Assembly (NCBI RefSeq): GCF_000956175.1
Contig: NZ_CP011070.1
Coordinates: 1,358,147 to 1,422,146, forward strand
DNA length: 64,000 nt
Direction: 5' to 3'
Source of the DNA: Nitrosopumilus adriaticus
GTDB taxonomy: Archaea; Thermoproteota; Nitrososphaeria; Nitrososphaerales; Nitrosopumilaceae
The position numbers and the translations under genes are program-made. Shown here in pieces: positions 1-64,000 of the stretch (position 1 is the stretch's first letter; each line of letters starts with the position of its first letter). The notes beneath the pieces are model-generated. The model was given only the letters and a program-made list of their open reading frames with translations, ran no database searches and was not told where the DNA came from.

Positions 1-543
1 AATAGTAGAATTTCCATCTTCAGAAAGACATGCCAAAAAGTGAATTGGTTTCTCCAAGATAAGATTGCGTGGAATATGGATGAATACTCCTGAGTTAAAT
101 GCTGCGTTGTTTAATGCAGTAAATTTATCATCATTAGAGTTTGAGGCTTCTAGTGCCTTTTTTACCAATTCGGAATTATTTTGAATTGCATCAGAGATTG
201 ATGAAACTACAAGACCTTTGGATTTTAGATCATCAGAAATATTGATTTTATGAACATTTGTTCCAATCTGAATGATGCATGTTTCATTTTCTAGTTCGGT
301 TAATCTCTTGTTTAGGAAACTTGGAATAGTTTCAGCAGTAGATGTCGAAAGGAATACTTTTTCTGGATCCATTTTTTTGGCATCAGTGTATTTGTTATAT
401 AGAGGAGACATTTCAAGTGGAAGACTATCATAGATAGTTAGTGAATTTTTTCTGTAATCTTTTAGCCACTCAGGTTCATTTCTTGATGAGGAAATCTCAT
501 CAATATGGCTTGTGTTGATTTTTGATAGCGCTTCTTGAGACAT
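1..543 (-). CDS. sufD: Fe-S cluster assembly protein SufD (partial, C-terminus beyond left edge)
   Basis: The first 181 residues of a SufB/SufD-family scaffold protein are visible; the rest runs off the left edge. The N-terminal stretch ends in a segment (FTALNNAAFNSGVFIHIPRN) that parallels the equivalent region of the neighbouring SufB ([20 protein letters not shown]), which supports the beta-helix SUF family. SufD pairs with SufB in the SufBCD complex that builds Fe-S clusters. The ATG at 541-543 lies 23 bp downstream of the sufB stop, so the two are probably co-transcribed. SufC, the ATPase, is not in the window. The SufD rather than SufB call rests on position and divergence. Confidence 0.88.
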   Translation of the reverse strand, partial: MSQEALSKINTSHIDEISSSRNEPEWLKDYRKNSLTIYDSLPLEMSPLYNKYTDAKKMDPEKVFLSTSTAETIPSFLNKRLTELENETCIIQIGTNVHKINISDDLKSKGLVVSSISDAIQNNSELVKKALEASNSNDDKFTALNNAAFNSGVFIHIPRNLILEKPIHFLACLSEDGNSTI

Positions 544-566
544 GTTTAATCAAAGTAAATGGGAGT

Positions 567-1967
567 TTATCCCACAGAGTCATCCATTTCTAGTTTGATC
601 AGTCTGTTGAGTTCTACTGCATATTCCATTGGAAGTTCTTTTGTAAATGGCTCCATGAAGCCATTGACAATTAATGAGAGTGCTTCCTCTTCAGAAAATC
701 CTCTACTCATCAAATAGAAAATTTGCTCATCACCAATTTTTCCAACTGTTGCTTCGTGGGTGATTGTTGCATCTTCCTGATTAATTTCCATGTATGGGTA
801 TGTATCAGTCTTGGATGTATCATCTAAGAGTAATGCGTCACATCTTACAGTTGCTTTAACATTTGTAGCACCTTTTGCTACATTGAGTAGACCTCTGTAA
901 GTTGACCGTCCATCTAATCGGCTTACTGATTTTGATGTGATTTTAGATGTAGTATTTGGTGCAAGGTGAACCATTTTAGCTCCAGTATCTTGGTGTTGTC
1001 CTTTTCCTGCAAATGCAATAGATAGTGTTTCACCATATGCTCGCTCACCCATAAGATAGATTCCAGGATACTTCATTGTTAGTTTACTTCCAATGTTTCC
1101 ATCAATCCATTCTACTGTTGCACCTTCATATGCATAAGCACGTTTTGTAACCAAGTTATACACATCACTACTCCAATTCTGGATTGTGGTGTATCGTAGT
1201 TTAGCATCTTTGTGTGCAACTAGCTCTACAACTGCAGAGTGAAGTGATTCTGAAGAATAAACAGGAGCAGTACATCCTTCAATGTAGTGAACTTCTGAAC
1301 CTTCATCAGCAATGATCAATGTTCTTTCAAACTGACCAATGTTTTCAGCATTAATTCTAAAGTATGCTTGTAATGGCATGTCGACTTTGACACCTGGTGG
1401 AATGTAGATAAATGAACCACCACTCCAAACTGCACTGTTTAGTGCTGCAAATTTGTTATCCTCTGGAGGAATAATTTTACCAAAGTATTTCTTGAAAATC
1501 TCTGGATGCTCATGAAGGGCTGCATCGGTATCTAAGAATAGAACGCCTTGTTTTGCCAAGTCTTCTCTTAGAGAGTGATATACAACTTCAGATTCATATT
1601 GTGCACCAACACCGGCTAAGAATTTCTTTTCAGCCTCTGGAATTCCAAGTTTATCAAATGTTTTTTTGACATTATCTGGAACGTCATCCCAGTTCTTTTC
1701 TACTTTGTCAGATGCTTTTGCATAATAGTAAATATTTTGGAAATCAATAACACTAAGATCTCCACCCCAAGTTGGCATTGGTTTTTTCATAAAAATTTCA
1801 AAAGATCGTAATCTAAATTCAAGCATCCAATCTGGTTCTTTTTTCATTTTACTGATGCTAATCACAGTTTCCTTAGACAGGCCTTTCTTGCTAAGGTGGA
1901 CATAAAGTTCTGTAGAGTCTTTAAAATCATATTTGGAATAATCCATATCGAGGTTTTCAGTTGCCAT
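567..1967 (-). CDS. sufB: Fe-S cluster assembly protein SufB
   Basis: SufB is the scaffold subunit of the SUF Fe-S assembly machinery. The ~466-residue length and the conserved motifs ([31 protein letters not shown], a long beta-helix core, C-terminal [17 protein letters not shown]) are typical of the family. Three starts are possible at 1976, 1973 and 1967. I chose ATG 1967 (MATENLD) because a TATA-like ATTTATAATATA at about 1985-1996 lies some 27 nt upstream, as expected for a leaderless archaeal transcript. sufD follows on the same strand. Confidence 0.95.
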
Positions 1968-2088
1968 GCCCATCATAACCCCGTTATATTATAAATACAT
2001 GAGGAAAAATAGGCACAGCTAAATAGCTTCAGCTAAATCTCATAGTTTAGTTCACAATCAAGTATTGAAAATAATTAAGCACAAAAGA

Positions 2089-2886
2089 TTATGCAGTAAG
2101 GGTATTTTTCATTGCATCAAATGCTCCTGCAACTGTATGGACTTGGGATACAATATTTTTAACATTGAATTTTTTTAATTCATCTGAAGTAAATGGACCA
2201 ATAGAGACTACAGATAGTTTTGCAAGATTTTCAAGTAATTTGTCATCATCATAATCTTTTGACATTATCTCAAAGAATCCACGAACAGATGATGCACTGG
2301 TAAACACTACACCGTCGACTTTGTTCTGAGAGAATAATTCTCTAAACTCATTCCATTGAGTAGTATCTCTAAATGCACAAACATCATAAAGATGAATTTC
2401 AAGTACATCAATTCCAATTTTGTTTAAAAGTTCTTTAAGAAATGGTGTAGATGCACCACTGCGAGGAACAATCACTTTTTTTCCAACTGCATTAATTTGA
2501 GTAAATTCCTCTCCCACACCAACAGATGAAAAAGTGGTAGGTTGGAGATTTACTTTGATTCCTTCATTTTCAAGAGCTATTGTTGTTTTTGGACCAACAG
2601 ACATGACAATAGTATTTGCAACAGCCAATTGCAGTTTATCTAATTTATCAACACGTTTTGCGGTATCAAAAAGGAGTTTTACTGCCTTTGAACTCATAAA
2701 AACAGAATAATCAGGATTGTATTTTTCAACAGATTCTAAAAACTCATCAACTATTTTTTCACCCTTACTTACAAGTTCAATTGTAGGTAACGGGAGGGGT
2801 TTTGCATGATTTTGTTCTGATAGCGAAATAAATTCAGCAGCGTCATCTTTTGAACGAGTGATTGCTATAGTTTTTCCATCAAGCAT
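2089..2886 (-). CDS. hemD: uroporphyrinogen-III synthase
   Basis: HemD closes hydroxymethylbilane to uroporphyrinogen III, the branch point for siroheme, heme and cobalamin. The protein (265 aa) shows the bilobed HemD pattern: N-terminal TIAITRS, a central VMSVGPKTTIALENEGI, and a second-lobe VVFTSASSVRGFFE followed by VVSIGPFTSDEL. A GTG lies nine bases upstream at 2895, but ATG 2884-2886 overlaps the TAA of cobA by one base (TAATG), so translational coupling favours the ATG. It is the last gene of the hem operon. Gene order and motifs agree, although HemD sequences diverge strongly. Confidence 0.92.
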   Translation of the reverse strand: MLDGKTIAITRSKDDAAEFISLSEQNHAKPLPLPTIELVSKGEKIVDEFLESVEKYNPDYSVFMSSKAVKLLFDTAKRVDKLDKLQLAVANTIVMSVGPKTTIALENEGIKVNLQPTTFSSVGVGEEFTQINAVGKKVIVPRSGASTPFLKELLNKIGIDVLEIHLYDVCAFRDTTQWNEFRELFSQNKVDGVVFTSASSVRGFFEIMSKDYDDDKLLENLAKLSVVSIGPFTSDELKKFNVKNIVSQVHTVAGAFDAMKNTLTA

Positions 2887-3626
2887 TATTTCCACCCAAT
2901 TGAATCTGAGAGATCAACAACTTTTCCAATAATAATATTTGTAGGAGGAGTTATTTTATTTTCTTTAACTTTTTTTGCAATATTTGTGACTGTCCCTTTG
3001 ATCATTTTTTGTTTGGGAGTAGTACCATTTTGAATAACAGCTACAGGGGTTTTTTTATCCATTCCTCCAGCAATTAGTTGTTTGCAAATAATATCAATTC
3101 TTGAAAGCCCCATCATAATTACAATTGTATCAACAGACTTTGCCAGTCTTTTCCATTTTACAATCTCTTGTTTCTTTTCAGGATCTTCATGACCCGTAAC
3201 AAAAACTACCGATGATGCATGTTTTCTATGAGTCAGAGGAATTCCAGCATAAGTTGCAGAACCAATTCCAGAAGTAATTCCCGGAACAATTTCATATTTT
3301 ATTTTATTTTCTTTTAGAAATTCTGCTTCTTCACCACCACGTCCAAAGATAATAGGATCACCGCCCTTTAGTCTAACAACATTTTTTTTGGATTTTGCAT
3401 ATTTTACCATTAAATCATTTGTGGTAATTTGATGAGTTGTGTCATCACCCACGGCTCTGCCAACGTAAATTTTTTCAGCAGATTTTGGAATCATTGAAAT
3501 TATTTTTTTGCTTACCAATCTATCATACAAAACAACATCTGCTTTTTGGAGTAATTCAACTGCGCGTAGTGTAATTAATTTATGATCTCCAGGTCCGGCT
3601 CCAACAAGATACACTTTTCCAGTCAT
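2886..3626 (-). CDS. cobA: uroporphyrinogen-III C-methyltransferase (SUMT)
   Basis: SUMT transfers two methyl groups from SAM to uroporphyrinogen III to give precorrin-2, committing it to siroheme/heme or cobalamin. The 246-aa protein has the typical single-domain length and family motifs: VYLVGAGPGD near the N-terminus, VVRLKGGDPIIFGRGGEE (about 82-99), VPGITSG and GIPLTHR. The ATG at 3624-3626 overlaps the TGA of the hemC C-terminal frame (ATGA) and its stop overlaps the hemD ATG. It therefore sits inside a tightly coupled hemL-hemC-cobA-hemD operon. Confidence 0.95.
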   Translation of the reverse strand: MTGKVYLVGAGPGDHKLITLRAVELLQKADVVLYDRLVSKKIISMIPKSAEKIYVGRAVGDDTTHQITTNDLMVKYAKSKKNVVRLKGGDPIIFGRGGEEAEFLKENKIKYEIVPGITSGIGSATYAGIPLTHRKHASSVVFVTGHEDPEKKQEIVKWKRLAKSVDTIVIMMGLSRIDIICKQLIAGGMDKKTPVAVIQNGTTPKQKMIKGTVTNIAKKVKENKITPPTNIIIGKVVDLSDSIGWK

Positions 3627-3919
3627 GACTTATTCCATTCCTCCACTTTTTCTCTCCAATTTAATGCAAGATCATTTACACCCTTTTTACGTAATTCTTC
3701 CCCAGCACTTTTGCCTAGTAATTTAGGATCATTTTTGCTTCCTTTCTTACTGACTTGTAGTGATTGTTTTCCATCAACAGAAAATGCAAATACTGTCAAT
3801 GTCATTTCAGAGCCATTTGATTTTGCATATGCACCTAGTGGGAATCTGCAACCAGAATCTACATAGTCAGATAGTGCTCGTTCTGCCTCTATTTCTAATC
3901 TAGAATCTGGATCTTCAAT
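3623..3919 (-). pseudogene. hemC: C-terminal domain of hemC in a shifted frame
   Basis: This stretch is the missing C-terminal third of porphobilinogen deaminase, displaced by one base from the N-terminal frame. Read from 3919 it continues directly from the N-terminal part (IEDPDSRLEIEAERALSDYV...) and contains SGCRFPLGAYA, the site of the cysteine that carries the dipyrromethane cofactor (residue ~237 of the joined protein, codon 3848-3850; compare Cys242 of E. coli HemC). Joined, the protein would be ~311 aa, a normal HemC length. The only internal ATG in this frame, at 3805, lies after the essential Cys. The stop overlaps the cobA start as ATGA. The intact reading frame suggests a sequencing error or a slippage site rather than decay. 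Confidence 0.85.
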
Positions 3920-4559
3920 TTTTTTTCAGCATGGAAATAGTATCTTCATCATTTGCTCTAGCCACAATTGCAATCGCACCCTGACCAGGAGATGGAGAAA
4001 AAATATCAATTGATAGGGGAGAAAAGTCCACATCAACTCCCAATCTTGAGATGCCAGCTTGTGCAAGAACTATAGCATCAAAATTTTCTCCTGATGCTTT
4101 TTTAATTCGGGTTTCAATATTTCCTCGAATTGGTTTTACTGTAACATCAGGTCTAATTCGAGACACTTGAACAGCACGTCGAAGTGAGCTTGTTCCAATT
4201 ACAGCGCCTTTCTTGATATTCTCCAATGAAGAGCCATCAGATGAAATAAAGACATCATTTACTGCTTCACGTTTTGGAATTGATGCAATGATTAAACTCT
4301 CATCTAGCTCGGAAGGGACATCCTTTAGACTATGAACTGCAAAATCTACTTCTTTTTGAGATACTGCCCTATCAACTTCTTTTTCAAAAATTCCTTTCTG
4401 ATTGATTGTAAATAATGGTCTAGAATCAGTATCACCTTTAGTAGTGATGGATTTAATTTCATACTCACAATCAGGATTTACTTTTTTTAGTTCTGAAATC
4501 ACCCAGTTTGTCTGAGCAATGGATAGTTGACTACCTCTTGCACCTACAATGTATTTCAT
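3915..4559 (-). CDS. hemC: porphobilinogen deaminase (hydroxymethylbilane synthase), N-terminal part, interrupted by frameshift
   Basis: HemC polymerises four porphobilinogens into hydroxymethylbilane. Visible motifs are GARGSQLSIAQT at the N-terminus, TTKGD, DFAVHSLKDVP (about 73-83), TSSLRRAVQ and RGNIETRI. The frame stops at 214 aa right after a run of eight A residues on the coding strand (3919-3926 on the plus strand). Removing one A restores the full ~311-aa enzyme. As it stands the product would lack the cofactor-binding cysteine domain and should be inactive. The start ATG overlaps the hemL stop (ATGA). The pathway is expected to be essential, so an indel error or transcriptional slippage is more likely than loss. 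Confidence 0.93.
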   Translation of the reverse strand: MKYIVGARGSQLSIAQTNWVISELKKVNPDCEYEIKSITTKGDTDSRPLFTINQKGIFEKEVDRAVSQKEVDFAVHSLKDVPSELDESLIIASIPKREAVNDVFISSDGSSLENIKKGAVIGTSSLRRAVQVSRIRPDVTVKPIRGNIETRIKKASGENFDAIVLAQAGISRLGVDVDFSPLSIDIFSPSPGQGAIAIVARANDEDTISMLKKN

Positions 4560-5833
4560 TTCTTCACCGATTTTAGTGCTGCATCATATGCATCAAGTGT
4601 TTTGTTTAGATCATTTTCTGTGTGAGCATCAGATAGAAAAACAACTTCAAATTGTGAGGGTGCAATGAATATTCCTCTTTTCAGTAATGTCCTAAACATT
4701 TTCTCAAATTTCTTAGAGTCTGCTTTTTTGGAGGTTTCATAATTTGTCACAGGTTTGTTTGTAAAGAAAATCTGAAACATTGAGGCTGTAAAGTTGATTT
4801 GATGAGGAATATTCATGTCAGTTGCCATATCATCTAGTGCAGTAGAAAATAGCAGATTGAATCGTTCCAGTTTTGAATAGAGTTTGTTTTTTATTTTGTT
4901 AATGGTCTTAATTGAAGCAATTGCAGCACTAACAGAAATAGGATTTCCTGCAAAGGTACTTGCTTGGTAGACTTTTCCCCCCGGAGACAACAAATCCATG
5001 ATTTCTTTTCTTCCACCCACTGCAGCAATTGTAAAACCATTGCTCAAGGCTTTTGCCATTGTAGTTATGTCAGGTTTGATTCCAAAATGTTCTTGAGCCC
5101 CACCAGGTGCAACTCTAAACCCAGTAACAACTTCATCAAAAATTAATGGTATGTTATTTTCTTTGGTAATTTTTCTTAAATCAGAAAGGAAATTCTTTTC
5201 AGGTAAAATCAATCCCATGTTGGCTAAGATGGGCTCTACAATTACACCTGCAATATCTTTATTTTTTTGTATAGTCTTTTGAAGATCTTCAATGTTGTTA
5301 TATTGTACAACTAGTGTGTTTTTTGAAACTTCATCCAACCCACCATCTGAAACGGAAATTCCATTATGTGCAGAGCCAGAACCAGCTTTTACCAGTACTG
5401 AGTCATGTGCACCATGATAACATCCTTCAAATTTAATTATTTTTTTCTTTTTTGTAAAACCACGAGCTAATCTAATTGCAGTCATTGTAGCCTCACCGCC
5501 TGTATTTACTAATCTTACTTTGTCAATAGATGGAAAGTTTCCAATGATTAATTTTGATAATTCAATTTCTGATTCTGTTGGAGTGCAGTACAGAGTCCCC
5601 TTTGAAAGCTGATTTGAGACAGCAGAAATAATTTCTTTTCTTCTGTGTCCCAAAAGTAATGCGCCATAACCATTACAAAAATCAATAATCTTTTTGTTTT
5701 CTGCATCCCAAAGATATGCGCCATTTGATTTTTTTGTAAAGAATGGGTATGGTTCAAAATATCTAACAGGGCTATTTACTCCTGAAGGAATGACTTTTTT
5801 TGCATCTGAGAATAATTTCGAATTAGTCATCAT
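4556..5833 (-). CDS. hemL: glutamate-1-semialdehyde 2,1-aminomutase
   Basis: A PLP-dependent class III aminotransferase that converts glutamate-1-semialdehyde to 5-aminolevulinate in the C5 pathway. The length (425 aa) is normal. Motifs include IPSGVNSPVR near the N-terminus, NTGGEATMTAIRLAR, the PLP-contacting FDEVVTGFR (Asp ~233), the Schiff-base lysine in MAKALSNG (Lys ~261) and AGNPISV. It is the first gene of hemL-hemC-cobA-hemD; hemA and hemB are not adjacent. The start is one of two consecutive ATGs (5833 or 5830). Confidence 0.96.
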   Translation of the reverse strand: MMTNSKLFSDAKKVIPSGVNSPVRYFEPYPFFTKKSNGAYLWDAENKKIIDFCNGYGALLLGHRRKEIISAVSNQLSKGTLYCTPTESEIELSKLIIGNFPSIDKVRLVNTGGEATMTAIRLARGFTKKKKIIKFEGCYHGAHDSVLVKAGSGSAHNGISVSDGGLDEVSKNTLVVQYNNIEDLQKTIQKNKDIAGVIVEPILANMGLILPEKNFLSDLRKITKENNIPLIFDEVVTGFRVAPGGAQEHFGIKPDITTMAKALSNGFTIAAVGGRKEIMDLLSPGGKVYQASTFAGNPISVSAAIASIKTINKIKNKLYSKLERFNLLFSTALDDMATDMNIPHQINFTASMFQIFFTNKPVTNYETSKKADSKKFEKMFRTLLKRGIFIAPSQFEVVFLSDAHTENDLNKTLDAYDAALKSVKK

Positions 5834-5897
5834 AATTGGCTAAACTAGGTCATTATTATTCGTAAAATAATAAAATTAAATGGTATTTAGGTACAAA

Positions 5898-5978
5898 TTA
5901 TCCTACATAGGGGCGATCTGATGGTTCTTGTTTGCACCAACAGTTAGGACTGCATGGATATTTTTGATTTTCAGACAT
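5898..5978 (-). CDS. 26-aa Cys-containing microprotein
   Basis: A very short open frame starting at ATG 5976-5978 (a second ATG lies directly upstream at 5979-5981). A good Shine-Dalgarno AGGAG sits six bases before the preferred ATG. The peptide contains C-S-P-N-C-W-C, so a bound metal or thiol role is possible. The start overlaps the end of the 54-aa frame upstream, as in a coupled two-gene unit. I do not recognise a family. The ribosome binding site is the main evidence that it is translated. Confidence 0.45.
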   Translation of the reverse strand: MSENQKYPCSPNCWCKQEPSDRPYVG

Positions 5979-6135
5979 CATATTCTCCTGTATTGTTCTT
6001 CCCATCATTGCCATCAAGATGAATCGACTTTGTGGACTCTCGTACGACCTGTTTAATGATGTCTGCTACTTCTTTTGACAATAAAATTTTTGAAAATGAG
6101 GAATTGTCTTGCTCAAGGAAGGTAGTAGCACACAT
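5971..6135 (-). CDS. 54-aa hypothetical protein
   Basis: A small frame with ATG at 6133-6135 and a TATA-like TTTTATG on the minus strand about 27 nt upstream (near 6160-6168), consistent with a leaderless transcript. The composition looks protein-like: a helical segment (LLSKEVADIIKQVVRE) followed by a polar tail. Its TGA overlaps the start region of the 26-aa frame. No family is recognised and the function is unknown. Without homologues it remains a candidate gene. Confidence 0.38.
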   Translation of the reverse strand: MCATTFLEQDNSSFSKILLSKEVADIIKQVVRESTKSIHLDGNDGKNNTGEYDV

Positions 6136-6226
6136 TGAACACAGTTAAAGATAATTTCATAAAACAGAATTGTAATTGTTTTCCATAGAAATCTAAAAAT
6201 TTGTAATCTATATAGAAATTTGTAGT

Positions 6227-6349
6227 TCATGTAAGTTTATTGCATATGTCATCACAGTAAGGACAAAATAAAACATCTTGGGCAAATTTTCCACATCTTA
6301 AAATTTCTGTTTCAGGATTTCCACATTTTAGACATTTGATTTTTTGCAT
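6227..6349 (-). CDS. 40-aa zinc-ribbon-like microprotein
   Basis: A 40-residue frame with CLKCGN and CPYC motifs (two CxxC knuckles separated by about 25 residues, plus extra Cys), the arrangement of a rubredoxin-type zinc ribbon. It starts at ATG 6347-6349 and stops with TGA at 6227. It probably binds one zinc; the partner (nucleic acid or protein) cannot be told from sequence. It is one of several tiny Cys proteins in 5.9-6.6 kb. Confidence 0.55.
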   Translation of the reverse strand: MQKIKCLKCGNPETEILRCGKFAQDVLFCPYCDDICNKLT

Positions 6350-6433
6350 GGAACAACTATTAATTTTTGATCTAAAAGAATACTCTAAATGATTTATGAT
6401 AAAGATGTAATTAAATACGATTTACATAATTAT

Positions 6434-6589
6434 TTAATTTGGACTATATTCTTGATTACAATTATGATATAGTGGTAAAGTTTTTTGATTACAACGATAA
6501 CAAACATACTGAAATAAAGTATTACAATTTTTGCATTTGGAAAAATTTTTTAAAAAATAGCCACAATTTCTGCAACATTCATCAGGCAT
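6434..6589 (-). CDS. 51-aa double zinc-knuckle microprotein
   Basis: A small Cys-rich protein with CCRNC, CKNC, CYRC and a further Cys, enough for two zinc sites. A longer reading from 6655 exists, but its first 22 residues lie inside the upstream gene in another frame. ATG 6587-6589 overlaps the upstream stop by eight bases (ATGCCTGA), which points to translational coupling. Residues look like a tandem zinc ribbon; the role is unknown. It is probably expressed with the 139-aa gene at 6582-7001. Confidence 0.6.
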   Translation of the reverse strand: MPDECCRNCGYFLKNFSKCKNCNTLFQYVCYRCNQKTLPLYHNCNQEYSPN

Positions 6590-7001
6590 AATACACTTGG
6601 GTCTTTTTTGGTGCCCAATCAAAATCACGCAGCATAAACAATATTTTTTTTGCAAGATAATTTGAGATCACATCTAAATCACATATTATCAGCATCAATC
6701 CTTTAGAATATGGAAAAATTAACTCCAAGAAGGTATCCCTTTGAACGATAATAGAATTTAGAGGACCAACCAAATCATCAAATTCTTTGGATAGAGATGT
6801 CTGTAATGTTCTTTGCATGTAAAACATTTCTATTTCAGTTTTTGACATTTTTTTAATGATTCTGTCATTGCGAAATTTTGATTCGATTGCTCTTCCATTT
6901 TTGTTCAAAGAAGACACAAAGAAAATTCTCTCATTTGAAGCCAAAATGTCCTCACATAGGCGTGTAATTCCTAAATTTTGTTCAAAATTTGATGATTTCA
7001 T
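6582..7001 (-). CDS. DUF6659-like hypothetical protein
   Basis: A 139-residue soluble protein from ATG 6999-7001; a TTG extension to 7022 is possible but less likely. The layout (an N-terminal LCEDILASNERIFFVSSLN, a central helical part and a C-terminal sheet GLMLIICDLDVISNYLAKKI) resembles a thaumarchaeal family that I recall as DUF6659, possibly a profilin/roadblock-like small-molecule or sensor fold. This assignment is from memory and needs a profile search. It overlaps the start of the Cys-rich 51-aa gene. Confidence 0.6.
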   Translation of the reverse strand: MKSSNFEQNLGITRLCEDILASNERIFFVSSLNKNGRAIESKFRNDRIIKKMSKTEIEMFYMQRTLQTSLSKEFDDLVGPLNSIIVQRDTFLELIFPYSKGLMLIICDLDVISNYLAKKILFMLRDFDWAPKKTQVYYA

Positions 7002-7084
7002 GATTAATTTTACACAATCCAAAGACTAAAGATGACAGTCTTTAGATTTGATAACAACCTGTAATCTATGTAGTTGATAGATGT

Positions 7085-7762
7085 CTATAATTCTTGTTTT
7101 CTTTGATTCTCAAATTTTTTCCTAAACAAAAATGCAACAATAGTTGTTCCAACATATGGTGCGCTCCAATAAAGCCAAAGATTATCCATCATACCAGACA
7201 ATAAGGCAGGTGCCAAGGCTCTTGCAGGATTCATTGAGGCTCCAGAAATAAATGCCAAAAAGAGAATGTCCAATCCCACAATACCGCCAATTGCAATTCC
7301 ACTGAATCCTTTGAGTCCTTTTGTGTACACTACAGTAAAAATAACTGCCATAAGTAATGCTGATGCTAAAACTTCTACTGGAAAAATCAAAAATATCGAA
7401 TAGTCATAGTTTGGCGCATTTGCTCCAAGATTTGCGTCTTTTCCAATAAACGTCATCACAAATAATGAACCAAGTATTGCTCCAATTAGTTCAGCTGCAA
7501 AATACCAAATGATTTGAATTTTAGAAATGTGACCAGTGATGTAATAACCGATGGTTACTGCAGGATTGAAATGAGCTAGAGATATTTTTCCAAATGAATA
7601 AACTCCAATGATTAACGCAATAAAAGGCGTAACTGCTGCAAACCATATACCATATAGCCCTCCAATTTGAACATCATATACAATAGAACCTGTTGCAAAA
7701 ACTACAAGAATGAATGTACCAATTAACTCTACAACAAATATTTGAAGATTAGAATACACCAT
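7085..7762 (-). CDS. MIP-family channel (aquaporin, AqpS-like)
   Basis: A six-helix major intrinsic protein of 225 aa with both canonical pore motifs, NPA at about 66-68 (HFNPAVT) and 178-180 (SMNPARA). It starts two bases after the arsC stop, so the two genes form one transcript. In some bacterial ars operons an aquaglyceroporin (AqpS) replaces the ArsB pump and lets arsenite, made by ArsC, leave the cell down its gradient. The neighbourhood suggests that role here. Transport of water, glycerol or other metalloids remains possible. Confidence 0.92.
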   Translation of the reverse strand: MVYSNLQIFVVELIGTFILVVFATGSIVYDVQIGGLYGIWFAAVTPFIALIIGVYSFGKISLAHFNPAVTIGYYITGHISKIQIIWYFAAELIGAILGSLFVMTFIGKDANLGANAPNYDYSIFLIFPVEVLASALLMAVIFTVVYTKGLKGFSGIAIGGIVGLDILFLAFISGASMNPARALAPALLSGMMDNLWLYWSAPYVGTTIVAFLFRKKFENQRKQEL

Positions 7763-7764
7763 GA

Positions 7765-8166
7765 CTATTCCTCTAATTTTTTAATGAGTTTCAAGACTTG
7801 ATTTTTAATTTCATCTCGAATTTCTCTTATTTGTTCAATGTCCTTATTTTTTGGATCAGAAATATTCCAATCAATTACATTATCAATAAATAATGCAGGG
7901 CATGATTCTTTATCCATGCATCCCATATTGACTGTGATTGATTGAGAAATCATTTCATTTGTAAGATCCTTTGGTTTTTGCTTAGTAATGTCAATTCCAA
8001 TCTCTTTCATAGCCTCAACTACATTTGGAATTAATTGGGATCTAGGTTTGGTTCCTGCACTTGATACCTCCAGATGAGGAGCATATTTTCGAAGAAAACC
8101 TTCAGCCATCTGGCTCCGACCAGCGTTTTCTACGCACACAAACAAGATTCTTTTAGAATAACCCAC
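7765..8166 (-). CDS. arsC: arsenate reductase, low-molecular-weight phosphatase family
   Basis: A 133-aa protein with the LMW-PTPase P-loop CVENAGRS (Cys11 to Ser18) and two further cysteines at 83 and 89 (MGCMDKESCP). This matches the Cys10/Cys82/Cys89 relay of thioredoxin-coupled ArsC such as pI258. It should reduce arsenate to arsenite. It is co-transcribed with the downstream aquaporin and divergent from an ArsR-type regulator 40 bp away. A pure protein-phosphatase role is less likely given the extra cysteines and neighbours. Confidence 0.93.
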   Translation of the reverse strand: MGYSKRILFVCVENAGRSQMAEGFLRKYAPHLEVSSAGTKPRSQLIPNVVEAMKEIGIDITKQKPKDLTNEMISQSITVNMGCMDKESCPALFIDNVIDWNISDPKNKDIEQIREIRDEIKNQVLKLIKKLEE

Positions 8167-8206
8167 ATAATCAAATAAATACTGGTTTATATAAATTTAA
8201 ATTGAT
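8167..8206. promoter_or_regulatory. divergent arsC / arsR promoter region
   Basis: Only 40 bp separate the two start codons. The interval is A+T rich with overlapping TATA-like sequences (TTTATATAAATTTAAA at about 8187-8202) that could serve both directions. A weak inverted element (ATAAA-6 nt-TTTAT) lies in it and could be an ArsR site, but it is not distinctive. Confidence 0.5.
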
Positions 8207-8506
8207 ATGAATGGAGTTAGTCTCTTAAAATGTATTTGTGATGAAACAAGGTTTGAGATTTTAGAGCTGCTACAAAAAAACAGAGAGTTGTGTGTGAATG
8301 ATTTTGTAGAAAAATTGCAAAAAGATCAGCCTCTAGTATCACACCATCTTAAGACATTAAAAAAATGTGGGATAGTCAAATCAAGAGATGAAGGAAAAAA
8401 AGCAATGTACATGATATCAAACAACCAACTATCAGAATTGATTTCAACGGTTACTAAAACTAGTAAAAAGATTCCAGTTTTATGTTCAGATGATAAATGC
8501 TGTTAA
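8207..8506 (+). CDS. arsR: ArsR-family winged-helix repressor
   Basis: A 99-aa winged helix regulator with the ArsR pattern: LLKCICDETRFEILELL, then a recognition helix PLVSHHLKTLKKCGIVKSRDEG. Cys residues occur at the C-terminus (LCSDDKCC), a plausible arsenite/metal sensing site in place of the classical ELCVCDL motif, which here reads ELCVNDF. It is divergent from arsC-aqp and is expected to repress that operon until arsenite binds. Its stop shares bases with the sbtB stop on the other strand. Confidence 0.9.
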   Translation: MNGVSLLKCICDETRFEILELLQKNRELCVNDFVEKLQKDQPLVSHHLKTLKKCGIVKSRDEGKKAMYMISNNQLSELISTVTKTSKKIPVLCSDDKCC

Positions 8507-8805
8507 AATTTTTCAGTTCGTACTACGCCAACATCACTAACATAGAGAACTATTGCAAAGTTTGCAAACAGGGTTCTTGAAATTTCTTCTACAACATCTT
8601 GTAGTTTTTCTTCACGCATTATTACTTCAACTTTAACATTTTTTTCAGTTTTTAATCCTTGTCCACGGATTCCACGTGCACCGTTTCCATCTACCTCATA
8701 TGTTGTATATCCAGTGATGTCATGTTTGCCTAAAATTTCAAGTATGTTTTTTTGAGCAAGAATTTCACAAGTGATTGTTAATAGTTTAACATTGTATAGC
8801 TTCAC
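8503..8805 (-). CDS. sbtB: PII-like regulatory protein SbtB
   Basis: A 100-aa protein with a PII-like ferredoxin fold (LLTITCEILAQKNILEILGKHDITGYTTYEV) and a loop GNGARGIRGQG typical of SbtB-type PII-like proteins rather than GlnB. It begins at GTG 8803-8805, which overlaps the sbtA TGA (GTGA), so it is coupled to sbtA. SbtB binds adenine nucleotides and gates SbtA in cyanobacteria; the same regulation is inferred here. Confidence 0.88.
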   Translation of the reverse strand: MKLYNVKLLTITCEILAQKNILEILGKHDITGYTTYEVDGNGARGIRGQGLKTEKNVKVEVIMREEKLQDVVEEISRTLFANFAIVLYVSDVGVVRTEKF

Positions 8806-9887
8806 AAGAACACCTCAGTTATGTAATTGAATAAGTCTATCGTTCCTTCTCCAGTATGAATAAGTGTGGATATTGTATACAAGATTGGCAATGTGACAAT
8901 AATATTGAATGGGAATGTTATCCCCAATGCAGATGTAATGTATAGACTGGGTTTTGCTTCAGGAATTGCATGGCGCAAAACTGCAGGTGCTGCAATAAAT
9001 GATGCACTAGCCATAAGCAATCCAAACATGACTGCACCTCCTATGCTCAATCCTAGAGCAGTTGAGACTAGAACTCCAATAATTCCATTGAATAGAGGCA
9101 TAATAATAGCAAAGGATGTAAGAAAAACGCCTACTTTTCTAATATCATCAAGTCGTTGACCAGCAATTATTCCCATTTCAATCATAAAAATTACAATGGC
9201 TCCAGTAAACATATCATCAAATACAATTTTGATTGATGCAAAACCATCTTCCCCAATTATGTAACCAATTACAATACTACCAAGTAGAATTACAATTGCT
9301 TTTCCAGTAATAGATTCATGTAATACTTTAGAGAGTTTTGTTTTAGTTTGGTTAAATCCAATATCAATATCTGTAGAGCCATCATCTGAAAATGATTGTT
9401 TTTTCTGACGGATTTGTTTTGATACTGCCATATTTGTCATAAATATTGCCAAGATGAAGGCAAGGGGTTCTAACACTGCAAGAATTGCTGCAATATATCC
9501 TTCCGAAGAAACTCCTTGATTTTTGAGAAACGATAGACCCACAGAGAAATGGACTGCACCAACTGCACCATAAGTAGATGCTAAAGCATAAGAATCAAAA
9601 AGATTGAATTTTCCAAGTCTTCGTAAAATTTGATAATGGTTTAATGTAAACAGCAAAGAAAGACCAATTGCAACCAACATTGGAATCAACATATTTTCAA
9701 ATCCAGTATTTCTCATCTCTATTCCACCATGAAGACCAATTGCAGCTAGAAGATAGATTGGTAAAAATTCTGAAATTGCCTCAGGCATTTTTAAATCAGA
9801 TTTTATTCGAGCTGCTATAATTCCAAACAAGAAGAACAGGATAATTGGAGTAAGAAGATTAGCTTGAATTAGTTGTAAAATATCCAT
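8802..9887 (-). CDS. sbtA: sodium-dependent bicarbonate transporter SbtA (DUF897)
   Basis: A 361-aa membrane protein with about ten transmembrane segments. Family features include PEAISEFLPIYLLAAIGLHGG near the N-terminus, STYGAVGAVHFSVG, and the symmetric second half GLLMASASFIAAPAVLRHAIPEA. SbtA imports HCO3- with Na+. An autotrophic ammonia oxidiser that fixes bicarbonate by the 3-hydroxypropionate/4-hydroxybutyrate cycle would benefit directly. sbtB follows with a 4-base overlap. Confidence 0.93.
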   Translation of the reverse strand: MDILQLIQANLLTPIILFFLFGIIAARIKSDLKMPEAISEFLPIYLLAAIGLHGGIEMRNTGFENMLIPMLVAIGLSLLFTLNHYQILRRLGKFNLFDSYALASTYGAVGAVHFSVGLSFLKNQGVSSEGYIAAILAVLEPLAFILAIFMTNMAVSKQIRQKKQSFSDDGSTDIDIGFNQTKTKLSKVLHESITGKAIVILLGSIVIGYIIGEDGFASIKIVFDDMFTGAIVIFMIEMGIIAGQRLDDIRKVGVFLTSFAIIMPLFNGIIGVLVSTALGLSIGGAVMFGLLMASASFIAAPAVLRHAIPEAKPSLYITSALGITFPFNIIVTLPILYTISTLIHTGEGTIDLFNYITEVFL

Positions 9888-10143
9888 TTGAACACTAGAA
9901 AAAATTTTTGGCAGAATAAAAATTAAGACATTAAAAAATCAAACAAACAGGTGAATTAGAAAAGAAATGTTAATCCCTATCAATACAGTTGGAACGTATC
10001 AATTATGGCATCAATAGATCAAAAATCACGCCTGGGGAAATCAAGATTAGAAGAATAATTCAGTCTAGAAGTCAACTACCACAGATCTAAGATTGATCTA
10101 CATCATAGATCATTTAGTTTAAAATAAAAAATAAGAAAAAAAT

Positions 10144-11772
10144 CTACTCTACGTAGAATCCTTTGGACCAGTCATCAGTATTTCGTAATTCTTTACTGCT
10201 GGTAGTTTTTGCTTTTTCAACAACAAACATTGCATCATACATAGGATTGTTTGGATGATATCCTTGGCATTCAAAGTCAAAAATATTTTCTAGTGCAAAT
10301 TTATTTTTGACATAACTTTCTTCCGTATTTGGATTTGTAGAAACTACATAATCAGTTGATCTACAGTTAGAATAGTTAAAGCCACGAATTTCCTCATTGC
10401 CAGATACAATCTTTACATCAATATCAACAAGGTTACGATTGTTTGTTCCAATCACTCCCTGAATTGATAATGCATCATCAACATGGTTGTATAGTAATGG
10501 ATAATCACCAACAATTCCTCTCAACTCTAAAGTTGGATATGCTGCTTTTCTTGTAAATTCAGCATTTGCAGGATTGTCTTTATCACTACGGTATACATTT
10601 TCTGTTGCAGAAAGCACTTTACTTTGTTTGAACATGGAGAACTCTACAGTTTCAACACCATCATCAAACGTGAATGTAGCAAAAGCACTCAATCCTTTGT
10701 CAGTGTTTTGGAGTGGTTCTTGATATTCATGTACAATGTCAATAGATTTCCATGAAGGTTTATCACCTCGAAGTTTATCATAATGCATATTCAATGATTT
10801 AATTCCTGAACATTCAAAACCTAATTGATGTGCTATGACAAATCCACTTTTTCCAGTAAATCCTTCTTCTTTGTCTGTCAAAGTGGTGATTTTTGCATCC
10901 TCAACATGACAACTTGAGAAATCAAATCCTCTGTATGTTTTTTCACCATTAGAAAATTCAACTAATGCATCAAAGTCATCATTGGATTGATGTGTGAGTC
11001 CAGATATTTTTCTAGCATTATCAATTTTCTTCTGCAAGAGAGGATAATAATCCAAAACACCTTCTACTGAGAATTCTGCTTTAACATTTCTATCAGATTC
11101 AGTATATCCTGAAACTAGATCAAATACAGGAAATTGAATTTTTTCCTTTCCTTCATTAAATGAGAATGTTACAAATGTTTTCATTCCGTTAGCGAATTTA
11201 AATCCAGAATCACCATGATCTATTATCGTTCCATGATTTATGGGTGTAGGATCATTGTTTGATTTTAATCCACTACATACAAAGTCAATTTTGTCTACTA
11301 TTGCAAATCCAACTTCTTTGTGATAACTCTCATAGTCATTAGAATCAAGTGTTTCAACTTGATAGTTATCAATTCTACAATTGTTGTAATCAAGCGAGAT
11401 TATAGACTCTCCCTCTTTTACAAAATTTGCATCTACATCAAAGTATTTGAATTGATGATCAAATGCTGCATTTGAGTATCGATAAATGTATGCTTCATCC
11501 ATTGCTTTATGTAATAACGGAGAGTCTGTCACAGTTCCTTCTACTGAAAATGAAACTCCTGAATCATCAACAAAATTTTCTCCCATTTTGAAAACAGGGA
11601 ATTGGAGTGTTTCAGTTCCGTCTCGGAAATTAAATGTCAGTTCTGGCATAATGTCGCCTACCATTTTGTAGTCTCTTTCTTCAGCAAATGCATTTGAAAA
11701 TCCAAATGCAGTTACTGTGAATAAAGCAACAATGCTAAAAATTGCAATGTTATTTGCGTTTTTGTAAGTCAT
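10144..11772 (-). CDS. secreted protein with three tandem ~130-aa repeats
   Basis: A signal peptide (about 1-30, ending ...FSNAFA) precedes three homologous units at roughly residues 45-170, 201-325 and 365-505. Each begins with a strand pattern such as TFNFRDGTETLQFPVF / TFSFNEGKEKIQFPVF / TFTFDDGVETVEFSMF. Each ends with F-x-C-x-G, and each holds a conserved cysteine pair (C132/C166, C288/C321, C470/C502) that probably forms a disulfide outside the cell. I do not recognise the domain. It may be a cell-surface or periplasm-like adhesin or substrate-binding module. Confidence 0.8.
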   Translation of the reverse strand: MTYKNANNIAIFSIVALFTVTAFGFSNAFAEERDYKMVGDIMPELTFNFRDGTETLQFPVFKMGENFVDDSGVSFSVEGTVTDSPLLHKAMDEAYIYRYSNAAFDHQFKYFDVDANFVKEGESIISLDYNNCRIDNYQVETLDSNDYESYHKEVGFAIVDKIDFVCSGLKSNNDPTPINHGTIIDHGDSGFKFANGMKTFVTFSFNEGKEKIQFPVFDLVSGYTESDRNVKAEFSVEGVLDYYPLLQKKIDNARKISGLTHQSNDDFDALVEFSNGEKTYRGFDFSSCHVEDAKITTLTDKEEGFTGKSGFVIAHQLGFECSGIKSLNMHYDKLRGDKPSWKSIDIVHEYQEPLQNTDKGLSAFATFTFDDGVETVEFSMFKQSKVLSATENVYRSDKDNPANAEFTRKAAYPTLELRGIVGDYPLLYNHVDDALSIQGVIGTNNRNLVDIDVKIVSGNEEIRGFNYSNCRSTDYVVSTNPNTEESYVKNKFALENIFDFECQGYHPNNPMYDAMFVVEKAKTTSSKELRNTDDWSKGFYVE

Positions 11773-11912
11773 TAATGCTTGAAAGAGAAATTTGTATTAT
11801 AACCTGAATGATCATTCTATACTTGGAAAACATAGTCATAGAGAGATTATATTTTCTATATAGAAGGAATAGAACAATTTGAATTTCACATTATTAGAAC
11901 AAAGATTTGAGG

Positions 11913-13511
11913 TTATGATTCACAATTTAACAAAAGATCTTTTTGGGAATTTTCTGGAGAGTAACAGCCATCAGAATCATCACCGCCATCCATAACATCG
12001 GAGCCTGAATTAGAATATAGAATGTCAAATCCATAGCCTCCTTTTAGAACATCATTTCCAGGACCACCTGATAATGTATCAGTTCCATTATTTCCATAAA
12101 TTATATCATCACCATTTCCACCAAAAACACAGTCATTTCCATCATTACCACTGATGATGTCAGATCCATCTAATCCAAAAATCAGATCATCATTTGGAGT
12201 TCCCTGAATGAAATCATCAGTATTGGTACCTACGATCATATTATAATCAGAATAAACGTGTCCACATGCATGAATTGTGATGGTTTGGTAGGCTTCAGCA
12301 GTATTTCCAGCATTGTCAAATGCAATCCAAGTCACTTTGTTAACACCTAGAGAGAATTCCTCAGGAGCATTATTCAAAATTGATTTAATTCCACTTTCAC
12401 TATCAGCAGCTATTGCCTCACCAATATTTACAAAAGTAGTCAAACCAGTTGCTTCTAAAATCATATCACTTGGAGGCATTATTGTTGGATTAATTTTATC
12501 ACGGGAAAAGGATTCAATTATTTCAGGTTCCACAACTTCGGGAATTTCAATCACTTCAATGATTTCAGGTTCAGTGTAAGCTGGCGTCTCAAGTGAATAA
12601 ATTTTGTGTGCACTAGAGTCTACAACTAGTAATTCACCATTAACTCCCAATGCAATGTCTGTAGGAGTTCTAAAGGTTTGTGAAAAAGGTCCATTTTTCT
12701 GAAAAATATTTAGATACAGACTATCATCTTGATCAAGAGACAAGACTTTGCCACTTTCAGAATTTACAACATATATTTTTCCTTCAGGGGAAATCTCAAT
12801 CCCTCCAGGAGAAAAGGTAAAATCATATCCAGTAAAAGTAAGTGTTCTTATCCAATTTCCAAAAGAATCAAATTTTTCAATTTTACGATTTCCTTTATCA
12901 GTAACATACACATATCCCTCATCGTCAACATCTACTCCAATTGCAGTAAGGAATTGACCGGTTCCCATTCCACTTGAGCCAAAAGATAAAACAAATTCCC
13001 CATCAGATGTAAATTTTTGAATTCTTTGATTTCCTGTATCTACAACATAGACATTATTCTCTGAATCAACTGCAATGCCATTTGGATATTTGAATTGTCC
13101 ATCATGGATTCCCTTACTTCCCCATTGTTCAGTAAATGTTCCATTCAGATAAAATTTTTGAATTTTATGCAAATCGTGGTCTGCAACATAAACAAAATTA
13201 CCACTCACTGCTATTCCAGCAGGATAATGAAATTCCCCAGGCAAAGTTCCGCTTTGTCCCCAGTGAGTAAGATATTGTCCATCACTGGAAAATTTTTGAA
13301 TTCGTTTATTTCCTAAATCACTTACATAAGAATTCCCTTCTTCATCTACTGCAATGAATTCAGGATATGAAAAATGTCCGTCTTTTGCAATACCAAACTG
13401 ACCCCACTCTGAGATTAAATCATAATCACCCAGTGCATATGAAGAAGGAATCAAAGCACTAGACACTAAAAAGATTGTAAAAACCATTACAAGCAGGACA
13501 AACTTTGACAA
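11913..13511 (-). CDS. secreted NHL-repeat / HYR / RTX calcium-binding protein
   Basis: A 532-aa chimera. A signal peptide (1-26) is followed by about six NHL beta-propeller repeats (e.g. YPEFIAVDEEGNSYVSD, GNKRIQKFSSDGQY) up to ~310. A Glu/Pro/Ile-rich linker leads to a HYR-like Ig domain (NPTIMPPSDMILEATG ... GVNKVTWIAFDNAGN) and then seven or so RTX nonapeptide repeats (GNDGNDCVFGGNGDDIIYG) that would fold on Ca2+. It ends with a Cys-containing cap. It is likely an extracellular surface protein; ligands are unknown. Confidence 0.88.
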   Translation of the reverse strand: MSKFVLLVMVFTIFLVSSALIPSSYALGDYDLISEWGQFGIAKDGHFSYPEFIAVDEEGNSYVSDLGNKRIQKFSSDGQYLTHWGQSGTLPGEFHYPAGIAVSGNFVYVADHDLHKIQKFYLNGTFTEQWGSKGIHDGQFKYPNGIAVDSENNVYVVDTGNQRIQKFTSDGEFVLSFGSSGMGTGQFLTAIGVDVDDEGYVYVTDKGNRKIEKFDSFGNWIRTLTFTGYDFTFSPGGIEISPEGKIYVVNSESGKVLSLDQDDSLYLNIFQKNGPFSQTFRTPTDIALGVNGELLVVDSSAHKIYSLETPAYTEPEIIEVIEIPEVVEPEIIESFSRDKINPTIMPPSDMILEATGLTTFVNIGEAIAADSESGIKSILNNAPEEFSLGVNKVTWIAFDNAGNTAEAYQTITIHACGHVYSDYNMIVGTNTDDFIQGTPNDDLIFGLDGSDIISGNDGNDCVFGGNGDDIIYGNNGTDTLSGGPGNDVLKGGYGFDILYSNSGSDVMDGGDDSDGCYSPENSQKDLLLNCES

Positions 13512-13582
13512 CAGATACTTTTTCTAAAATTTGGCAAAGATCAACAGAGTTAACAAATATTCCATTTTTTGTCAACTTTGTG

Positions 13583-14368
13583 TCAAAATGGTTTGTTCAC
13601 TTCTCGCGTAAAGACATAGCTTGCAAGCCCCACCATAACTAAAACAAATACAGAGATTACCCCCAGACTCAATACAATTGAGATTCCACCCTCTGAGACA
13701 CCGGTCATTAATTCCCTTACAAGCAATACCGTGTATGTCACAGGGTTGAGTTTTGCAATTACTGCAAGCCAATCAGGAAGTAATTCTAATGGGAACAGTG
13801 CAGGACTCAGCATAAACAGAGGCATCCCTAGAAAATTTATCACCCCCCAAAAAGTTTCTTGAGACTTTGCAGTAGCTGCTACAATTACAGATATTCCAGA
13901 AAAACCCAACGAAAACAAAATTACAATTGCCATGATTGGCGCAATCATTATAGGATTGGGAAAGTTCACACCTATTGCCAAAGCAATTCCCAAAATCAGA
14001 CTAGCTTGCAGGGCAGCAATCAGTGAAATTGCAGACATTTTTCCAAGTGCCACAGCAGAACGAGATATAGGAGAAGTCAACGCCTTATTCATAAAGCCAT
14101 AACGTCTATCCCACAAAGTATTGACGCCACCAAAAATACTTGTAAAAATTGCAGTTAGAATTATGACACCAGGTGCCATAAACTCTATGTATTCGCCTTC
14201 AAACCCAACTGATTGAATTAGTGGTTGAGTTCCTGAAAAAGTATTTCCGATAACAATAATCCAAATCGCAGGTTGAATTAAACGAATTAAAACGCCACTT
14301 CGAGATTTTTTGTATCTCTTTAACTCTCTCCAAAAAATTGTATAAGTATCATACATCAATGTATTCAT
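13583..14368 (-). CDS. ABC-2 type transporter permease
   Basis: A 261-aa permease with six predicted transmembrane segments and the ABC-2 pattern (GGVNTLWDRRYGFMNKALTSPISRSAVALGK coupling region; FLGMPLFMLSPALFPLELLPDWL). It overlaps the upstream ATPase gene by four bases and forms a DrrAB-like exporter with it. Such pairs export drugs, lipids or polysaccharides; the substrate cannot be inferred here. Confidence 0.92.
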   Translation of the reverse strand: MNTLMYDTYTIFWRELKRYKKSRSGVLIRLIQPAIWIIVIGNTFSGTQPLIQSVGFEGEYIEFMAPGVIILTAIFTSIFGGVNTLWDRRYGFMNKALTSPISRSAVALGKMSAISLIAALQASLILGIALAIGVNFPNPIMIAPIMAIVILFSLGFSGISVIVAATAKSQETFWGVINFLGMPLFMLSPALFPLELLPDWLAVIAKLNPVTYTVLLVRELMTGVSEGGISIVLSLGVISVFVLVMVGLASYVFTREVNKPF

Positions 14369-15384
14369 GCACGTAACCTCTTCATCTTTGCATGCTCTCT
14401 TTTTCGATTAAACTTTGAATCATCATCTCTTATTTCATGTCCAGTGTATGAAATGAATACATCATCAAGTGTTGGTTGTGTCAAAGCAATTGAAACGATT
14501 TTAATTTTAAGAGCAGATGAGATTTGAAAAATTTTTGGGATTACTTCTGCTCCATTTGAAGCAAAGAGAGTTAGTTTGGATCCATCTACATTAATTTTGT
14601 TTACAAACTCTATCTCATGAAGTTGTGATAAAAATGAATCATGATTTTCTTCATCTCCAATGATAATTGAAATTACTTCATTGCCCATTGCATTTTTCAT
14701 ATTTTGAGGAGTGTCAATTACCTGTATTTTTCCACCATCAATAATTCCAACTCTATCACATAGTTGATCAGCCTCTTCCATGTAGTGGGTTGTAAGAAAG
14801 ATAGTCATCTCAAACTCATCATGGATTTTTTTCAGATATTTCCAAATTTTCCTCCTAGTCTGAATGTCCAAGCCCACAGTAGGCTCATCAAGAAACAATG
14901 CTTTTGGTCTATGTAAAAGGCCACCGGCAATATCTAGTCTTTTTCTCATGCCGCCTGAATAAGTGACAACAGAGTCATGTTGTTTATCACTTAATTCAAT
15001 TAATTCTAAAATATCATCAATTCTTTTATTGATTTGATTTTTTGGGATATGGTTTAGTTTTGCCTGCAAAATTAAATTCTCTCTGCCAGTTAGATATTCA
15101 TCAACTGTAGTCTCTTGTTGGACATAACCAATGCTTTCTCTAACTTTTTTTGCATCTTTCACCACATCAAATCCTGAAATCAAAGCTTGGCCAGATGTTG
15201 GTTTTAGCAAAGTTGTAAGAATCATCATAGTTGTACTTTTTCCAGCACCATTAGGCCCTAGAAATCCAAATATTTCTCCACTTTCAACTGAAAAAGAGAT
15301 ATCATTTACAGCAATCACATCTCCAAATGATTTTGTTAGAGATTTTGTTTCTATAGCAGGCAATATTCTGATCGCATTTTGCAA
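14365..15384 (-). CDS. ABC transporter ATP-binding protein (DrrA-like)
   Basis: A 339-aa ATPase with Walker A GPNGAGKST (about 43-51), signature YSGGMRKR (142-149) and Walker B ALFLDEPT (162-169), followed by LTTHYMEEADQLCDRVGII. A C-terminal ~100-residue extension is typical of DrrA-type subunits of ABC-2 exporters. The only start in frame near the N-terminus is TTG 15382-15384. It is translated with the downstream permease. Confidence 0.93.
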   Translation of the reverse strand: MQNAIRILPAIETKSLTKSFGDVIAVNDISFSVESGEIFGFLGPNGAGKSTTMMILTTLLKPTSGQALISGFDVVKDAKKVRESIGYVQQETTVDEYLTGRENLILQAKLNHIPKNQINKRIDDILELIELSDKQHDSVVTYSGGMRKRLDIAGGLLHRPKALFLDEPTVGLDIQTRRKIWKYLKKIHDEFEMTIFLTTHYMEEADQLCDRVGIIDGGKIQVIDTPQNMKNAMGNEVISIIIGDEENHDSFLSQLHEIEFVNKINVDGSKLTLFASNGAEVIPKIFQISSALKIKIVSIALTQPTLDDVFISYTGHEIRDDDSKFNRKREHAKMKRLRA

Positions 15385-15448
15385 TTATAAATTGCTAAGT
15401 ATTTGAGAGCACAAAAAAAATTTAAAGAGCAAACAGAGGACTAGTGGC

Positions 15449-15547
15449 ATGATAGGATTATGTCAAAAATGCCACTCATCTAATGTAGAGATAACAGTTC
15501 AGGAAGGAATTCCTGTTTGTAAGGTATGTTCAAAGAAAGCAGGCTAG
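15449..15547 (+). CDS. 32-aa zinc-ribbon microprotein
   Basis: A tiny frame with LCQKCHSS near the start and VCKVCSKK near the end: two CxxC knuckles 19 residues apart, a minimal zinc ribbon. A TATA-like TTTAAA at 15420-15425 lies about 27 nt before ATG 15449, as for leaderless genes. It is divergent from the ABC ATPase gene. Function unknown; zinc binding is inferred from the cysteine spacing. Confidence 0.6.
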   Translation: MIGLCQKCHSSNVEITVQEGIPVCKVCSKKAG

Positions 15548-15586
15548 ACAGTAAAGGTTATTTTTAAAAAAGAAGAGAAAAAGAGA

Positions 15587-16039
15587 TCATTCAAGTTTTT
15601 TGAATTCTTCTCTGGTCATTCTAAGTATGACTCGTTCACCAATTCCCCAAATTTCGGATTTGGATAAGATTTTTGAATGCATTAATCCATTACTAACTTC
15701 AATTGATTCAAGATCATTGGTATCAGGATTTCTGTGTAACCGTTTGACTTTGCCAATTTTATGGCCATCAATATCAACAACAGATACTCCTGTTCTTACT
15801 GGAGGTCTGCTAAGAAGTAGAGTTTCCTCAGAAAATTTGTCAATATAATCCTCTGAAAGAAAATAATCCTTGTTGAATCCCTGATGGATTGTCACTCCAG
15901 ATACTGTGAGGGTGTCTTGATGGATATGGATATGTTTGACTTTGCCATATCGAATTCCCTCTCTATCAATGACTTTTTTTCCAGTAAAAGAGTCAGCAGT
16001 TGCAATGTTTGTAGGCATTCCTTCTAGTTTTACGGACAT
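15587..16039 (-). CDS. PRC-barrel domain protein (two copies)
   Basis: A ~150-aa protein with two PRC-barrel-like halves: FTGKKVIDREGIRYGKVKHI and then VRTGVSVVDIDGHKIGKVKRL. PRC barrels occur in RNA-processing factors (RimM), photosynthetic H subunits and archaeal CdvA. The stand-alone duplicated form here may be a small scaffold or binding protein. I chose ATG 16037-16039 because the longer reading to 16093 starts with TTG and adds 18 weakly conserved-looking residues. The role is uncertain. Confidence 0.75.
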   Translation of the reverse strand: MSVKLEGMPTNIATADSFTGKKVIDREGIRYGKVKHIHIHQDTLTVSGVTIHQGFNKDYFLSEDYIDKFSEETLLLSRPPVRTGVSVVDIDGHKIGKVKRLHRNPDTNDLESIEVSNGLMHSKILSKSEIWGIGERVILRMTREEFKKLE

Positions 16040-16126
16040 GGTACCGTATCTGCAGATTTGCTTATCATACCAAATATCAGAAATTTCTATCAATGGGGTT
16101 AAATTACTTGACAGAAAAAATTACGC

Positions 16127-16447
16127 ATGAAGATTAAAGAGAAATTATTCAGACCAATCCTAATTACAAAGGGAAGGAAAACAGGCAACCCACATTCAGT
16201 TATACTCAGAGCAGTAAATCATGATGGTAAAATATATTTTTCAAGACACCGACCTGATGGAGACTGGTTCAAAAACGCATTGGCAAATCCAGAAGTAAAA
16301 ATACAGTATAAAGAAATGGTTTTTTCTGGGAAGGCAAAGTTAGTGACAGATGAAGAGTTTAGCCAAAAGATTTCAGAATTAAAATATCCCGGTGAAGCGA
16401 GAGCAAAAGAAAAAAGAGTTACAATTGAGATTACTCTGGATAATTAA
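16127..16447 (+). CDS. deazaflavin (F420)-dependent nitroreductase-family protein
   Basis: A 106-aa small split-barrel protein of the DUF385/DDN family: LITKGRKTGNPHSVILRAV, then a GKIYFSRHRPDGDWFKNALANPEVKI strand-turn. These features define the F420H2-binding PNPOx-like fold. F420 is expected because a cofE gene lies at 49.2 kb. A TATA-like GTTAAATTA sits ~27 nt upstream of the ATG. The substrate is unknown. Confidence 0.8.
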   Translation: MKIKEKLFRPILITKGRKTGNPHSVILRAVNHDGKIYFSRHRPDGDWFKNALANPEVKIQYKEMVFSGKAKLVTDEEFSQKISELKYPGEARAKEKRVTIEITLDN

Positions 16448-17211
16448 TTAGAATTTTTCAGATATTTTATCAAATAGTAAACAGTGATACCGCCTAGTAT
16501 TGCTGTAAGAATTACAAATGGAATAAACAACTCTGTTCCCAAATTGCTAACATCAGAATCAATTACAGTCTCTACAACATCCAAATTTTCCTGAATATAA
16601 TCTTGAGATTCTACACTTTTTTCCAATTGTATGTGTGATTCAGATTCTGCCACCATCGGTGAAGCAGCGATAGATTCTGCAGATTCATCCATTCCAATAG
16701 ATTCAGAAGTTTTTGCTGAAAGTTCAGGTGATGCAATTCTACTTGAAATCATACTTGATGGAACTTTGTCTTCTAGTTGAGACAATGAAATAATTGCAGA
16801 GAATCCAGTTGCAATTCCTAGTCCTGCGACTTTGTAGATATGTCTAAAGGAACGGACAAGTAACTTGCTTTCTTTGGTTTTTTCTGAAAAGCTTGGAGGA
16901 ACAATTACAATACTGAACTTTGTTGCAGTGTAGATTTTCATGTCTTGAGACTTTGAGTTTTTTTCAATCTTTGAAATTTTTACCACACCTAAATCCTGAA
17001 GTTTGTTAAGATGATACTTTACTAGTTGAAGCGAAATCTCAGTCTTTTGAGAAATCTGAGTTGCAGTCAACTCTTCATTGAAAAGTAATTGAAGGATTTC
17101 GCGGCTAGAATCGTTAGTAAACAGCTCACCAAACATCTTTATTTTTTTGTCATCAGTTGCAAGGATTTTGATTTTTTCAGTAAAATCATCATCAGGGATT
17201 TTAGAGGACAT
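16444..17211 (-). CDS. membrane-anchored winged-helix regulator
   Basis: A 255-aa protein with an N-terminal ArsR-like winged helix (NDSSREILQLLFNEELTATQISQ ... QLVKYHLNKLQDLGVVKI, residues ~34-80). Two hydrophobic segments (about 128-145 and 227-247) flank a Ser/Glu-rich stretch that would lie outside the cell. This topology is that of a one-component membrane sensor-regulator. It is divergent from the secreted beta-propeller gene at 17359 and may control it. The gene pair context is suggestive only. Confidence 0.82.
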   Translation of the reverse strand: MSSKIPDDDFTEKIKILATDDKKIKMFGELFTNDSSREILQLLFNEELTATQISQKTEISLQLVKYHLNKLQDLGVVKISKIEKNSKSQDMKIYTATKFSIVIVPPSFSEKTKESKLLVRSFRHIYKVAGLGIATGFSAIISLSQLEDKVPSSMISSRIASPELSAKTSESIGMDESAESIAASPMVAESESHIQLEKSVESQDYIQENLDVVETVIDSDVSNLGTELFIPFVILTAILGGITVYYLIKYLKNSN

Positions 17212-17345
17212 TTGAGTTCATACTGTAATTCCTGAATATGTAAGTTGTTTGGTAAAATTCAAATTTCACTAAACCTTTTATCCCAAACTACAAAATAGTA
17301 GTAATCGCTAAATTCGAGATTTCATAAAAAGAGATACGGAAAATA

Positions 17346-17353
17346 GTGAGGAG
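17346..17353 (+). promoter_or_regulatory. Shine-Dalgarno of the beta-propeller gene
   Basis: GTGAGGAG at 17346-17353 lies five bases before ATG 17359. Most single genes in this window look leaderless, so this clear ribosome binding site implies a real 5' leader and sets the start. Confidence 0.65.
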
Positions 17354-17358
17354 AAAAA

Positions 17359-19551
17359 ATGAATCCAAAAATAACAATCCCAATTGCAATAATCGTTTCA
17401 GTAGCCATAACATCGGGAATTATGTACACTATTGGCTTTGAACAAGATATTCAAGTAACTCAAACTCTAGAACCAGAGATAATCTATGTCGATAAAACTT
17501 TAGAAGAATATTTCCAGGGAACTCAAAATATCAAAAAAATATCTTCACAAGAAGAATTAAAGAAAATTTTAGAGGTATCAGCTGTCTTTAATGGTCAAAT
17601 TTTTGATGAAAGAATGCTAAGAAGCTTTTCTGTAATGGACGGAGACATGGCAGTAGCAGAATCTGCACCACAGGCAGAACCGGCAGTTAAAACACAATCT
17701 GGCGGCTCAGAGTACTCTACAACAAATGTTCAAGTTGCAAATGTCGACGAACCAGACTATCTCAAAAATGATTCAAAGTATGTCTATATTGTATCAAGAA
17801 ACACACTTTCGATAATTGATGCATATCCTGCTGAATCTGCAAAATTAATTCTCAAAATTGCTCTAGATATTGAATCACAGTACATACAAAATATGTTCCT
17901 TAACGGAGACAGACTAGTAATATTTTACAACGGGCAAAGCGATGACCAGATAATTCCCCAGTATGATTTTGTTCCACAAAGATCATACGAACCTGTAACA
18001 CATGCATTAATTGTAGATGTATCTGATAAAGAAAATCCAACAATCCTAAAGGATTACTCTATTGATGGACACTTTAGAGATGCAAGAATGATTGGAGACT
18101 ATGCATACTTTGTAACAAATAGCCACATCAATTACCAGTACCCAAGACTTCCAGTAATAATGGAAGACGCTGTTAGAATAATGACACCTGAGGCATTTTA
18201 CTTTGATAATGTAGAGCAATTCTCAAACTTTAGCACACTTACTGCAATTGACATCTTTGGTGATAAAATTAATTCTGAGACATTTCTCATGGGATATTCA
18301 GGAACATTTTATGTGTCAGAGGATAACTTTTACTTGACTTACCAGCAAAATATGCCATTTGGTTTTTATGAAAACTCATCACGTGATAGATTCTTTGATG
18401 TAGTTGTTCCACTATTACCAAAAGATATTCAAGATGAAATAAAAGTAATCAAAAGCGATTCTTCATTGAATTCATCATCACAGTGGATGAAAATATCAGA
18501 GCTAATGCAAAAGTCATACAATACAATGAACAAAGACGATAAAGAAAAACTATTTGAAAAGATAAAGCAGGCTCTAATTGAGTACGACACAAAAAAACAG
18601 CAAGACACACAAAAGACAATTATTCACAAAGTATCAATCAATGAGGACAAAATAGAATATGTTGCAAAAGGTTCAGTCCCAGGACGACTACTTAATCAGT
18701 TTTCAATGGATCAGAGCGGGGATAGATTCAGAGTTGCAACTACTACAGAATACTACATACAGCATCAAGGAACCATTAGGTCAAATTCAGTCTATGTCTT
18801 AGATGAGAATCTAAACATAGTTGGAGGTTTGGAAGATATTGCACCTGATGAGAGTATTTTCTCATCAAGATTTATTGGAGAACGACTATACCTGGTAACA
18901 TTCCAGCAAATCGATCCATTTTTTGTGATTGACTTGTCAACTGACACTCCGAAGATTCTAGGTGAACTCAAGATTCCAGGATTTTCAAATTATTTGCATC
19001 CATATGATGAAGAACACATTATTGGAATTGGCAGAGACACAAAAGAACTAGACAATAATAGAGTTCAACAACTAGGCATCAAAATAGCATTATTCAATGT
19101 AAAAGACGTAAAGAATCCAATTGTGGCAGACGATATTGTGATTGGAGATAGTTCCACTCATTCAGAAGCACTGTTCAACCACAAGGCATTCTTCTTTGAT
19201 AAGACAAGAGGAATCCTGTCAATTCCAGTAAATGGAGATGTAAAAAGCCTCAATGAAAGTTCCTCCAAGATGTTTGCACCAGAATACAACAGATGGAGCG
19301 GTTTCTATGTATTTGAGATTGATGCATTAAATGGAATCAATACAAAAGGAACCATTACTCATTCAGAGGAAGATTCAAGATACTATGGGATGGGGGAGGC
19401 AAGAACTTTCTATATCGATGACGTGTTGTACACTGCATCTGAGCAGCATCTAAAGATGAACGACTTTGATAGCTTGGAGAAAATCAATTCAATAAAACTT
19501 GAAAACACTGGAAAGTTTATCGAATACATGGAAGATGAAATTTTACGTTAA
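17359..19551 (+). CDS. secreted/membrane-anchored beta-propeller protein (PF09826-like)
   Basis: A 730-aa protein with an N-terminal transmembrane anchor (about 6-25) and then the family entry motif YSTTNVQVANVDEPDYLKND, typical of proteins annotated as containing a C-terminal beta-propeller domain. Repeated blades are recognisable (VSDKENPTILKDYSIDGHFRDARMIG; LSTDTPKILGELKIPGFSNYLHPYDEEHIIGIG). It most likely sits on the outer face of the membrane. Function is unknown. It is divergent from a membrane HTH regulator. Confidence 0.88.
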   Translation: MNPKITIPIAIIVSVAITSGIMYTIGFEQDIQVTQTLEPEIIYVDKTLEEYFQGTQNIKKISSQEELKKILEVSAVFNGQIFDERMLRSFSVMDGDMAVAESAPQAEPAVKTQSGGSEYSTTNVQVANVDEPDYLKNDSKYVYIVSRNTLSIIDAYPAESAKLILKIALDIESQYIQNMFLNGDRLVIFYNGQSDDQIIPQYDFVPQRSYEPVTHALIVDVSDKENPTILKDYSIDGHFRDARMIGDYAYFVTNSHINYQYPRLPVIMEDAVRIMTPEAFYFDNVEQFSNFSTLTAIDIFGDKINSETFLMGYSGTFYVSEDNFYLTYQQNMPFGFYENSSRDRFFDVVVPLLPKDIQDEIKVIKSDSSLNSSSQWMKISELMQKSYNTMNKDDKEKLFEKIKQALIEYDTKKQQDTQKTIIHKVSINEDKIEYVAKGSVPGRLLNQFSMDQSGDRFRVATTTEYYIQHQGTIRSNSVYVLDENLNIVGGLEDIAPDESIFSSRFIGERLYLVTFQQIDPFFVIDLSTDTPKILGELKIPGFSNYLHPYDEEHIIGIGRDTKELDNNRVQQLGIKIALFNVKDVKNPIVADDIVIGDSSTHSEALFNHKAFFFDKTRGILSIPVNGDVKSLNESSSKMFAPEYNRWSGFYVFEIDALNGINTKGTITHSEEDSRYYGMGEARTFYIDDVLYTASEQHLKMNDFDSLEKINSIKLENTGKFIEYMEDEILR

Positions 19552-19552
19552 A

Positions 19553-20197
19553 TCATACTAGATGAACAACTGTTGAAACTCCTCGCCTGTCAATTTCAAC
19601 ATCATTTTCAATTTCACAAATAGTTACTGTAAAGGAAATTACATCACGAGTCTTTGCATTTTCGGCATGGAGTGTAAGATGAATATCCAAGAATTCAGAC
19701 TCTTGTGTTGGTAAATTTGTTTCATCAATGTATGCATCACATGTGGATTCTATTCTAAATCGATCATCTTTAAAATGAAACCCTAGTTTTGTTTTTCTGC
19801 CATCTCTTCCAGTGGCTTTGACATTTACATCAATAATACCAGGTCTTGTTTCAGTGTACCCTGATTTTTGATTTACAAAAACTCCGATTTGAAATGGTTT
19901 TCCCGCAGTAGATTCGGCCATTTTCTGTATTCCGTCATTCATTACCACATCAACTGCCTTGATTGATTGGGAAACCTTTGCAATCCATTCATTTGTTCTA
20001 GCAATTGTTGCACGAATACCTGCACGTCTTCGTTTATCTTCATCTTCGGGCAATTTGTAATAGTCTACCCATGCCTCATAATCATGAGAGATATCCTCTA
20101 TGAAATCAATACAGGTTCTTCTGTATTCATCAACATTATCTGTTCTCTCAGATGCATCATCAGTGCGCATACCATCAAAATCCATAGGCATTGCCAT
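19553..20197 (-). CDS. hypothetical protein
   Basis: A ~214-aa soluble protein from ATG 20195-20197 (a TTG extension to 20230 and a second ATG at 20191 exist). The N-terminal half is helical and charged (EYRRTCIDFIEDISHDYEAWVDYYKL). The C-terminal half looks like beta sandwich (GIIDVNVKATGRDGRKTKLGFHFKDDRFRIE). No signal peptide is evident. I recognise no family. It is convergent with the beta-propeller gene, one base apart. Confidence 0.65.
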   Translation of the reverse strand: MAMPMDFDGMRTDDASERTDNVDEYRRTCIDFIEDISHDYEAWVDYYKLPEDEDKRRRAGIRATIARTNEWIAKVSQSIKAVDVVMNDGIQKMAESTAGKPFQIGVFVNQKSGYTETRPGIIDVNVKATGRDGRKTKLGFHFKDDRFRIESTCDAYIDETNLPTQESEFLDIHLTLHAENAKTRDVISFTVTICEIENDVEIDRRGVSTVVHLV

Positions 20198-20278
20198 GCT
20201 CAGGATTAATCCTAGTTCTAAAAAAACCAACCTTGAAAAAAATTAATGGTTATAATAGGAATTTTGGCAAGAAAATGT

Positions 20279-20755
20279 ATGATATTTTCAGAAATCGTCA
20301 CGGATTTGCAAGAGCAATTAAAAAAAGACTTGGCGCAAATCAGATTTCTATTAAAAAAGAATCCAGGGATGGGTTATGCAAGAATTGTAGAGATTGGAAA
20401 AGAAGTAGGTAAAAAATACGACATCAAATTAATTGTGAATTTCCCAAAAGAGGGAAGAATTGAAGAATTTGAAATGTATGGGAAAAGAGATTTGAGTTTA
20501 ATCATAGATTATGATCTAAAGAGATTTCCCATAGACAGAGAGATAATTAAACAAAAGGCAAAAGAAATGCTAGGAGACATTCAGACAGAAGATGCATACA
20601 TGTATGAAAACAAAGAAGGAGTCAGAGTATTTACAAATAATTGGAAAATAGACATACTTCCACACTCTGTACATATATGGACTGAATTTAATGAAAAGGT
20701 TACAGCATTTTGTAATTGGTTATTAGAGAATGCTTATCCTATGAAAAAAAGATAA
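20279..20755 (+). CDS. hypothetical protein
   Basis: A 158-aa protein starting at ATG 20279-20281, chosen because TATAATA at ~20250-20256 lies 25-27 nt upstream; an in-frame ATG at 20246 would overlap that box. The sequence is helical at the start (EIVTDLQEQLKKDLAQIRFLLKKN) and alpha/beta after it. It contains no motif I can name and no membrane segment. Convergent with the TPR gene. Confidence 0.7.
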   Translation: MIFSEIVTDLQEQLKKDLAQIRFLLKKNPGMGYARIVEIGKEVGKKYDIKLIVNFPKEGRIEEFEMYGKRDLSLIIDYDLKRFPIDREIIKQKAKEMLGDIQTEDAYMYENKEGVRVFTNNWKIDILPHSVHIWTEFNEKVTAFCNWLLENAYPMKKR

Positions 20756-20764
20756 TTTTAGAAA

Positions 20765-21124
20765 CTAGAGATTTTTCAAATCATCCAAGAGTAGTTCAGC
20801 TTCAGTATTTTCAGGTTGTAATTTCAAAATACGTTTGCAGCAATCAATTGCCTCATCTTTTTGCTCCAATGCCAAATGAACATTAGTTTTCAGAGTAAGG
20901 TTCTCCACATCATTGTTGTCTAATTCAAATGCTTTTTCAAAATACGGTAATGCTTTTTTTGCATCCTCCACAATAAAATAAACACTGCCCATGATAAACA
21001 TGAAATCATGGTCATCAGAATATTCAGATTCTAAACTCTTTCCAAATTTTATAGCCTCATCGTATTCACCATCTCTTAGTAATTTTTTCAGACGACGCTT
21101 TGGATGCTTGAAAAGACCTACCAT
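20765..21124 (-). CDS. TPR-repeat protein
   Basis: A 119-aa protein built of about three tetratricopeptide repeats (DEAIKFGKSLESEYSDDHDFMFIMGSVY; AKKALPYFEKAFELDNNDVENL; DEAIDCCKRILKLQPENTEA). A basic N-terminal helix (HPKRRLKKLLRDG) precedes them. TPRs mediate protein-protein contacts; the partner is unknown. It stands alone on its strand. Confidence 0.85.
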   Translation of the reverse strand: MVGLFKHPKRRLKKLLRDGEYDEAIKFGKSLESEYSDDHDFMFIMGSVYFIVEDAKKALPYFEKAFELDNNDVENLTLKTNVHLALEQKDEAIDCCKRILKLQPENTEAELLLDDLKNL

Positions 21125-21181
21125 CTTAGTTCGTTATTTGAAAGAGAGTATAGTAATTTGAATGTAGAACTCGAATAATCA

Positions 21182-22684
21182 CTAACCATACCATGGTTCA
21201 GGTTCTGAACCTGAAGACTTTTTGATACTAGGATTTTCAATCTTCATGATTCCTTCTTTGATTAAGAATTGAATACCTTGGACAAATGAATTATCATCAA
21301 TGGAGCCATCAGCCCACCATCCTGCATTATTCTTAATCCAATCAGGGATTTGGTTTGAACCACTACCTGAGCCCTGAGATGTTGGAGGAATCTTCATGAT
21401 TCCTTCTTTGATTAAGAATTGAATACCTTGGACAAATGAATTATCATCAATGGAGCCATCAGCCCACCATCCTGCATTATTCTTAATCCAAGAAGGTATA
21501 CTTTGGGTTGGACCTGCATCCTTTGAGTCATAAACTAAAACAGGGATTTGTAGATAGTCTGAAGCTCCAGAAGGAACAATTCCTTCAGGGGCCAAACCAT
21601 AAACCCATACAACATAATTTGCAGTGCCAGGTTTTTCTTTAACAATAAAATCAAGAATGTATTGTCCCGAAGGAGAATACAAGAATTGTTTACCTTCTTC
21701 TTGGGCAACAGAGCGTAGAGGGTTTAGATTTTTATCAACTACTAGAAAATCAAACTGAACTTGGTTTAAAAATTCTGTATCATCATATTTGCTAATAAAT
21801 TTTATGAGCCATTGCATCTCACATCCCATCACAGGATCTTCAGGTCCATAAAATATGTGAATCTGGTAATCAAAATTCTTTGTAGGTTTCTTTACACTAA
21901 CTGATTTTTCAAAGTTCACATCACAACCAGCATCTACTAATTGATTTACAGATGAAAGTATTCCCTCAAATGGACTTTGTTGCACGTTTTCTTTATAATC
22001 CAATAAAACGAATTCGTATTCAGTTGGAGGTATTCCTTCTGAAACATGTGTGTAAGTTTTAGCTTTTATTGGAAATGGAAATCCATCTACAATCCATACT
22101 TTGCTACCAGTACCTCCAGTTTTCCAATACATTTGAACAGTTTCCCAGGTACCTGCAGGGACTGTAATTGTTTCAATAGCCTTTGGAAGTACTTGCTCTC
22201 CTCCTATGTTTCCAATTTTACCCCACGATGCAGCTTTGAATTCTTTAGGACCCTTACCTCCAGAACTTGAATCGGATGTTGCAAAAGCAGATAACCAGAC
22301 TACAGAAGATTTGAAGGCGCCCCGATAGACACCAAGTTCAATGCTGCCTCCAGTTGGTTCAGGTGCAATTTTTCCAAGTTCCATTTCACCAACAATTACT
22401 TTGCTGCCATCATATACAACAGCTTCAGCCAACCACTTGGTTTCACTTCCAACTTGTTTGTCACCTTTAATCCAAATATCCATTTCAAATGGAGCACATT
22501 CTTTGTAATCAACATGACACATGGAATAAGAAAAGAAATCTCCTTGTTTGAGACCTTCTCCTGCATACCACGAGCCTTCTTTATCTACACCCCCAGATTG
22601 GAATTGAGCAAATGCAGATGGAATTGACAATGATCCTAAAAGTAAAGCTGCAAAAATTGGAATTATTAGTAATGATCCTTTCAA
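21182..22684 (-). CDS. secreted protein with duplicated W-I-K-N-N-A-G-W-W C-terminal repeat
   Basis: A 500-aa exported protein with a signal peptide (1-26, ...SIPSAFAQ) and a large beta-rich region. Two C-terminal copies of a ~35-residue motif (IP.WIKNNAGWWADGSIDD ... FVQGIQFLIKEGIMKI) lie at about 398-432 and 448-482. The copies are identical in DNA over 103 bp. This motif recurs in secreted proteins of the window (see 59028-60635) and, to my memory, across Nitrosopumilus, probably as a surface-association module. The main domain is not recognised. Confidence 0.82.
   Translation of the reverse strand: MKGSLLIIPIFAALLLGSLSIPSAFAQFQSGGVDKEGSWYAGEGLKQGDFFSYSMCHVDYKECAPFEMDIWIKGDKQVGSETKWLAEAVVYDGSKVIVGEMELGKIAPEPTGGSIELGVYRGAFKSSVVWLSAFATSDSSSGGKGPKEFKAASWGKIGNIGGEQVLPKAIETITVPAGTWETVQMYWKTGGTGSKVWIVDGFPFPIKAKTYTHVSEGIPPTEYEFVLLDYKENVQQSPFEGILSSVNQLVDAGCDVNFEKSVSVKKPTKNFDYQIHIFYGPEDPVMGCEMQWLIKFISKYDDTEFLNQVQFDFLVVDKNLNPLRSVAQEEGKQFLYSPSGQYILDFIVKEKPGTANYVVWVYGLAPEGIVPSGASDYLQIPVLVYDSKDAGPTQSIPSWIKNNAGWWADGSIDDNSFVQGIQFLIKEGIMKIPPTSQGSGSGSNQIPDWIKNNAGWWADGSIDDNSFVQGIQFLIKEGIMKIENPSIKKSSGSEPEPWYG
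21239..21341. repeat. 103-bp exact direct repeat, copy 1
   Basis: By eye identical to 21389-21491; offset 150 bp (50 codons). Encodes one WIKNNAGWW motif unit of the secreted protein. Confidence 0.9.
21389..21491. repeat. 103-bp exact direct repeat, copy 2
   Basis: Identical to 21239-21341, including synonymous positions, which points to recent duplication or gene conversion within the coding sequence. Confidence 0.9.
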
Positions 22685-22767
22685 ATCTGAAAAAAAATTG
22701 TCAAAACGGATAGTTAAAGGTTATTCAAATAAGCAAATATAGAGGAAAATTTACAGTAATTCCAGAA

Positions 22768-22935
22768 ATGTGTGAATGCTCCAAAGTGCACTTGTTTGAA
22801 GTAGAGTTCAAGTTAGACGGCATGATTGTAGTTCCCACACACAAAAACTGCGGATTCGGTTTAGATGAAAAGCAGGCCGACAAGTTCCAAAAAGAGTTAG
22901 TAAAATCATGGGGCTTTGAGGAAGAGGAAGATTAG
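22768..22935 (+). CDS. 55-aa hypothetical microprotein
   Basis: A short frame with ATG 22768-22770 and a TATA-like AAATATAG about 27 nt upstream. The product starts MCECSKVHLFEVEF and ends in an acidic tail (GFEEEED), with Cys at positions 2, 4 and near 28 (KNCGFG). Codon use and the helix KQADKFQKELVKSWGF look genuine. A longer antisense frame exists but is Cys/Leu-rich and unconvincing. Function unknown. Confidence 0.6.
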   Translation: MCECSKVHLFEVEFKLDGMIVVPTHKNCGFGLDEKQADKFQKELVKSWGFEEEED

Positions 22936-22973
22936 TTAAAAAAATAAAAATAAAATTTTGATAAACTATCGAA

Positions 22974-23117
22974 TTACATACTACCGACAGCTTCTTTACA
23001 AACGTCTGTTGAACATTTGCAATCTGCGCTGCATATACAATGACCTTGCATAGCACAATCGCATGAGTAATCTGGGTCGCCGCTATCAGCTTCGCAACCG
23101 CATGCTTGATCTACCAT
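22974..23117 (-). CDS. 47-aa metallothionein-like Cys-rich peptide
   Basis: The 47-residue product has about ten cysteines in CxC, CDC, CIC, CKC and CKE contexts (ACGCEADSG; SCDCAMQGHCICSADCKC), with acidic residues between them. This pattern is that of a small metal-binding peptide, possibly a metallothionein for Cu or Zn. A TATA-like CCTTTTAAAAC lies ~27 nt before the ATG, consistent with a leaderless transcript. It is convergent with the 55-aa gene. Metal binding is inferred. Confidence 0.65.
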   Translation of the reverse strand: MVDQACGCEADSGDPDYSCDCAMQGHCICSADCKCSTDVCKEAVGSM

Positions 23118-23177
23118 GACTAGTGAGTAATCTTACTTGTTTTAAAAGGTTAGTACAAAAGATGAGAAATTCAGCCT

Positions 23178-24065
23178 TTAAAGAAATCCCAGTATAGCAT
23201 TGCATGATTTTTCTATACTATTTGCTTGCTGTTCAACTAAATTCAGATCAGCCTCAACATCAAACGCTACCTTGAGAATATGGATAAGATCTTGTTCTCT
23301 ATTCAAATTATCCTTAATTTTTACGAAATTTTCTTTGTTTATCCAACCCAAGTAAAAATAGCAATCAGCCAGCATCGAGTTGTTTACAAAGTAATCAAAT
23401 TTTTGCTGAATTATTTGAGAGTGATTGTTTTTTTCAACCAAGTCAGAGAATCCAATCGTAGATTTGAGCATCCTTTCAAGTAGTGGAGGGGTGGCCCTCT
23501 CAATTCCCACCGTTTGAGTGACAGTTGAGATATAATCATTGATTTGATTTTTTTCTAATTTTCGCAATACATCAAGCATATGGGATGGACTAATTCGTTG
23601 ATGGTTCAATGAGGAGATAGCATCTGCTAAATAAAATACAGCACATTTTTGCCAGCACGGCCCAAATTGATCAGTAGAGTGTATGGATTCTTTCGTTTTT
23701 TGACAACAAAATAATGATTCAATCAAAGAGTTTTTTGCAAAATCATTATAGAGTAAAATGCGTTTTTTGTGAATTTTGGATAAAAACATTCGGAGTTCCC
23801 ATGATTCATCTTGAATAATTTCAAGACCATCATATTGCAATAGTTGTTTTGATTGGGTTTCAGAAAGGGATCCATGATGAATCATCACAGATTCATTTTC
23901 AAACTTTAGGGTTTCCTCTCCCAACCTACCATCAAAAACAAAAACATCATAATCACAGGAATTATCGCTTATTCCAGACACTCTACAACCTCCTAACCCA
24001 ACAGGAAAACTAGTCAACTCATGATCTGTAATGAATTTTTTAACATCCATAAAGTCAGTGCACAT
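23178..24065 (-). CDS. nucleotidyltransferase-like hypothetical protein
   Basis: A 295-aa protein. Residues ~20-45 read GLGGCRVSGISDNSCDYDVFVF, which resembles the G-S/G-x-R...D-x-D entry of the nucleotidyltransferase fold (DYD as the metal-binding pair). The rest is mostly helical and Cys-containing (SLFCCQKTKES; GPCWQKCAVFYLADAI), reminiscent of a HEPN-like helical bundle. The fold call is an inference from a short motif. The start could also be the Met at 24050. Confidence 0.6.
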   Translation of the reverse strand: MCTDFMDVKKFITDHELTSFPVGLGGCRVSGISDNSCDYDVFVFDGRLGEETLKFENESVMIHHGSLSETQSKQLLQYDGLEIIQDESWELRMFLSKIHKKRILLYNDFAKNSLIESLFCCQKTKESIHSTDQFGPCWQKCAVFYLADAISSLNHQRISPSHMLDVLRKLEKNQINDYISTVTQTVGIERATPPLLERMLKSTIGFSDLVEKNNHSQIIQQKFDYFVNNSMLADCYFYLGWINKENFVKIKDNLNREQDLIHILKVAFDVEADLNLVEQQANSIEKSCNAILGFL

Positions 24066-24162
24066 CCTTTTTTCTATAAAGGAACCAACTCACAAAGTTT
24101 TACAAATTCATTCAAAGTCAAAACATTTCCTTTAAATTGAGATTGGATTTGTTTTTCATCAA

Positions 24163-24237
24163 GCTCCTATAGTGTAGTCCGGTTAAGCATTTTGGCTTCT
24201 CAAGCCAAAGACTCGGGTTCAAATCCCGATGGGAGCA
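24163..24237 (+). tRNA. tRNA-Glu (CTC)
   Basis: A complete cloverleaf: acceptor GCTCCTA pairs with TGGGAGC, anticodon stem TTGGC/GCCAA encloses loop TTCTCAA (anticodon CTC), T-arm CGGGTTCAAATCCCG. CCA is not encoded. A TATA-like TTTAAATT at ~24131 precedes it by about 30 nt. Confidence 0.95.
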
Positions 24238-24290
24238 CTTTGGATAATTTGAATTGTTTCTTTAAATAACAAAATCAAGAGAAAGGATTA

Positions 24291-24947
24291 GTGGGATTAA
24301 GAGATATTGAATTAAAAGAAGAGTATCGCTCAGACAGAGACGATATCGTAACAGAATTTTTCTTTCCCTGCCTTAGTCATTGTATAGAATATGATAGATG
24401 TGTTGATTTTTTATCGATTCAGACATTAGCTACAATTTCAATGGCATTTGAAAATTTTGCCGAAGGTAAGGCTAAATTAAGAATGATCACAGGGCACAGA
24501 TTCAGATCAGGAGACCTGAATCTGTTTACAAAATTATTTTCTGAAAAATTTACAAAATCATTTGAAGGGAAATTCATCAAAGACACTAAAATCCAAAAAC
24601 TTCAAGAGATTGTAAATAATGGACAAATTGAATTAAAGGTCGCAATTACAAATTCAGAGCAAGTTTCAAATTCTTTCTCTGAGAGAATTGGAATTTTTAG
24701 AGATGTAGATGATGAAGCAGTTGCATTTACTGGAACATCAAGAGAATCATTTTCTGCTCAATCAAGAGATTTTGAATCAGTGGATGTTTTTACATCATGG
24801 AATGACAAATCAAGAGTTGAAAGAAAGATGAAAGACTTTCAGGATCTTTGGGATAACAAAACAAAATACGTAGACGTCTATGATTTTATGTTTGCAGAAA
24901 GAAATAATCTTTTAAAATATTCATCAGAATGGATATTACAAGATTAG
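24291..24947 (+). CDS. stand-alone PLD-like domain protein, degenerate HKD motif
   Basis: A 218-aa protein matching the phospholipase-D-like module found at the N-terminus of some DEAD/DEAH helicases and in restriction-linked nucleases: YRSDRDDIVTEFFFPCLS, a YDR..DFLS strand, and ERIGIFRDVDDEAVAFTGTSRES followed by FESVDVFTSW. The usual His-x-Lys of the HKD motif reads Ser-Glu-Arg here, so catalysis is doubtful. No helicase follows. It starts at GTG 24291 with TTTAAATAAC ~27 nt upstream. Confidence 0.75.
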   Translation: MGLRDIELKEEYRSDRDDIVTEFFFPCLSHCIEYDRCVDFLSIQTLATISMAFENFAEGKAKLRMITGHRFRSGDLNLFTKLFSEKFTKSFEGKFIKDTKIQKLQEIVNNGQIELKVAITNSEQVSNSFSERIGIFRDVDDEAVAFTGTSRESFSAQSRDFESVDVFTSWNDKSRVERKMKDFQDLWDNKTKYVDVYDFMFAERNNLLKYSSEWILQD

Positions 24948-25507
24948 ATTTTGAATGATTCTTCTAGTCTAGATTTATTTTCATTGAAATTCATTCGATT
25001 AATTTTGTAGTAGATGACTTCACCTCGGCGCTCAATTACTGCAATTATTGGTTCTTTTCCCATCTGAGTAATATCTTCAATCTTTTTTTGTAGATTACCC
25101 ATCTTCTCTTGTTGTCCCTCATTGAGTCCAAAGATTAGAAATTTTGCTCCCTTCTCACCAAAATGTCCCCTTTCATATACTCGAAAATCAGAACCAAATC
25201 CAAACCCATCTTTTACAACATACCCGCGATTTCTAAGATCACGATAAATTAAAAATTTAGTAAGAATATCAGAGTCAGTTTTTTGACAGATATTCATAAA
25301 AGTGTCAAAATCAATTTGTTTTTTAGCTTTCTTCAAAATCAATTTTTTAGAATATAATAAAAATAATGTTTCAAATTGTTTTAAAAATAATTTCTCGTTT
25401 TCAACTTCACCATATCCCTTCAGTTCAAGCTCATGGATCATGTTTTTATCAGAAATACAAGTTTGTTCAGAAATCATCTCACCATTTACTATCGGAGTTT
25501 CTTCCAT
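24944..25507 (-). CDS. endA: tRNA-intron splicing endonuclease EndA
   Basis: A 187-aa protein whose C-terminal half shows the EndA signature: IYRDLRNRGYVVKDGFGFGSDFRVYERG (Tyr111) and ERRGEVIYYKI (Lys168). It cuts bulge-helix-bulge introns in pre-tRNA. The expected His about ten residues after the Tyr falls on Gly/Ala here; a His is present earlier, at 115. It could be a structural subunit of a heteromeric enzyme or use the shifted His. I chose ATG 25505-25507 over 25561 because CTTATATGG lies ~27 nt upstream. Confidence 0.88.
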   Translation of the reverse strand: MEETPIVNGEMISEQTCISDKNMIHELELKGYGEVENEKLFLKQFETLFLLYSKKLILKKAKKQIDFDTFMNICQKTDSDILTKFLIYRDLRNRGYVVKDGFGFGSDFRVYERGHFGEKGAKFLIFGLNEGQQEKMGNLQKKIEDITQMGKEPIIAVIERRGEVIYYKINRMNFNENKSRLEESFKI

Positions 25508-25605
25508 GATGATGAGAAAATCAAAGGATTTCCATATAAGCATTGGAAAAAATGGGCACATATTGACTCACCGTTAAAATATGGGCGTTTTGGTTTGAGA
25601 ACATA

Positions 25606-26115
25606 ATGCATGGTGCCAATTATAGAACTGCAACTGGACAAATCTTTACTAGAAAAGAATACATCAAAGGTAAACCCCAGATCAAAATTGCAAAATTTCA
25701 GGGAGGCAAAAGAGGAGTTTACAAATATTGTGTGCAATTACTAATCAACGAAAAGATTCAGATCAGACACATGGCAATTGAATCAACCAGATTGGCTGCA
25801 AACAAAACTCTAGAAAAGACCACTGGTGAAACAGGTTACTATTCCAGATTAAGAATTTACCCACATAATTTACTTAGAGAAAATAAACAGATTGCAACTG
25901 CAGGTGCAGACAGGGTTTCAGAAGGAATGAGAAGATCATGGGGCAAGGCAGTCAGTTTAGGTGCCAGAGTCCGACAAGGTCAATGCATCATGGAAATGTT
26001 TGTAAATACAGAAGCCCACTTGGAGGCAGCTAAAAAAGCACTTCACGGTTCATGTGTTAAATTGCCAGGAACACCAACCATCAAGGTTATCGAATGGAAC
26101 AAACCATCACCATAA
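25606..26115 (+). CDS. rpl10e: 50S ribosomal protein L10e (uL16)
   Basis: A 169-aa ribosomal protein of the L16/L10e family near the peptidyl-transferase centre and A-site tRNA. Diagnostic stretches are ANYRTATGQIFTRKEYIKG, the RIYPHNLLRENK loop and GADRVSEGMRRSWGKAVS. A TATA-like GTTAAAATATG sits 27 nt upstream of the ATG. It is transcribed alone and converges with a small hypothetical gene over nine bases. Confidence 0.97.
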   Translation: MHGANYRTATGQIFTRKEYIKGKPQIKIAKFQGGKRGVYKYCVQLLINEKIQIRHMAIESTRLAANKTLEKTTGETGYYSRLRIYPHNLLRENKQIATAGADRVSEGMRRSWGKAVSLGARVRQGQCIMEMFVNTEAHLEAAKKALHGSCVKLPGTPTIKVIEWNKPSP

Positions 26116-26370
26116 ATTTTCTAAATCAGATTTCTTATTTTTAACAAATTCTAAAAATTCATTAAATTCATCTTTTGTGGGTTCGCGTTTTAGAATTCTT
26201 TTTGATTGATAGTAAAATGCATTGTAAATTCTTCCGACCACCACACCAAGTGCAAATGATTTTGAATCATCAATGTCTGAAAGTAAATGAATCAATTCTT
26301 TAATTTCATCTTTGTTGGAAAGTGAATCTTGAATTTTTTGTTCTATTTTACTAAGAAGCGTTTCATCCAT
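26107..26370 (-). CDS. hypothetical helical protein
   Basis: An 87-aa, almost entirely helical, charged protein (LLSKIEQKIQDSLSNKDEIKELIHLL; FALGVVVGRIYNAFYYQSKRIL). No motif or membrane segment stands out. It overlaps the rpl10e 3' end on the other strand by nine bases. Function unknown; composition and codon use look like a real gene. Confidence 0.7.
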   Translation of the reverse strand: MDETLLSKIEQKIQDSLSNKDEIKELIHLLSDIDDSKSFALGVVVGRIYNAFYYQSKRILKREPTKDEFNEFLEFVKNKKSDLENLW

Positions 26371-26433
26371 AGTATATCTTGATTGAAATAGTTAAAAACA
26401 GTTTAATATCCAAATTCAACCTCTAGGGTTGTT

Positions 26434-26507
26434 GCAGTTATAGTACAGTCTGGTTAGTACTCGTGCTTGCCAAGTACGTGACCCGGGTTCAAATCCCGGT
26501 AACTGCA
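26434..26507 (+). tRNA. tRNA-Gly (GCC)
   Basis: Acceptor GCAGTTA pairs with TAACTGC, anticodon stem CGTGC/GTACG with loop TTGCCAA gives anticodon GCC, and T-arm CCGGGTTCAAATCCCGG. The 3' CCA is encoded at 26508-26510. Confidence 0.96.
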
Positions 26508-26511
26508 CCAT

Positions 26512-26943
26512 CTATTTTTGATTTTTTGGAATTAATGCATTTTTAATAATTTCCAATGCATCCTGAGCTTTTTCTGGGCGAGGCAACTGAATCATAAACA
26601 CATTATCTTTTCCATAATTTGATTTAGGAGAAGACAGTGCAAACATAGATGTTTTTGATAAAGTTACAAAAAAGTCAAGATGTGTTTTTGCATCTATCAT
26701 AAACTTTTCGACAATGTTTCCTTTAGAGAATGTCAAAACAACTTCAACGAAGACATTGCCTAATCCATCTTGTAAGATATTAAGATCAGTGTTAATAGAC
26801 AAAGACTGCCCTGCAACCTTGGCAAGCATATCATCATATTTTTTTTCTTCAATAATGATGCATGGTGTTTCTTTACCATCAAAATCAAAAGTAGTAATTC
26901 CATCATGAGCTTGTTCAGTTAGTTTTTTTAATTCGTCAGACAT
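26512..26943 (-). CDS. hypothetical protein
   Basis: A 143-aa protein with a beta-rich central part (DLNILQDGLGNVFVEVVLTFSKG) and a C-terminal helix. No family recognised and no export signal. Its start overlaps the end of the upstream antiporter gene by eight bases, so it is co-translated with it and might be a cytoplasmic accessory. It ends two bases after the tRNA-Gly CCA on the opposite strand. Confidence 0.72.
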   Translation of the reverse strand: MSDELKKLTEQAHDGITTFDFDGKETPCIIIEEKKYDDMLAKVAGQSLSINTDLNILQDGLGNVFVEVVLTFSKGNIVEKFMIDAKTHLDFFVTLSKTSMFALSSPKSNYGKDNVFMIQLPRPEKAQDALEIIKNALIPKNQK

Positions 26944-28279
26944 CTTTCTTTTCCTCTACTTTAGGTACTATTTTATCTCCAGCTTTTACTAAAAAGGGGG
27001 AAATAAAAGCAGTGATGATAGAAATTATACCTATCAATGGGAACAAGAATGCACTAACGGCTCCTATATCAACGCCAACCTTTACAATTACAATTGAGAA
27101 CTCACCTCTCGGAGCAGCTAATGTAAATGCCGAACGGATTGCTTTAACACGCCTTTGCCGAAAGATAACATTTCCAACCAAATTCCCACCAAACTTCATT
27201 CCGGTAGCTACTGCTATCAGGGCAATTGCGATGAAAATATAATTTTCAAGTTCAGACACATCCATCAGAGCACCAACTGAAATAAAGAAAATTGCCACAA
27301 ACATATCTTTGATGGGACTAGAAAGTAATTTTGCAACTTCAGCAGATTTTGATTCTGCAACCAACACACCTGCCAAAAATGCTCCTATGGCAACGGATAA
27401 CCCAACAATGTTTGCAAGTAATGCATATCCAAAACATACGCCTAGGACACTGAGCAGTAAAATTTCGCGATGCTCAGCTGCTGCAACTTTATCAATCAAT
27501 CTCGGAATTATTCTAGTTCCAATGGTAAATGTTCCAACTATAAGACCAGTAGCAACTAGTGCAATAACAATAACAGATTCTATGGATATGGTTCCAACTA
27601 AAGCAATCGACTGTAAAGATGAAATCAAAATAACTGCTATAATGTCCTCTACAATTAAAATTCCCAAGACAAGAATAGAGGATTCATTTTTGATCCTCCC
27701 CATTTCCTCTAAAATTTTGACAATTATTGCAGTACTGGAAATAGATAGTGCTGCTGAAATAAACAATGCATCTAAAAAGCCCAAACCCAATGCGGTTGCG
27801 GCATAAAATACAACACCTAAAGTGGAAAACAACCCCAAAGTTCCAACCCCTACTGCCACCCTTCCAATACTTTTGATCTTGGCATAGGGAAATTCAATTC
27901 CAATTACAAAAAGTAACAAAATTACACCAATCTCAGCAAAAAGATTCAATGCAGAAATGTTAGATAATATTCCTACACCACCCAAAACATCAGAAGATGG
28001 ACCACCTTCAGGTAATACCCAAGACCAAAACGGTGAGAGGGGACCAATAAGCATCCCAGCAAAAAGATATCCAATTATGAGTGGTTGTCTAATTTTAAAA
28101 AAAGCTAAAGTTACTACAGCACCAATAATCATGATAAATGCCAAATCAGTTACAAAAGATGCATGTGGAAGTTCAGGAGTAATTTGTTCAATTAAACTAT
28201 TTACAGTTGTGTTAAGAGAGCTATGAATTTCACCAGTATCTAACTGAAGTGAAATGTTTTGCATGTATTCAGTTAACAA
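26936..28279 (-). CDS. monovalent cation:proton antiporter (CPA2/Kef-type)
   Basis: A 447-aa protein with about 13 transmembrane helices of the Na+/H+ exchanger family: KIRQPLIIGYLFAGMLIGP, LFAEIGVILLLFVIGIEFPY, ALSISSTAIIVKILEEMGR and GAFLAGVLVAES. It lacks the C-terminal RCK/TrkA-N domain of full KefB/C proteins. It likely exchanges Na+ or K+ for H+. The following 143-aa gene overlaps it. Confidence 0.92.
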   Translation of the reverse strand: MLTEYMQNISLQLDTGEIHSSLNTTVNSLIEQITPELPHASFVTDLAFIMIIGAVVTLAFFKIRQPLIIGYLFAGMLIGPLSPFWSWVLPEGGPSSDVLGGVGILSNISALNLFAEIGVILLLFVIGIEFPYAKIKSIGRVAVGVGTLGLFSTLGVVFYAATALGLGFLDALFISAALSISSTAIIVKILEEMGRIKNESSILVLGILIVEDIIAVILISSLQSIALVGTISIESVIVIALVATGLIVGTFTIGTRIIPRLIDKVAAAEHREILLLSVLGVCFGYALLANIVGLSVAIGAFLAGVLVAESKSAEVAKLLSSPIKDMFVAIFFISVGALMDVSELENYIFIAIALIAVATGMKFGGNLVGNVIFRQRRVKAIRSAFTLAAPRGEFSIVIVKVGVDIGAVSAFLFPLIGIISIITAFISPFLVKAGDKIVPKVEEKKDV

Positions 28280-28386
28280 ATTTCATTAAAAATGATTTCT
28301 GACTAAAAATTTTCAAATCAAATTGATGAAAGTGCAAATAGCTGAAAATAGGCTCAATAGACATAATCTTTAACCTCTTTATGATC

Positions 28387-28451
28387 AATCATCATAATGA
28401 TTTTGCAGAGTGATGATTAGGTCATCTGAATATTATGTAGAGAAATGACCT
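28387..28451. repeat. nested inverted repeats upstream of the 35-aa peptide gene
   Basis: AATCATCA (28387-28394) is the exact complement of TGATGATT (28411-28418). GATGA/TCATC (28412-28416/28422-28426) flanks TTAGG. AGGTCAT (28419-28425) complements ATGACCT (28445-28451). No reading frame explains them. Either protein sites or a folded RNA is possible. Confidence 0.55.
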
Positions 28452-28500
28452 GGGGTATCTGACTGCATCATTGGTTACGTCATAATCACCTGAGTATTAA

Positions 28501-28523
28501 TAGTACGGTACCATACCGTACTA
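28501..28523 (+). promoter_or_regulatory. perfect 10-bp inverted-repeat operator
   Basis: TAGTACGGTA and TACCGTACTA are exact complements separated by CCA. The element lies between a TATA-like TATTAATA (28495-28502, slightly overlapping) and ATG 28525, covering the expected transcription start. This is where an archaeal repressor would block polymerase. The cognate factor is unknown. Confidence 0.75.
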
Positions 28524-28524
28524 T

Positions 28525-28632
28525 ATGATTCAATGTGAATATTGTACAAGAGGGTTTATCGAAACAGCAAATGGGTTGGCTGAAAAGACCTTTCATGAGT
28601 TACTACATGAACCAACTGTTGTAAACAAGTAA
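28525..28632 (+). CDS. 35-aa CxxC microprotein under operator control
   Basis: A short frame directly after a perfect palindrome and a TATA-like box at the leaderless distance (27 nt). The product begins MIQCEYCTRGF, so one CxxC pair, followed by a helix with two His (KTFHELLHEP), enough for a C2H2-type zinc site. I do not recognise a family. Translation is inferred from promoter geometry and the sensible composition. Confidence 0.58.
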   Translation: MIQCEYCTRGFIETANGLAEKTFHELLHEPTVVNK

Positions 28633-28692
28633 CTCATTACATTTTTTATTTTATACCCAACTTTTTTATCATCATTTTTTTATTTACTGTAT

Positions 28693-30219
28693 ATGGCAGC
28701 TAAAACTACAAAGAAAAAGACATCAGCAAACCCAAAAAAAGTTGCCAAAAAAGTTACAAGAGAACCAACACCTTCAGCACTATTAAAAAAAGTAGCATCA
28801 GTTTCAGATTCGAATAAGGCATTACAAAAAGAGATCAAAGTAATGTCAAAAATTTTTGGAGAAAATCAAAAAGTTCTCTTATCAATGAAAGGTATGATCG
28901 ATACACTAACATCAACATTAGAGTATATTCAAAAGCAATCAAAACAAATCAACATCATAGAAGATGATACTCAGAAACTATATGCAGGATTAAACCAAGT
29001 TAGAACACAATCAAATCTTGTAAGTAAGATAAATGAACAAACTGTAAAACTCCAAGATGAGATTAATAAAATTTCAGAGATTCAAAAAACGACAAAGCCT
29101 CAAGAATTATCTCAGCAAGTACAAGATAGTATGAATTCAATTAAGAATAATTCCCAAATGATAATAAAAATTGCACAGAGAATTGACGAAGTAAGAGACG
29201 ATATGAGAAAAGTTTCTGGAAAAACAGATTCATTTTTAGAGATTAGTTCTGAGATGAATAAACTAAAAAATAATCTCGAAGAGATCTCCGATAAAACTGC
29301 AAAACTAGATACCGGAAATCAAATCATAGAAAGCCTCAAGCAAGAATTTGAAAGAATTGCAGAAGGTGCAATCTCGACAACAGATCTTAATGCAGAATTA
29401 GAAGCAATCAAGATAACAATTGATTCAATCTCTTCTAAAGCATCAAAAATTGATTCACTTGGAGGAGTTATTGATGGACTCAAACAACAATTTGAGACAA
29501 TCTCTGAAAATGCAAAATCTGCTGAAAATATCAGTCTACAAACTATGAAGGATTTAGGAGGAAAAATAGATAAAATCGAGACTGAAATTGGCGGATTATC
29601 GCAGAGAGCAGATTCCACAGCATTTGTTGGAGAAGGGCTCAAATCAGTTCAAGAAGACATCTCAAATTTCAAGCAGAATGTATTTGATAAGACAAATAGC
29701 ATTGAGCAAAAAATAGCCTCAGCATCAGATATTCTAAAAAGACAAGATGCCTCAACTGCAGAATTTCATAAAAAATCAGATAAATTATTTGAAGAAATTC
29801 AATCAATCAAAAGTGTCACAAACAAGGCTACTAGTGATTCATCTAAAGAGATGATGGCATTGTTAAAACTTTCAGAATACCAATCAAATGTTAGAATAAA
29901 TTCTGAATCAAAATATGGCGAACTAAAAGACATTGAAAACATGGCAGCACAAACTGCAGACATTGTAAATCTATTTGATAGAATATCCATAGAGTCAGGT
30001 GAAAAAATTCCACTACCTCAAGAAGTAAGACAATGGGCAGTAAGTAAGATGCTAGATTGTGCAGACAAGTGGGAAGTTAGGTTCAGTGATGTTTATTCCA
30101 TTTTAACTAATGCAATAGGCAGAGATTTACTAAAAGAAATAATTAGAGTTCAACAAGTAAGAGACATTTATGGAATTAGAGCAGTAGATGAATTAAGAAA
30201 GGATCTAAATATTTCTTAA
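28693..30219 (+). CDS. long coiled-coil protein with basic N-terminus
   Basis: A 508-aa protein. A Lys/Ala/Pro-rich tail (residues 1-28, DNA- or membrane-binding in character) is followed by ~370 residues of heptad-rich coiled coil (e.g. EINKISEIQKTTKPQELSQQ, DLGGKIDKIETEIGGLSQRA) and a C-terminal helical globular part (~420-508, QEVRQWAVSKMLDCADKWEVRF). There are no transmembrane helices. The coil resembles the cytoplasmic bundle of chemoreceptors or SMC arms, but no signature is present. A structural or nucleoid role is a guess. Confidence 0.8.
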   Translation: MAAKTTKKKTSANPKKVAKKVTREPTPSALLKKVASVSDSNKALQKEIKVMSKIFGENQKVLLSMKGMIDTLTSTLEYIQKQSKQINIIEDDTQKLYAGLNQVRTQSNLVSKINEQTVKLQDEINKISEIQKTTKPQELSQQVQDSMNSIKNNSQMIIKIAQRIDEVRDDMRKVSGKTDSFLEISSEMNKLKNNLEEISDKTAKLDTGNQIIESLKQEFERIAEGAISTTDLNAELEAIKITIDSISSKASKIDSLGGVIDGLKQQFETISENAKSAENISLQTMKDLGGKIDKIETEIGGLSQRADSTAFVGEGLKSVQEDISNFKQNVFDKTNSIEQKIASASDILKRQDASTAEFHKKSDKLFEEIQSIKSVTNKATSDSSKEMMALLKLSEYQSNVRINSESKYGELKDIENMAAQTADIVNLFDRISIESGEKIPLPQEVRQWAVSKMLDCADKWEVRFSDVYSILTNAIGRDLLKEIIRVQQVRDIYGIRAVDELRKDLNIS

Positions 30220-32282
30220 ACACCAGTATCATCTATCTCTTTGAATTGTTGTTTCTTTTTCTTTAATGCAGCAAAGATTCCCAAGATTGCTGCAATCCAA
30301 ATTGTACTAAACATAATGTTTGCAACACTTACGTACATGTACGGAGTTGCATCCATGATATTGGTTTTCAAAGATAGCGCCCTACCGTTGATATCCAGCA
30401 TTCCTGTATGATATGCAGAACTATCCTTTGGCACAGTTGAGATTTTTTCAATACTTGCAACCAATGTAGTTACATCATTTTGAATTCTAAGCAAGTTTGT
30501 AGATTCTGTGGCAAATATCCAAACAGGGTTTTTAGAAATTACCTCACCATTTGCATCAGTTTTTTCAGGTACTTTTTCCATTACAAGTGCTAAATCTTCT
30601 TGAATTGCTAACAGATGATTCTTTATTGCAACAGGATCAGATGAGCCGACAATTCCATCAAGATGGCCTCTAATTCGATCTAGAGGATAGATGTCAGTAT
30701 TATATCCATAAATTGCCATAAATCCTCCAAAAATAATAATTCCCACAATTCCAATCATGGAAAGTTTGTAAACAGTATTTGCCATTTTTTCCTTCTTAGT
30801 TTTTGGTCGTGGTTTACTTGATTTATTTCTTTTAAATCGAGTATGAGACAAACTCATGTATGCAATATAGAAAAATCCTGTTGCCTGTAGACCGATAATA
30901 GGAACAAAGATAGGATTATTTGAAAAAACTGCAATAAAGATACCTAGTATTCCATATACCCCAAAAAAGATCTCAAGCAGTGTAACTTGTGAGAAAGGTA
31001 AATTGTATGCATTATCTTTCCAATCATCTTTTGTTTTTAGCACGCCATATTTGGGCGTTCTAAGAAATTCATTTTTCTTTCCAACAACCGCATCAAACAC
31101 TGCAACAGTGTTATTTACAGACATTCCAGCATTGTAAATTAATAATGCCGGTAGAATCTTGGCCTTTGACTTCCAAGATTTGTGATACATGCCTTGCATG
31201 ATCATTATATACGCACCAGGACCCATTGCAAGATATGTTGCAATAGTTATTGCAGGCAAAAAACTAATCACATAGAGATTTACTTGTCCTGCTAGTAAAA
31301 TAGGTAAAGCCAAAAATTGTATCAGCATTAATGGATAAACAATGTGACGAGTTAATTGAATAAATGCCTGAATTTTTGCTTCAACTGCAACTTTACGCTT
31401 TAGAGCAATGTCAGATAGTAATTTGATTGCACATTGAATAGAGCCTTTTGCCCAACGGAACTGTTGTCTTTTTGCAGCATTCATCTGCACAGGAAGTTCT
31501 GCATCAACTACAATATCAGGAAGAAACAGACATTTCCAGCCTTTCATTTGTGCTCGATAACTAAGGTCAAGATCTTCAACTAGTGTTGCAGTATGCCATC
31601 CTCCTGCGTCCTCAATACAATCACGTTTCCAAATTCCTGCAGTACCATTGAAATTCATGAATAGATGGGAATTACTTTTTGCCTTTTGTTCTATAAGAAA
31701 ATGAAAGTCAAGACTAAGTGCTTGTGCTTGAGTGATTGCAGAGTAGTTTTCATTTACATGTCCCCACCTACATTGAACAAGGCCAATCTTTGAATTTGTA
31801 AAATGAGGTATTGCTCTTTTGAGAAACCATGTTGGAGGAATAAAGTCGGCATCAAAAATTGCAACAAGTTCAGTATCAGTTGATTTCATGGCATGTTTTA
31901 GTGCCCCAGCCTTGTAACCACTTCTAGTTCCACGTCGAATATGCTCAATTTTGAATCCCTGATTTTTGTAATCATCAACGGCATCTGCAAGTAAATCAAC
32001 TGTATCATCATCAGAATCATCCAATACCATAATTCTCATTTTGTCTTTTGGATAATCCAAATTGCAAACTGCATCTACCAATCTTTTTGCAACATACTTT
32101 TCGTTGTATATTGGGAGTTGGATAGTAATTGACGGATTCCCCCAATCAGTAGTTAAGGGAACTTCGTTTCTTTTTCTTGAAAGAAATGCAAGATAGTAAA
32201 AATTGCAAGTATATGCAGTGATGATAATAGCTGATAAGATGAATAGATCAAAAACAAACGCAGTGAAAGGATTGATTGCCAT
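30216..32282 (-). CDS. membrane glycosyltransferase family 2 (cellulose-synthase-like)
   Basis: A 688-aa enzyme with an N-terminal membrane helix, a GT-A domain carrying the processive GT2 residues (LDDSDD at ~87-92, DAD at 144-146, TLVEDLD 233-239, QQFRW 273-277), several transmembrane helices (~320-460) and two further helices in a C-terminal extension. Proteins of this layout polymerise beta-glucan or mannan chains from nucleotide sugars across the membrane. The product could be an exopolysaccharide. Convergent with the coiled-coil gene with a 4-base overlap. Confidence 0.9.
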   Translation of the reverse strand: MAINPFTAFVFDLFILSAIIITAYTCNFYYLAFLSRKRNEVPLTTDWGNPSITIQLPIYNEKYVAKRLVDAVCNLDYPKDKMRIMVLDDSDDDTVDLLADAVDDYKNQGFKIEHIRRGTRSGYKAGALKHAMKSTDTELVAIFDADFIPPTWFLKRAIPHFTNSKIGLVQCRWGHVNENYSAITQAQALSLDFHFLIEQKAKSNSHLFMNFNGTAGIWKRDCIEDAGGWHTATLVEDLDLSYRAQMKGWKCLFLPDIVVDAELPVQMNAAKRQQFRWAKGSIQCAIKLLSDIALKRKVAVEAKIQAFIQLTRHIVYPLMLIQFLALPILLAGQVNLYVISFLPAITIATYLAMGPGAYIMIMQGMYHKSWKSKAKILPALLIYNAGMSVNNTVAVFDAVVGKKNEFLRTPKYGVLKTKDDWKDNAYNLPFSQVTLLEIFFGVYGILGIFIAVFSNNPIFVPIIGLQATGFFYIAYMSLSHTRFKRNKSSKPRPKTKKEKMANTVYKLSMIGIVGIIIFGGFMAIYGYNTDIYPLDRIRGHLDGIVGSSDPVAIKNHLLAIQEDLALVMEKVPEKTDANGEVISKNPVWIFATESTNLLRIQNDVTTLVASIEKISTVPKDSSAYHTGMLDINGRALSLKTNIMDATPYMYVSVANIMFSTIWIAAILGIFAALKKKKQQFKEIDDTGV

Positions 32283-32333
32283 ATCCCTAATCTCTCAAAA
32301 TGACTAGTCGCTATTTATAGTTGCAATTATAGA

Positions 32334-33281
32334 TTATTTTTGCTCAAAGATCTTGATTGCCTGTGGTGGGCAAACACCCTCACATGCAAGACAAAAGATA
32401 CAGTCAGGTTCTTTAGACATTAGTGGTTTTTTGTCGGATGCTGGATTTCCTGGAGTGTCAAACCACTCATAGACGCCTACAGGACATGCTTCAATACAAC
32501 CACCATCTGCAATACAAATATCATAATCTACTGAAACAAATTCCCCCCAAACACCCATGATTCCATTGCTGGTGCCTTTTCTTCCCCAAGTCTTGATAGT
32601 ATGCTCTGGTGCTTCATATGCAGCTGAAGGTTTCATTTTTCCTTTGAATTCCACATCAATAGGACCGGGTTTTGCACCGTCTGGGATTTCAATGTCTCCT
32701 TCATCTTCTTCCACATCTTCATCCTTTGCCTCAACTGGTTTTGGTTTTGCACCAAGAACAATTTTTGCCAACGGAGTTAGTTCTTCTAGTTTTTGAATTG
32801 CAGCAACTTCAGAAATTTTTTCAGTCTTTGCAAAATAAGAAATCATTTTGTCTGCTAAGATGGTGTTTCGTAAAATAGTGTCAATCACCATTTTGGCAAA
32901 ATGGTCTGCTTTCTTCCTATAGTCTTTGACCCAGTTTGGATCACCGAATTTTTCAATTGGGAATATTTGATAAATAATATCAACGACTTCTCCACTAACA
33001 ATTTCTACAGTAACTGAAAGTTCAACTTCTTCGTATCCTTTAGCATCAGGATCATCCATGTTTTGCTCCTTCCAACGATAAGTAGCGTAAATTCTATCAG
33101 CATACATGTCCATTTCAAATGCTTTTTTGAGACCATCATGTACTGATTTTAGCTCAACTGGATCTTCTAATTTAATTGGTAATCGGTATAATCCAAGTTT
33201 GTATCCATGTAGTGGGTAAACTCCACGCTTTGCTGTTGGGGCCTCCATGGTATAGACTCGATCTTTTAAAAGTAAAGACAT
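32334..33281 (-). CDS. ferredoxin-domain protein with N-terminal extension (zinc-ferredoxin-like)
   Basis: A 315-aa protein. Residues ~1-175 form an unrecognised alpha/beta domain, then an acidic linker, then a C-terminal dicluster ferredoxin: DICIADGGCIEACPVGVYEW ... DCIFCLACEGVCPPQAIKIF. The module with WGRKGTSNGIMGVWGEFVSVDYD before the first cluster resembles the zinc-containing ferredoxins of Sulfolobales. It would carry electrons at low potential, for example to or from 2-oxoacid oxidoreductases such as the one at 52-55 kb. The large N-terminal domain is unusual. Confidence 0.85.
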   Translation of the reverse strand: MSLLLKDRVYTMEAPTAKRGVYPLHGYKLGLYRLPIKLEDPVELKSVHDGLKKAFEMDMYADRIYATYRWKEQNMDDPDAKGYEEVELSVTVEIVSGEVVDIIYQIFPIEKFGDPNWVKDYRKKADHFAKMVIDTILRNTILADKMISYFAKTEKISEVAAIQKLEELTPLAKIVLGAKPKPVEAKDEDVEEDEGDIEIPDGAKPGPIDVEFKGKMKPSAAYEAPEHTIKTWGRKGTSNGIMGVWGEFVSVDYDICIADGGCIEACPVGVYEWFDTPGNPASDKKPLMSKEPDCIFCLACEGVCPPQAIKIFEQK

Positions 33282-33317
33282 CTGATTTTGATAATTCGAT
33301 TTTAGTTAAAAAGGTTA

Positions 33318-33626
33318 TCAGTCATCATCAGGACACGTTAACTCTCTGAGTTCAGTATATTTTTTTTCCATGGCCTCAGCATGCTCTAAAACTTTGGATT
33401 GATCGTAGGAATCCTTTGGAAAATACCATCTAATTATAACCCAATGACCAATCCCATCCATATCATGGATCATTCCCTTATCGGCTTTGACGTTTAATTT
33501 TTCATCAATCGAAGTCTCCTTAATGGTAAGACCTCGTTTTGTTTTATCCTCTAAGATAAAATGAGAATTCCCATCCTTGATAAAATAAAAACTCCCTTTC
33601 TCGAGAATTGGAAGGTCTAAAAGCAA
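33318..33626 (-). CDS. hypothetical protein downstream of sulfurtransferase
   Basis: A 102-aa protein that begins at TTG 33624-33626, just after the TAA of the sulfurtransferase gene, suggesting coupling. It is beta-rich at the start (GSFYFIKDGNSHFILEDKTKRGLTI) and helical at the end with an acidic tail (CPDDD). No family recognised. Operon position is the only clue to function. Confidence 0.68.
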   Translation of the reverse strand: MLLDLPILEKGSFYFIKDGNSHFILEDKTKRGLTIKETSIDEKLNVKADKGMIHDMDGIGHWVIIRWYFPKDSYDQSKVLEHAEAMEKKYTELRELTCPDDD

Positions 33627-33627
33627 T

Positions 33628-34473
33628 TTATTTTTCCACAGGATTTCCTATCATGTTTCCCCATTCAGTCCAAGAACCATCATAGTTTCGAACCTTAGGA
33701 TATCCAAGTAGGTATTTTAGTACAAACCAACTGTGAGAAGATCTTTCTCCAATTCTGCAATAACAAATTACATCTTTATCAGGAGTAACACCTTTTGGTT
33801 CATAGTTTTGTCTTAGTTCTTCGACTGCTTTGAAAGTTCCATCAGCATCATTGACTGCAGTTGCCCAGGGAATATTATTTGCTCCAGGAATATGTCCACC
33901 CCTTTGTGCATGCTCCATGGGATATTCTGGAGGAGCTGTAATTTGACCAGTGAATTCTGCAGGAGATCTAACATCAACCATCACAGTATCTTCTTTGTCT
34001 AATGCACGACTTACATCAAACAGATAAGCTCTTAGTCCCTCATCCGGAGGCTGTGCAATGTATTTTGTTGGGGGCAATTGTGGTTCATCAGTTGTGTAAT
34101 CTTTATTTTCTAATTCCCATTTCTTTCTTCCACCATTCATGATTTTGAGATTCTCATGACCGTAAATTTTGAAAACCCAAAAAACAAATGCTGCAAACCA
34201 ATTGTTAAAATCGCCATATAGAATTACTTCAGTATCAGATGTAATTCCATTTTTAGCCATCAAGTCCTCAAATTGTTTTTTACCGATTATATCTCTTGTA
34301 ACAGGATCATTAATGTCACGCTTCCACCAAATCAGAGTTGCGCCTTTAATGTGACCTTTTTGATAGCCGTTTACTGGATCATAATCAACTTCTACTAATT
34401 TTCTATTTTCATTTGGGGGATTTTGTGATACCCATTCAGTATCAACTAAAACTTCAGGATGTGCGTAACTCAT
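33628..34473 (-). CDS. thiosulfate/3-mercaptopyruvate sulfurtransferase (tandem rhodanese)
   Basis: A 281-aa enzyme with two rhodanese domains. The first has GHIKGATLIWWKRDINDP; the second carries the active-site loop YCRIGERSS with the catalytic Cys, and ends with VRNYDGSWTEWGN. It moves sulfane sulfur from thiosulfate or mercaptopyruvate to thiol acceptors or cyanide. ATG 34471-34473 (MSYAHPE) is used; a longer reading to 34656 would run into nadK and has no resemblance to the family. Confidence 0.93.
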   Translation of the reverse strand: MSYAHPEVLVDTEWVSQNPPNENRKLVEVDYDPVNGYQKGHIKGATLIWWKRDINDPVTRDIIGKKQFEDLMAKNGITSDTEVILYGDFNNWFAAFVFWVFKIYGHENLKIMNGGRKKWELENKDYTTDEPQLPPTKYIAQPPDEGLRAYLFDVSRALDKEDTVMVDVRSPAEFTGQITAPPEYPMEHAQRGGHIPGANNIPWATAVNDADGTFKAVEELRQNYEPKGVTPDKDVICYCRIGERSSHSWFVLKYLLGYPKVRNYDGSWTEWGNMIGNPVEK

Positions 34474-34565
34474 GGTATTTTTGCCATTGTTTTCATACTT
34501 ATTTGTTTTTTTCCAAAAATCCTCAAAAATATCATTTTTAAGTACAATGAATTCAGTAGAACTGC

Positions 34566-35381
34566 TTGAAGCTTCAAAAAGTTGCAGTGGTAAGTAAAGT
34601 GGGTTCAAAAGACTCAGAGAGAGCTGCAAAAGATGTTGCAAAAAAGTTTTTGGCAAAAAATTCTACAGTGTATACAATTTCTCCAATTGAGGTTGAAGGG
34701 GCAATCGAGATTGAAGATTTGTCAGAGTTAAAAAAAATAGAATTAGATCTAGTCATCACTCTTGGGGGAGATGGAACTACACTCAGAGTTTTTAGAAATC
34801 TGCAAAATGAGACACCGATTTTGACTATAAACGTGGGAGGTAACAGGGGCATTTTAGCTGAGATTACAATTGAAGAAATAGATGATGCAATTAATGCAAT
34901 TTTAAAAGATAATTTCTTTTTAGATAAAAGGATTAGAGTTGTAGCATCATGTGGTGGAGTAGAATTTCCACCTGCATTAAATGAGATATACATTAGCAGA
35001 GTGAACTTGACTAAAACTGCACAAATTGAAATTAAATTTCAAAATGACACAGTAACACAAAAAATGGATGGGGTAATAATTGCAACTCCAAGTGGATCAA
35101 CTGGTCATTCATTTTCATTAGGCGGTCCAATTTTACATGAGAGTTTGAATGTTTTAATAATCACACCTGTTGCACCAGTATACAGATTAGCATCAATTGT
35201 AGTTCCAGATGAGAAAATTGAAATAATTTGTTCGCATGATTGTAACATTGCAATGGATGCACAAGTAATCAAAACAGCAGGTTATGAAGAACCAATCATC
35301 ATCAAAAAATACAACAAACCAGCAGTCTTTGTTAGATTAAAAAAACGAGGGCTAAGACAAATGAGTAAACTTGGATTTTAG
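34566..35381 (+). CDS. nadK: NAD+ kinase
   Basis: A 271-aa ATP/polyphosphate NAD kinase that makes NADP+. Diagnostic motifs are the GGDGTTLR loop (~68-75), GNRGILAEI, the NE-x-x-x-x-R segment, and ATPSGSTGHSFSLGGP. The start is TTG 34566 with a TATA-like TTTTTAAG ~27 nt upstream. The stop overlaps the nob1 start region by 11 bases. Divergent from a sulfurtransferase gene. Confidence 0.95.
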   Translation: MKLQKVAVVSKVGSKDSERAAKDVAKKFLAKNSTVYTISPIEVEGAIEIEDLSELKKIELDLVITLGGDGTTLRVFRNLQNETPILTINVGGNRGILAEITIEEIDDAINAILKDNFFLDKRIRVVASCGGVEFPPALNEIYISRVNLTKTAQIEIKFQNDTVTQKMDGVIIATPSGSTGHSFSLGGPILHESLNVLIITPVAPVYRLASIVVPDEKIEIICSHDCNIAMDAQVIKTAGYEEPIIIKKYNKPAVFVRLKKRGLRQMSKLGF

Positions 35382-35850
35382 AATTTTAGACGCCAGTGCA
35401 TTTTATGCAGGAGTTCCATTCGGATCAGCAGAGGACTGTTACACAACGTCTCTAGTGTATGATGAAATAAAACATATTAAAAAAAATCAAGATGCACTTG
35501 GAACTTTACTTGAAACTAATAGATTAAAAATTAGAGAGCCTGACAAAGAATCAACAACTGCAGCAGTAAAAGCCGCTAGAGATACGGGAGATTATCAACA
35601 ACTATCCAAACAAGATGTGTCAATTATTGCTTTATGTATTGAGCTAAATGGAGAGATAATTACTGATGATTTTGCAATTTCAAATGTTGCAAGAAATTTA
35701 GGTCTGAAAATTTCACCAATAATGACACAGGGAATTACAGATGTTGGGAAGTGGGTTCATTATTGTCCAGGATGTAGAACAAATCACCCATCAGGAAGCG
35801 AATGCCCAATGTGTGGAACTCCATTAAAGAGAAAATTACTCAAGGGGTAA
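35371..35850 (+). CDS. nob1: rRNA maturation endonuclease Nob1
   Basis: A 159-aa PIN-domain nuclease plus zinc ribbon. PIN acidic residues are visible in ILDASAFYAG, DEIKHI and SKQDVSIIALCIELNGEIITDDFAI. The C-terminal ribbon is YCPGCRTNHPSGSECPMCG. Nob1 trims the 3' end of 16S rRNA. The start TTG 35371 lies within the end of nadK, so the two are co-translated. Confidence 0.93.
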   Translation: MDFRILDASAFYAGVPFGSAEDCYTTSLVYDEIKHIKKNQDALGTLLETNRLKIREPDKESTTAAVKAARDTGDYQQLSKQDVSIIALCIELNGEIITDDFAISNVARNLGLKISPIMTQGITDVGKWVHYCPGCRTNHPSGSECPMCGTPLKRKLLKG

Positions 35851-36594
35851 TTTCTTTCCAGTCCATTCAATAAATGAGCCATCATAGAGTTTTACGTTTT
35901 CAAATCCTGCAATTTTGAGTTGTAAAAATAAATTGGATGCTCGATGGCCATGCATGCAATAACAAACTATCTTTTTATCCTTTGATACATTATTTTGTAA
36001 AAATAAATCATCAAGGAATTCTTTAGTACGAAATAAATTTCCATCATAACCAATACCTTCAGTAAAGGGAATAAGTTTTGAGTTAGGTAGATGCCCGCCC
36101 ATAAATTCTTGAGGACTTCGTGCATCTAATATTTCAAAATCAGTTAAATGATCTTTTAGAAAGTCAGATTCTATTCGTATTTGGTCATTAATTTTTGGAG
36201 AAAATTTTGCAGGTTTAGGAGTAGTTGTTTGCAGTTTTAATTCAAATCCATGTTTTTGTAAATCAGATGAATTTGAATTTAGAAGATATGTTTTATCATG
36301 TCCAAAATACAAAAATGTCCAAACAATTCTTGCAACAGAAGGATCCATAGCATCACCAATTAATACGACAGTTTTTGTTTCGTCAATTCCTAAATTACTA
36401 AAGAGTTCAATAATTTTTTCTTGTTCAATTACCAAGTTAGAGCCAAATTCATCAAAACTAATTACCTGCTCTATTGAAAGAGATTGAGCATTTGAGATAT
36501 GCCCATAGAGAAACATTGTTTTTGGACGTGTATCTAAGATCACAACATCAGGATCAAATTGATGATCTTTTAGCCAATTAACTGATACTAGCAT
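35836..36594 (-). CDS. sulfurtransferase (tandem rhodanese)
   Basis: A 252-aa protein with two rhodanese domains; the second carries CYCMHGHRASN with the catalytic Cys, and LYDGSFIEWTGKKLP closes it. The first domain lacks the Cys (VLIGDAMDPS). It is a second thiosulfate/mercaptopyruvate sulfurtransferase close to the one at 33.6-34.5 kb. Its 3' end overlaps that of nob1 by 15 bases on the other strand. Confidence 0.92.
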   Translation of the reverse strand: MLVSVNWLKDHQFDPDVVILDTRPKTMFLYGHISNAQSLSIEQVISFDEFGSNLVIEQEKIIELFSNLGIDETKTVVLIGDAMDPSVARIVWTFLYFGHDKTYLLNSNSSDLQKHGFELKLQTTTPKPAKFSPKINDQIRIESDFLKDHLTDFEILDARSPQEFMGGHLPNSKLIPFTEGIGYDGNLFRTKEFLDDLFLQNNVSKDKKIVCYCMHGHRASNLFLQLKIAGFENVKLYDGSFIEWTGKKLPLE

Positions 36595-36627
36595 GACATC
36601 TCATCTTTTGTAAATTATTAATTTGTA

Positions 36628-37314
36628 TCATTCATCATGCAAAGTTTTTTGATTAGATTTTTTGAGATGCTTGCTTTTAGAATCAAGAACGGTTTTTATT
36701 TTCTTGGCTCGCGCTTCACCTAATCCTTCAACTTTTGCCAAATCGGAAGTTGTTGCAGTAAAAACTTTCAGCGGGGTTCCAAATTTCTCAAGCATTCTTA
36801 CTGCAAATTTCTCTCCAATTCCAGGTAAACTACAAAGAGAAGACAATTGCTGGCGTTCTAGATCAGATGATTTTTTTATTTTTTTCAAGTATGGTCCTTT
36901 GTGAGATTCTTTTCTAGAACACATCGATACCAATAATTTTGCAGTATGTGCAGCACTAGGAGTAGGAATAACTGGAATTTTAAAATCAAGAACAACTGTA
37001 GATATTGCACCATAAAATATCAGAGGGTTTTCTGTAATTTCTTCAATTTCATCGACATTTCCTTCCATGAGAACAATTGGATTCTCAAAATGTTCCTTTA
37101 GTCGTGAGCATTGATCAAAAAGTCGCCCGTCAAAGACAGAAGCCATGAGATCACGAATACTTTTTCGCTCAACAATTGTTTCAGGTGCAACAATATAATC
37201 ACCTATAGGAAGTGTTTTCATCTCAAGATTCATCCCAACTGATTTTAAGAGATCAGGAATTCCGCTTTTTCGTTCCCTCTCATCTACAATAATTCGAAGA
37301 TTCTCTAATTTCAC
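36628..37314 (-). CDS. XPF/ERCC4-family structure-specific nuclease (short form)
   Basis: A 228-aa nuclease with the catalytic IVERKSIRDLMASVFDGRLFDQ (ERK-x-x-x-D type) after IIVDERERKSG, then two helix-hairpin-helix motifs (SLPGIGEKFAVRML, KVEGLGEARAKKI). The short XPF lacks the helicase domain, as in crenarchaeal enzymes that need PCNA. A C-terminal QKTLHDE could be a weak PCNA-interaction motif. It cuts 3'-flap and fork structures in DNA repair. The start is GTG 37312-37314. Confidence 0.92.
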   Translation of the reverse strand: MKLENLRIIVDERERKSGIPDLLKSVGMNLEMKTLPIGDYIVAPETIVERKSIRDLMASVFDGRLFDQCSRLKEHFENPIVLMEGNVDEIEEITENPLIFYGAISTVVLDFKIPVIPTPSAAHTAKLLVSMCSRKESHKGPYLKKIKKSSDLERQQLSSLCSLPGIGEKFAVRMLEKFGTPLKVFTATTSDLAKVEGLGEARAKKIKTVLDSKSKHLKKSNQKTLHDE

Positions 37315-37366
37315 TAATAGTACTTGGAATGAATTGTTAATATCTTATATGAAATTGTGTTAAGAA

Positions 37367-37759
37367 TTATTTTCTAGGATTGTCTTCTGCAGGTGGTGTC
37401 GGATTTGTAGAACCACCTTTCATCATTTCAGTAATTTTTGTCTCTTGTTCTTTGAGTGATTCTTTGAGACGTGCTTCCTGTTTGTCAAGGACTGTTGCAC
37501 GAGTTTTTGCCATTTCTGCTTTCTCTTCTAGTTCATCAATAAGATCTTGTTTTTTTGATTTTATCAAAACAGTTCCTGCTTGTTTAAAGACAGCATCACT
37601 ATCTGCAACTTTTTTTAATTCATCTAATGCTTTTTCTGTTTCTGCTTTTTCCATCTCAAGATGTTGTTTTTGTGTCATCACTGCTTGAAGATTTTGCTGA
37701 GATTGCTGCAATTTCATTATTTGCTCTTGAAGCCATGGTGGCATTTGTGGTGATGACAT
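37367..37759 (-). CDS. pfdB: prefoldin beta subunit
   Basis: A 130-aa coiled-coil chaperone subunit: helix (MPPWLQEQIMKLQQSQQNLQAVMTQKQHLE), the KALDELKKVADSDAVFKQAGTVLIK beta-hairpin motif, then the second helix. The tail is Pro/Asn-rich. It forms a hexamer with prefoldin alpha and hands unfolded proteins to the thermosome. It closes the exosome superoperon, 23 bp after pcc1. Confidence 0.94.
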   Translation of the reverse strand: MSSPQMPPWLQEQIMKLQQSQQNLQAVMTQKQHLEMEKAETEKALDELKKVADSDAVFKQAGTVLIKSKKQDLIDELEEKAEMAKTRATVLDKQEARLKESLKEQETKITEMMKGGSTNPTPPAEDNPRK

Positions 37760-37782
37760 GATTTATCAAAAATTTTGTTTCA

Positions 37783-38028
37783 TTATATCTTTACCGATTC
37801 AATTGAATCATAACTTGCCTGAATGAGTCTAAGAGTTGAATTAAGATTTGCTCGGAGATGAGCTAGTTGTTGAGATTCGGCCAAAATTTCAATTTTTTTA
37901 TTAAAGACTATCTTTGTTTTTACAGGATTTTCAGGATAAAATTCGTTATCAGTGTTTACAGAATCAAAAATAGCCTTAGTCTTGTCTTTTGCATCAACTG
38001 TGATTTTTGCACTAAAGTTTAATGTCAT
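37783..38028 (-). CDS. pcc1: KEOPS complex subunit Pcc1
   Basis: An 81-aa protein with the compact Pcc1 fold and the ESQQLAHLRANLNSTLRLIQASYDSIE helix. KEOPS makes N6-threonylcarbamoyladenosine (t6A37) in tRNA with Kae1/Bud32/Cgi121. The gene start overlaps the 3' end of the L37Ae gene by 17 bases, a location typical in archaea (between L37Ae and prefoldin). Confidence 0.9.
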   Translation of the reverse strand: MTLNFSAKITVDAKDKTKAIFDSVNTDNEFYPENPVKTKIVFNKKIEILAESQQLAHLRANLNSTLRLIQASYDSIESVKI

Positions 38029-38224
38029 ATGCAGTTCCGGCTACTTTATAGCTGCATTTCTTACAAGACCAGATACCCACAGCATCTCTTCCAAAAGTTT
38101 TTGAACCGCATTCAGGGCATGTTCTTTTTTCTTTGAGTTGAAGATGGATTTTTGTATACTGTTTTCTAAGCTTAATTCCATAACGAGCGCCTAATCCTTT
38201 TAGTGATTTTTTTGCTTTTGCCAT
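38012..38224 (-). CDS. rpl37ae: 50S ribosomal protein L37Ae (eL43)
   Basis: A 70-aa zinc ribbon ribosomal protein: GARYGIKLRKQ near the N-terminus and CPECGSKTFGRDAVGIWSCKKC as the metal site. It lies between rrp42 and pcc1 in the same operon, with a 1-bp gap to rrp42 and a 17-base overlap with pcc1. Confidence 0.95.
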   Translation of the reverse strand: MAKAKKSLKGLGARYGIKLRKQYTKIHLQLKEKRTCPECGSKTFGRDAVGIWSCKKCSYKVAGTAYDIKL

Positions 38225-38225
38225 T

Positions 38226-39044
38226 TTACTGACCTGCCGTTTGGGCTTGTTTTAATTTTTCTCTTATTTTTGCGCCTACTCGAACTGAGATTTCACCACA
38301 TTGGTTAATCTCATCTTGAGTGAATCCATCAAAACCACCTTTTTGTAATGCACAGATATTTCCATCGCCATCAGTAGTAATTGTAATACGAGCATCCATG
38401 CTTTCCCATTCATCACCGTTTGGATCTACAATAATGTGATTTCCTATTTTTCCCATAGTTACAGACACAGGAATTGTTGTAATTGGTAGCGGAGTGTCCT
38501 CGCCTTCTACAAGAGTTGGAGAATCATCAATCCAATTCCATTTGGGAGTTTTTGATGTGAGTAATGCAGCTACACTAGCATAAGAACAAGCATCAAATAG
38601 ATTTCCATCATAATCAACAACCACATTATCTGCAAAAACACCAATAACTGATTTGTCTTTCTCGATTACTAATTGAGAAACATCAACCATGTGACTTTCT
38701 CTAATTCCTCTATCAACAACTCTTGCTAATTCAATAACATGTGGTTGTGGAGGTCCAGTTTCAACAGTAGGATGTGAAAGTGGTAAAAGTTCAGCTGTAC
38801 AAATGAAAAGACCTTTGTCACCAGTATCTGGGAAAGGTCTATCGGGTTGAATTTTTACTCCACATACAACTTCAGTATCACCAAGAAAAACTCTTGCAGA
38901 ACCATTTGCTTTTGGAATAGCATTTGTTTCAATTCTAATTTCTCTTGGCTCATCTAGTGCTCTGCCATCTACTCTTTTCCCTTGTTCGAGTAACTCAAGA
39001 ATTTGTGATTTTCTTAGATCATCAAGGACAGAAGTGGATGTCAT
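38226..39044 (-). CDS. rrp42: exosome complex protein Rrp42
   Basis: A 272-aa RNase PH-like subunit (GKRVDGRALDEPREIRIETNAIPKANGSARVFLGDTEVVCGVK). Rrp42 is the non-catalytic partner of Rrp41 in the archaeal exosome ring that degrades or tails RNA 3'-5'. The ordered rrp4-rrp41-rrp42 arrangement, two bases after rrp41, is the classic archaeal exosome operon. Confidence 0.95.
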   Translation of the reverse strand: MTSTSVLDDLRKSQILELLEQGKRVDGRALDEPREIRIETNAIPKANGSARVFLGDTEVVCGVKIQPDRPFPDTGDKGLFICTAELLPLSHPTVETGPPQPHVIELARVVDRGIRESHMVDVSQLVIEKDKSVIGVFADNVVVDYDGNLFDACSYASVAALLTSKTPKWNWIDDSPTLVEGEDTPLPITTIPVSVTMGKIGNHIIVDPNGDEWESMDARITITTDGDGNICALQKGGFDGFTQDEINQCGEISVRVGAKIREKLKQAQTAGQ

Positions 39045-39046
39045 TT

Positions 39047-39781
39047 TTAATCAGCTCCGTTTCCAAAGTATTTGTCTTGGAGTGCTTTCTTTTGAATATC
39101 ATAAACAATTTTACAGCCATCAACTCCAACTTGAACACATTTTTTGTATTCTTCAGGAGTAAGAACACCATCTAATTGTAATAATGTAATTTTTTCAAGA
39201 CTTGGCATATAACCAATTGGCATGTCGGCTTGACCTGCTTGGTCTTCTTCATTGTTAACATCTAAAACTATAGTATCTGCAACTTTACCTGCAGCACAAG
39301 CTGCTACCATATCTCTCATTGGGATTCCAGCATCTGCTAAAGCAACGGATGCTGCTGAAAGTGCAGCACATCGAGTTCCACCATCGGCTTGTAAAACTTC
39401 AATGAAAACATCAACTGCAGTTCTTGGGAATTTTTCCAACATAACTGCTGGTTCCAATGCTTCTTTGATTACTTTGGAAATTTCAATTTCTCTTCTTGAA
39501 GGAGCAGGGTTCTTTCTTTCTCCAACAGAGAATGGTTCCATATGATATCTAACTCTTAAGATTCCAGTATCAGTGTTTGACATGTGTTTTGGATGAACAT
39601 CTCTTGGACCAAAAACACCAACTAGGATTTTGTTATCACCAAATTCAATGTAAGCAGAACCGTCTGCGTTTTTTAGTCCGCCAGCTTTAATCATGATTCG
39701 TCTTGGCTCGTCTACTTTACGGCCATCACAGCGTATACCATTCTCGTCCAATAGGACCATTGTTGCGTCTCTTCCGCCCAT
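39047..39781 (-). CDS. rrp41: exosome complex exonuclease Rrp41
   Basis: A 244-aa RNase PH-like catalytic subunit: LLDENGIRCDGRKVDEPRRI, FGPRDVHPKHMSN, and the substrate/phosphate region DGGTRCAALSAASVALADAGIP. It phosphorolytically degrades RNA in a hexameric ring with Rrp42. The ATG shares one base with the rrp4 stop (TAATG). Confidence 0.96.
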   Translation of the reverse strand: MGGRDATMVLLDENGIRCDGRKVDEPRRIMIKAGGLKNADGSAYIEFGDNKILVGVFGPRDVHPKHMSNTDTGILRVRYHMEPFSVGERKNPAPSRREIEISKVIKEALEPAVMLEKFPRTAVDVFIEVLQADGGTRCAALSAASVALADAGIPMRDMVAACAAGKVADTIVLDVNNEEDQAGQADMPIGYMPSLEKITLLQLDGVLTPEEYKKCVQVGVDGCKIVYDIQKKALQDKYFGNGAD

Positions 39782-40461
39782 TATGATTCACCTTTTGATT
39801 CTAACATTTCTTTCACTTGATCAGTCAAATTAGCAACATGTGCTTTTTCATTAACCATTTCGATTGCCTTTTTAGCCTTTAATAATCCCTCGGGAGACTC
39901 ACATGAAACAACTACCCAGCCATTTTGACCAATGGTGATAGCAGCATCTGTTGCCATTTCTATCATTTGGATCATGGTACCTCTTTTTCCAATTAGGCGT
40001 GGAACTTTACTTGGAGATATTTTTACCAAATCTCCAGTATCAATTTTACCTAAATCTCTATCAGAAATTGTAACTAGTGGATCTCGTGTTCTATCAAAAT
40101 TTGCAATTCTTGCTGCTACCAAGTCACCTGACTTTAATTTTGAGGAGAGTTCATCAGCATGAGCAGAAAAGTCTCGTCCAAAGACATCTTGTGCAGGAAG
40201 GAATCCAACATAGCATGAATTAATGTCAAGTTCCCATGAAAGAGATGTGTGAGAAATTACTTTACCTATAACTAAATCATTGATTTTTGGAATATATTTT
40301 CCTGTAAGTGGGATTACCTTTACTGAATCATCATAAATTTCAGAAATTCCAATTGTAGTTGAGATTATCTTATTTCCTTGAAGTTCTACATTTTGTTCAG
40401 GTCTAAATGGACCTGTAGTTACTACATCTCCTGGAATAACATATTTTCTTTTATTATCCAT
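39781..40461 (-). CDS. rrp4: exosome complex RNA-binding protein Rrp4
   Basis: A 226-aa cap protein of the exosome: N-terminal domain, S1 domain (IGKVISHTSLSWELDINSCYVGFLP) and KH domain (SPSKVPRLIGKRGTMIQMIEMATDA). It feeds RNA into the Rrp41/42 ring. It starts on the base where SBDS ends, so translation is coupled. Confidence 0.95.
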   Translation of the reverse strand: MDNKRKYVIPGDVVTTGPFRPEQNVELQGNKIISTTIGISEIYDDSVKVIPLTGKYIPKINDLVIGKVISHTSLSWELDINSCYVGFLPAQDVFGRDFSAHADELSSKLKSGDLVAARIANFDRTRDPLVTISDRDLGKIDTGDLVKISPSKVPRLIGKRGTMIQMIEMATDAAITIGQNGWVVVSCESPEGLLKAKKAIEMVNEKAHVANLTDQVKEMLESKGES

Positions 40462-41147
40462 TATTTCATTACCTCAACTGTAGCAGAGCCTTTGGTTATA
40501 GAGCCTAATCTATCAATCACGTTTGGCCTTGCTGCAGCGGGTATTTCAAGTATTGCTTTTAGTGAGCCATTATTTTGCCATTCTTCTTTGTTTAGAGAAC
40601 CTACAGATTTTAAAACTGCATATGATTGAGATGCATATTGTGCAGGAATTGTGATTTCCAATTTTAGATTCTCAGATTTTAAAGCAATAATAGAACGAAG
40701 TTTTTCAACAATATCCTTTACCTGTTCATCTACGGTTTTGTGAGGATCAATTGATACTCTACCATCTTTCATAGCCTGCTCGATTCTAAGTGGAGGATGT
40801 GGAAGATGAGTCCTAGGATCTACGTATGTTTTAGCAATAAATGTAACAATCTGTTTTTTCTTCTCTTCAATCATTTTTTTTCTTTGATCAGTTGTAAGAT
40901 TCAGATCTCCTTTCTTGAGAATAATCTCTGCAATTTCTGCCTGATCTTCAGTTTTGAAAGCATGTTGTAACTTCTCAGCAGTAGGTCTTGTGCCTTTGCT
41001 AGCATCAGTGTAAATCTCATCAGAAACCAAGATTGCCGAAATGTCCTTTTTCTTACCCAAACGGTAATCAAGTGCAGGGTCAGGCTTTACCATAATTTCA
41101 AATTTTTCTCCCTCAAAGGAATATCTAACCAACGTGTAATCTGCCAT
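40461..41147 (-). CDS. ribosome maturation factor SBDS (Sdo1)
   Basis: A 228-aa homologue of Shwachman-Bodian-Diamond protein: YTLVRYSFEGEKFEIMVKPDPALDYRLGKKKDIS, TDQRKKMIEEKKKQIVTFIAKTYVDPRTHLPHPP and C-terminal ferredoxin-like domain. With EF-2-type GTPases it releases eIF6 from the large subunit. It is the first gene of the superoperon here; the proteasome alpha gene often found upstream in archaea is absent. Confidence 0.95.
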   Translation of the reverse strand: MADYTLVRYSFEGEKFEIMVKPDPALDYRLGKKKDISAILVSDEIYTDASKGTRPTAEKLQHAFKTEDQAEIAEIILKKGDLNLTTDQRKKMIEEKKKQIVTFIAKTYVDPRTHLPHPPLRIEQAMKDGRVSIDPHKTVDEQVKDIVEKLRSIIALKSENLKLEITIPAQYASQSYAVLKSVGSLNKEEWQNNGSLKAILEIPAAARPNVIDRLGSITKGSATVEVMK

Positions 41148-41207
41148 TTCTAAAACATCTATGATAATTTGGTATTTATCTATACGTGAATCTAGCTAGA
41201 TTTTTAT

Positions 41208-41873
41208 GTGGACTTTGAAGATTTTCTTCAAGATTTGTCATCCTTAGAGGTAATTAGTAAAGATAATCAAAAAATAGCTGTAAAGCTAAAAGGGGTTCCA
41301 TTACAATATGCAAATGCACTCAGACGTGTATGTCTTAATGGCGTACCAGTATTTGCAATTGATACAGTAGACATTCTTGAAAATTCTTCAGTGATACCAG
41401 ATGAAGGACTTGCACACAGATTAGGATTAATTCCATTAAAGACAGATTTGAGTAGATTTAATGAACCATCAAAATGCGATTGTAAAAGTGAAACTGGATG
41501 TACAAATTGTAGGGTAATGTTAGTTTTAGATTCTGGTGACTCTGATGTCACAAGATCTGTCCTTTCAAATGAGTTATCTTCCGAAGATGAATCAATAAAG
41601 CCAGTTTCAGACAAAATCCCAATTGTCCATTTGGCTCCAGGTCAAAGAATCAAAGTTGAATGCTATGCCAGACTTGGACGTGGAACAGAACATGCAAAAT
41701 GGAATTCTGCAAACATTTCAACAATTATTGATACTGATAAAGAAGATGAGAAAATTCTCACAGTAGAGTCAACTGGTGCTCTAAATCCGGAACAAATTAT
41801 TCTTGCAGGTGTAGATGAAGTCAGTAGTAAGTTAGGTCAATTCAAAGAAACAATTGACCAGATTCAAGAGTAA
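41208..41873 (+). CDS. rpoD: DNA-directed RNA polymerase subunit D (Rpo3)
   Basis: A 221-aa alpha-like subunit: VPLQYANALRRVCLNGVPVFAIDTVDI dimerisation motif, GLAHRLGLIPLKTD, and a Cys-rich insertion KCDCKSETGCTNC (possible metal site, shorter than a full 4Fe-4S domain). It nucleates RNA polymerase assembly with Rpo11. The start is GTG 41208 with a TATATAC-like box ~27 nt upstream (TATCTATACG). It leads the rpl18e-rpl13-rps9 run. Confidence 0.94.
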   Translation: MDFEDFLQDLSSLEVISKDNQKIAVKLKGVPLQYANALRRVCLNGVPVFAIDTVDILENSSVIPDEGLAHRLGLIPLKTDLSRFNEPSKCDCKSETGCTNCRVMLVLDSGDSDVTRSVLSNELSSEDESIKPVSDKIPIVHLAPGQRIKVECYARLGRGTEHAKWNSANISTIIDTDKEDEKILTVESTGALNPEQIILAGVDEVSSKLGQFKETIDQIQE

Positions 41874-41918
41874 AATAAGCATAGACATTATATTTGGGTT
41901 TCAAGGCGGATTATTCAC

Positions 41919-42266
41919 ATGACTAATCAAGTAGTTATACGCATGGCAAAAGATCTAAAAAAAGCATCAGCTAAAAATGATGCTCCAATTTGGGCAAAAT
42001 TAGCAGAATATGCATTAAAGCCATCCATAGCAAGAAGAGATCTAAACTTGAATCGAATTGGTCAATTAACTAAAGAAAACGACACAGTAGTCTTCCCAGG
42101 GAAAGTTCTTGGGACAGGTATCGTTCCTCATAAAATTACATTATTCTCATTTGCAATCTCAAACTCTGCTGCAAGTAAAATTATTGAAAAAGGCGGAAAG
42201 ATAATTAGCTATTCAGATTTGATCGAGCAAAACCCAACAGGAAAAGGAGTCGTATTACTTGGCTAA
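41919..42266 (+). CDS. rpl18e: 50S ribosomal protein L18e (eL18)
   Basis: A 115-aa ribosomal protein; markers are IWAKLAEYALKPSIARRDLNLNRIG, VVFPGKVLGTG and KITLFSFAISNSAASKI. The order rpo3-rpl18e-rpl13-rps9 is conserved in archaea. Two further Met codons lie close to the start at 41919; the second (41943, MAKDLKK) is possible. Confidence 0.94.
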   Translation: MTNQVVIRMAKDLKKASAKNDAPIWAKLAEYALKPSIARRDLNLNRIGQLTKENDTVVFPGKVLGTGIVPHKITLFSFAISNSAASKIIEKGGKIISYSDLIEQNPTGKGVVLLG

Positions 42267-42756
42267 TGGAAGAATCAATAAATCCATTCGAAGTACTAAA
42301 CAAGAAACAGTAGTACGAACTGACAGACCAATTGTTGTAGATGCAACAAATCTCATTGCAGGAAGACTTGCATCAAATGTTGCAAAATTACTCATTCTAG
42401 GAAATAGAGTTTCAGTTGTAAATTGTGAGAAAATCATGATGAGTGGAACAAGAACAAACCAAATCAAAGAATATAGAGAATTTTTAGAAATTAACAGTAT
42501 TATTAATTACAAACATGGACCAGTTCACTATAGAAGACCAGACACATTAATTGCAAAAATGATTCGTCAAATGTTACCATTTGATAGGAAACCATCTGGA
42601 AAAGAAGCATATCAAAGACTAAGAACATACATAGGTTCTCCAAAACAAATTAAATCACTTGAAAAAATTCAATTTGAAAATGCAAAAATTAAAAGAACTG
42701 CAGCAAACTATACAACCTTAGGCGAATTATGCAGGGTAATAGGGTGGACTGAATGA
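42259..42756 (+). CDS. rpl13: 50S ribosomal protein L13 (uL13)
   Basis: A 165-aa protein with the L13 core (VVDATNLIAGRLASNVAKLLILGNRVSVVNCEKIMMSG; GPVHYRRPDTLIAKMIRQMLP). It begins at TTG 42259, eight bases inside the end of rpl18e, and overlaps rps9 by four bases, so the three are tightly coupled. Confidence 0.95.
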   Translation: MANGRINKSIRSTKQETVVRTDRPIVVDATNLIAGRLASNVAKLLILGNRVSVVNCEKIMMSGTRTNQIKEYREFLEINSIINYKHGPVHYRRPDTLIAKMIRQMLPFDRKPSGKEAYQRLRTYIGSPKQIKSLEKIQFENAKIKRTAANYTTLGELCRVIGWTE

Positions 42757-43202
42757 CAACACCAAAAACTGAAATTTATTTTGCAACCAGAAAAAGAGCT
42801 AGTGCACACGTATACATTACAAAAGGACAAGGTAAAGTAAGAATTAACAACGTTCCAGTAGAAATGATTCCTCAAGAAACTGCACGTGAAGTTATTTTAG
42901 GTCCACTAGAAATCACAGGAGATTTGAGAGACAAAATTGATATCTCTGTTAGAGTAAGAGGCGGAGGTTTTATGGGCCAAGCTAGTGCAGCTGCAACTGG
43001 AATTACCAGAGCATTGATTGGGTGGACTAAATCTAAAAAAGAACCAAAAGAACATCCACTTCCAAAATCTACAAGAGAGGATCTTCGAAAACGAATCTCC
43101 GATTTTGACAAATATCTAGTCAGTGGAGACGCCAGACAAAAAGAACCAAAGAAATTTGGCGGACCTGGTGCAAGAAGAAGAAAACAAAAATCATACCGTT
43201 AG
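42753..43202 (+). CDS. rps9: 30S ribosomal protein S9 (uS9)
   Basis: A 149-aa protein: FATRKRASAHVYITKGQGKVRINN, VRGGGFMGQASAAATGITRALIG, and the C-terminal GGPGARRRKQKSYR tail that reaches the P-site tRNA. ATGA overlap with rpl13. rpoN/rps2, often next in archaea, do not follow here. Confidence 0.96.
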   Translation: MTTPKTEIYFATRKRASAHVYITKGQGKVRINNVPVEMIPQETAREVILGPLEITGDLRDKIDISVRVRGGGFMGQASAAATGITRALIGWTKSKKEPKEHPLPKSTREDLRKRISDFDKYLVSGDARQKEPKKFGGPGARRRKQKSYR

Positions 43203-43205
43203 ACT

Positions 43206-43925
43206 GTGAAGGCCATAATTTTAGCTGGCGGAAAAGGAACTAGAGGCAAGCCATATACTGAATACTTTCCAAAGGCAATGACACCAATTGATGGAAAACC
43301 ATTAATTGATTATGTGATAAAATATCTAAAATCATTTAGTTTCATAAATGAGATAATCATAATTTCTGATTTTACAGGATTAGGAGGTCAAATTAAAAAC
43401 TATTATGAGAATCAAAAAGGGATTACTTTCATTCAAGACTCACAAAGTGGAACAGGTGGAGATTTGCTGCACATTGAAAATAAACTCAAAGGCGAATCTG
43501 AATTTATCCTGTGGTTTGTAGATAACCTGTGTGCCATCAATCTAAAAAAGATGCATGAACAGTTTATTGCAAAAAAAAGTACTGCATGTATTGCAACAAG
43601 ATCAAAAAGAAAAGAAGAGACAGGGTTTGCAGTAGTTGAAGATGGAATAATTAAAGAATTCAAAGAAAAGCCATTAATGGAATTGCACCTATCGGAATGT
43701 CTAGGAATCTACATGTTAGGCTATGATGTCATTAAAAGAATAAAATCAAAGTCAAAGCAAAAAGAGATCAATCTATCATTTGATATTTTACAAGAGTTAT
43801 CAAAGGAAGGAAAAATTAGCGCATTCGATATTGGTCAAATAGAATGGATTGATGCAGAATCCCCAATGGTTTTAGAAAGAAATGAGAAAACAGTAAAGAA
43901 AATTATAAAACAGATGGGATTTTAG
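43206..43925 (+). CDS. sugar nucleotidyltransferase (NDP-sugar pyrophosphorylase)
   Basis: A 239-aa GT-A type nucleotidyltransferase: AIILAGGKGTRGKPYTEYFPKAMTP at the N-terminus (G-x-G-T-R...PK), then VDNLCAINL with the metal Asp. It lacks the C-terminal beta-helix of GlmU-type enzymes. It likely makes a nucleotide-activated hexose. GTG start three bases after the rps9 stop. Convergent with leuD by 23 bases. Confidence 0.88.
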   Translation: MKAIILAGGKGTRGKPYTEYFPKAMTPIDGKPLIDYVIKYLKSFSFINEIIIISDFTGLGGQIKNYYENQKGITFIQDSQSGTGGDLLHIENKLKGESEFILWFVDNLCAINLKKMHEQFIAKKSTACIATRSKRKEETGFAVVEDGIIKEFKEKPLMELHLSECLGIYMLGYDVIKRIKSKSKQKEINLSFDILQELSKEGKISAFDIGQIEWIDAESPMVLERNEKTVKKIIKQMGF

Positions 43926-44487
43926 AATTTTTTTCAAACTCTGTAATCTTGTCTTCGTATTGAAATGTTTGTGCAATATCATCTAATCCTTCTATGAGAA
44001 TTTTTTTCATGTGAGAATCAATATTAAAATGAATTTCTTGGGTTGAGGTTTTGATAGATTGATTTTCCAAATCAACACTGATTGGGTCGGTTTCTTTTAG
44101 TATGGCATCAACAGTTTTTTCATCAAGTGAAATTGGCAACAGTCCATTTTTGAAGCAGTTGCTAAAGAAAATATCAGCAAAAGATGGTGCGATAATCACT
44201 GAAAAACCATAGTCTTTTAGCGCCCAAACGGCATGTTCACGGCTAGAGCCACATCCAAAATTATCGCCTGCGACAAGGATTTTAGATCCTTCGTATTTTA
44301 GATTGTTTAACACAAAATCAGATTTTTTGTTTTCAGCCTCATCATACCTCCAATTAAAAAACAAGAACTTTCCAAATCCAGACTTTTGAACTAATTTTAG
44401 AAATTGCTTTGGGACAATTTGATCAGTATCCACATTTACTTTATCCAAAGGAGTAATTATGCTTGAGATATTTTTGAAAGGCTCCAT
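43903..44487 (-). CDS. leuD: 3-isopropylmalate dehydratase small subunit, bacterial type
   Basis: A 194-aa swivel domain of the aconitase superfamily: [59 protein letters not shown]. The longer form with an N-terminal extension matches bacterial LeuD. It acts with the large subunit just upstream (2 bp gap) in leucine synthesis, moving the hydroxyl of isopropylmalate. Confidence 0.92.
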   Translation of the reverse strand: MEPFKNISSIITPLDKVNVDTDQIVPKQFLKLVQKSGFGKFLFFNWRYDEAENKKSDFVLNNLKYEGSKILVAGDNFGCGSSREHAVWALKDYGFSVIIAPSFADIFFSNCFKNGLLPISLDEKTVDAILKETDPISVDLENQSIKTSTQEIHFNIDSHMKKILIEGLDDIAQTFQYEDKITEFEKNSKIPSVL

Positions 44488-44488
44488 G

Positions 44489-45904
44489 TTAATTCAAATC
44501 TAATTTCCTTACATCTACAAAGTGTCCATTTATTGCAGCCGCTGCTGCCATAACAGGACTAACCAAGTGAGTTCTTCCACCAGTACCTTGTCTTCCTTCA
44601 AAGTTTCTGTTTGATGTACTGGCACATCTCTCTCCAGGAGATAAAATATCAGGATTCATTCCAAGACACATACTACATCCGGCCTCCCTCCATTCAAAAT
44701 TGGCATCAATGAAAATTTTATCAAGACCCATTTCTTCAGCTTGTTTTTTTACCATTTGAGAACCTGGCACAACCATCGCTCTAACATCAGGTGAGATTTT
44801 TTGTCCCTTGACAACTTTTGATGCCTCAATAAGATCTTCCAATCTTGCATTTGTACATGAACCAATGAAGACCCTATCAATTTTGATATCTTCAATTTGA
44901 GTTCCAGGTTTGAGATCCATATAATCAAGTGCCTTTTCTGCACCCTTCTTTTGATTAGGATCTCCTTTTGCAAAATCATCAGGAGAAGGAACTGATTCAG
45001 TTACATCACAAGTCATTCCAGGATTTGTTCCCCAACTAACTTGAGGAGCAATGTCGTCAATGTGTAAAATGAATTGTTTCTCAAATGTTGCATCAGTATC
45101 AGTCTTTAGATGTTCACGCCATTCTTCAACTAGAGATTCATAATTTTTAGGAGTGTATTTTCTTCCTCTAAGATAATCAAAGGTTTTCTCATCGGGGGCA
45201 ACCAAACCTGCTCTTGCTCCTGCTTCAATAGACATATTGCAGATAGTCATTCTCTGCTCCATTGAGAGATCCTCAATTCCCTCACCCCTATATTCAATTA
45301 CTGTGCCTGTACCACCCCCAGTACCAATATTTTTGATTATTGAGAGAACAATATCTTTTGCAGTTACTGCATGAGGGTTCTTTCTTTTTCCCTCCACTCG
45401 AATTTCAAAAGGTTTTGGTTTTTCAAGCCACATTGTCTGCGATGCCAATACATGCTCCACGTCACTAGTTCCTATTCCTAATGCTAGAGCACCGAATGCA
45501 CCATGAGTGGACGTATGACTATCACCACATACTATTGTAGAGCCAGGCAGTGTAATCCCTAATTGGGGACCTATAACGTGAACTATTCCTTGATTAGGAC
45601 TATTAATATCAAATAGAGTTATTCCAAAATCTTTGCAATTTTTTTCCAGTGTTTGGATTTGAATTGCAGAAGTTTGATCCAAAATTGGAAGTGACCGATC
45701 ATTAGTTGGAACATTATGATCCATTGTAGCTATAGTAAGATCAGGTCGTCTAACCTTCCTATTGTTGATTCGCAATCCATCAAATGCTTGAGGAGATGTT
45801 ACTTCATGAACTAAATGTCTGTCAATGTAGATTAAAGAAGGATTATTTGGTTTTTCAACAATTACATGAGATTCCCAAATTTTTTCAAAAAGTGTTTTTC
45901 CCAT
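44489..45904 (-). CDS. leuC: 3-isopropylmalate dehydratase large subunit, bacterial type
   Basis: A 471-aa aconitase-family subunit starting at ATG 45902-45904 ([10 protein letters not shown]); a longer reading would run into the upstream gene. Motifs: [40 protein letters not shown] and the cluster cysteines in [12 protein letters not shown]. It matches bacterial LeuC in length. It follows a second, archaeal-type pair (45906-47665). Confidence 0.94.
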
Positions 45905-45905
45905 T

Positions 45906-46397
45906 TTAATCCTGGTCGGGCTTGTACTTGAAGAGACCACCAGCAGCAATAATTTTTCCAATGATTTCTGAGAATGGTTTCATTTTGTATGTCTGGTTTT
46001 TTGTAAGATTTTTTATTTCATTTGCAGAAACATCAATGTCTATTTCATCGCCTTCAGAAATTCCATCATATGCATCTTGATCAATTTCAATGGGTAACAA
46101 AAATGCACCATCCACTGCATTTCTGTAAAAAATTCTTGCAAAAGATAATGCAAGTACTGCTTTAATTCCAGAATGAGACAAAGCAATTGGCGCATGCTCT
46201 CTACTTGAACCGCAACCAAAATTTTTACCAGATAAAATAAAATTACCTTCCTTTACTTTTGAATGAAAATCAGGATCAAGTCCTTCCATTGCATGTGTCG
46301 CAAGTTCTGCATAATCATGAACTTTAAGATACTGACCAGGAATGATTACATCAGTATCTATATTATCTTGTGCGTATTTTATGATATTTCCCTTCAT
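45906..46397 (-). CDS. leuD: aconitase-family small subunit, archaeal LeuD/HacB type
   Basis: A 163-aa swivel domain of archaeal length: [57 protein letters not shown]. The ATG shares a base with the stop of the upstream large subunit (TAATG), so the two form one enzyme. Archaeal enzymes of this type act on isopropylmalate, homocitrate/homoaconitate or related acids. Which of these is used here is not fixed by sequence. Confidence 0.9.
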
Positions 46398-47665
46398 TAC
46401 AAATCCCTCGGATCAGTAATCTTGCCTGTAACTGCAGATGCTGCTGCAACTAGTGGAGATGCAAGATATGTTTGAGATTCTACATGTCCCATTCTTCCTG
46501 GAAAGTTTCTATTAGTTGTACTAATGCAGATTTCATCTTTTGCCAACACTCCCATGTGAGCACCACAACATGCACCACACGTAGGCGGTCCAACTGTAAC
46601 ACCTGCATCCAAGAATATTTTCAATAGACCATTCTCCATTGCACGTTTGTAAATTGAAATAGCTGCAGGTAAAATTTCTGTTCTAATCTTTACTTGTCGA
46701 CCTTTGAGAATTTTTGCAGCAGCTACTAAATCTTCATACTTTGCACCAGTACACGACCCAATGTATGATTTATCCAGTTCTACATTAGGCGCTTCTCTAA
46801 CAATTGAAATATTTTCAGGCGAAAATGGTTTTGCAACAGTAGGTTCCATCTCAGATGCTTCATATTCAAACACTTTAGAATATTCCGCATCATCATCACC
46901 CTTTACTAAATTAAAATTAGTTGCACCACGACTAGAAAGATAATCAACTACTTTTTGATCAGGCTCTACAATTCCATTTTTTGCACCAGCCTCTGTAGTC
47001 ATATTACACAATGTCAATCTACTTTCAACAGACATTTCATCAATCCCGCTACCACCAAACTGCATTGTTCGGTATGCGCCACCATCAGTTCCAATCTCAC
47101 CAATAATTTTTAGAATCAAATCTTTTGCCATCACATGATCTGGTAATTTTCCATTTAGCTTAAAGTACATAGTTTCAGGAACCTTAAACCAAATTTTCCC
47201 ATTAAGCAAAACATATGCAACATCAGTATGTCCCAGTCCACATGCAAATGCACCTAATGCACCTGTTGTATTTGTGTGGGAATCGCCACCAACATAGACC
47301 TCACCGGGCATAACCATTGCTTCTTCATGAGATATTGTATGACAAATTCCATACTGCCCCATTCCATACTTGAAGTGTTTTTCAATACCGTATTGCTTTG
47401 TAAAATTAGATAGTTTTACAATATTTTCAGCAGATACTTTTTCTGCAGATGGTACAAAATGATCTTCTGCTACCCAAACCTTAGTTGGATCCCATAACTT
47501 ATCAACAGAGATCCCTTGTTTCTTTAGTTTATCAAATACCTTGATTACGCCTGGTCCTGAAACATCATGAACCATTACCTTGTCAACATTAGCAAAAATT
47601 ACATCATCAGGAGCTACGGAAGACTTTCCAGATGCACGTGCAAGGATCTTCTCAACTATATTCAT
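46397..47665 (-). CDS. leuC: aconitase-family large subunit, archaeal LeuC/HacA type
   Basis: A 422-aa large subunit: VMVHDVSGPGVIKVF, GGDSHTNTTGALGAFACGLGHTDVAYVL, YIGSCTGAKYEDL and cluster cysteines in PPTCGACCGAHMG. The shorter length and CGACCG motif are those of archaeal isopropylmalate isomerase/homoaconitase. With a bacterial-type pair directly downstream, one set may serve leucine and the other lysine (alpha-aminoadipate route) or another pathway. Confidence 0.92.
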   Translation of the reverse strand: MNIVEKILARASGKSSVAPDDVIFANVDKVMVHDVSGPGVIKVFDKLKKQGISVDKLWDPTKVWVAEDHFVPSAEKVSAENIVKLSNFTKQYGIEKHFKYGMGQYGICHTISHEEAMVMPGEVYVGGDSHTNTTGALGAFACGLGHTDVAYVLLNGKIWFKVPETMYFKLNGKLPDHVMAKDLILKIIGEIGTDGGAYRTMQFGGSGIDEMSVESRLTLCNMTTEAGAKNGIVEPDQKVVDYLSSRGATNFNLVKGDDDAEYSKVFEYEASEMEPTVAKPFSPENISIVREAPNVELDKSYIGSCTGAKYEDLVAAAKILKGRQVKIRTEILPAAISIYKRAMENGLLKIFLDAGVTVGPPTCGACCGAHMGVLAKDEICISTTNRNFPGRMGHVESQTYLASPLVAAASAVTGKITDPRDL

Positions 47666-47771
47666 GATTCAAAAAGTCTGCTCTACAGATTAAAAGCTTT
47701 ACAGAATGGGTTTTTCCTCATTCATAAAGAATTCGTAGAAATGGCATTCAGGCAACACTTGTAGTGTTTTT

Positions 47772-47990
47772 TCATTCAGCAAGCACATTCTGATTTACTA
47801 AAACTTTCTTTACAGACTCTAGATACTGCCGTCTAGTACTAGGAATTGATCTCCATTTTGAAACCATAATCTCATCTAAAAGATCATAGACAATAGTAAT
47901 TTCTATTCCTGATTCTAGTTTTTCTTTAGCAATATTTGCTAATTCCTCAATTCGCAATTTCCTTCTCCAAGTTTGGACACAGTCAGTCAT
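47772..47990 (-). CDS. hypothetical helical protein
   Basis: A 72-aa, helical protein (IEELANIAKEKLESGIEITIVYDLLDEIM) with a basic segment near the end (STRRQYLESVKK). No named motif; no neighbours in the same transcript. Its composition and ATG start look genuine. Function unknown. Confidence 0.6.
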   Translation of the reverse strand: MTDCVQTWRRKLRIEELANIAKEKLESGIEITIVYDLLDEIMVSKWRSIPSTRRQYLESVKKVLVNQNVLAE

Positions 47991-48062
47991 GAATATTTTT
48001 TTAATTTAATGATCTAAAAGGATCACTATCAAATCATTACAAAAAAATTTAGTTTAAAAAAA

Positions 48063-49166
48063 TTATTTTATTCGGTAACGAAGAATTGCCAGAACCGAAT
48101 TATCAAGTTCTAGTCTTTGGATAATTTTTGGGGAAGATGCAAATTCAATTTTACACGAAGTACTTTTTGCAATCTCCAACATCTTTAGAATTTTTTTAAA
48201 TTGGGAATCAGTATAGTAATTTGATGAAACAATTAGTGTGTCTACCGCTCCATTTTCCAAAGCCTTGAAAATCACATCATTTCTTTTTGCAGTAAGTCCT
48301 TGTTTGACTAGGTTTTCATATTTTTCAATAATTTCTGCAACATATTTTTTTCTATATTGATACAGATGATGAATTAATTTTTTTTCAATTTCTTTATTTG
48401 ATGTAGAAAAAGACAAGTTTTCAACAAATCTACATTTTTTTGCTAGTTCTGAATTAAGTTCACCATAAAATTCGGTTTTCGCAGGTCCTATTCCACCCAA
48501 TAAGAGTAAATCAGAGTTAGAATCCATCTCCCTGACTTTATTTGCAATTTTTTTAAAGAAAACATGAATTTTGGTTTGTCTTGCCCTAAGGAATCTCCCT
48601 TGACTCTGCCCCCCCTTTCGGTGTCTACCTTGTAAATCAATTCCAAGTTTAGATTCTGAAATTATTTGACTTCCATGATATTTTTGAATTTTTGCTGATT
48701 TTTGATCTAGTGTAACTAGTAAAACATTGTAGTTAGTTTTTAGAATATCTTTGAATGGTTTGATAAAGGGCTTTTTGCTTGCCATGTAGATGTAGGGAAG
48801 TTTTTTCGAAGTCCCAATCACTTTGATGTTTACCTTTTTGTTTTTTATCCATCCAAAGATACACAATGTTTTTGTGAACTTTCCAGCAGAGATAGGATTA
48901 TCTCGGAGTTCAGATATTTTATTTTCAATTTTTGCTTCAATTTTTTCAAATGACTCGTTTCGTTTTGTTTCTTTAAGTAAAGACATTGTTTCAGGTCCTT
49001 TTCCATATGGATAGTACACAGAAATACAGGGGGAATCAATCTGCCTAATCTCATATAGGAATTGATTAATCGATAACCATTCAAGAGGAGTTATTTCATC
49101 AGGATTTTGAATATTTTTCACTAGTGTGGCTTTTTTTCTTTCATAAATAACTAATACCATTTGCAT
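48063..49166 (-). CDS. eRF1-family release factor homologue with GGQ loop (Vms1/VLRF1-like)
   Basis: A 367-aa protein whose central domain carries HRKGGQSQGRFLRARQTK (GGQ at ~185-187), with an RNase H-like fold around it (NYNVLLVTLDQKSAKIQK; LLLLGGIGPAKTEF) and a C-terminal L7Ae-like part (ENGAVDTLIVSSNY). The GGQS and downstream Arg pattern is closer to Vms1/ANKZF1 (peptidyl-tRNA hydrolase in ribosome quality control) than to canonical aRF1, which uses GGQSxxRF with a NIKS domain; no NIKS-like anticodon-reading domain is evident. Rescue of stalled large subunits is inferred. Start ATG 49166 or 49160. Confidence 0.8.
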   Translation of the reverse strand: MQMVLVIYERKKATLVKNIQNPDEITPLEWLSINQFLYEIRQIDSPCISVYYPYGKGPETMSLLKETKRNESFEKIEAKIENKISELRDNPISAGKFTKTLCIFGWIKNKKVNIKVIGTSKKLPYIYMASKKPFIKPFKDILKTNYNVLLVTLDQKSAKIQKYHGSQIISESKLGIDLQGRHRKGGQSQGRFLRARQTKIHVFFKKIANKVREMDSNSDLLLLGGIGPAKTEFYGELNSELAKKCRFVENLSFSTSNKEIEKKLIHHLYQYRKKYVAEIIEKYENLVKQGLTAKRNDVIFKALENGAVDTLIVSSNYYTDSQFKKILKMLEIAKSTSCKIEFASSPKIIQRLELDNSVLAILRYRIK

Positions 49167-49238
49167 GTGAATTATCTTGAAAATTCAAGAAATATTTTAT
49201 TCATAACAATAAAAAAGAAACACTGTTTTAGATATATT

Positions 49239-50009
49239 GTGGAATTAACAGTTTTACCACTATTAGCTGAAAGAAGACAAGATAGATTTGATGTTTTTGA
49301 AGCATTGCTTGAAACGTTAGAAAAAAATGATGTAAAATTGCAAGAAGGTGATGTTTTAGTGATTTCTACAAAATACATTTCAAATTCACAAGGAAGAATC
49401 GTGGATCTTTCAAAAATTAAAACATCTCAGGAAGGATTAGAGATTTCAAAAAAATATCAACTTAAACCTGAAATTGCAGAAATAATTATCAGAGAATCAG
49501 ACAAGATCTTTGGTGGAATAGGCGGATTTGTGATTACATCAGCTGACAACATTATGGCACCAAATGCAGGTATTGACAAATCTAATGCAAAAAAAGGCAA
49601 AGCAATTCTATATCCTCAAAATCCATATCTCATTTCAGAGCAAATTCGTAGAAAGATTTTCTTAAAAATGTCAATTCATGTTGGAGTGATTCTCGTAGAT
49701 AGTAGACTAATGCCTGCAAGAATTGGAACATCAGGTGTTGCAGTAGCTTGTGCAGGTATTGAACCGGTTTTAGATATGAGAGCAAAAAAAGATCTTGATG
49801 GTAATCCACTAAAGGTTACATTTCAAGCAGTGGTCGACAACATTGCAACAATTGCCAATTATAAAATGGGAGAAGGTGGTGAATCAAAACCATTTGCAAT
49901 AGTTAGAAACTCAGAAGCTAAACTTACTGATAGAAAGATTAACCCTTCAGAGATGGCAATATCTCCAGATCAGTGCGTCTATGTTAGAGGATTAGCAAAT
50001 GCACCATAG
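49239..50009 (+). CDS. cofE: coenzyme F420-0:L-glutamate ligase
   Basis: A 256-aa enzyme that adds gamma-linked glutamates to F420-0. Family stretches are EGDVLVISTKYISNSQGRIVDLS, IGGFVITSADNIMAPNAGIDKSNA, GVILVDSRLMPARIGTSGVAVACAG and DNIATIANYKMGEGGESKPFAIVR. I start at GTG 49239 (VELTVLPL); a longer reading from 49161 adds 26 residues unlike the family. Divergent from the release-factor homologue. F420-binding proteins such as that at 16.1 kb may use the product. Confidence 0.93.
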   Translation: MELTVLPLLAERRQDRFDVFEALLETLEKNDVKLQEGDVLVISTKYISNSQGRIVDLSKIKTSQEGLEISKKYQLKPEIAEIIIRESDKIFGGIGGFVITSADNIMAPNAGIDKSNAKKGKAILYPQNPYLISEQIRRKIFLKMSIHVGVILVDSRLMPARIGTSGVAVACAGIEPVLDMRAKKDLDGNPLKVTFQAVVDNIATIANYKMGEGGESKPFAIVRNSEAKLTDRKINPSEMAISPDQCVYVRGLANAP

Positions 50010-50062
50010 CACTAGGGATTTTTTGGTTCTGCTTTAAATAGAGGTTTTTTGGTGAAAAAATA

Positions 50063-50617
50063 ATGGAGTATCTTACAACATACCCAAAGACGGTTTCATT
50101 TCTGGATGGACTAAAACACAAAATTGATGTAGACAACAAACATGGGGTTGAACAACTTCACGTAGTTGTAAAGAAGAGTTTTGAGGAATTAATGAAAATC
50201 TTTACTGAAGAAGGATTTACCAAAGTAAAGCTTGAACATAAACAACCAGGACAGATTGGAAGTGGTCTAAATTTGAAATTAAAAAAACCATGGGAGATGC
50301 ACATCAGAATGGTAGATCTGAAAAAAGGGTTAATCGGAATTCATGCAGAAGTTGAAGTATCAAGAGATTATCTTCAACATTTGTTCTCACAGAGAACCCC
50401 AGTAGTTTACGAAGTAGAAGAGATTCTAAAAAAATATCATGTAGAGTATAGTTTTTGGCATGATAAAGTTAAAAAAAATGTCAACGCCATTGTAGATAAT
50501 TATAAAGTAAAGCTTGCAACACCTAGCATTCCAGTATTTGCATGGAAACCAATGTTATTTGTGATTGGAACTATTGCTGCATTTTATGGTTGGAAATATT
50601 TCAACACAATCTGGTAG
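50063..50617 (+). CDS. hypothetical protein with C-terminal membrane anchor
   Basis: A 184-aa, mostly soluble protein (beta-strand-rich, LHVVVKKSFEELMKIFTEEGFTKVKLE...) ending in one hydrophobic helix (PMLFVIGTIAAFYGWKYF), a tail-anchor topology. A TATA-like TTTAAATAG lies 27 nt before the ATG. No family recognised. The tail anchor is clear; the role is unknown. Confidence 0.72.
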   Translation: MEYLTTYPKTVSFLDGLKHKIDVDNKHGVEQLHVVVKKSFEELMKIFTEEGFTKVKLEHKQPGQIGSGLNLKLKKPWEMHIRMVDLKKGLIGIHAEVEVSRDYLQHLFSQRTPVVYEVEEILKKYHVEYSFWHDKVKKNVNAIVDNYKVKLATPSIPVFAWKPMLFVIGTIAAFYGWKYFNTIW

Positions 50618-50619
50618 AT

Positions 50620-50946
50620 TTAAACACCCAGACTTTCAGCTTTAGTCATTTCTAAAAAGACCTTATCCCCAACTGACAGACCCATCTCTTTGTATTCATG
50701 CATTTCAAGTTTTAATTGGGTCACACCTTGCATTCCCATTCCACCACCCATTCCAGACATCATTTTGTTAAGATCCTTCATCATGTCATTCATGTTTGAA
50801 AACCCCATGACTTTAGGAGTACCAAAAGGAGATGGCGGATTTTGAGTGGAGTCTTTAAGATCTTTAATGGATGATAATGATACTACAACATATGGTGCCC
50901 CATCAGGTGCTGAATCAATACTTTTTACTACAAATTCTTTCTTCAT
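50620..50946 (-). CDS. hypothetical protein with Met/Gly-rich loop
   Basis: A 108-aa protein: beta-strands at both ends (EFVVKSIDSAPDGAPYVVVSLSS; VTQLKLEMHEYKEMGLSVGDKVFLEM) flank a flexible, Met- and Gly-rich middle (NKMMSGMGGGMGMQG). The outer part resembles a small OB-like or SH3-like barrel. It is convergent with the tail-anchored gene. No function can be assigned. Confidence 0.7.
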   Translation of the reverse strand: MKKEFVVKSIDSAPDGAPYVVVSLSSIKDLKDSTQNPPSPFGTPKVMGFSNMNDMMKDLNKMMSGMGGGMGMQGVTQLKLEMHEYKEMGLSVGDKVFLEMTKAESLGV

Positions 50947-51044
50947 AAATATAGAAATTCATCCATGTAATTTTAATTTTAAGGTCAATTTGTCCCAATT
51001 TCCATGGTTTGAAGCTTTAATTACAATTTTTAAGAACTCATAGT

Positions 51045-51578
51045 ATGGCAGATGCATTAAAGACAACACTGAGATATTATGGAATTTCTCCGTGGGAAAT
51101 TGAAGTGCTCTATGGGTTTTTGAACTCGCATTTTACAATCATTCAAGACGAGATTGCGCAAGATGACGATAATTTTGTAAGCTCACTGGACATGGAAATT
51201 CCTCTTGCGTTTAATGAAGAATTCTTTCAGTGGTTTGAGTTTAAACGATGGGAGAATGTAAAGTCAGTTTTCAAGGAGATGAAGAGAAGAAGAGGTAGCG
51301 GGAATGCATTAAAGGTTAAAATTAATTTTGCAGGAAATCCCAGAATTGTTTTCAGCATAGATGTAGAAGACAAACAATGGTTTGATAATGCAATCGAAAA
51401 AATTGATTTTGTTTTAGAATTGATTCCACACCATCTTGATCCTCAAAAACTACCTTCAGAAATTTCAGAGATTATTTACAAATTTGATTCAAAATCAATT
51501 AGATGGAGGTTAGATACGGCATCATCTGAGAATAAAAAATTTATTTTTAGTGGAAACGCTTGGAAAGAAATTATTTGA
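51045..51578 (+). CDS. hypothetical protein
   Basis: A 177-aa soluble alpha/beta protein with many aromatic residues (RYYGISPWEIEVLYGFLNSHF; FFQWFEFKRWENVKSVFKEMK). No motif known to me; no membrane or export signal. A TATA-like TTTTTAAG precedes the ATG. Its end overlaps the next, convergent gene by eight bases. Confidence 0.7.
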   Translation: MADALKTTLRYYGISPWEIEVLYGFLNSHFTIIQDEIAQDDDNFVSSLDMEIPLAFNEEFFQWFEFKRWENVKSVFKEMKRRRGSGNALKVKINFAGNPRIVFSIDVEDKQWFDNAIEKIDFVLELIPHHLDPQKLPSEISEIIYKFDSKSIRWRLDTASSENKKFIFSGNAWKEII

Positions 51579-52011
51579 GATCTTTTTGCAGTGGTTCTAA
51601 TAATTCATGAAGTTCTTTGTATTTTGACTCTAAAAATTCTAAAGCATCATCAAGTTTTTTTGATTTTCCATATTTGAAACGAATTAACTCACGATGATGC
51701 CAAAATGTTTTACCCTCTTCTACTGAGAGAGTTGTAAAGTAATCAGCACCCTTCAAATTATCAGGGAGTTTTACATCATGAGGAAAGAGTAATTCCACAA
51801 TAAACCATTCATCTCCATCAGGATAATCACATCCTGTATCCACATCAAAGAAAATATGGAGTAAGTCTGACTGCATGAGCCCATCATCAGTAATTGAAGG
51901 ATGTTTAATTGCAGATTTTTTGAAATCAAGATTTAGAAGTTGGGGTTCAAAGAATCCCTTGATAATTGATTTTCGAAATATTTTATTTGCGTCGTAAATA
52001 TTCAAATGCAA
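51571..52011 (-). CDS. hypothetical protein
   Basis: A 146-aa soluble protein starting at TTG 52009-52011, with a TATA-like element ~27 nt upstream (GTTATAGG). Beta-strands in the middle (LLHIFFDVDTGCDYPDGDEWFIVELLF) and a C-terminal helical coil (DALEFLESKYKELHELLEPLQKDL). No family assigned. Divergence from neighbours leaves its role open. Confidence 0.65.
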   Translation of the reverse strand: MHLNIYDANKIFRKSIIKGFFEPQLLNLDFKKSAIKHPSITDDGLMQSDLLHIFFDVDTGCDYPDGDEWFIVELLFPHDVKLPDNLKGADYFTTLSVEEGKTFWHHRELIRFKYGKSKKLDDALEFLESKYKELHELLEPLQKDLK

Positions 52012-52061
52012 AATACACTACAATGAAACTTGCCTATAACTTGTTAGGTTTAAACTGGAAA

Positions 52062-53024
52062 TTATACTTTAAGGGAATCTAAAATTGCAGAAATATCAGT
52101 GATCGGTTTGCCATTTTGGGAAATGTTTTGTTTTGCAGGTGGATTTTCATAATAATTTGGAATCTTGTCTTGCAGTCTTTGGGTGTAAGGTGAGATTAAA
52201 TCGTTTTTGTAAAAGACCCCAGTTGGAATTTTGTTATCCCACTCTAGGGATTTTATGAGAGATTGAGAAAGTTTTTCGTTTACTTCAGGTACTGAATCAT
52301 AGTGTACAACTGGATCATACCCATGTTCTTCTAATTTGTAAATTCTTGAATGTCTTTTTTGTGCCTCATCAACTAAATCAGCTCCTGCATACCAATCTCT
52401 TGTATTGATATCATTGTATGTAGGACATGGTTGTAGTACATCCAAAAAAGACAGTCCTTTGTGTTTTACTGCTTGAATAATCAGAGATTTTAGATGTTTA
52501 ATATCATATGAATATCCACGTGCAACAAAAGTAAATCCACTTGCAACTGCAAGACCAATTGGATTAACATTGAAATTTGTGTTTGGCGAAGGCAATGACT
52601 TTGTCTGTTCACCTAGTTTTAGAGTTGGAGATGCTTGTCCCTTTGTTAATCCATAAACACCATTATCAAAAATAATGTAAGTCATATCGACATTACGTCT
52701 TCCAGCTGCAACAAAGTGACCTGCACCAATACCTAAACCATCACCATCGCCACCAGCTGCAATTACTGTCATTTCAGGATTTGCAATCTTTGCACCTTGT
52801 GCAAACGTCAAAACACGTCCATGTAGTGTATGAACACCATAAGTATTGATGAAGTGTGATGTTTTGCCAGAGCAACCAATTCCAGAAAAGATTGCAGCCT
52901 TATCTCGCTCTATATTCATTTCAGCTAAAGCCATCTGTATAGCATTTACAATTCCAAAATCCCCACATCCAGGACACCAGTCATTGTGTACATCTGTTTT
53001 GTAGTCAGCAAGTTTAAGCGCCAT
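52062..53024 (-). CDS. 2-oxoacid:ferredoxin oxidoreductase subunit beta
   Basis: A 320-aa TPP-binding subunit: [18 protein letters not shown] with cluster/TPP contacts, [11 protein letters not shown] and the Mg/TPP motif [14 protein letters not shown]. With the alpha subunit it decarboxylates a 2-oxoacid (2-oxoglutarate or pyruvate) and reduces ferredoxin, or runs in reverse to fix CO2. The alpha gene ends 11 bases inside its start. The cognate ferredoxin is not adjacent (one candidate at 32.3 kb). Confidence 0.94.
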
Positions 53025-54924
53025 GCATTAAAACCTCCCGTTTGTCAGCTTTTCCTTCAACGATTTTTTTAAGTGAATCATAAACTTCAGTACTAGTCAT
53101 GGCTCTACCAGAGTATTTTAAGATGAAGTAATCAATGTCACGACCTACATTTTGTTTGAATAGTTTTCCTAGTTGCCCAGAATGATTAGCTTCAACATCA
53201 ATTATTGTCTTGGCATCCTTGAGTAGTGATGTAACATAATCAGCTGGGAATGGATTCATCAGTTTGATTTGAACATACCCAATTGAGATTCCTTCTTTTT
53301 TTAGCATGTCAATAGCATCAAGAATAGGACCTTTGGCAGAACCCCATGAAATGATTGTGTGCTCTTCAACTCCAAATGACAGTGCTTGTTCTGATTGGGG
53401 GATCTCTTTTAGAATTAAATCTAGTCTAGACATTCTTTTATCCATCATTTTTACACGTAAAATTGGATCTTCTGTAATGTGACCAAATTCATCTGATTCA
53501 TCACCTGTATTCCAAAAGATTCCATTATCCATTCCAAGTCTAGAACGAGGAGAAATCCCATCATCAGTAAATGCAAAACGCCTATACTCACCTTCTATTT
53601 TTTCTAATAATTTACCTCGATTGATTGTAATTTTTGTAGGATCAAATCTTTTGCAAGTAATTACAGAGCTTGCATGGAATTTATCCATCATGTGAATTAC
53701 TGGAACTTGAAAGATATCTGCGTAATTAAAGACGTTGCCAGTATCGTAAAAGCTCTCCTCAATGTCACCTGACGCATAAACAATCTTTGGAAAATCTCCA
53801 TGGCCGGCATATACTGCAAAGAGTAAATCATCTTGACCATGTCTTGTTGGAAGTCCAGTTGAAGGGCCACTTCTTTGGTAATTTGTAATTACAATTGGAA
53901 CCTCATTCATTCCAGCCCACCCCAACATTTCAGTCATCAATGCAAATCCTGGACCAGATGTGCATGTTGCAGCACGTGTTCCAGTCAATGCAGCACCAAT
54001 TGTCATTCCCATAGCAGCGATTTCATCTTCGCATTGAATTACTGCAGTTGAGCCCGGTCTAGCACCGCTTACCTCAACAATTTCATTTGTTTCAAGAAAT
54101 ACTGATTCATCAGAAGCCGGTGTAATTGGATAGTAAGGTTGCATTCTACAACCACATGCCATCTTACCTAATGCAGTTCCTTGAAATCCTTGAACTAAAA
54201 TTGTGTCAGGTTCTTTTTCAGTGCCAGGAAGTAAGTGATTAAATGGTTCAAACTTTGCTGCTGCATAATTGTACGAGTAGGTTGCAGTTTCTTGATTAAT
54301 TTTTGCAATCTCTGCTTTTTTTGCAAAGATATCTCCAATAGTTTTATTCAGTGAATCAGGAGGCATCTTTACCAATCCCAAAGACAGTGCAACACCAATC
54401 ACATTAAACATTCTAACTAATCCTTTCAGTCTAGGATTTTCTAATTCTTCTGCAAGTGTAGTTAAAATTGATTTGAAAGAAACTGGATAAAGTGTAACTC
54501 CTTTTTCTTTTGCAATCTCTAAAACTCCTGCAATTGTAAATGGTTTATTTTTTGATTCTAATTCTTTGTGCAATCTTTCTTTGAACGGTCCATCAAGTGT
54601 GTTAACATCATCAGTTTTTGATTTTTCTAGATCAGAATCATAAATTATCCCACCGCCAGAAACTACTTCATCATAATGACGAAAGATGGTTTCAGCATCA
54701 AAAGATACCATTAGGGTCACATCATTTATGTTAGAATTAATTTTCTTATCACAGATTCGAACTGTAAAGTAACTATGCTCACCTTTAATGTTAGAATAAA
54801 ACTCTCTTTTACCAAATATCTGGTATCCCATCTCAGCGCAAACTTTGGAGAAGATATTAGCACCAGACTCTACGCCACTGCCTTGTGGACCACCTATCAA
54901 CCAGGTAAAATCAGCTGTGCTCAC
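53014..54924 (-). CDS. 2-oxoacid:ferredoxin oxidoreductase subunit alpha (gamma-alpha fusion)
   Basis: A 636-aa fused gamma-alpha subunit of the two-gene archaeal type. The first ~190 residues are the gamma domain ([21 protein letters not shown]); then the alpha part with [51 protein letters not shown] and a C-terminal domain II. The YPITP motif is the usual CoA/substrate-binding segment. GTG start 54922-54924. It may feed 2-oxoglutarate or pyruvate into the TCA cycle. Confidence 0.94.
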
Positions 54925-54973
54925 AGTAAATTACCCCATCTTTTCAGTATAATATTCTGTATTATCAAAATGA

Positions 54974-55123
54974 TCAACCCCCAGTAGCTGCATCAAACAA
55001 TGCACATTCGCATTTATCGCGTTCTCCACAATAAGGACATACACACCCACATTTGTCAATAGAATTACCACACTCTACACAAATGGCAAAATCTTCCTCT
55101 TCTTCTTCTGCTTTAGAAGACAT
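54974..55123 (-). CDS. 49-aa zinc-ribbon microprotein
   Basis: A small protein with an acidic N-terminus (KAEEEEEDF) and Cys pairs CVEC, CGCVC, CPYC, CEC: two zinc sites. A TATA-like CATTTATACG lies ~27 nt before the ATG. It sits just upstream of the oxidoreductase gene on the same strand, 49 bp away. The fold resembles a rubrerythrin-like or zinc-ribbon module; function unknown. Confidence 0.68.
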   Translation of the reverse strand: MSSKAEEEEEDFAICVECGNSIDKCGCVCPYCGERDKCECALFDAATGG

Positions 55124-55175
55124 GAGTCATTTAGAAAGAAATCGTATAAATGGTTTGAGATGAATCTCAAGACTG

Positions 55176-56144
55176 ATGAAAAATAAGGTCTTCCTTACGA
55201 GAACTTTGCATGGTTTTGCTTTAAAGGAATTAAAGAAAAGATATCAGGTAGAAGTTCATTCTGGAAAAATTCCGATTCCTCAAACAAAGCTTCGATCAAA
55301 AATAAAAGAAGCAGATGGACTGATTTGCTTTCCATATGATAAAATCAGTAAAGAGACTATTGATTTAGCAAAGAATCTAAAAGTGATCAGTACCTATAGC
55401 GTAGGCTTTGATCATATTGATGTCAGTTATGCCAAGAAAAAGAAAATTCGTGTCGGATACACACCAGAAGTACTAACTGATGCAACAGCAGATTTGGCAT
55501 TTACTTTATTGCTAGATGTATTAAGACGAGTTTCTGAAGGCGATAGAATAATCCGTGGAGGTAAATGGAAAGTAATCTACGGGGCACATGATTATGTTGG
55601 AGTAGATTTACAAGGAAAGACTCTCGGTATTTTAGGCTTGGGGAGAATCGGGAAAACTCTCGCAAAACGAGCAAAAGCATTTGACATGAAAATTATTTAT
55701 CACAACAGAAATCGCATCTCAAAATCCAAAGAAAAAACATTGGGGACAAAATATGTCTCTTTTGAAAAATTAATCACACAGAGCGATGTAATATCAATTC
55801 ATGTTCCACACACAAAGGAGACAAATCACTTGTTTAACATGAAAGTTTTTAGAAAAATGAAAAAATCTGCATTTTTAATCAACACTGCAAGAGGAAAAAT
55901 TGTAAATGAAAAAGAACTTGCAGTAGCGCTCAAGAAAAATATCATTGCAGGTGCAGGACTAGATGTTTTTGAAGAAGAGCCAATGAATCCAAAAAATCCA
56001 TTAATGAAATTACAAAATGTTGCCCTTGCACCACACATTGGCAGTTCAACTAAAGAAACTAGGGCCAAAATGGCTCAAATTACTGTCAAAAATCTGAATC
56101 TAGGAATGAATGGAAAAAAGCCGATCTATTCAGTAGGATACTGA
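55176..56144 (+). CDS. D-isomer-specific 2-hydroxyacid dehydrogenase (glyoxylate/hydroxypyruvate reductase-like)
   Basis: A 322-aa NAD(P)-dependent dehydrogenase: Rossmann GKTLGILGLGRIGKTLAKRAKAF, catalytic Arg in NTARGKIVNE, Glu in GAGLDVFEEEP, and His in APHIGSST. It reduces a 2-oxoacid such as glyoxylate or hydroxypyruvate. Its position beside the 2-oxoacid oxidoreductase and the L-2-hydroxyglutarate oxidase hints at related substrates. Exact specificity cannot be read from sequence. Confidence 0.93.
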   Translation: MKNKVFLTRTLHGFALKELKKRYQVEVHSGKIPIPQTKLRSKIKEADGLICFPYDKISKETIDLAKNLKVISTYSVGFDHIDVSYAKKKKIRVGYTPEVLTDATADLAFTLLLDVLRRVSEGDRIIRGGKWKVIYGAHDYVGVDLQGKTLGILGLGRIGKTLAKRAKAFDMKIIYHNRNRISKSKEKTLGTKYVSFEKLITQSDVISIHVPHTKETNHLFNMKVFRKMKKSAFLINTARGKIVNEKELAVALKKNIIAGAGLDVFEEEPMNPKNPLMKLQNVALAPHIGSSTKETRAKMAQITVKNLNLGMNGKKPIYSVGY

Positions 56145-56213
56145 TTTTTACGCTTGAGTGATCATCTAAAACAATGTGCGGTTTTTATATTCAAATCATG
56201 ACATAATATTAGA

Positions 56214-56300
56214 TTGAAAAAATTCAAACATACTAATGAAGAATTAGAATTAGCTAAATTACAATCTGAGAAAGAAAAGAAGAAAAAAGAATCAGAATAG
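56214..56300 (+). CDS. 28-aa basic helical microprotein (candidate)
   Basis: A frame from TTG 56214 to TAG 56300 encoding a lysine/glutamate-rich helix. A TATA-like TTTTTATAT (56182-56190) sits at the leaderless distance of ~27 nt, and an intrinsic-terminator-like hairpin follows 10 bp after the stop. The transcript boundaries are good; whether it is translated or is a small RNA is open. Confidence 0.4.
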   Translation: MKKFKHTNEELELAKLQSEKEKKKKESE

Positions 56301-56310
56301 TATTTTTTCT

Positions 56311-56339
56311 CCTTGTCTTTTTCAGACAAGGTTTTTTTT
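56311..56339 (+). terminator. intrinsic-terminator-like hairpin
   Basis: CCTTGTCT (56311-56318) and AGACAAGG (56324-56331) form a perfect 8-bp stem with loop TTTTC, followed by eight T residues. Archaea terminate mostly at U-tracts, so the stem is notable. It ends the small transcript starting near 56214 and abuts the 3' end of the gene at 56338-56715. Confidence 0.78.
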
Positions 56340-56715
56340 AAAATTTAATTTTGGACGAGAATTTTTGGTTTAGTGCATCATATGCGTTTTTTCTTGCAGG
56401 AATTAGTTCTTTAGACTCATCATACATTTTTGTAAAAAATGCAGCTAAAACACGTTCTCCATGTTCATCAAAGAACTGCACACTAAAACTAGTTCGTTCA
56501 GGATTTACTTGCTGAATAAATTCTGCAGATTTTATTATTTTAGAATTTACATGCATGTGAGCAGGGCCATCATTGTCTCCAATAGTAATCCATTTGTCTT
56601 TTTGTCTAATACCAAGTGAATTACTTCGAGTTTCACTTGTGGCACCATTATTTTTTACAATCAGTAAAACATCATCATTTGCAACTATATCAGACAATAA
56701 ATCAAAAAGCATCAT
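56338..56715 (-). CDS. hypothetical protein (ChuX/HutX-like pattern, weak)
   Basis: A 125-aa protein with a beta-rich core: DDVLLIVKNNGATSETR and GPAHMHVNSKIIKSAEFIQQ ... FFDEHGERVLAAFFTKMY. The H-x-H followed by strands recalls heme-utilisation ChuX/HutX-type folds, but similarity is weak and from memory. No export signal. Possibly a heme- or tetrapyrrole-binding protein. Two ATGs at 56715 and 56712. Confidence 0.68.
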   Translation of the reverse strand: MMLFDLLSDIVANDDVLLIVKNNGATSETRSNSLGIRQKDKWITIGDNDGPAHMHVNSKIIKSAEFIQQVNPERTSFSVQFFDEHGERVLAAFFTKMYDESKELIPARKNAYDALNQKFSSKIKF

Positions 56716-56738
56716 AATCTATTCAAAACAAAATTATT

Positions 56739-57020
56739 TCAATTTTTAGAAGGTTTCATGTCAATTTGAACAAAATCGTCTGAATCGCCATGTATGCAAT
56801 CAGTTCCAACTGCTTTTACAGGTGAAAAGATAATTTTGCCATCAAGGATTTTTCCTTCATTTTGAAGCATACCGATTTTGCCTGAAACTATATGCTTGTG
56901 TTTTTGGCATGTGACTCCAAACATGTATTCATCTTGATCTGCGACAATAGATACAATAAATTCTGGTGGATTAACGCATTGTTTTCCCTCTTCCATTACT
57001 GAGCATCTATCAGGTAACAC
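56739..57020 (-). CDS. hypothetical Cys/His protein
   Basis: A 93-aa protein from GTG 57018-57020. Cys6, Cys15, Cys38 and His residues (VTCQKHKH) suggest a zinc site; the pattern EEGKQCVNPPEF ... VTCQKHK resembles small zinc-binding proteins. No domain recognised. It is separated by 23 bp from the next gene on its strand and may be co-transcribed with it. Confidence 0.68.
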   Translation of the reverse strand: MLPDRCSVMEEGKQCVNPPEFIVSIVADQDEYMFGVTCQKHKHIVSGKIGMLQNEGKILDGKIIFSPVKAVGTDCIHGDSDDFVQIDMKPSKN

Positions 57021-57106
57021 AAGTTTAATTGAAATTTTATTGGATATTAATCTTAATTATCATAGATTCGATTTATTATTGAGAAAAATGTATCAAATTA
57101 TGGTCA

Positions 57107-58417
57107 ATGGCACATAACTTTGATGTAGTAATTATCGGTGGCGGTATTCTTGGAACATCTATCTCATATTTTCTATCACATCTAAACAAATCAAAAAAAA
57201 TTGTAGTAATTGAGCAAGAGCATAATGTAGCATTTCATACCAGTGGGAGAAACACCGGGAAAGTTCATGCACCATATTTGTACAATCCTGAAAAGAAGAA
57301 ATTGTTCGCAAAAGCTGCTTTTCATGGATTTGAGATGTGGGAGGAATATTCTAAATTAAGAAATTTGCCTTTCAAAAAAGATGGAGTGATAGAAGTTGCT
57401 TTGGATAAAAAAGGTAACTCAGTTCTTGAGAAATATCTAAAGTGGGGTAAACAAAACGGGTTAGAAGATAAAGATATCAAACTAATGAATAGTGCAGAGT
57501 TAAAAAAAATAGAACCAGAAATAAAATGTGAGTCGGCACTATATGTTTACAAAGATGGATCAACTGACTATTCAATATTCACAGACTCTGTAATGAAAGA
57601 CAGTGAAGCTAGTGGAACCAAATTCATTTTAGACACAAAGGTAACAAAAATCAAAAAAGAAAATGGAAAATGGAAGATCACACTAGATGGCGAGTATGAA
57701 ATATTTGCAAAATTTCTAATTAATGCTGCAGGAGGGGAGGCAATAAACATAGCACATGATGCAGGACTAGCAGAAAAACTCACCGATGTTCATTTTAGAG
57801 GAGAATATTGGAGAGCCCCAAAAGAATACAACAACTTGACTAAAACAAGTGTGTACTCTGTTCCAGAATTTCCAGACTATCCATTTTTAGATCCTCACTG
57901 GATAATCAGAGTTGATGGAAGTTGTGAGATTGGTCCAAATGCAGTTCCTGTGTTTAGTCCATACGGATACAATAAAACAGAAAACATCAAGGAGTTTATT
58001 CCAAAGATGCTGGAGATGCTAGGTTCTGGTGCAAGAAAAGCAATTTTTGACAAACAATTCCAAGAGTTGGCAATGAATGAGATTCAATCATCAATGTCAA
58101 AATCAGCAATGATTGATAGAGTGAAAAGATTTCTACCAAAGATCGATGCCGATAGGATAACAGAAAAAGGGACTGCAGGGATTAGATCATCAGTAATCGA
58201 TGAGAATGGAAAATTTGTGCCAGATGTAATTCTAATTGATGATGATACATCATTTCATATTCTAAATTATAATTCACCGGGAGCAACCGGAGCATTGCCA
58301 TTTGCATCACATATCATTAGTCATCTAAATAAGAATGGGTTATTCCAGAGTGAAGATCTTGATGCCCAATGTGGCCCATGGAAATTTTCTGAGATTATTG
58401 AGAAATTAGAGAGATAG
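57107..58417 (+). CDS. lhgO: L-2-hydroxyglutarate oxidase (FAD-dependent)
   Basis: A 436-aa FAD oxidoreductase: VVIIGGGILGTSISYFLS dinucleotide motif, EQEHNVAFHTSGRNTGKVHAPYLYNP as in LhgO, and GTAGIRSSVIDENGKFV ... NSPGATGALPFA at the C-terminus. LhgO oxidises L-2-hydroxyglutarate to 2-oxoglutarate, a metabolite-repair step. Nearby 2-oxoacid:ferredoxin oxidoreductase could produce or use the product. Confidence 0.92.
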   Translation: MAHNFDVVIIGGGILGTSISYFLSHLNKSKKIVVIEQEHNVAFHTSGRNTGKVHAPYLYNPEKKKLFAKAAFHGFEMWEEYSKLRNLPFKKDGVIEVALDKKGNSVLEKYLKWGKQNGLEDKDIKLMNSAELKKIEPEIKCESALYVYKDGSTDYSIFTDSVMKDSEASGTKFILDTKVTKIKKENGKWKITLDGEYEIFAKFLINAAGGEAINIAHDAGLAEKLTDVHFRGEYWRAPKEYNNLTKTSVYSVPEFPDYPFLDPHWIIRVDGSCEIGPNAVPVFSPYGYNKTENIKEFIPKMLEMLGSGARKAIFDKQFQELAMNEIQSSMSKSAMIDRVKRFLPKIDADRITEKGTAGIRSSVIDENGKFVPDVILIDDDTSFHILNYNSPGATGALPFASHIISHLNKNGLFQSEDLDAQCGPWKFSEIIEKLER

Positions 58418-58532
58418 TCAAAACTTTATCAAACTTTTAGTTAAACATATAGAATCATCATTATTTTGGATGATTATATGTAAATCAAATAATTTAATAC
58501 TTGAATAACAAGAACAATACTTAGAATATACA

Positions 58533-58976
58533 ATGTCAAAGATTTTCAAAAATATAGCAGTTGCAATTATCACTCCTACCCACACAAAAAAATCATTTGA
58601 TGTAGGACTAGAGCTAGCAAAAAAAATCGGTTCGGATTTAACAATCATTGAATGCATGTATAAAATTCAACCAAAGTTGTATTTTTTTGAAACAAAATCA
58701 GATAAAAAAGTCGCTCAACAGCAGATTTCCAAATTAAAGGCAGAATTAGAAAAATGGAAAAAAATTGCCAAAGAGCAAGGGATTAACGTTAAAACAAAAT
58801 TTGCGTTAACTGATTCTATTTCACATTGGGTTATTGATTATGTCAAGGTTAACAAAATTGATCTCTTAATTGTAGACTATCCAAAACTATCCATGGTAGA
58901 AATGTCAATGTATGATGACATTATAAACACCATTCATCATGAATCTCATTGTCATCTTTTAACTACAAAGCCCTAA
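58533..58976 (+). CDS. universal stress protein (UspA family)
   Basis: A 147-aa UspA-like protein (FKNIAVAIITPTHTKKSFDVGLELAKKIGSDLTIIECMYK; VNKIDLLIVDYPKL). The usual ATP-binding G-x-x-G-x(9)-G-S/T is not obvious, and the end reads HESHCHLLTTKP, so it may be a non-ATP-binding member. Role in stress response is inferred from the family. Confidence 0.88.
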   Translation: MSKIFKNIAVAIITPTHTKKSFDVGLELAKKIGSDLTIIECMYKIQPKLYFFETKSDKKVAQQQISKLKAELEKWKKIAKEQGINVKTKFALTDSISHWVIDYVKVNKIDLLIVDYPKLSMVEMSMYDDIINTIHHESHCHLLTTKP

Positions 58977-59027
58977 CCAAGTCCAAATTTACAATTGTAT
59001 TTTAAGAACTTTGAAATATCTAAAATC

Positions 59028-60635
59028 ATGATTGAGAAGTGGATTTTAGGCATATGTGCCATTTTGTTTCTAGTTACATTTTCTCCTGCATATGCACAAC
59101 ATCATTCAGGGTCTTTAGCGCCACCAGTTGATTTTGACGGATTAAAAGTTTCATTAAGCACAATATTAACTCCTGTGGATTATTCATCTTCAGAAACCAA
59201 AAATCCAAACCTGTCAATCAGATTCTTTGATAGTGATACCAATACAAACATCAAAAGTGTGACATATCGTGTTCAAATTTTTCATGAAGACAATCTTGTT
59301 GCAAATGAATATTTTTTTGATGATGACGGTAAACTAGATTTAGAAATTAAACCAAAAACTGACTGTCAAGAAAAAGAACTTTGGAAATGTACAAAGTATT
59401 ACGGTGAAAAACACGCCATTGCAGGTGCCTACTATGCAAGAGGAGAGTCAATTCCAGTAATTCAAGGACCTGTTTTTGATAAAAGTGGGCAATACAATGT
59501 CAAAGTATCAATTGTCGGTGCAACAAATCCCAAGACAATGACAGTAAAAGATATTCTTTTTGATACTTTTGTAAGCATTCCACAGCAAGAAATATTTCAA
59601 ATTAAAACTGCAAATGCTCAAGAATTTCCCATAAAAATTAAATCATATGATAGTGAAATTTCCAATTTTAATTTTGATGAAACAACACCAAAGATATCAT
59701 ATGAATTACAGTTAAGTGACAAACATGTCCAACACCATGATGATCATACAAAGCAGTTGATCATCATGCAAAAAGATTTTCTGTCATTCAAGCAAGGATA
59801 TGATATCGAAGTATTTGTAGAAGGAGTGAAACTACAAAATGAATTAATTGAATTTGATAGTTCTGCACCGACTGAAAATATCATCAAGTTTAGTATTCCC
59901 AAAGAAGAACTTGTAACAGTAGAAAACAAACACAGTTCAGATCATTCATTAAAAGTAGAGATTGTATCAGGAGACGCAATAAATCTCCATAACATGGATT
60001 TTAATTTTGAGAATGATTTTTCTGCAAGTGTCTCATGGGATTCAAAGTTAGAGGCAGGTAAAAAAATTCCATTCATATTTTCGTTTTTTGATGAAAATAG
60101 AAACCCCGCAGAAAATATACTGTTTGCATATAGTATCATAGATTCATCAGGGAAGGAAATTTGGTCAAATATCGGTGATTCACAAGAGCATCTTGGAATT
60201 TTAGCCCAACACGGAGTAATTCAAGAATCAATTTTGATTCCAACTAATGACAAATACCAATTAAAATTAATTCTAACTGGTCAAAACTCACAAAATTTTG
60301 CAGAGTTTTTTACATCAAAATATGATTTTGAAATAACTCAGTCACCACAAGAAGAGGAATTTACCACACAAGTTCCCTCATGGATCAAAAATAATGCTGG
60401 TTGGTGGTCAGAAGGAATAGTAGGCGATCAAGAATTTGTTCAATCCATTCAATTTCTAATTAAAGAAAAAATTCTAAGTGTCACAGTAACAGAATCAGCA
60501 CCTACAGAAACTCAAGATATTCCAATTTGGGTAAAAAATAATGCTGGTTGGTGGTCAGAAGGTCTGATTTCTGAGAGAGATTTTGTGAAAGGGATTGAGT
60601 TTTTGATTAGTCAGGGAATAGTTAGAGTGAATTAA
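59028..60635 (+). CDS. secreted protein with two W-x-K-N-N-A-G-W-W repeats
   Basis: A 535-aa exported protein. ATG 59028 gives a good signal peptide (WILGICAILFLVTFSPAYA) and has TTGTATTTTAAG ~27 nt upstream; a longer TTG reading from 58995 does not. A His-rich stretch follows the signal (HHSG), then beta-rich domains, then two C-terminal copies (VPSWIKNNAGWWSEG ... FVQSIQFLIKE; IPIWVKNNAGWWSEG ... FVKGIEFLIS) of the motif seen at 21.2-21.5 kb. Surface location is inferred. Confidence 0.82.
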   Translation: MIEKWILGICAILFLVTFSPAYAQHHSGSLAPPVDFDGLKVSLSTILTPVDYSSSETKNPNLSIRFFDSDTNTNIKSVTYRVQIFHEDNLVANEYFFDDDGKLDLEIKPKTDCQEKELWKCTKYYGEKHAIAGAYYARGESIPVIQGPVFDKSGQYNVKVSIVGATNPKTMTVKDILFDTFVSIPQQEIFQIKTANAQEFPIKIKSYDSEISNFNFDETTPKISYELQLSDKHVQHHDDHTKQLIIMQKDFLSFKQGYDIEVFVEGVKLQNELIEFDSSAPTENIIKFSIPKEELVTVENKHSSDHSLKVEIVSGDAINLHNMDFNFENDFSASVSWDSKLEAGKKIPFIFSFFDENRNPAENILFAYSIIDSSGKEIWSNIGDSQEHLGILAQHGVIQESILIPTNDKYQLKLILTGQNSQNFAEFFTSKYDFEITQSPQEEEFTTQVPSWIKNNAGWWSEGIVGDQEFVQSIQFLIKEKILSVTVTESAPTETQDIPIWVKNNAGWWSEGLISERDFVKGIEFLISQGIVRVN

Positions 60636-60701
60636 CATTTTAAACCATAGCGGTAAATAGTTAAAAAATTAATTAAGAAAAAATAGAATGCAATATCAAA
60701 A

Positions 60702-61010
60702 TCATTTAGTGTTTGTAGCTTTCTTCAATGCTTTTTGATAATTTGCTTTCTTTTTGCGAGCAGATTTTTCTGCAGTTTTTAGAGCCTTCTTCATGCTTTT
60801 GATCTTGTTATCTGCTTGTTGAAGTTCTCTTTTTCTTTTGTTAGCTACTAGTTGAGCTCGTCTCTTTGCTTTACTTACTGTGCGTTTAACTTTTCTCACA
60901 GCTTTCTTGCCTTTTGTGACAGTTCTCTTTGCTTTGCTAGTAGTTTTTCTTACAGCCTTTTTGATTCTTCTAGTTGGTTTTCTTTTGGCTGTTCGTTTTC
61001 TTGCTGCCAT
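60702..61010 (-). CDS. very basic histone-H1-like protein
   Basis: A 102-aa protein, about half Lys/Arg, with Ala/Thr spacers (RKRTAKRKPTRRIKKAVRK; KGKKAVRKVKRTVSKAKRR) and a second, more helical half (LQQADNKIKSMKKALKTAEKS). It resembles eukaryotic H1 tails or bacterial H1-like proteins, and is likely to bind DNA or RNA. ATG 61008-61010 was used rather than the upstream in-frame Met. The neighbour at 61143 is also basic. Confidence 0.82.
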   Translation of the reverse strand: MAARKRTAKRKPTRRIKKAVRKTTSKAKRTVTKGKKAVRKVKRTVSKAKRRAQLVANKRKRELQQADNKIKSMKKALKTAEKSARKKKANYQKALKKATNTK

Positions 61011-61142
61011 GATTAATCCCAAAATAAAGTAAACTAAATAGCATGTACGTCAGAAATTTTTCAGGTCAACTCAAAGATTTTTACTATAAATTTAAAATTA
61101 TTTAGAAGATATTATTTTTAATTGATCGATATTTTTGTTAAA

Positions 61143-61445
61143 TTATAATTTTTCACATGTTCCACCAGATTTCTTCCAACTTTTTCCACCTTGGCTTTTA
61201 CATTGTGCCTTTGTTACTTTTCTTGCAATGACACCTTTACAATTTTTTTCAACATAACAAGTTCCCAGAGCTGTTTTAGTTGTAGTTTTTTTGTGTAAAA
61301 CTGGTTTTTTAGGAGTAATTTTTGTTTTTACTCTACCTAATGAAAGAGATGGAGATTTTTTAACAATACGTTTACGTTTAGAAATTAATGGTTTTTTTAT
61401 TTTTGGGACTTTGGGTTTTCTAATTACAGGCTTGCGTATTGACAC
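61143..61445 (-). CDS. basic protein with C-terminal Cys domain
   Basis: A 100-aa protein. The first ~60 residues are Lys/Pro-rich (PKVPKIKKPLISKRKRIVKK). The last 40 contain four cysteines in GTCYVEKNCKGVIARKVTKAQC...GGTCEKL, likely two disulfides or a zinc site. GTG start with TATA-like TTTATAG ~27 nt upstream. No family known to me. It could be a nucleic-acid-binding protein like its neighbour. Confidence 0.72.
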   Translation of the reverse strand: MSIRKPVIRKPKVPKIKKPLISKRKRIVKKSPSLSLGRVKTKITPKKPVLHKKTTTKTALGTCYVEKNCKGVIARKVTKAQCKSQGGKSWKKSGGTCEKL

Positions 61446-61643
61446 AAAATAAAATGGATAAATTACTATAAAACAATTTTATTAAAAATTCTTCAAAAAA
61501 ATATACTATCTAAATTTTCATACATTCTAGCATGTTGTAAAAAATATCCTAGTGTTTGATCGGTGATTTTGGTAAATTGTCTATTGCTTCCAATACGCAT
61601 CAATTACAGAGCAAAATAGTAGAATTTAGAATAAAATAGATGG

Positions 61644-61742
61644 CGCCGGGAGGGAGATTTGAACTCCCGTTCCCTTGCGAGAACGCGCTTTATGGTTTAA
61701 CAATTTCCAGGCGCGCGCCCTACCAGGCTAGGCGACCCCGGC
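61644..61742 (-). tRNA. tRNA-Ser (GGA) with intron
   Basis: On the minus strand the acceptor GCCGGGG pairs with TCCCGGC, anticodon stem CGCGC/GCGCG encloses loop CTGGAAA (anticodon GGA), a long variable arm (TTCTCGCAAGGGAA) marks a type II serine tRNA, and the T-arm is GGGAG-TTCAAAT-CTCCC. The loop is interrupted by 15 nt (61690-61704), giving an 84-nt mature tRNA. CCA is encoded at 61641-61643. Confidence 0.93.
61690..61704 (-). other. tRNA intron (15 nt, position 37/38)
   Basis: ATTGTTAAACCATAA lies between nucleotides 37 and 38 of the anticodon loop, the canonical archaeal site. Its CCA is complementary to TGG in the loop, compatible with a bulge-helix-bulge splice structure. The exact ends are ambiguous by one A. 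Confidence 0.8.
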
Positions 61743-61804
61743 ACAAGTCTAACGACAAGGGTACTCGGTAAAATGCGATTATAAATTATGTTACTTTTGA
61801 AATC

Positions 61805-62251
61805 CTACTTCCAAATTGTAACAGTAGTTGATTTCTCTACTTGATCTCCTTTATCATCTAGTCCCTTTGCAGATATTTTGTACAATCCTTCCAAAGCAAC
61901 ATCACCATCATTTTTGATTTGATCCCAAGAGAATTCAATTTCATCACCAGGTTCAAGAGTGGAAACAACTTGTACACTTGTTGGTGAGTACATCAATATT
62001 CCTGACAGTCCAGTAATTCTAAGACCATATGATGTATCAGAAAAAGTTATCGGAGTTGTTCCAGAATTTACAATTCGGATTTTAATCTCTTCACCTTTTT
62101 TAAAATCAAATTTTTCAGTAACTAAAGAAATCGATGGATCATCAACATACACTAGTTGATGTGTACTTTTAAAATCCATCAAATAAACACCATATGCAAA
62201 TCCCGAGACTACTCCTATTGCAATAAAAATTACAAGACTTTTTGCTAACAT
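61805..62251 (-). CDS. membrane-anchored Ig-like protein
   Basis: A 148-aa protein with one N-terminal transmembrane helix (LVIFIAIGVVSGFAYGVYL) and an extracellular beta-sandwich (FDFKKGEEIKIRIVNSGTTPITFSDTSYG; LEPGDEIEFSWDQ), like BsuPI-type or CARDB domains. Probably surface exposed. No catalytic residues seen. Lies just after cbf5 on the same strand with a 22-bp gap. Confidence 0.78.
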   Translation of the reverse strand: MLAKSLVIFIAIGVVSGFAYGVYLMDFKSTHQLVYVDDPSISLVTEKFDFKKGEEIKIRIVNSGTTPITFSDTSYGLRITGLSGILMYSPTSVQVVSTLEPGDEIEFSWDQIKNDGDVALEGLYKISAKGLDDKGDQVEKSTTVTIWK

Positions 62252-62273
62252 GGCTTTAGAATAATTGTTTTAG

Positions 62274-63275
62274 TTAATCCTTTGGATGTGTAGGCTTTGT
62301 TCTCCATTTTTTAGGATATGTGTTTGGAGCCATTATGATTCTCTTTGTTTCAAATGCATATCCCTTTGCGGCATCACGAATCTCTTCTTCAGACATTGTA
62401 GATTCTGCCAATGCTACTGCTTCTCCTTTTTGAGTGTAAACTCCAACAAGATCACCTTTTTTGAGATTTTGAGAAATTTTTAAAATTCCAGGAATTGCAA
62501 GCTGAGCACCATGGCACATTGCATCTACTGCAGAATCACGAATTACTACGGATTTTAATTCACTTAGTGCATATTCAACAGGTTTTATCATTTTCATCAA
62601 TCTTGTTTCATCTTTGTTTTCTTCCCATAGTGCAAATGCATTTGCCAATTCATGAAGGGTAACTAGACCATCAGTTTCATAAAATTGGTCCACCCTAGAT
62701 CTTCTAAGCTCAATCATGGTAGCTCCAGGTCCTAGAATTTCTCCAATATCGTAGTATAATTTTCTAATATAGGTTCCAGCCTCACATAACACGCGAGTAA
62801 GAAGCAACCGTTCTTTTTGCTCAATTAATTCAAATTCATAAATTGTTCTAGTTCTTGTTTGCCTTACAACTGCTGAACGTTGTGGGGGTTTTTGAAATAT
62901 CTCACCTTTGAATGATTCAATTATTTCAGATAGCTTTTCTTTTGATGGAAGTGAATGTACACGTCCCAATGCAACATATTCCTTAGGACCCAACAATAAA
63001 ACACCCAATGCTTTTGTTGCCTCACCTAATCCAAGAGGAAGTACTCCAGAAACCTGTGGATCAAGGGTTCCGCTGTGACCAATTTTAGGTAGTTTCAAAA
63101 TTCTTTTCACCCATGCTACTGTTTCATGACTTGTAGGACCTGGTGGTTTATCCAATAAAATGATGCCATAGTTTAGTAATTGTTCAAGTGAACGTTTGTC
63201 ATAATAGGTTCCAAAAGAATCATCAGTGATGTCTTGATCAATTTCAACTAGATTTTCAAGTTGTTTTAATGTCAT
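62274..63275 (-). CDS. cbf5: tRNA/rRNA pseudouridine synthase Cbf5 (TruB-like)
   Basis: A 333-aa enzyme with the TruB core GIILLDKPPGPTSHETVAWVKRIL and catalytic Asp72 in KIGHSGTLDPQVSGVLP, RVLCEAGTYIRKLYYDIG, and a C-terminal PUA domain (SAVDAMCHGAQLAIPGI...GDLVGVYTQKGE). As the H/ACA RNP enzyme it isomerises uridines in rRNA and can also act on tRNA. ATGA overlap with cmk. Confidence 0.96.
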   Translation of the reverse strand: MTLKQLENLVEIDQDITDDSFGTYYDKRSLEQLLNYGIILLDKPPGPTSHETVAWVKRILKLPKIGHSGTLDPQVSGVLPLGLGEATKALGVLLLGPKEYVALGRVHSLPSKEKLSEIIESFKGEIFQKPPQRSAVVRQTRTRTIYEFELIEQKERLLLTRVLCEAGTYIRKLYYDIGEILGPGATMIELRRSRVDQFYETDGLVTLHELANAFALWEENKDETRLMKMIKPVEYALSELKSVVIRDSAVDAMCHGAQLAIPGILKISQNLKKGDLVGVYTQKGEAVALAESTMSEEEIRDAAKGYAFETKRIIMAPNTYPKKWRTKPTHPKD

Positions 63276-63832
63276 AGTAATTTTCTCACAGTTTCTTTTG
63301 CAACATCAATTACCTGTTGGGCAGACAGATGATCGGTATTAATAATTAAATCAAACACAGATTTATCCTCACCAAAATCAAAATCATAAAGTTTTTTGTA
63401 CAATGCCTTATTTTTGTCAAATCGCTCTTTTGTAATTTCATATGCTTCTTGTGGACTCATGTTATCTCTTGTTTGCATTCTTTGTGTACTGCTTTCATGT
63501 GAGCCTTCAAGCCAAATTTTAATTCCATCTGAGATTAACCATGGTAAAGTGTAACTAGTGATTACAACGCCACCTTTCTTGAAGAGTGCAGTTAATTTTT
63601 CATCCAGGGCTCTATCATATTTTGAATCATTTTCTCGTTTATTGAGAAAACTCATTCCTTCTTTCGTATCCCACCAATCATCACCATCTGAATGATATCC
63701 TTCTTCTATTGCCATCTCTTTTAGGACATCACCACCACTAAGATACTCTAGTTGAAATTCTTCTGCCAATCCTTTGGCAACAGTTGTTTTACCTACTGCA
63801 GGAGGGCCAGAAATTACTATAGATTTTGTCAA
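63272..63832 (-). CDS. cmk: cytidylate kinase
   Basis: A 186-aa NMP kinase with P-loop SGPPAVGKTTVAKG (about 8-21) and a short archaeal-type CMK layout (SGGDVLKEMA; RMQTRDNMSPQEAYEITKERFDKNKALYKKLY). It phosphorylates CMP/dCMP. It begins at TTG 63830-63832, which overlaps the upstream TGA (TTGA). In archaea cmk sits in the secY-adk-cmk-cbf5 cluster, as here. Confidence 0.9.
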   Translation of the reverse strand: MTKSIVISGPPAVGKTTVAKGLAEEFQLEYLSGGDVLKEMAIEEGYHSDGDDWWDTKEGMSFLNKRENDSKYDRALDEKLTALFKKGGVVITSYTLPWLISDGIKIWLEGSHESSTQRMQTRDNMSPQEAYEITKERFDKNKALYKKLYDFDFGEDKSVFDLIINTDHLSAQQVIDVAKETVRKLL

Positions 63833-64000
63833 CTGAGATCCATAGAGGTTTTCGTCAGTTTCATAATAATGCCACTAAATGCAATAGATGAAAGGAAGTA
63901 CCAAGCCCAGAGATACAGAGAATTTTCTTGACCAAAACAAGGATCACCTTCTATAGCTGCATGCTCAGCCGTACATGTTAGTTGGAAGAATTCACCAGGG
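63829..64000 (-). CDS. membrane protein, C-terminal part (possibly DUF106/EMC3-like; cut by right edge)
   Basis: The last 57 residues of a protein whose start lies beyond the window. Visible are EFFQLTCTAEHAAIEGDPC, then a membrane helix LYLWAWYFLSSIAFSGIIM and a short polar tail. Its stop overlaps the cmk start. In archaeal genomes the gene between adk and cmk usually encodes a DUF106 (EMC3/YidC-like) insertase; that assignment rests on position and the single helix. Confidence 0.62.
   Translation of the reverse strand, partial: PGEFFQLTCTAEHAAIEGDPCFGQENSLYLWAWYFLSSIAFSGIIMKLTKTSMDLS

Follow-up and report, generated by a model that had tools for sequence, protein, structure and literature searches.

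A conserved palindrome as the putative operator of a small radA-associated regulon in Nitrosopumilaceae

How radA is controlled is, to our knowledge, understood for few archaeal lineages. According to published reports, Archaea possess no LexA and mount no coordinated SOS response (PMC1224876, PMC5626843). UV induces radA1 of Halobacterium as well as a small zinc-finger protein (PMC1224876), and radA1 shares the motif TTTCACTTTCA with three other UV-B genes, the regulator not being named (PMC2556686). In Sulfolobus, Sta1 activates a radA paralogue (PMC2556686), and an Orc1-2 damage network has been described in Sulfolobales (PMC10470591).

Here, we describe a motif, TACnGTA-n3-TACnGTA, that recurs at the promoters of radA, of a winged-helix gene and of two tiny Cys/His protein genes in the family Nitrosopumilaceae, starting from a palindrome in a 64,000-nucleotide stretch (the window) of the 1.80-Mb genome of Nitrosopumilus adriaticus. 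The sites, their promoter positions, the gene set, its conservation and its co-occurrence were read directly from genome sequence; we interpret the palindrome, with a probability of roughly 0.7, as an operator serving a small regulon built around radA and an autoregulating winged-helix repressor. Nitrosopumilaceae are among the most abundant ocean archaea, and they would thereby acquire one candidate repressor along with a defined operator and the set of genes that carry it. The two tiny protein families, i.e., the 35-aa peptide and a CxxC...CxxH protein, match no curated family and would gain a functional context.

Of the described systems, the LexA/RecA SOS regulon has the same layout: one palindromic operator over the promoter is common to a recombinase gene, the gene of a repressor that controls itself and genes of small proteins. 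The recombinase gene is represented here by radA, whose promoters carry the site (lost in at least one genome, G178), and the regulon comprises four to five targets. In contrast, the self-cleaving S24 peptidase repressor of the LexA system has no counterpart: according to Pfam, NCBIfam and the structural model, the 115 residues of the candidate hold a winged helix alone and no S24 peptidase domain. Given the absence of this LexA-defining domain, we do not class the regulon as an SOS system. The Halobacterium motif likewise occurs at a few promoters within one archaeon, that of radA included, but it is non-palindromic, differs in sequence and lies 5′ of the TATA box, ~50 bases before the start, whereas the radA promoters read here have TACnGTA-n3-TACnGTA 3′ of the TATA box and not TTTCACTTTCA upstream of it. 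Sta1 and Orc1-2 also exemplify archaeal transcriptional control of recombination or repair genes; however, they are activators with other DNA motifs and gene sets. Thus, no compared system matches the present motif, gene set or regulator, and a limited literature search found neither a description of the motif nor a Nitrosopumilus damage transcriptome or start-site map.

The features of the locus, together with the candidate regulator gene, are as follows.
28404-28467, plus strand: box C/D guide RNA candidate, a neighbour outside the regulon, recognisable in 30 of 30 loci
28495-28502, plus strand: TATA-like box TATTAATA, read in the sequence, which extends into the left edge of the palindrome
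28500-28524, no strand: putative operator palindrome ATAGTACGGTA-CCA-TACCGTACTAT, read in the sequence and conserved in orthologous promoters
28525-28632, plus strand: 35-aa gene (product MIQCEYCTRGFIETANGLAEKTFHELLHEPTVVNK), conserved and with a coding pattern of variation
28640-28672, plus strand: conserved T-rich tracts 3′ of the stop codon in an alignment of 30 loci, a probable transcription terminator
28693-30219, plus strand: coiled-coil gene, also found 3′ of the peptide gene in other genera
G000:C1:1271249-1271593, outside the window: winged-helix gene (115 aa), candidate repressor

A sequence-only reading of the window had pointed to a perfect 10-bp palindrome over the start of a 35-aa CxxC gene. 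This was confirmed: a perfect inverted repeat at 28501-28523 widens to 28500-28524 with 11-bp arms around a 3-nt loop, and it encloses the conserved core TACGGTA-CCA-TACCGTA (28504-28520). The ATG of the 35-aa ORF (28525) follows immediately 3′. The centre of TATTAATA lies ~26 bp 5′ of this ATG, the usual archaeal TATA spacing for a leaderless transcript, so that the transcript is predicted to be leaderless and the palindrome to lie between the TATA box and its start. ATTAATA is kept in nearly all of the 30 loci in the alignment of peptide-gene promoters, and the stretch from -26 to -1 shows 95% mean pairwise identity as compared to 88% for the ORF. Markov simulations (spacer 0-4) predicted 1.07 inverted repeats with arms of at least 10 and 0.13 with arms of at least 11 per 64-kb window, against one observed; the palindrome by itself is therefore only mildly unusual, and it is its conservation that decides. 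We looked for it 5′ of the orthologues and found it in every promoter read: TACnGTA-n3-TACnGTA directly precedes the ATG in 30/30 genus loci, and a further eight genera (nine in total) show the same core before each orthologue read, in one case with a 4-nt spacer. This lends strong support to the earlier suggestion of a repressor-type operator over the start of a tightly regulated CxxC/His microprotein gene.

Its conservation marks the peptide gene itself as real. Orthologues with 79-100% identity occur in 31 of the 37 genus genomes (its own included), and a profile search detected the peptide in 44/45 family genomes; in G030, an AOA genus member (91% complete), neither peptide nor motif was detected. 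Variable columns of the ORF fall on codon positions 1, 2 and 3 in a ratio of 10/9/29, which is how coding DNA varies. Four residues, C4, C7, H24 and H28 (C-x2-C-x16-H-x3-H), are invariant in an alignment of 25 sequences and also kept in divergent genera, and the small Cys/His proteins of the regulon may bind zinc. The ligand set resembles that of the Cys2-His2 zinc finger, for which the pattern is C-x2-4-C-x12-H-x3-5-H; however, about 12 residues separate the Cys and His pairs there as compared to x16 in the peptide, which has no match to Pfam zf-C2H2, and we discarded assignment to the classical finger. A [2Fe-2S] segment of Fer2_2 resembles the peptide in its C-x2-C followed by a G-F/hydrophobic stretch, but the second Cys pair of that domain is absent, and the match (E 0.002, 18.7 bits) stays below the gathering cut-off of 30.3, so that this assignment also fails. 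The AlphaFold model of the peptide was uninformative (pLDDT 57). As for the downstream gene (28693-30219), likeness of its product to SMC/Rad50 models is coiled-coil only.

A whole-genome pattern search returned exactly four TACnGTA-n3-TACnGTA sites in the N. adriaticus genome, located before the peptide gene, radA, the winged-helix gene and a gene termed CYVCGKG, which encodes the small CxxC...CxxH protein (50-65 aa) and is divergent from trpE. Across 40 genus genomes, 150 motif sites were found, whereas the reversed control gave 5; almost all motif sites belong to the same four promoters, in the genus as in other genera; indeed, 60 regions retrieved around sites contained these four genes with few isolated exceptions. 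All four targets were seen in the genus and in genera g23, g24, g29 and g30, while in g22, g25, g26 and g28 the promoters read were those of the peptide, winged-helix and radA genes. In several target promoters that lack the exact n3 version, the half-sites are separated by an n4 spacer. RadA is a RecA/Rad51-type recombinase, identified by TIGR02236 above cut-off; in this genome (L031 1517-2737) it ends in a long acidic tail that contains VEATVEAPE repeats in tandem. A fifth, weaker site precedes the gene of a 128-aa Cys/His protein (CxxC-x4-C-x-H; loci L036, L073, L372, L375 and L376), which is divergent from a gene whose 297-aa HTH product matches B12-binding_2. This site is exact in some species and has one degenerate half in several genomes, including that of N. 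adriaticus. Further members were not apparent: at two mismatches, matches in the N. adriaticus genome did not exceed the control, and additional one-mismatch sites fell in known promoters, in one coding sequence or on the fifth site, revealing no new target. Counting exact sites, one-mismatch versions number 5-7 per genome versus 11-20 for the reversed control (G000, G121, G066 and G073), as if stray motif sites were avoided. The expectation that palindrome and peptide gene belong to an undescribed regulatory unit thus held, by sequence, as far as the existence of such a unit is concerned, but fell short of its size, since radA, the gene of the winged-helix protein and another small Cys/His gene bear the same site.

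The position of the sites relative to the promoters is suggestive of repression. In the radA promoter (TTATAAAG followed by a site that runs into the ATG), at the winged-helix gene and at the peptide gene, the site occupies the interval from TATA to start. At the 128-aa gene it lies 3′ of the TATA box, and at the CYVCGKG gene it adjoins the upstream edge of CCTTTATA, i.e., the BRE side of TATA, where TFB would be expected to sit. With sites at TATA or between TATA and start, a bound protein could block initiation, and this geometry leads us to infer that the operator-bound protein would act as a repressor.

The best candidate for this protein is the 115-aa winged-helix protein. The site adjoins the start of the gene for this protein in all 79 of the 79 named contigs that could be read (Nitrosopumilus, Nitrosarchaeum, Nitrosotenuis and Nitrosopelagicus), at exactly -16 in 77, and the same 177 kb of contigs held no site elsewhere. 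As in autoregulated repressor regulons in general, the site stands at several promoters beyond chance and in relatives; if the winged-helix protein is indeed the regulator, the site is also present at the promoter of the regulator itself. The model of the protein shows a winged helix preceded by an N-terminal extension (pLDDT 81, pTM 0.66). The nearest solved folds are those of the DNA-binding proteins pNOB8 AspA, a plasmid centromere-binding protein also solved with DNA, and then archaeal viral F93, Sso10a-2 and YodB, followed by HypR. The two closest, AspA and F93, share 17-19% identity over 70-80 residues and, unlike the 115-aa protein, lack the N-terminal extension. A viral origin of the gene was rejected, as no viral relatives were found. 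An association of the locus with defence was rejected too, the matches being weak and coiled-coil or HTH only.

On this basis, we propose a circuit in which a dimer of the winged-helix protein would bind TACnGTA-n3-TACnGTA, block basal transcription factors or RNA polymerase, and so repress its own gene, radA, the 35-aa peptide gene and the CxxC...CxxH gene, with the weaker site possibly extending repression to the 128-aa Cys/His gene. A simple dimer does not explain the n3/n4 spacer variation, nor a third half-site at the winged-helix promoter (TAAGGTA-n3-TACCGTA-n3-TACGGTA; L033 1491-1517, corresponding to G000:C1:1271223-1271249), which follows a 10-bp period, overlaps the TATA-like region and is also present in three other genomes. 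A signal would lift repression, and because RadA, of the RecA/Rad51 family, is the sole known enzyme in the set, we favour DNA damage or replication stress as this signal. Nitrosopumilaceae might then possess a minimal SOS-like circuit of independent origin, in which DNA damage makes the winged-helix repressor release radA along with two or three tiny zinc-type proteins that may modulate RadA or sense damage; we put this forward tentatively, at somewhat short of even odds.

As the sequence-only reading suggested, the same regulon and binder could instead respond to a metal (zinc, copper) or to redox state, with RadA induced as a stress side branch. This is a serious rival, although less likely than not, since the remaining outputs, i.e., the peptide, the CxxC...CxxH protein and the 128-aa protein, are all Cys/His proteins. 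In addition, Cys80 of the winged-helix protein is invariant, and two of its fold neighbours, YodB and HypR, sense redox state. However, among the targets found there was no metal transporter or redox enzyme with the motif at its promoter, and since the winged-helix protein is highly conserved throughout, a single invariant Cys tells little. Given the presence of radA, we regard DNA damage as at least as likely a signal.

It is less probable, and in our view unlikely, that the sites are genuine operators of this regulon bound by another transcription factor, with the winged-helix protein merely a target. A site at a regulator's promoter may equally signify a cascade, and the protein is only weakly similar to characterised families. 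Arguing against such an arrangement, its gene always comes with a site, and no competing candidate binder was found among the targets common to all genera. Moreover, motif (two to six sites per genome in an order-wide search), winged-helix gene and peptide occur together in 44/45 family genomes; the exception, G112, lacks all three and keeps one half-site before radA. Other families are likewise without the three, single sites in 7 of their 106 genomes being no excess over control. As the family is one clade, this co-occurrence amounts to few independent events and is support rather than proof of the assignment, under which the winged-helix protein would itself bind the operator as a repressing dimer.

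The perfect arms and short loop at 28500-28524 could also be taken for an RNA hairpin in a 5′ leader or a DNA cruciform, a highly improbable reading that we rejected: central half-site bases are unpaired in 24/34 CYVCGKG, 22/101 winged-helix, 10/60 peptide and 5/33 radA sites while TACnGTA is kept, which argues for conservation of half-site identity and not of complementarity, and for most targets the predicted start coincides with the site or lies downstream of it. Although a palindrome of this kind is not very rare in 64 kb, a chance occurrence before a spurious ORF has negligible probability and is refuted by the conservation of site and ORF across nine genera and the recurrence of the site about four times per genome.

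The sequence-only reading had also mentioned further inverted repeats that precede the peptide gene. These repeats exist, but most belong to 28404-28467 and not to the operator; this stretch is best read as a separate gene, a box C/D guide RNA candidate. It is closed by a terminal stem (TGCAG/CTGCA) and contains boxes C, D′ and D, a degenerate C′ box and a guide complementary to rRNA, i.e., the features by which such RNAs are recognised in sequence; the D′ box is altered in 2 of the 30 loci. Rfam searches over the region gave far sub-threshold matches only, the candidate being absent from Rfam, and these, being snoRNA-like, pointed to the box C/D reading. The D guide has a 9-nt match to TTACCCCAGGGATAACAGGCT of the organism's own 23S rRNA, near position 2530, which, for a match of this length within about 4.5 kb of rRNA, is suggestive but not conclusive. 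Finally, 28404-28467 folds better than shuffled sequences (z -3.4).
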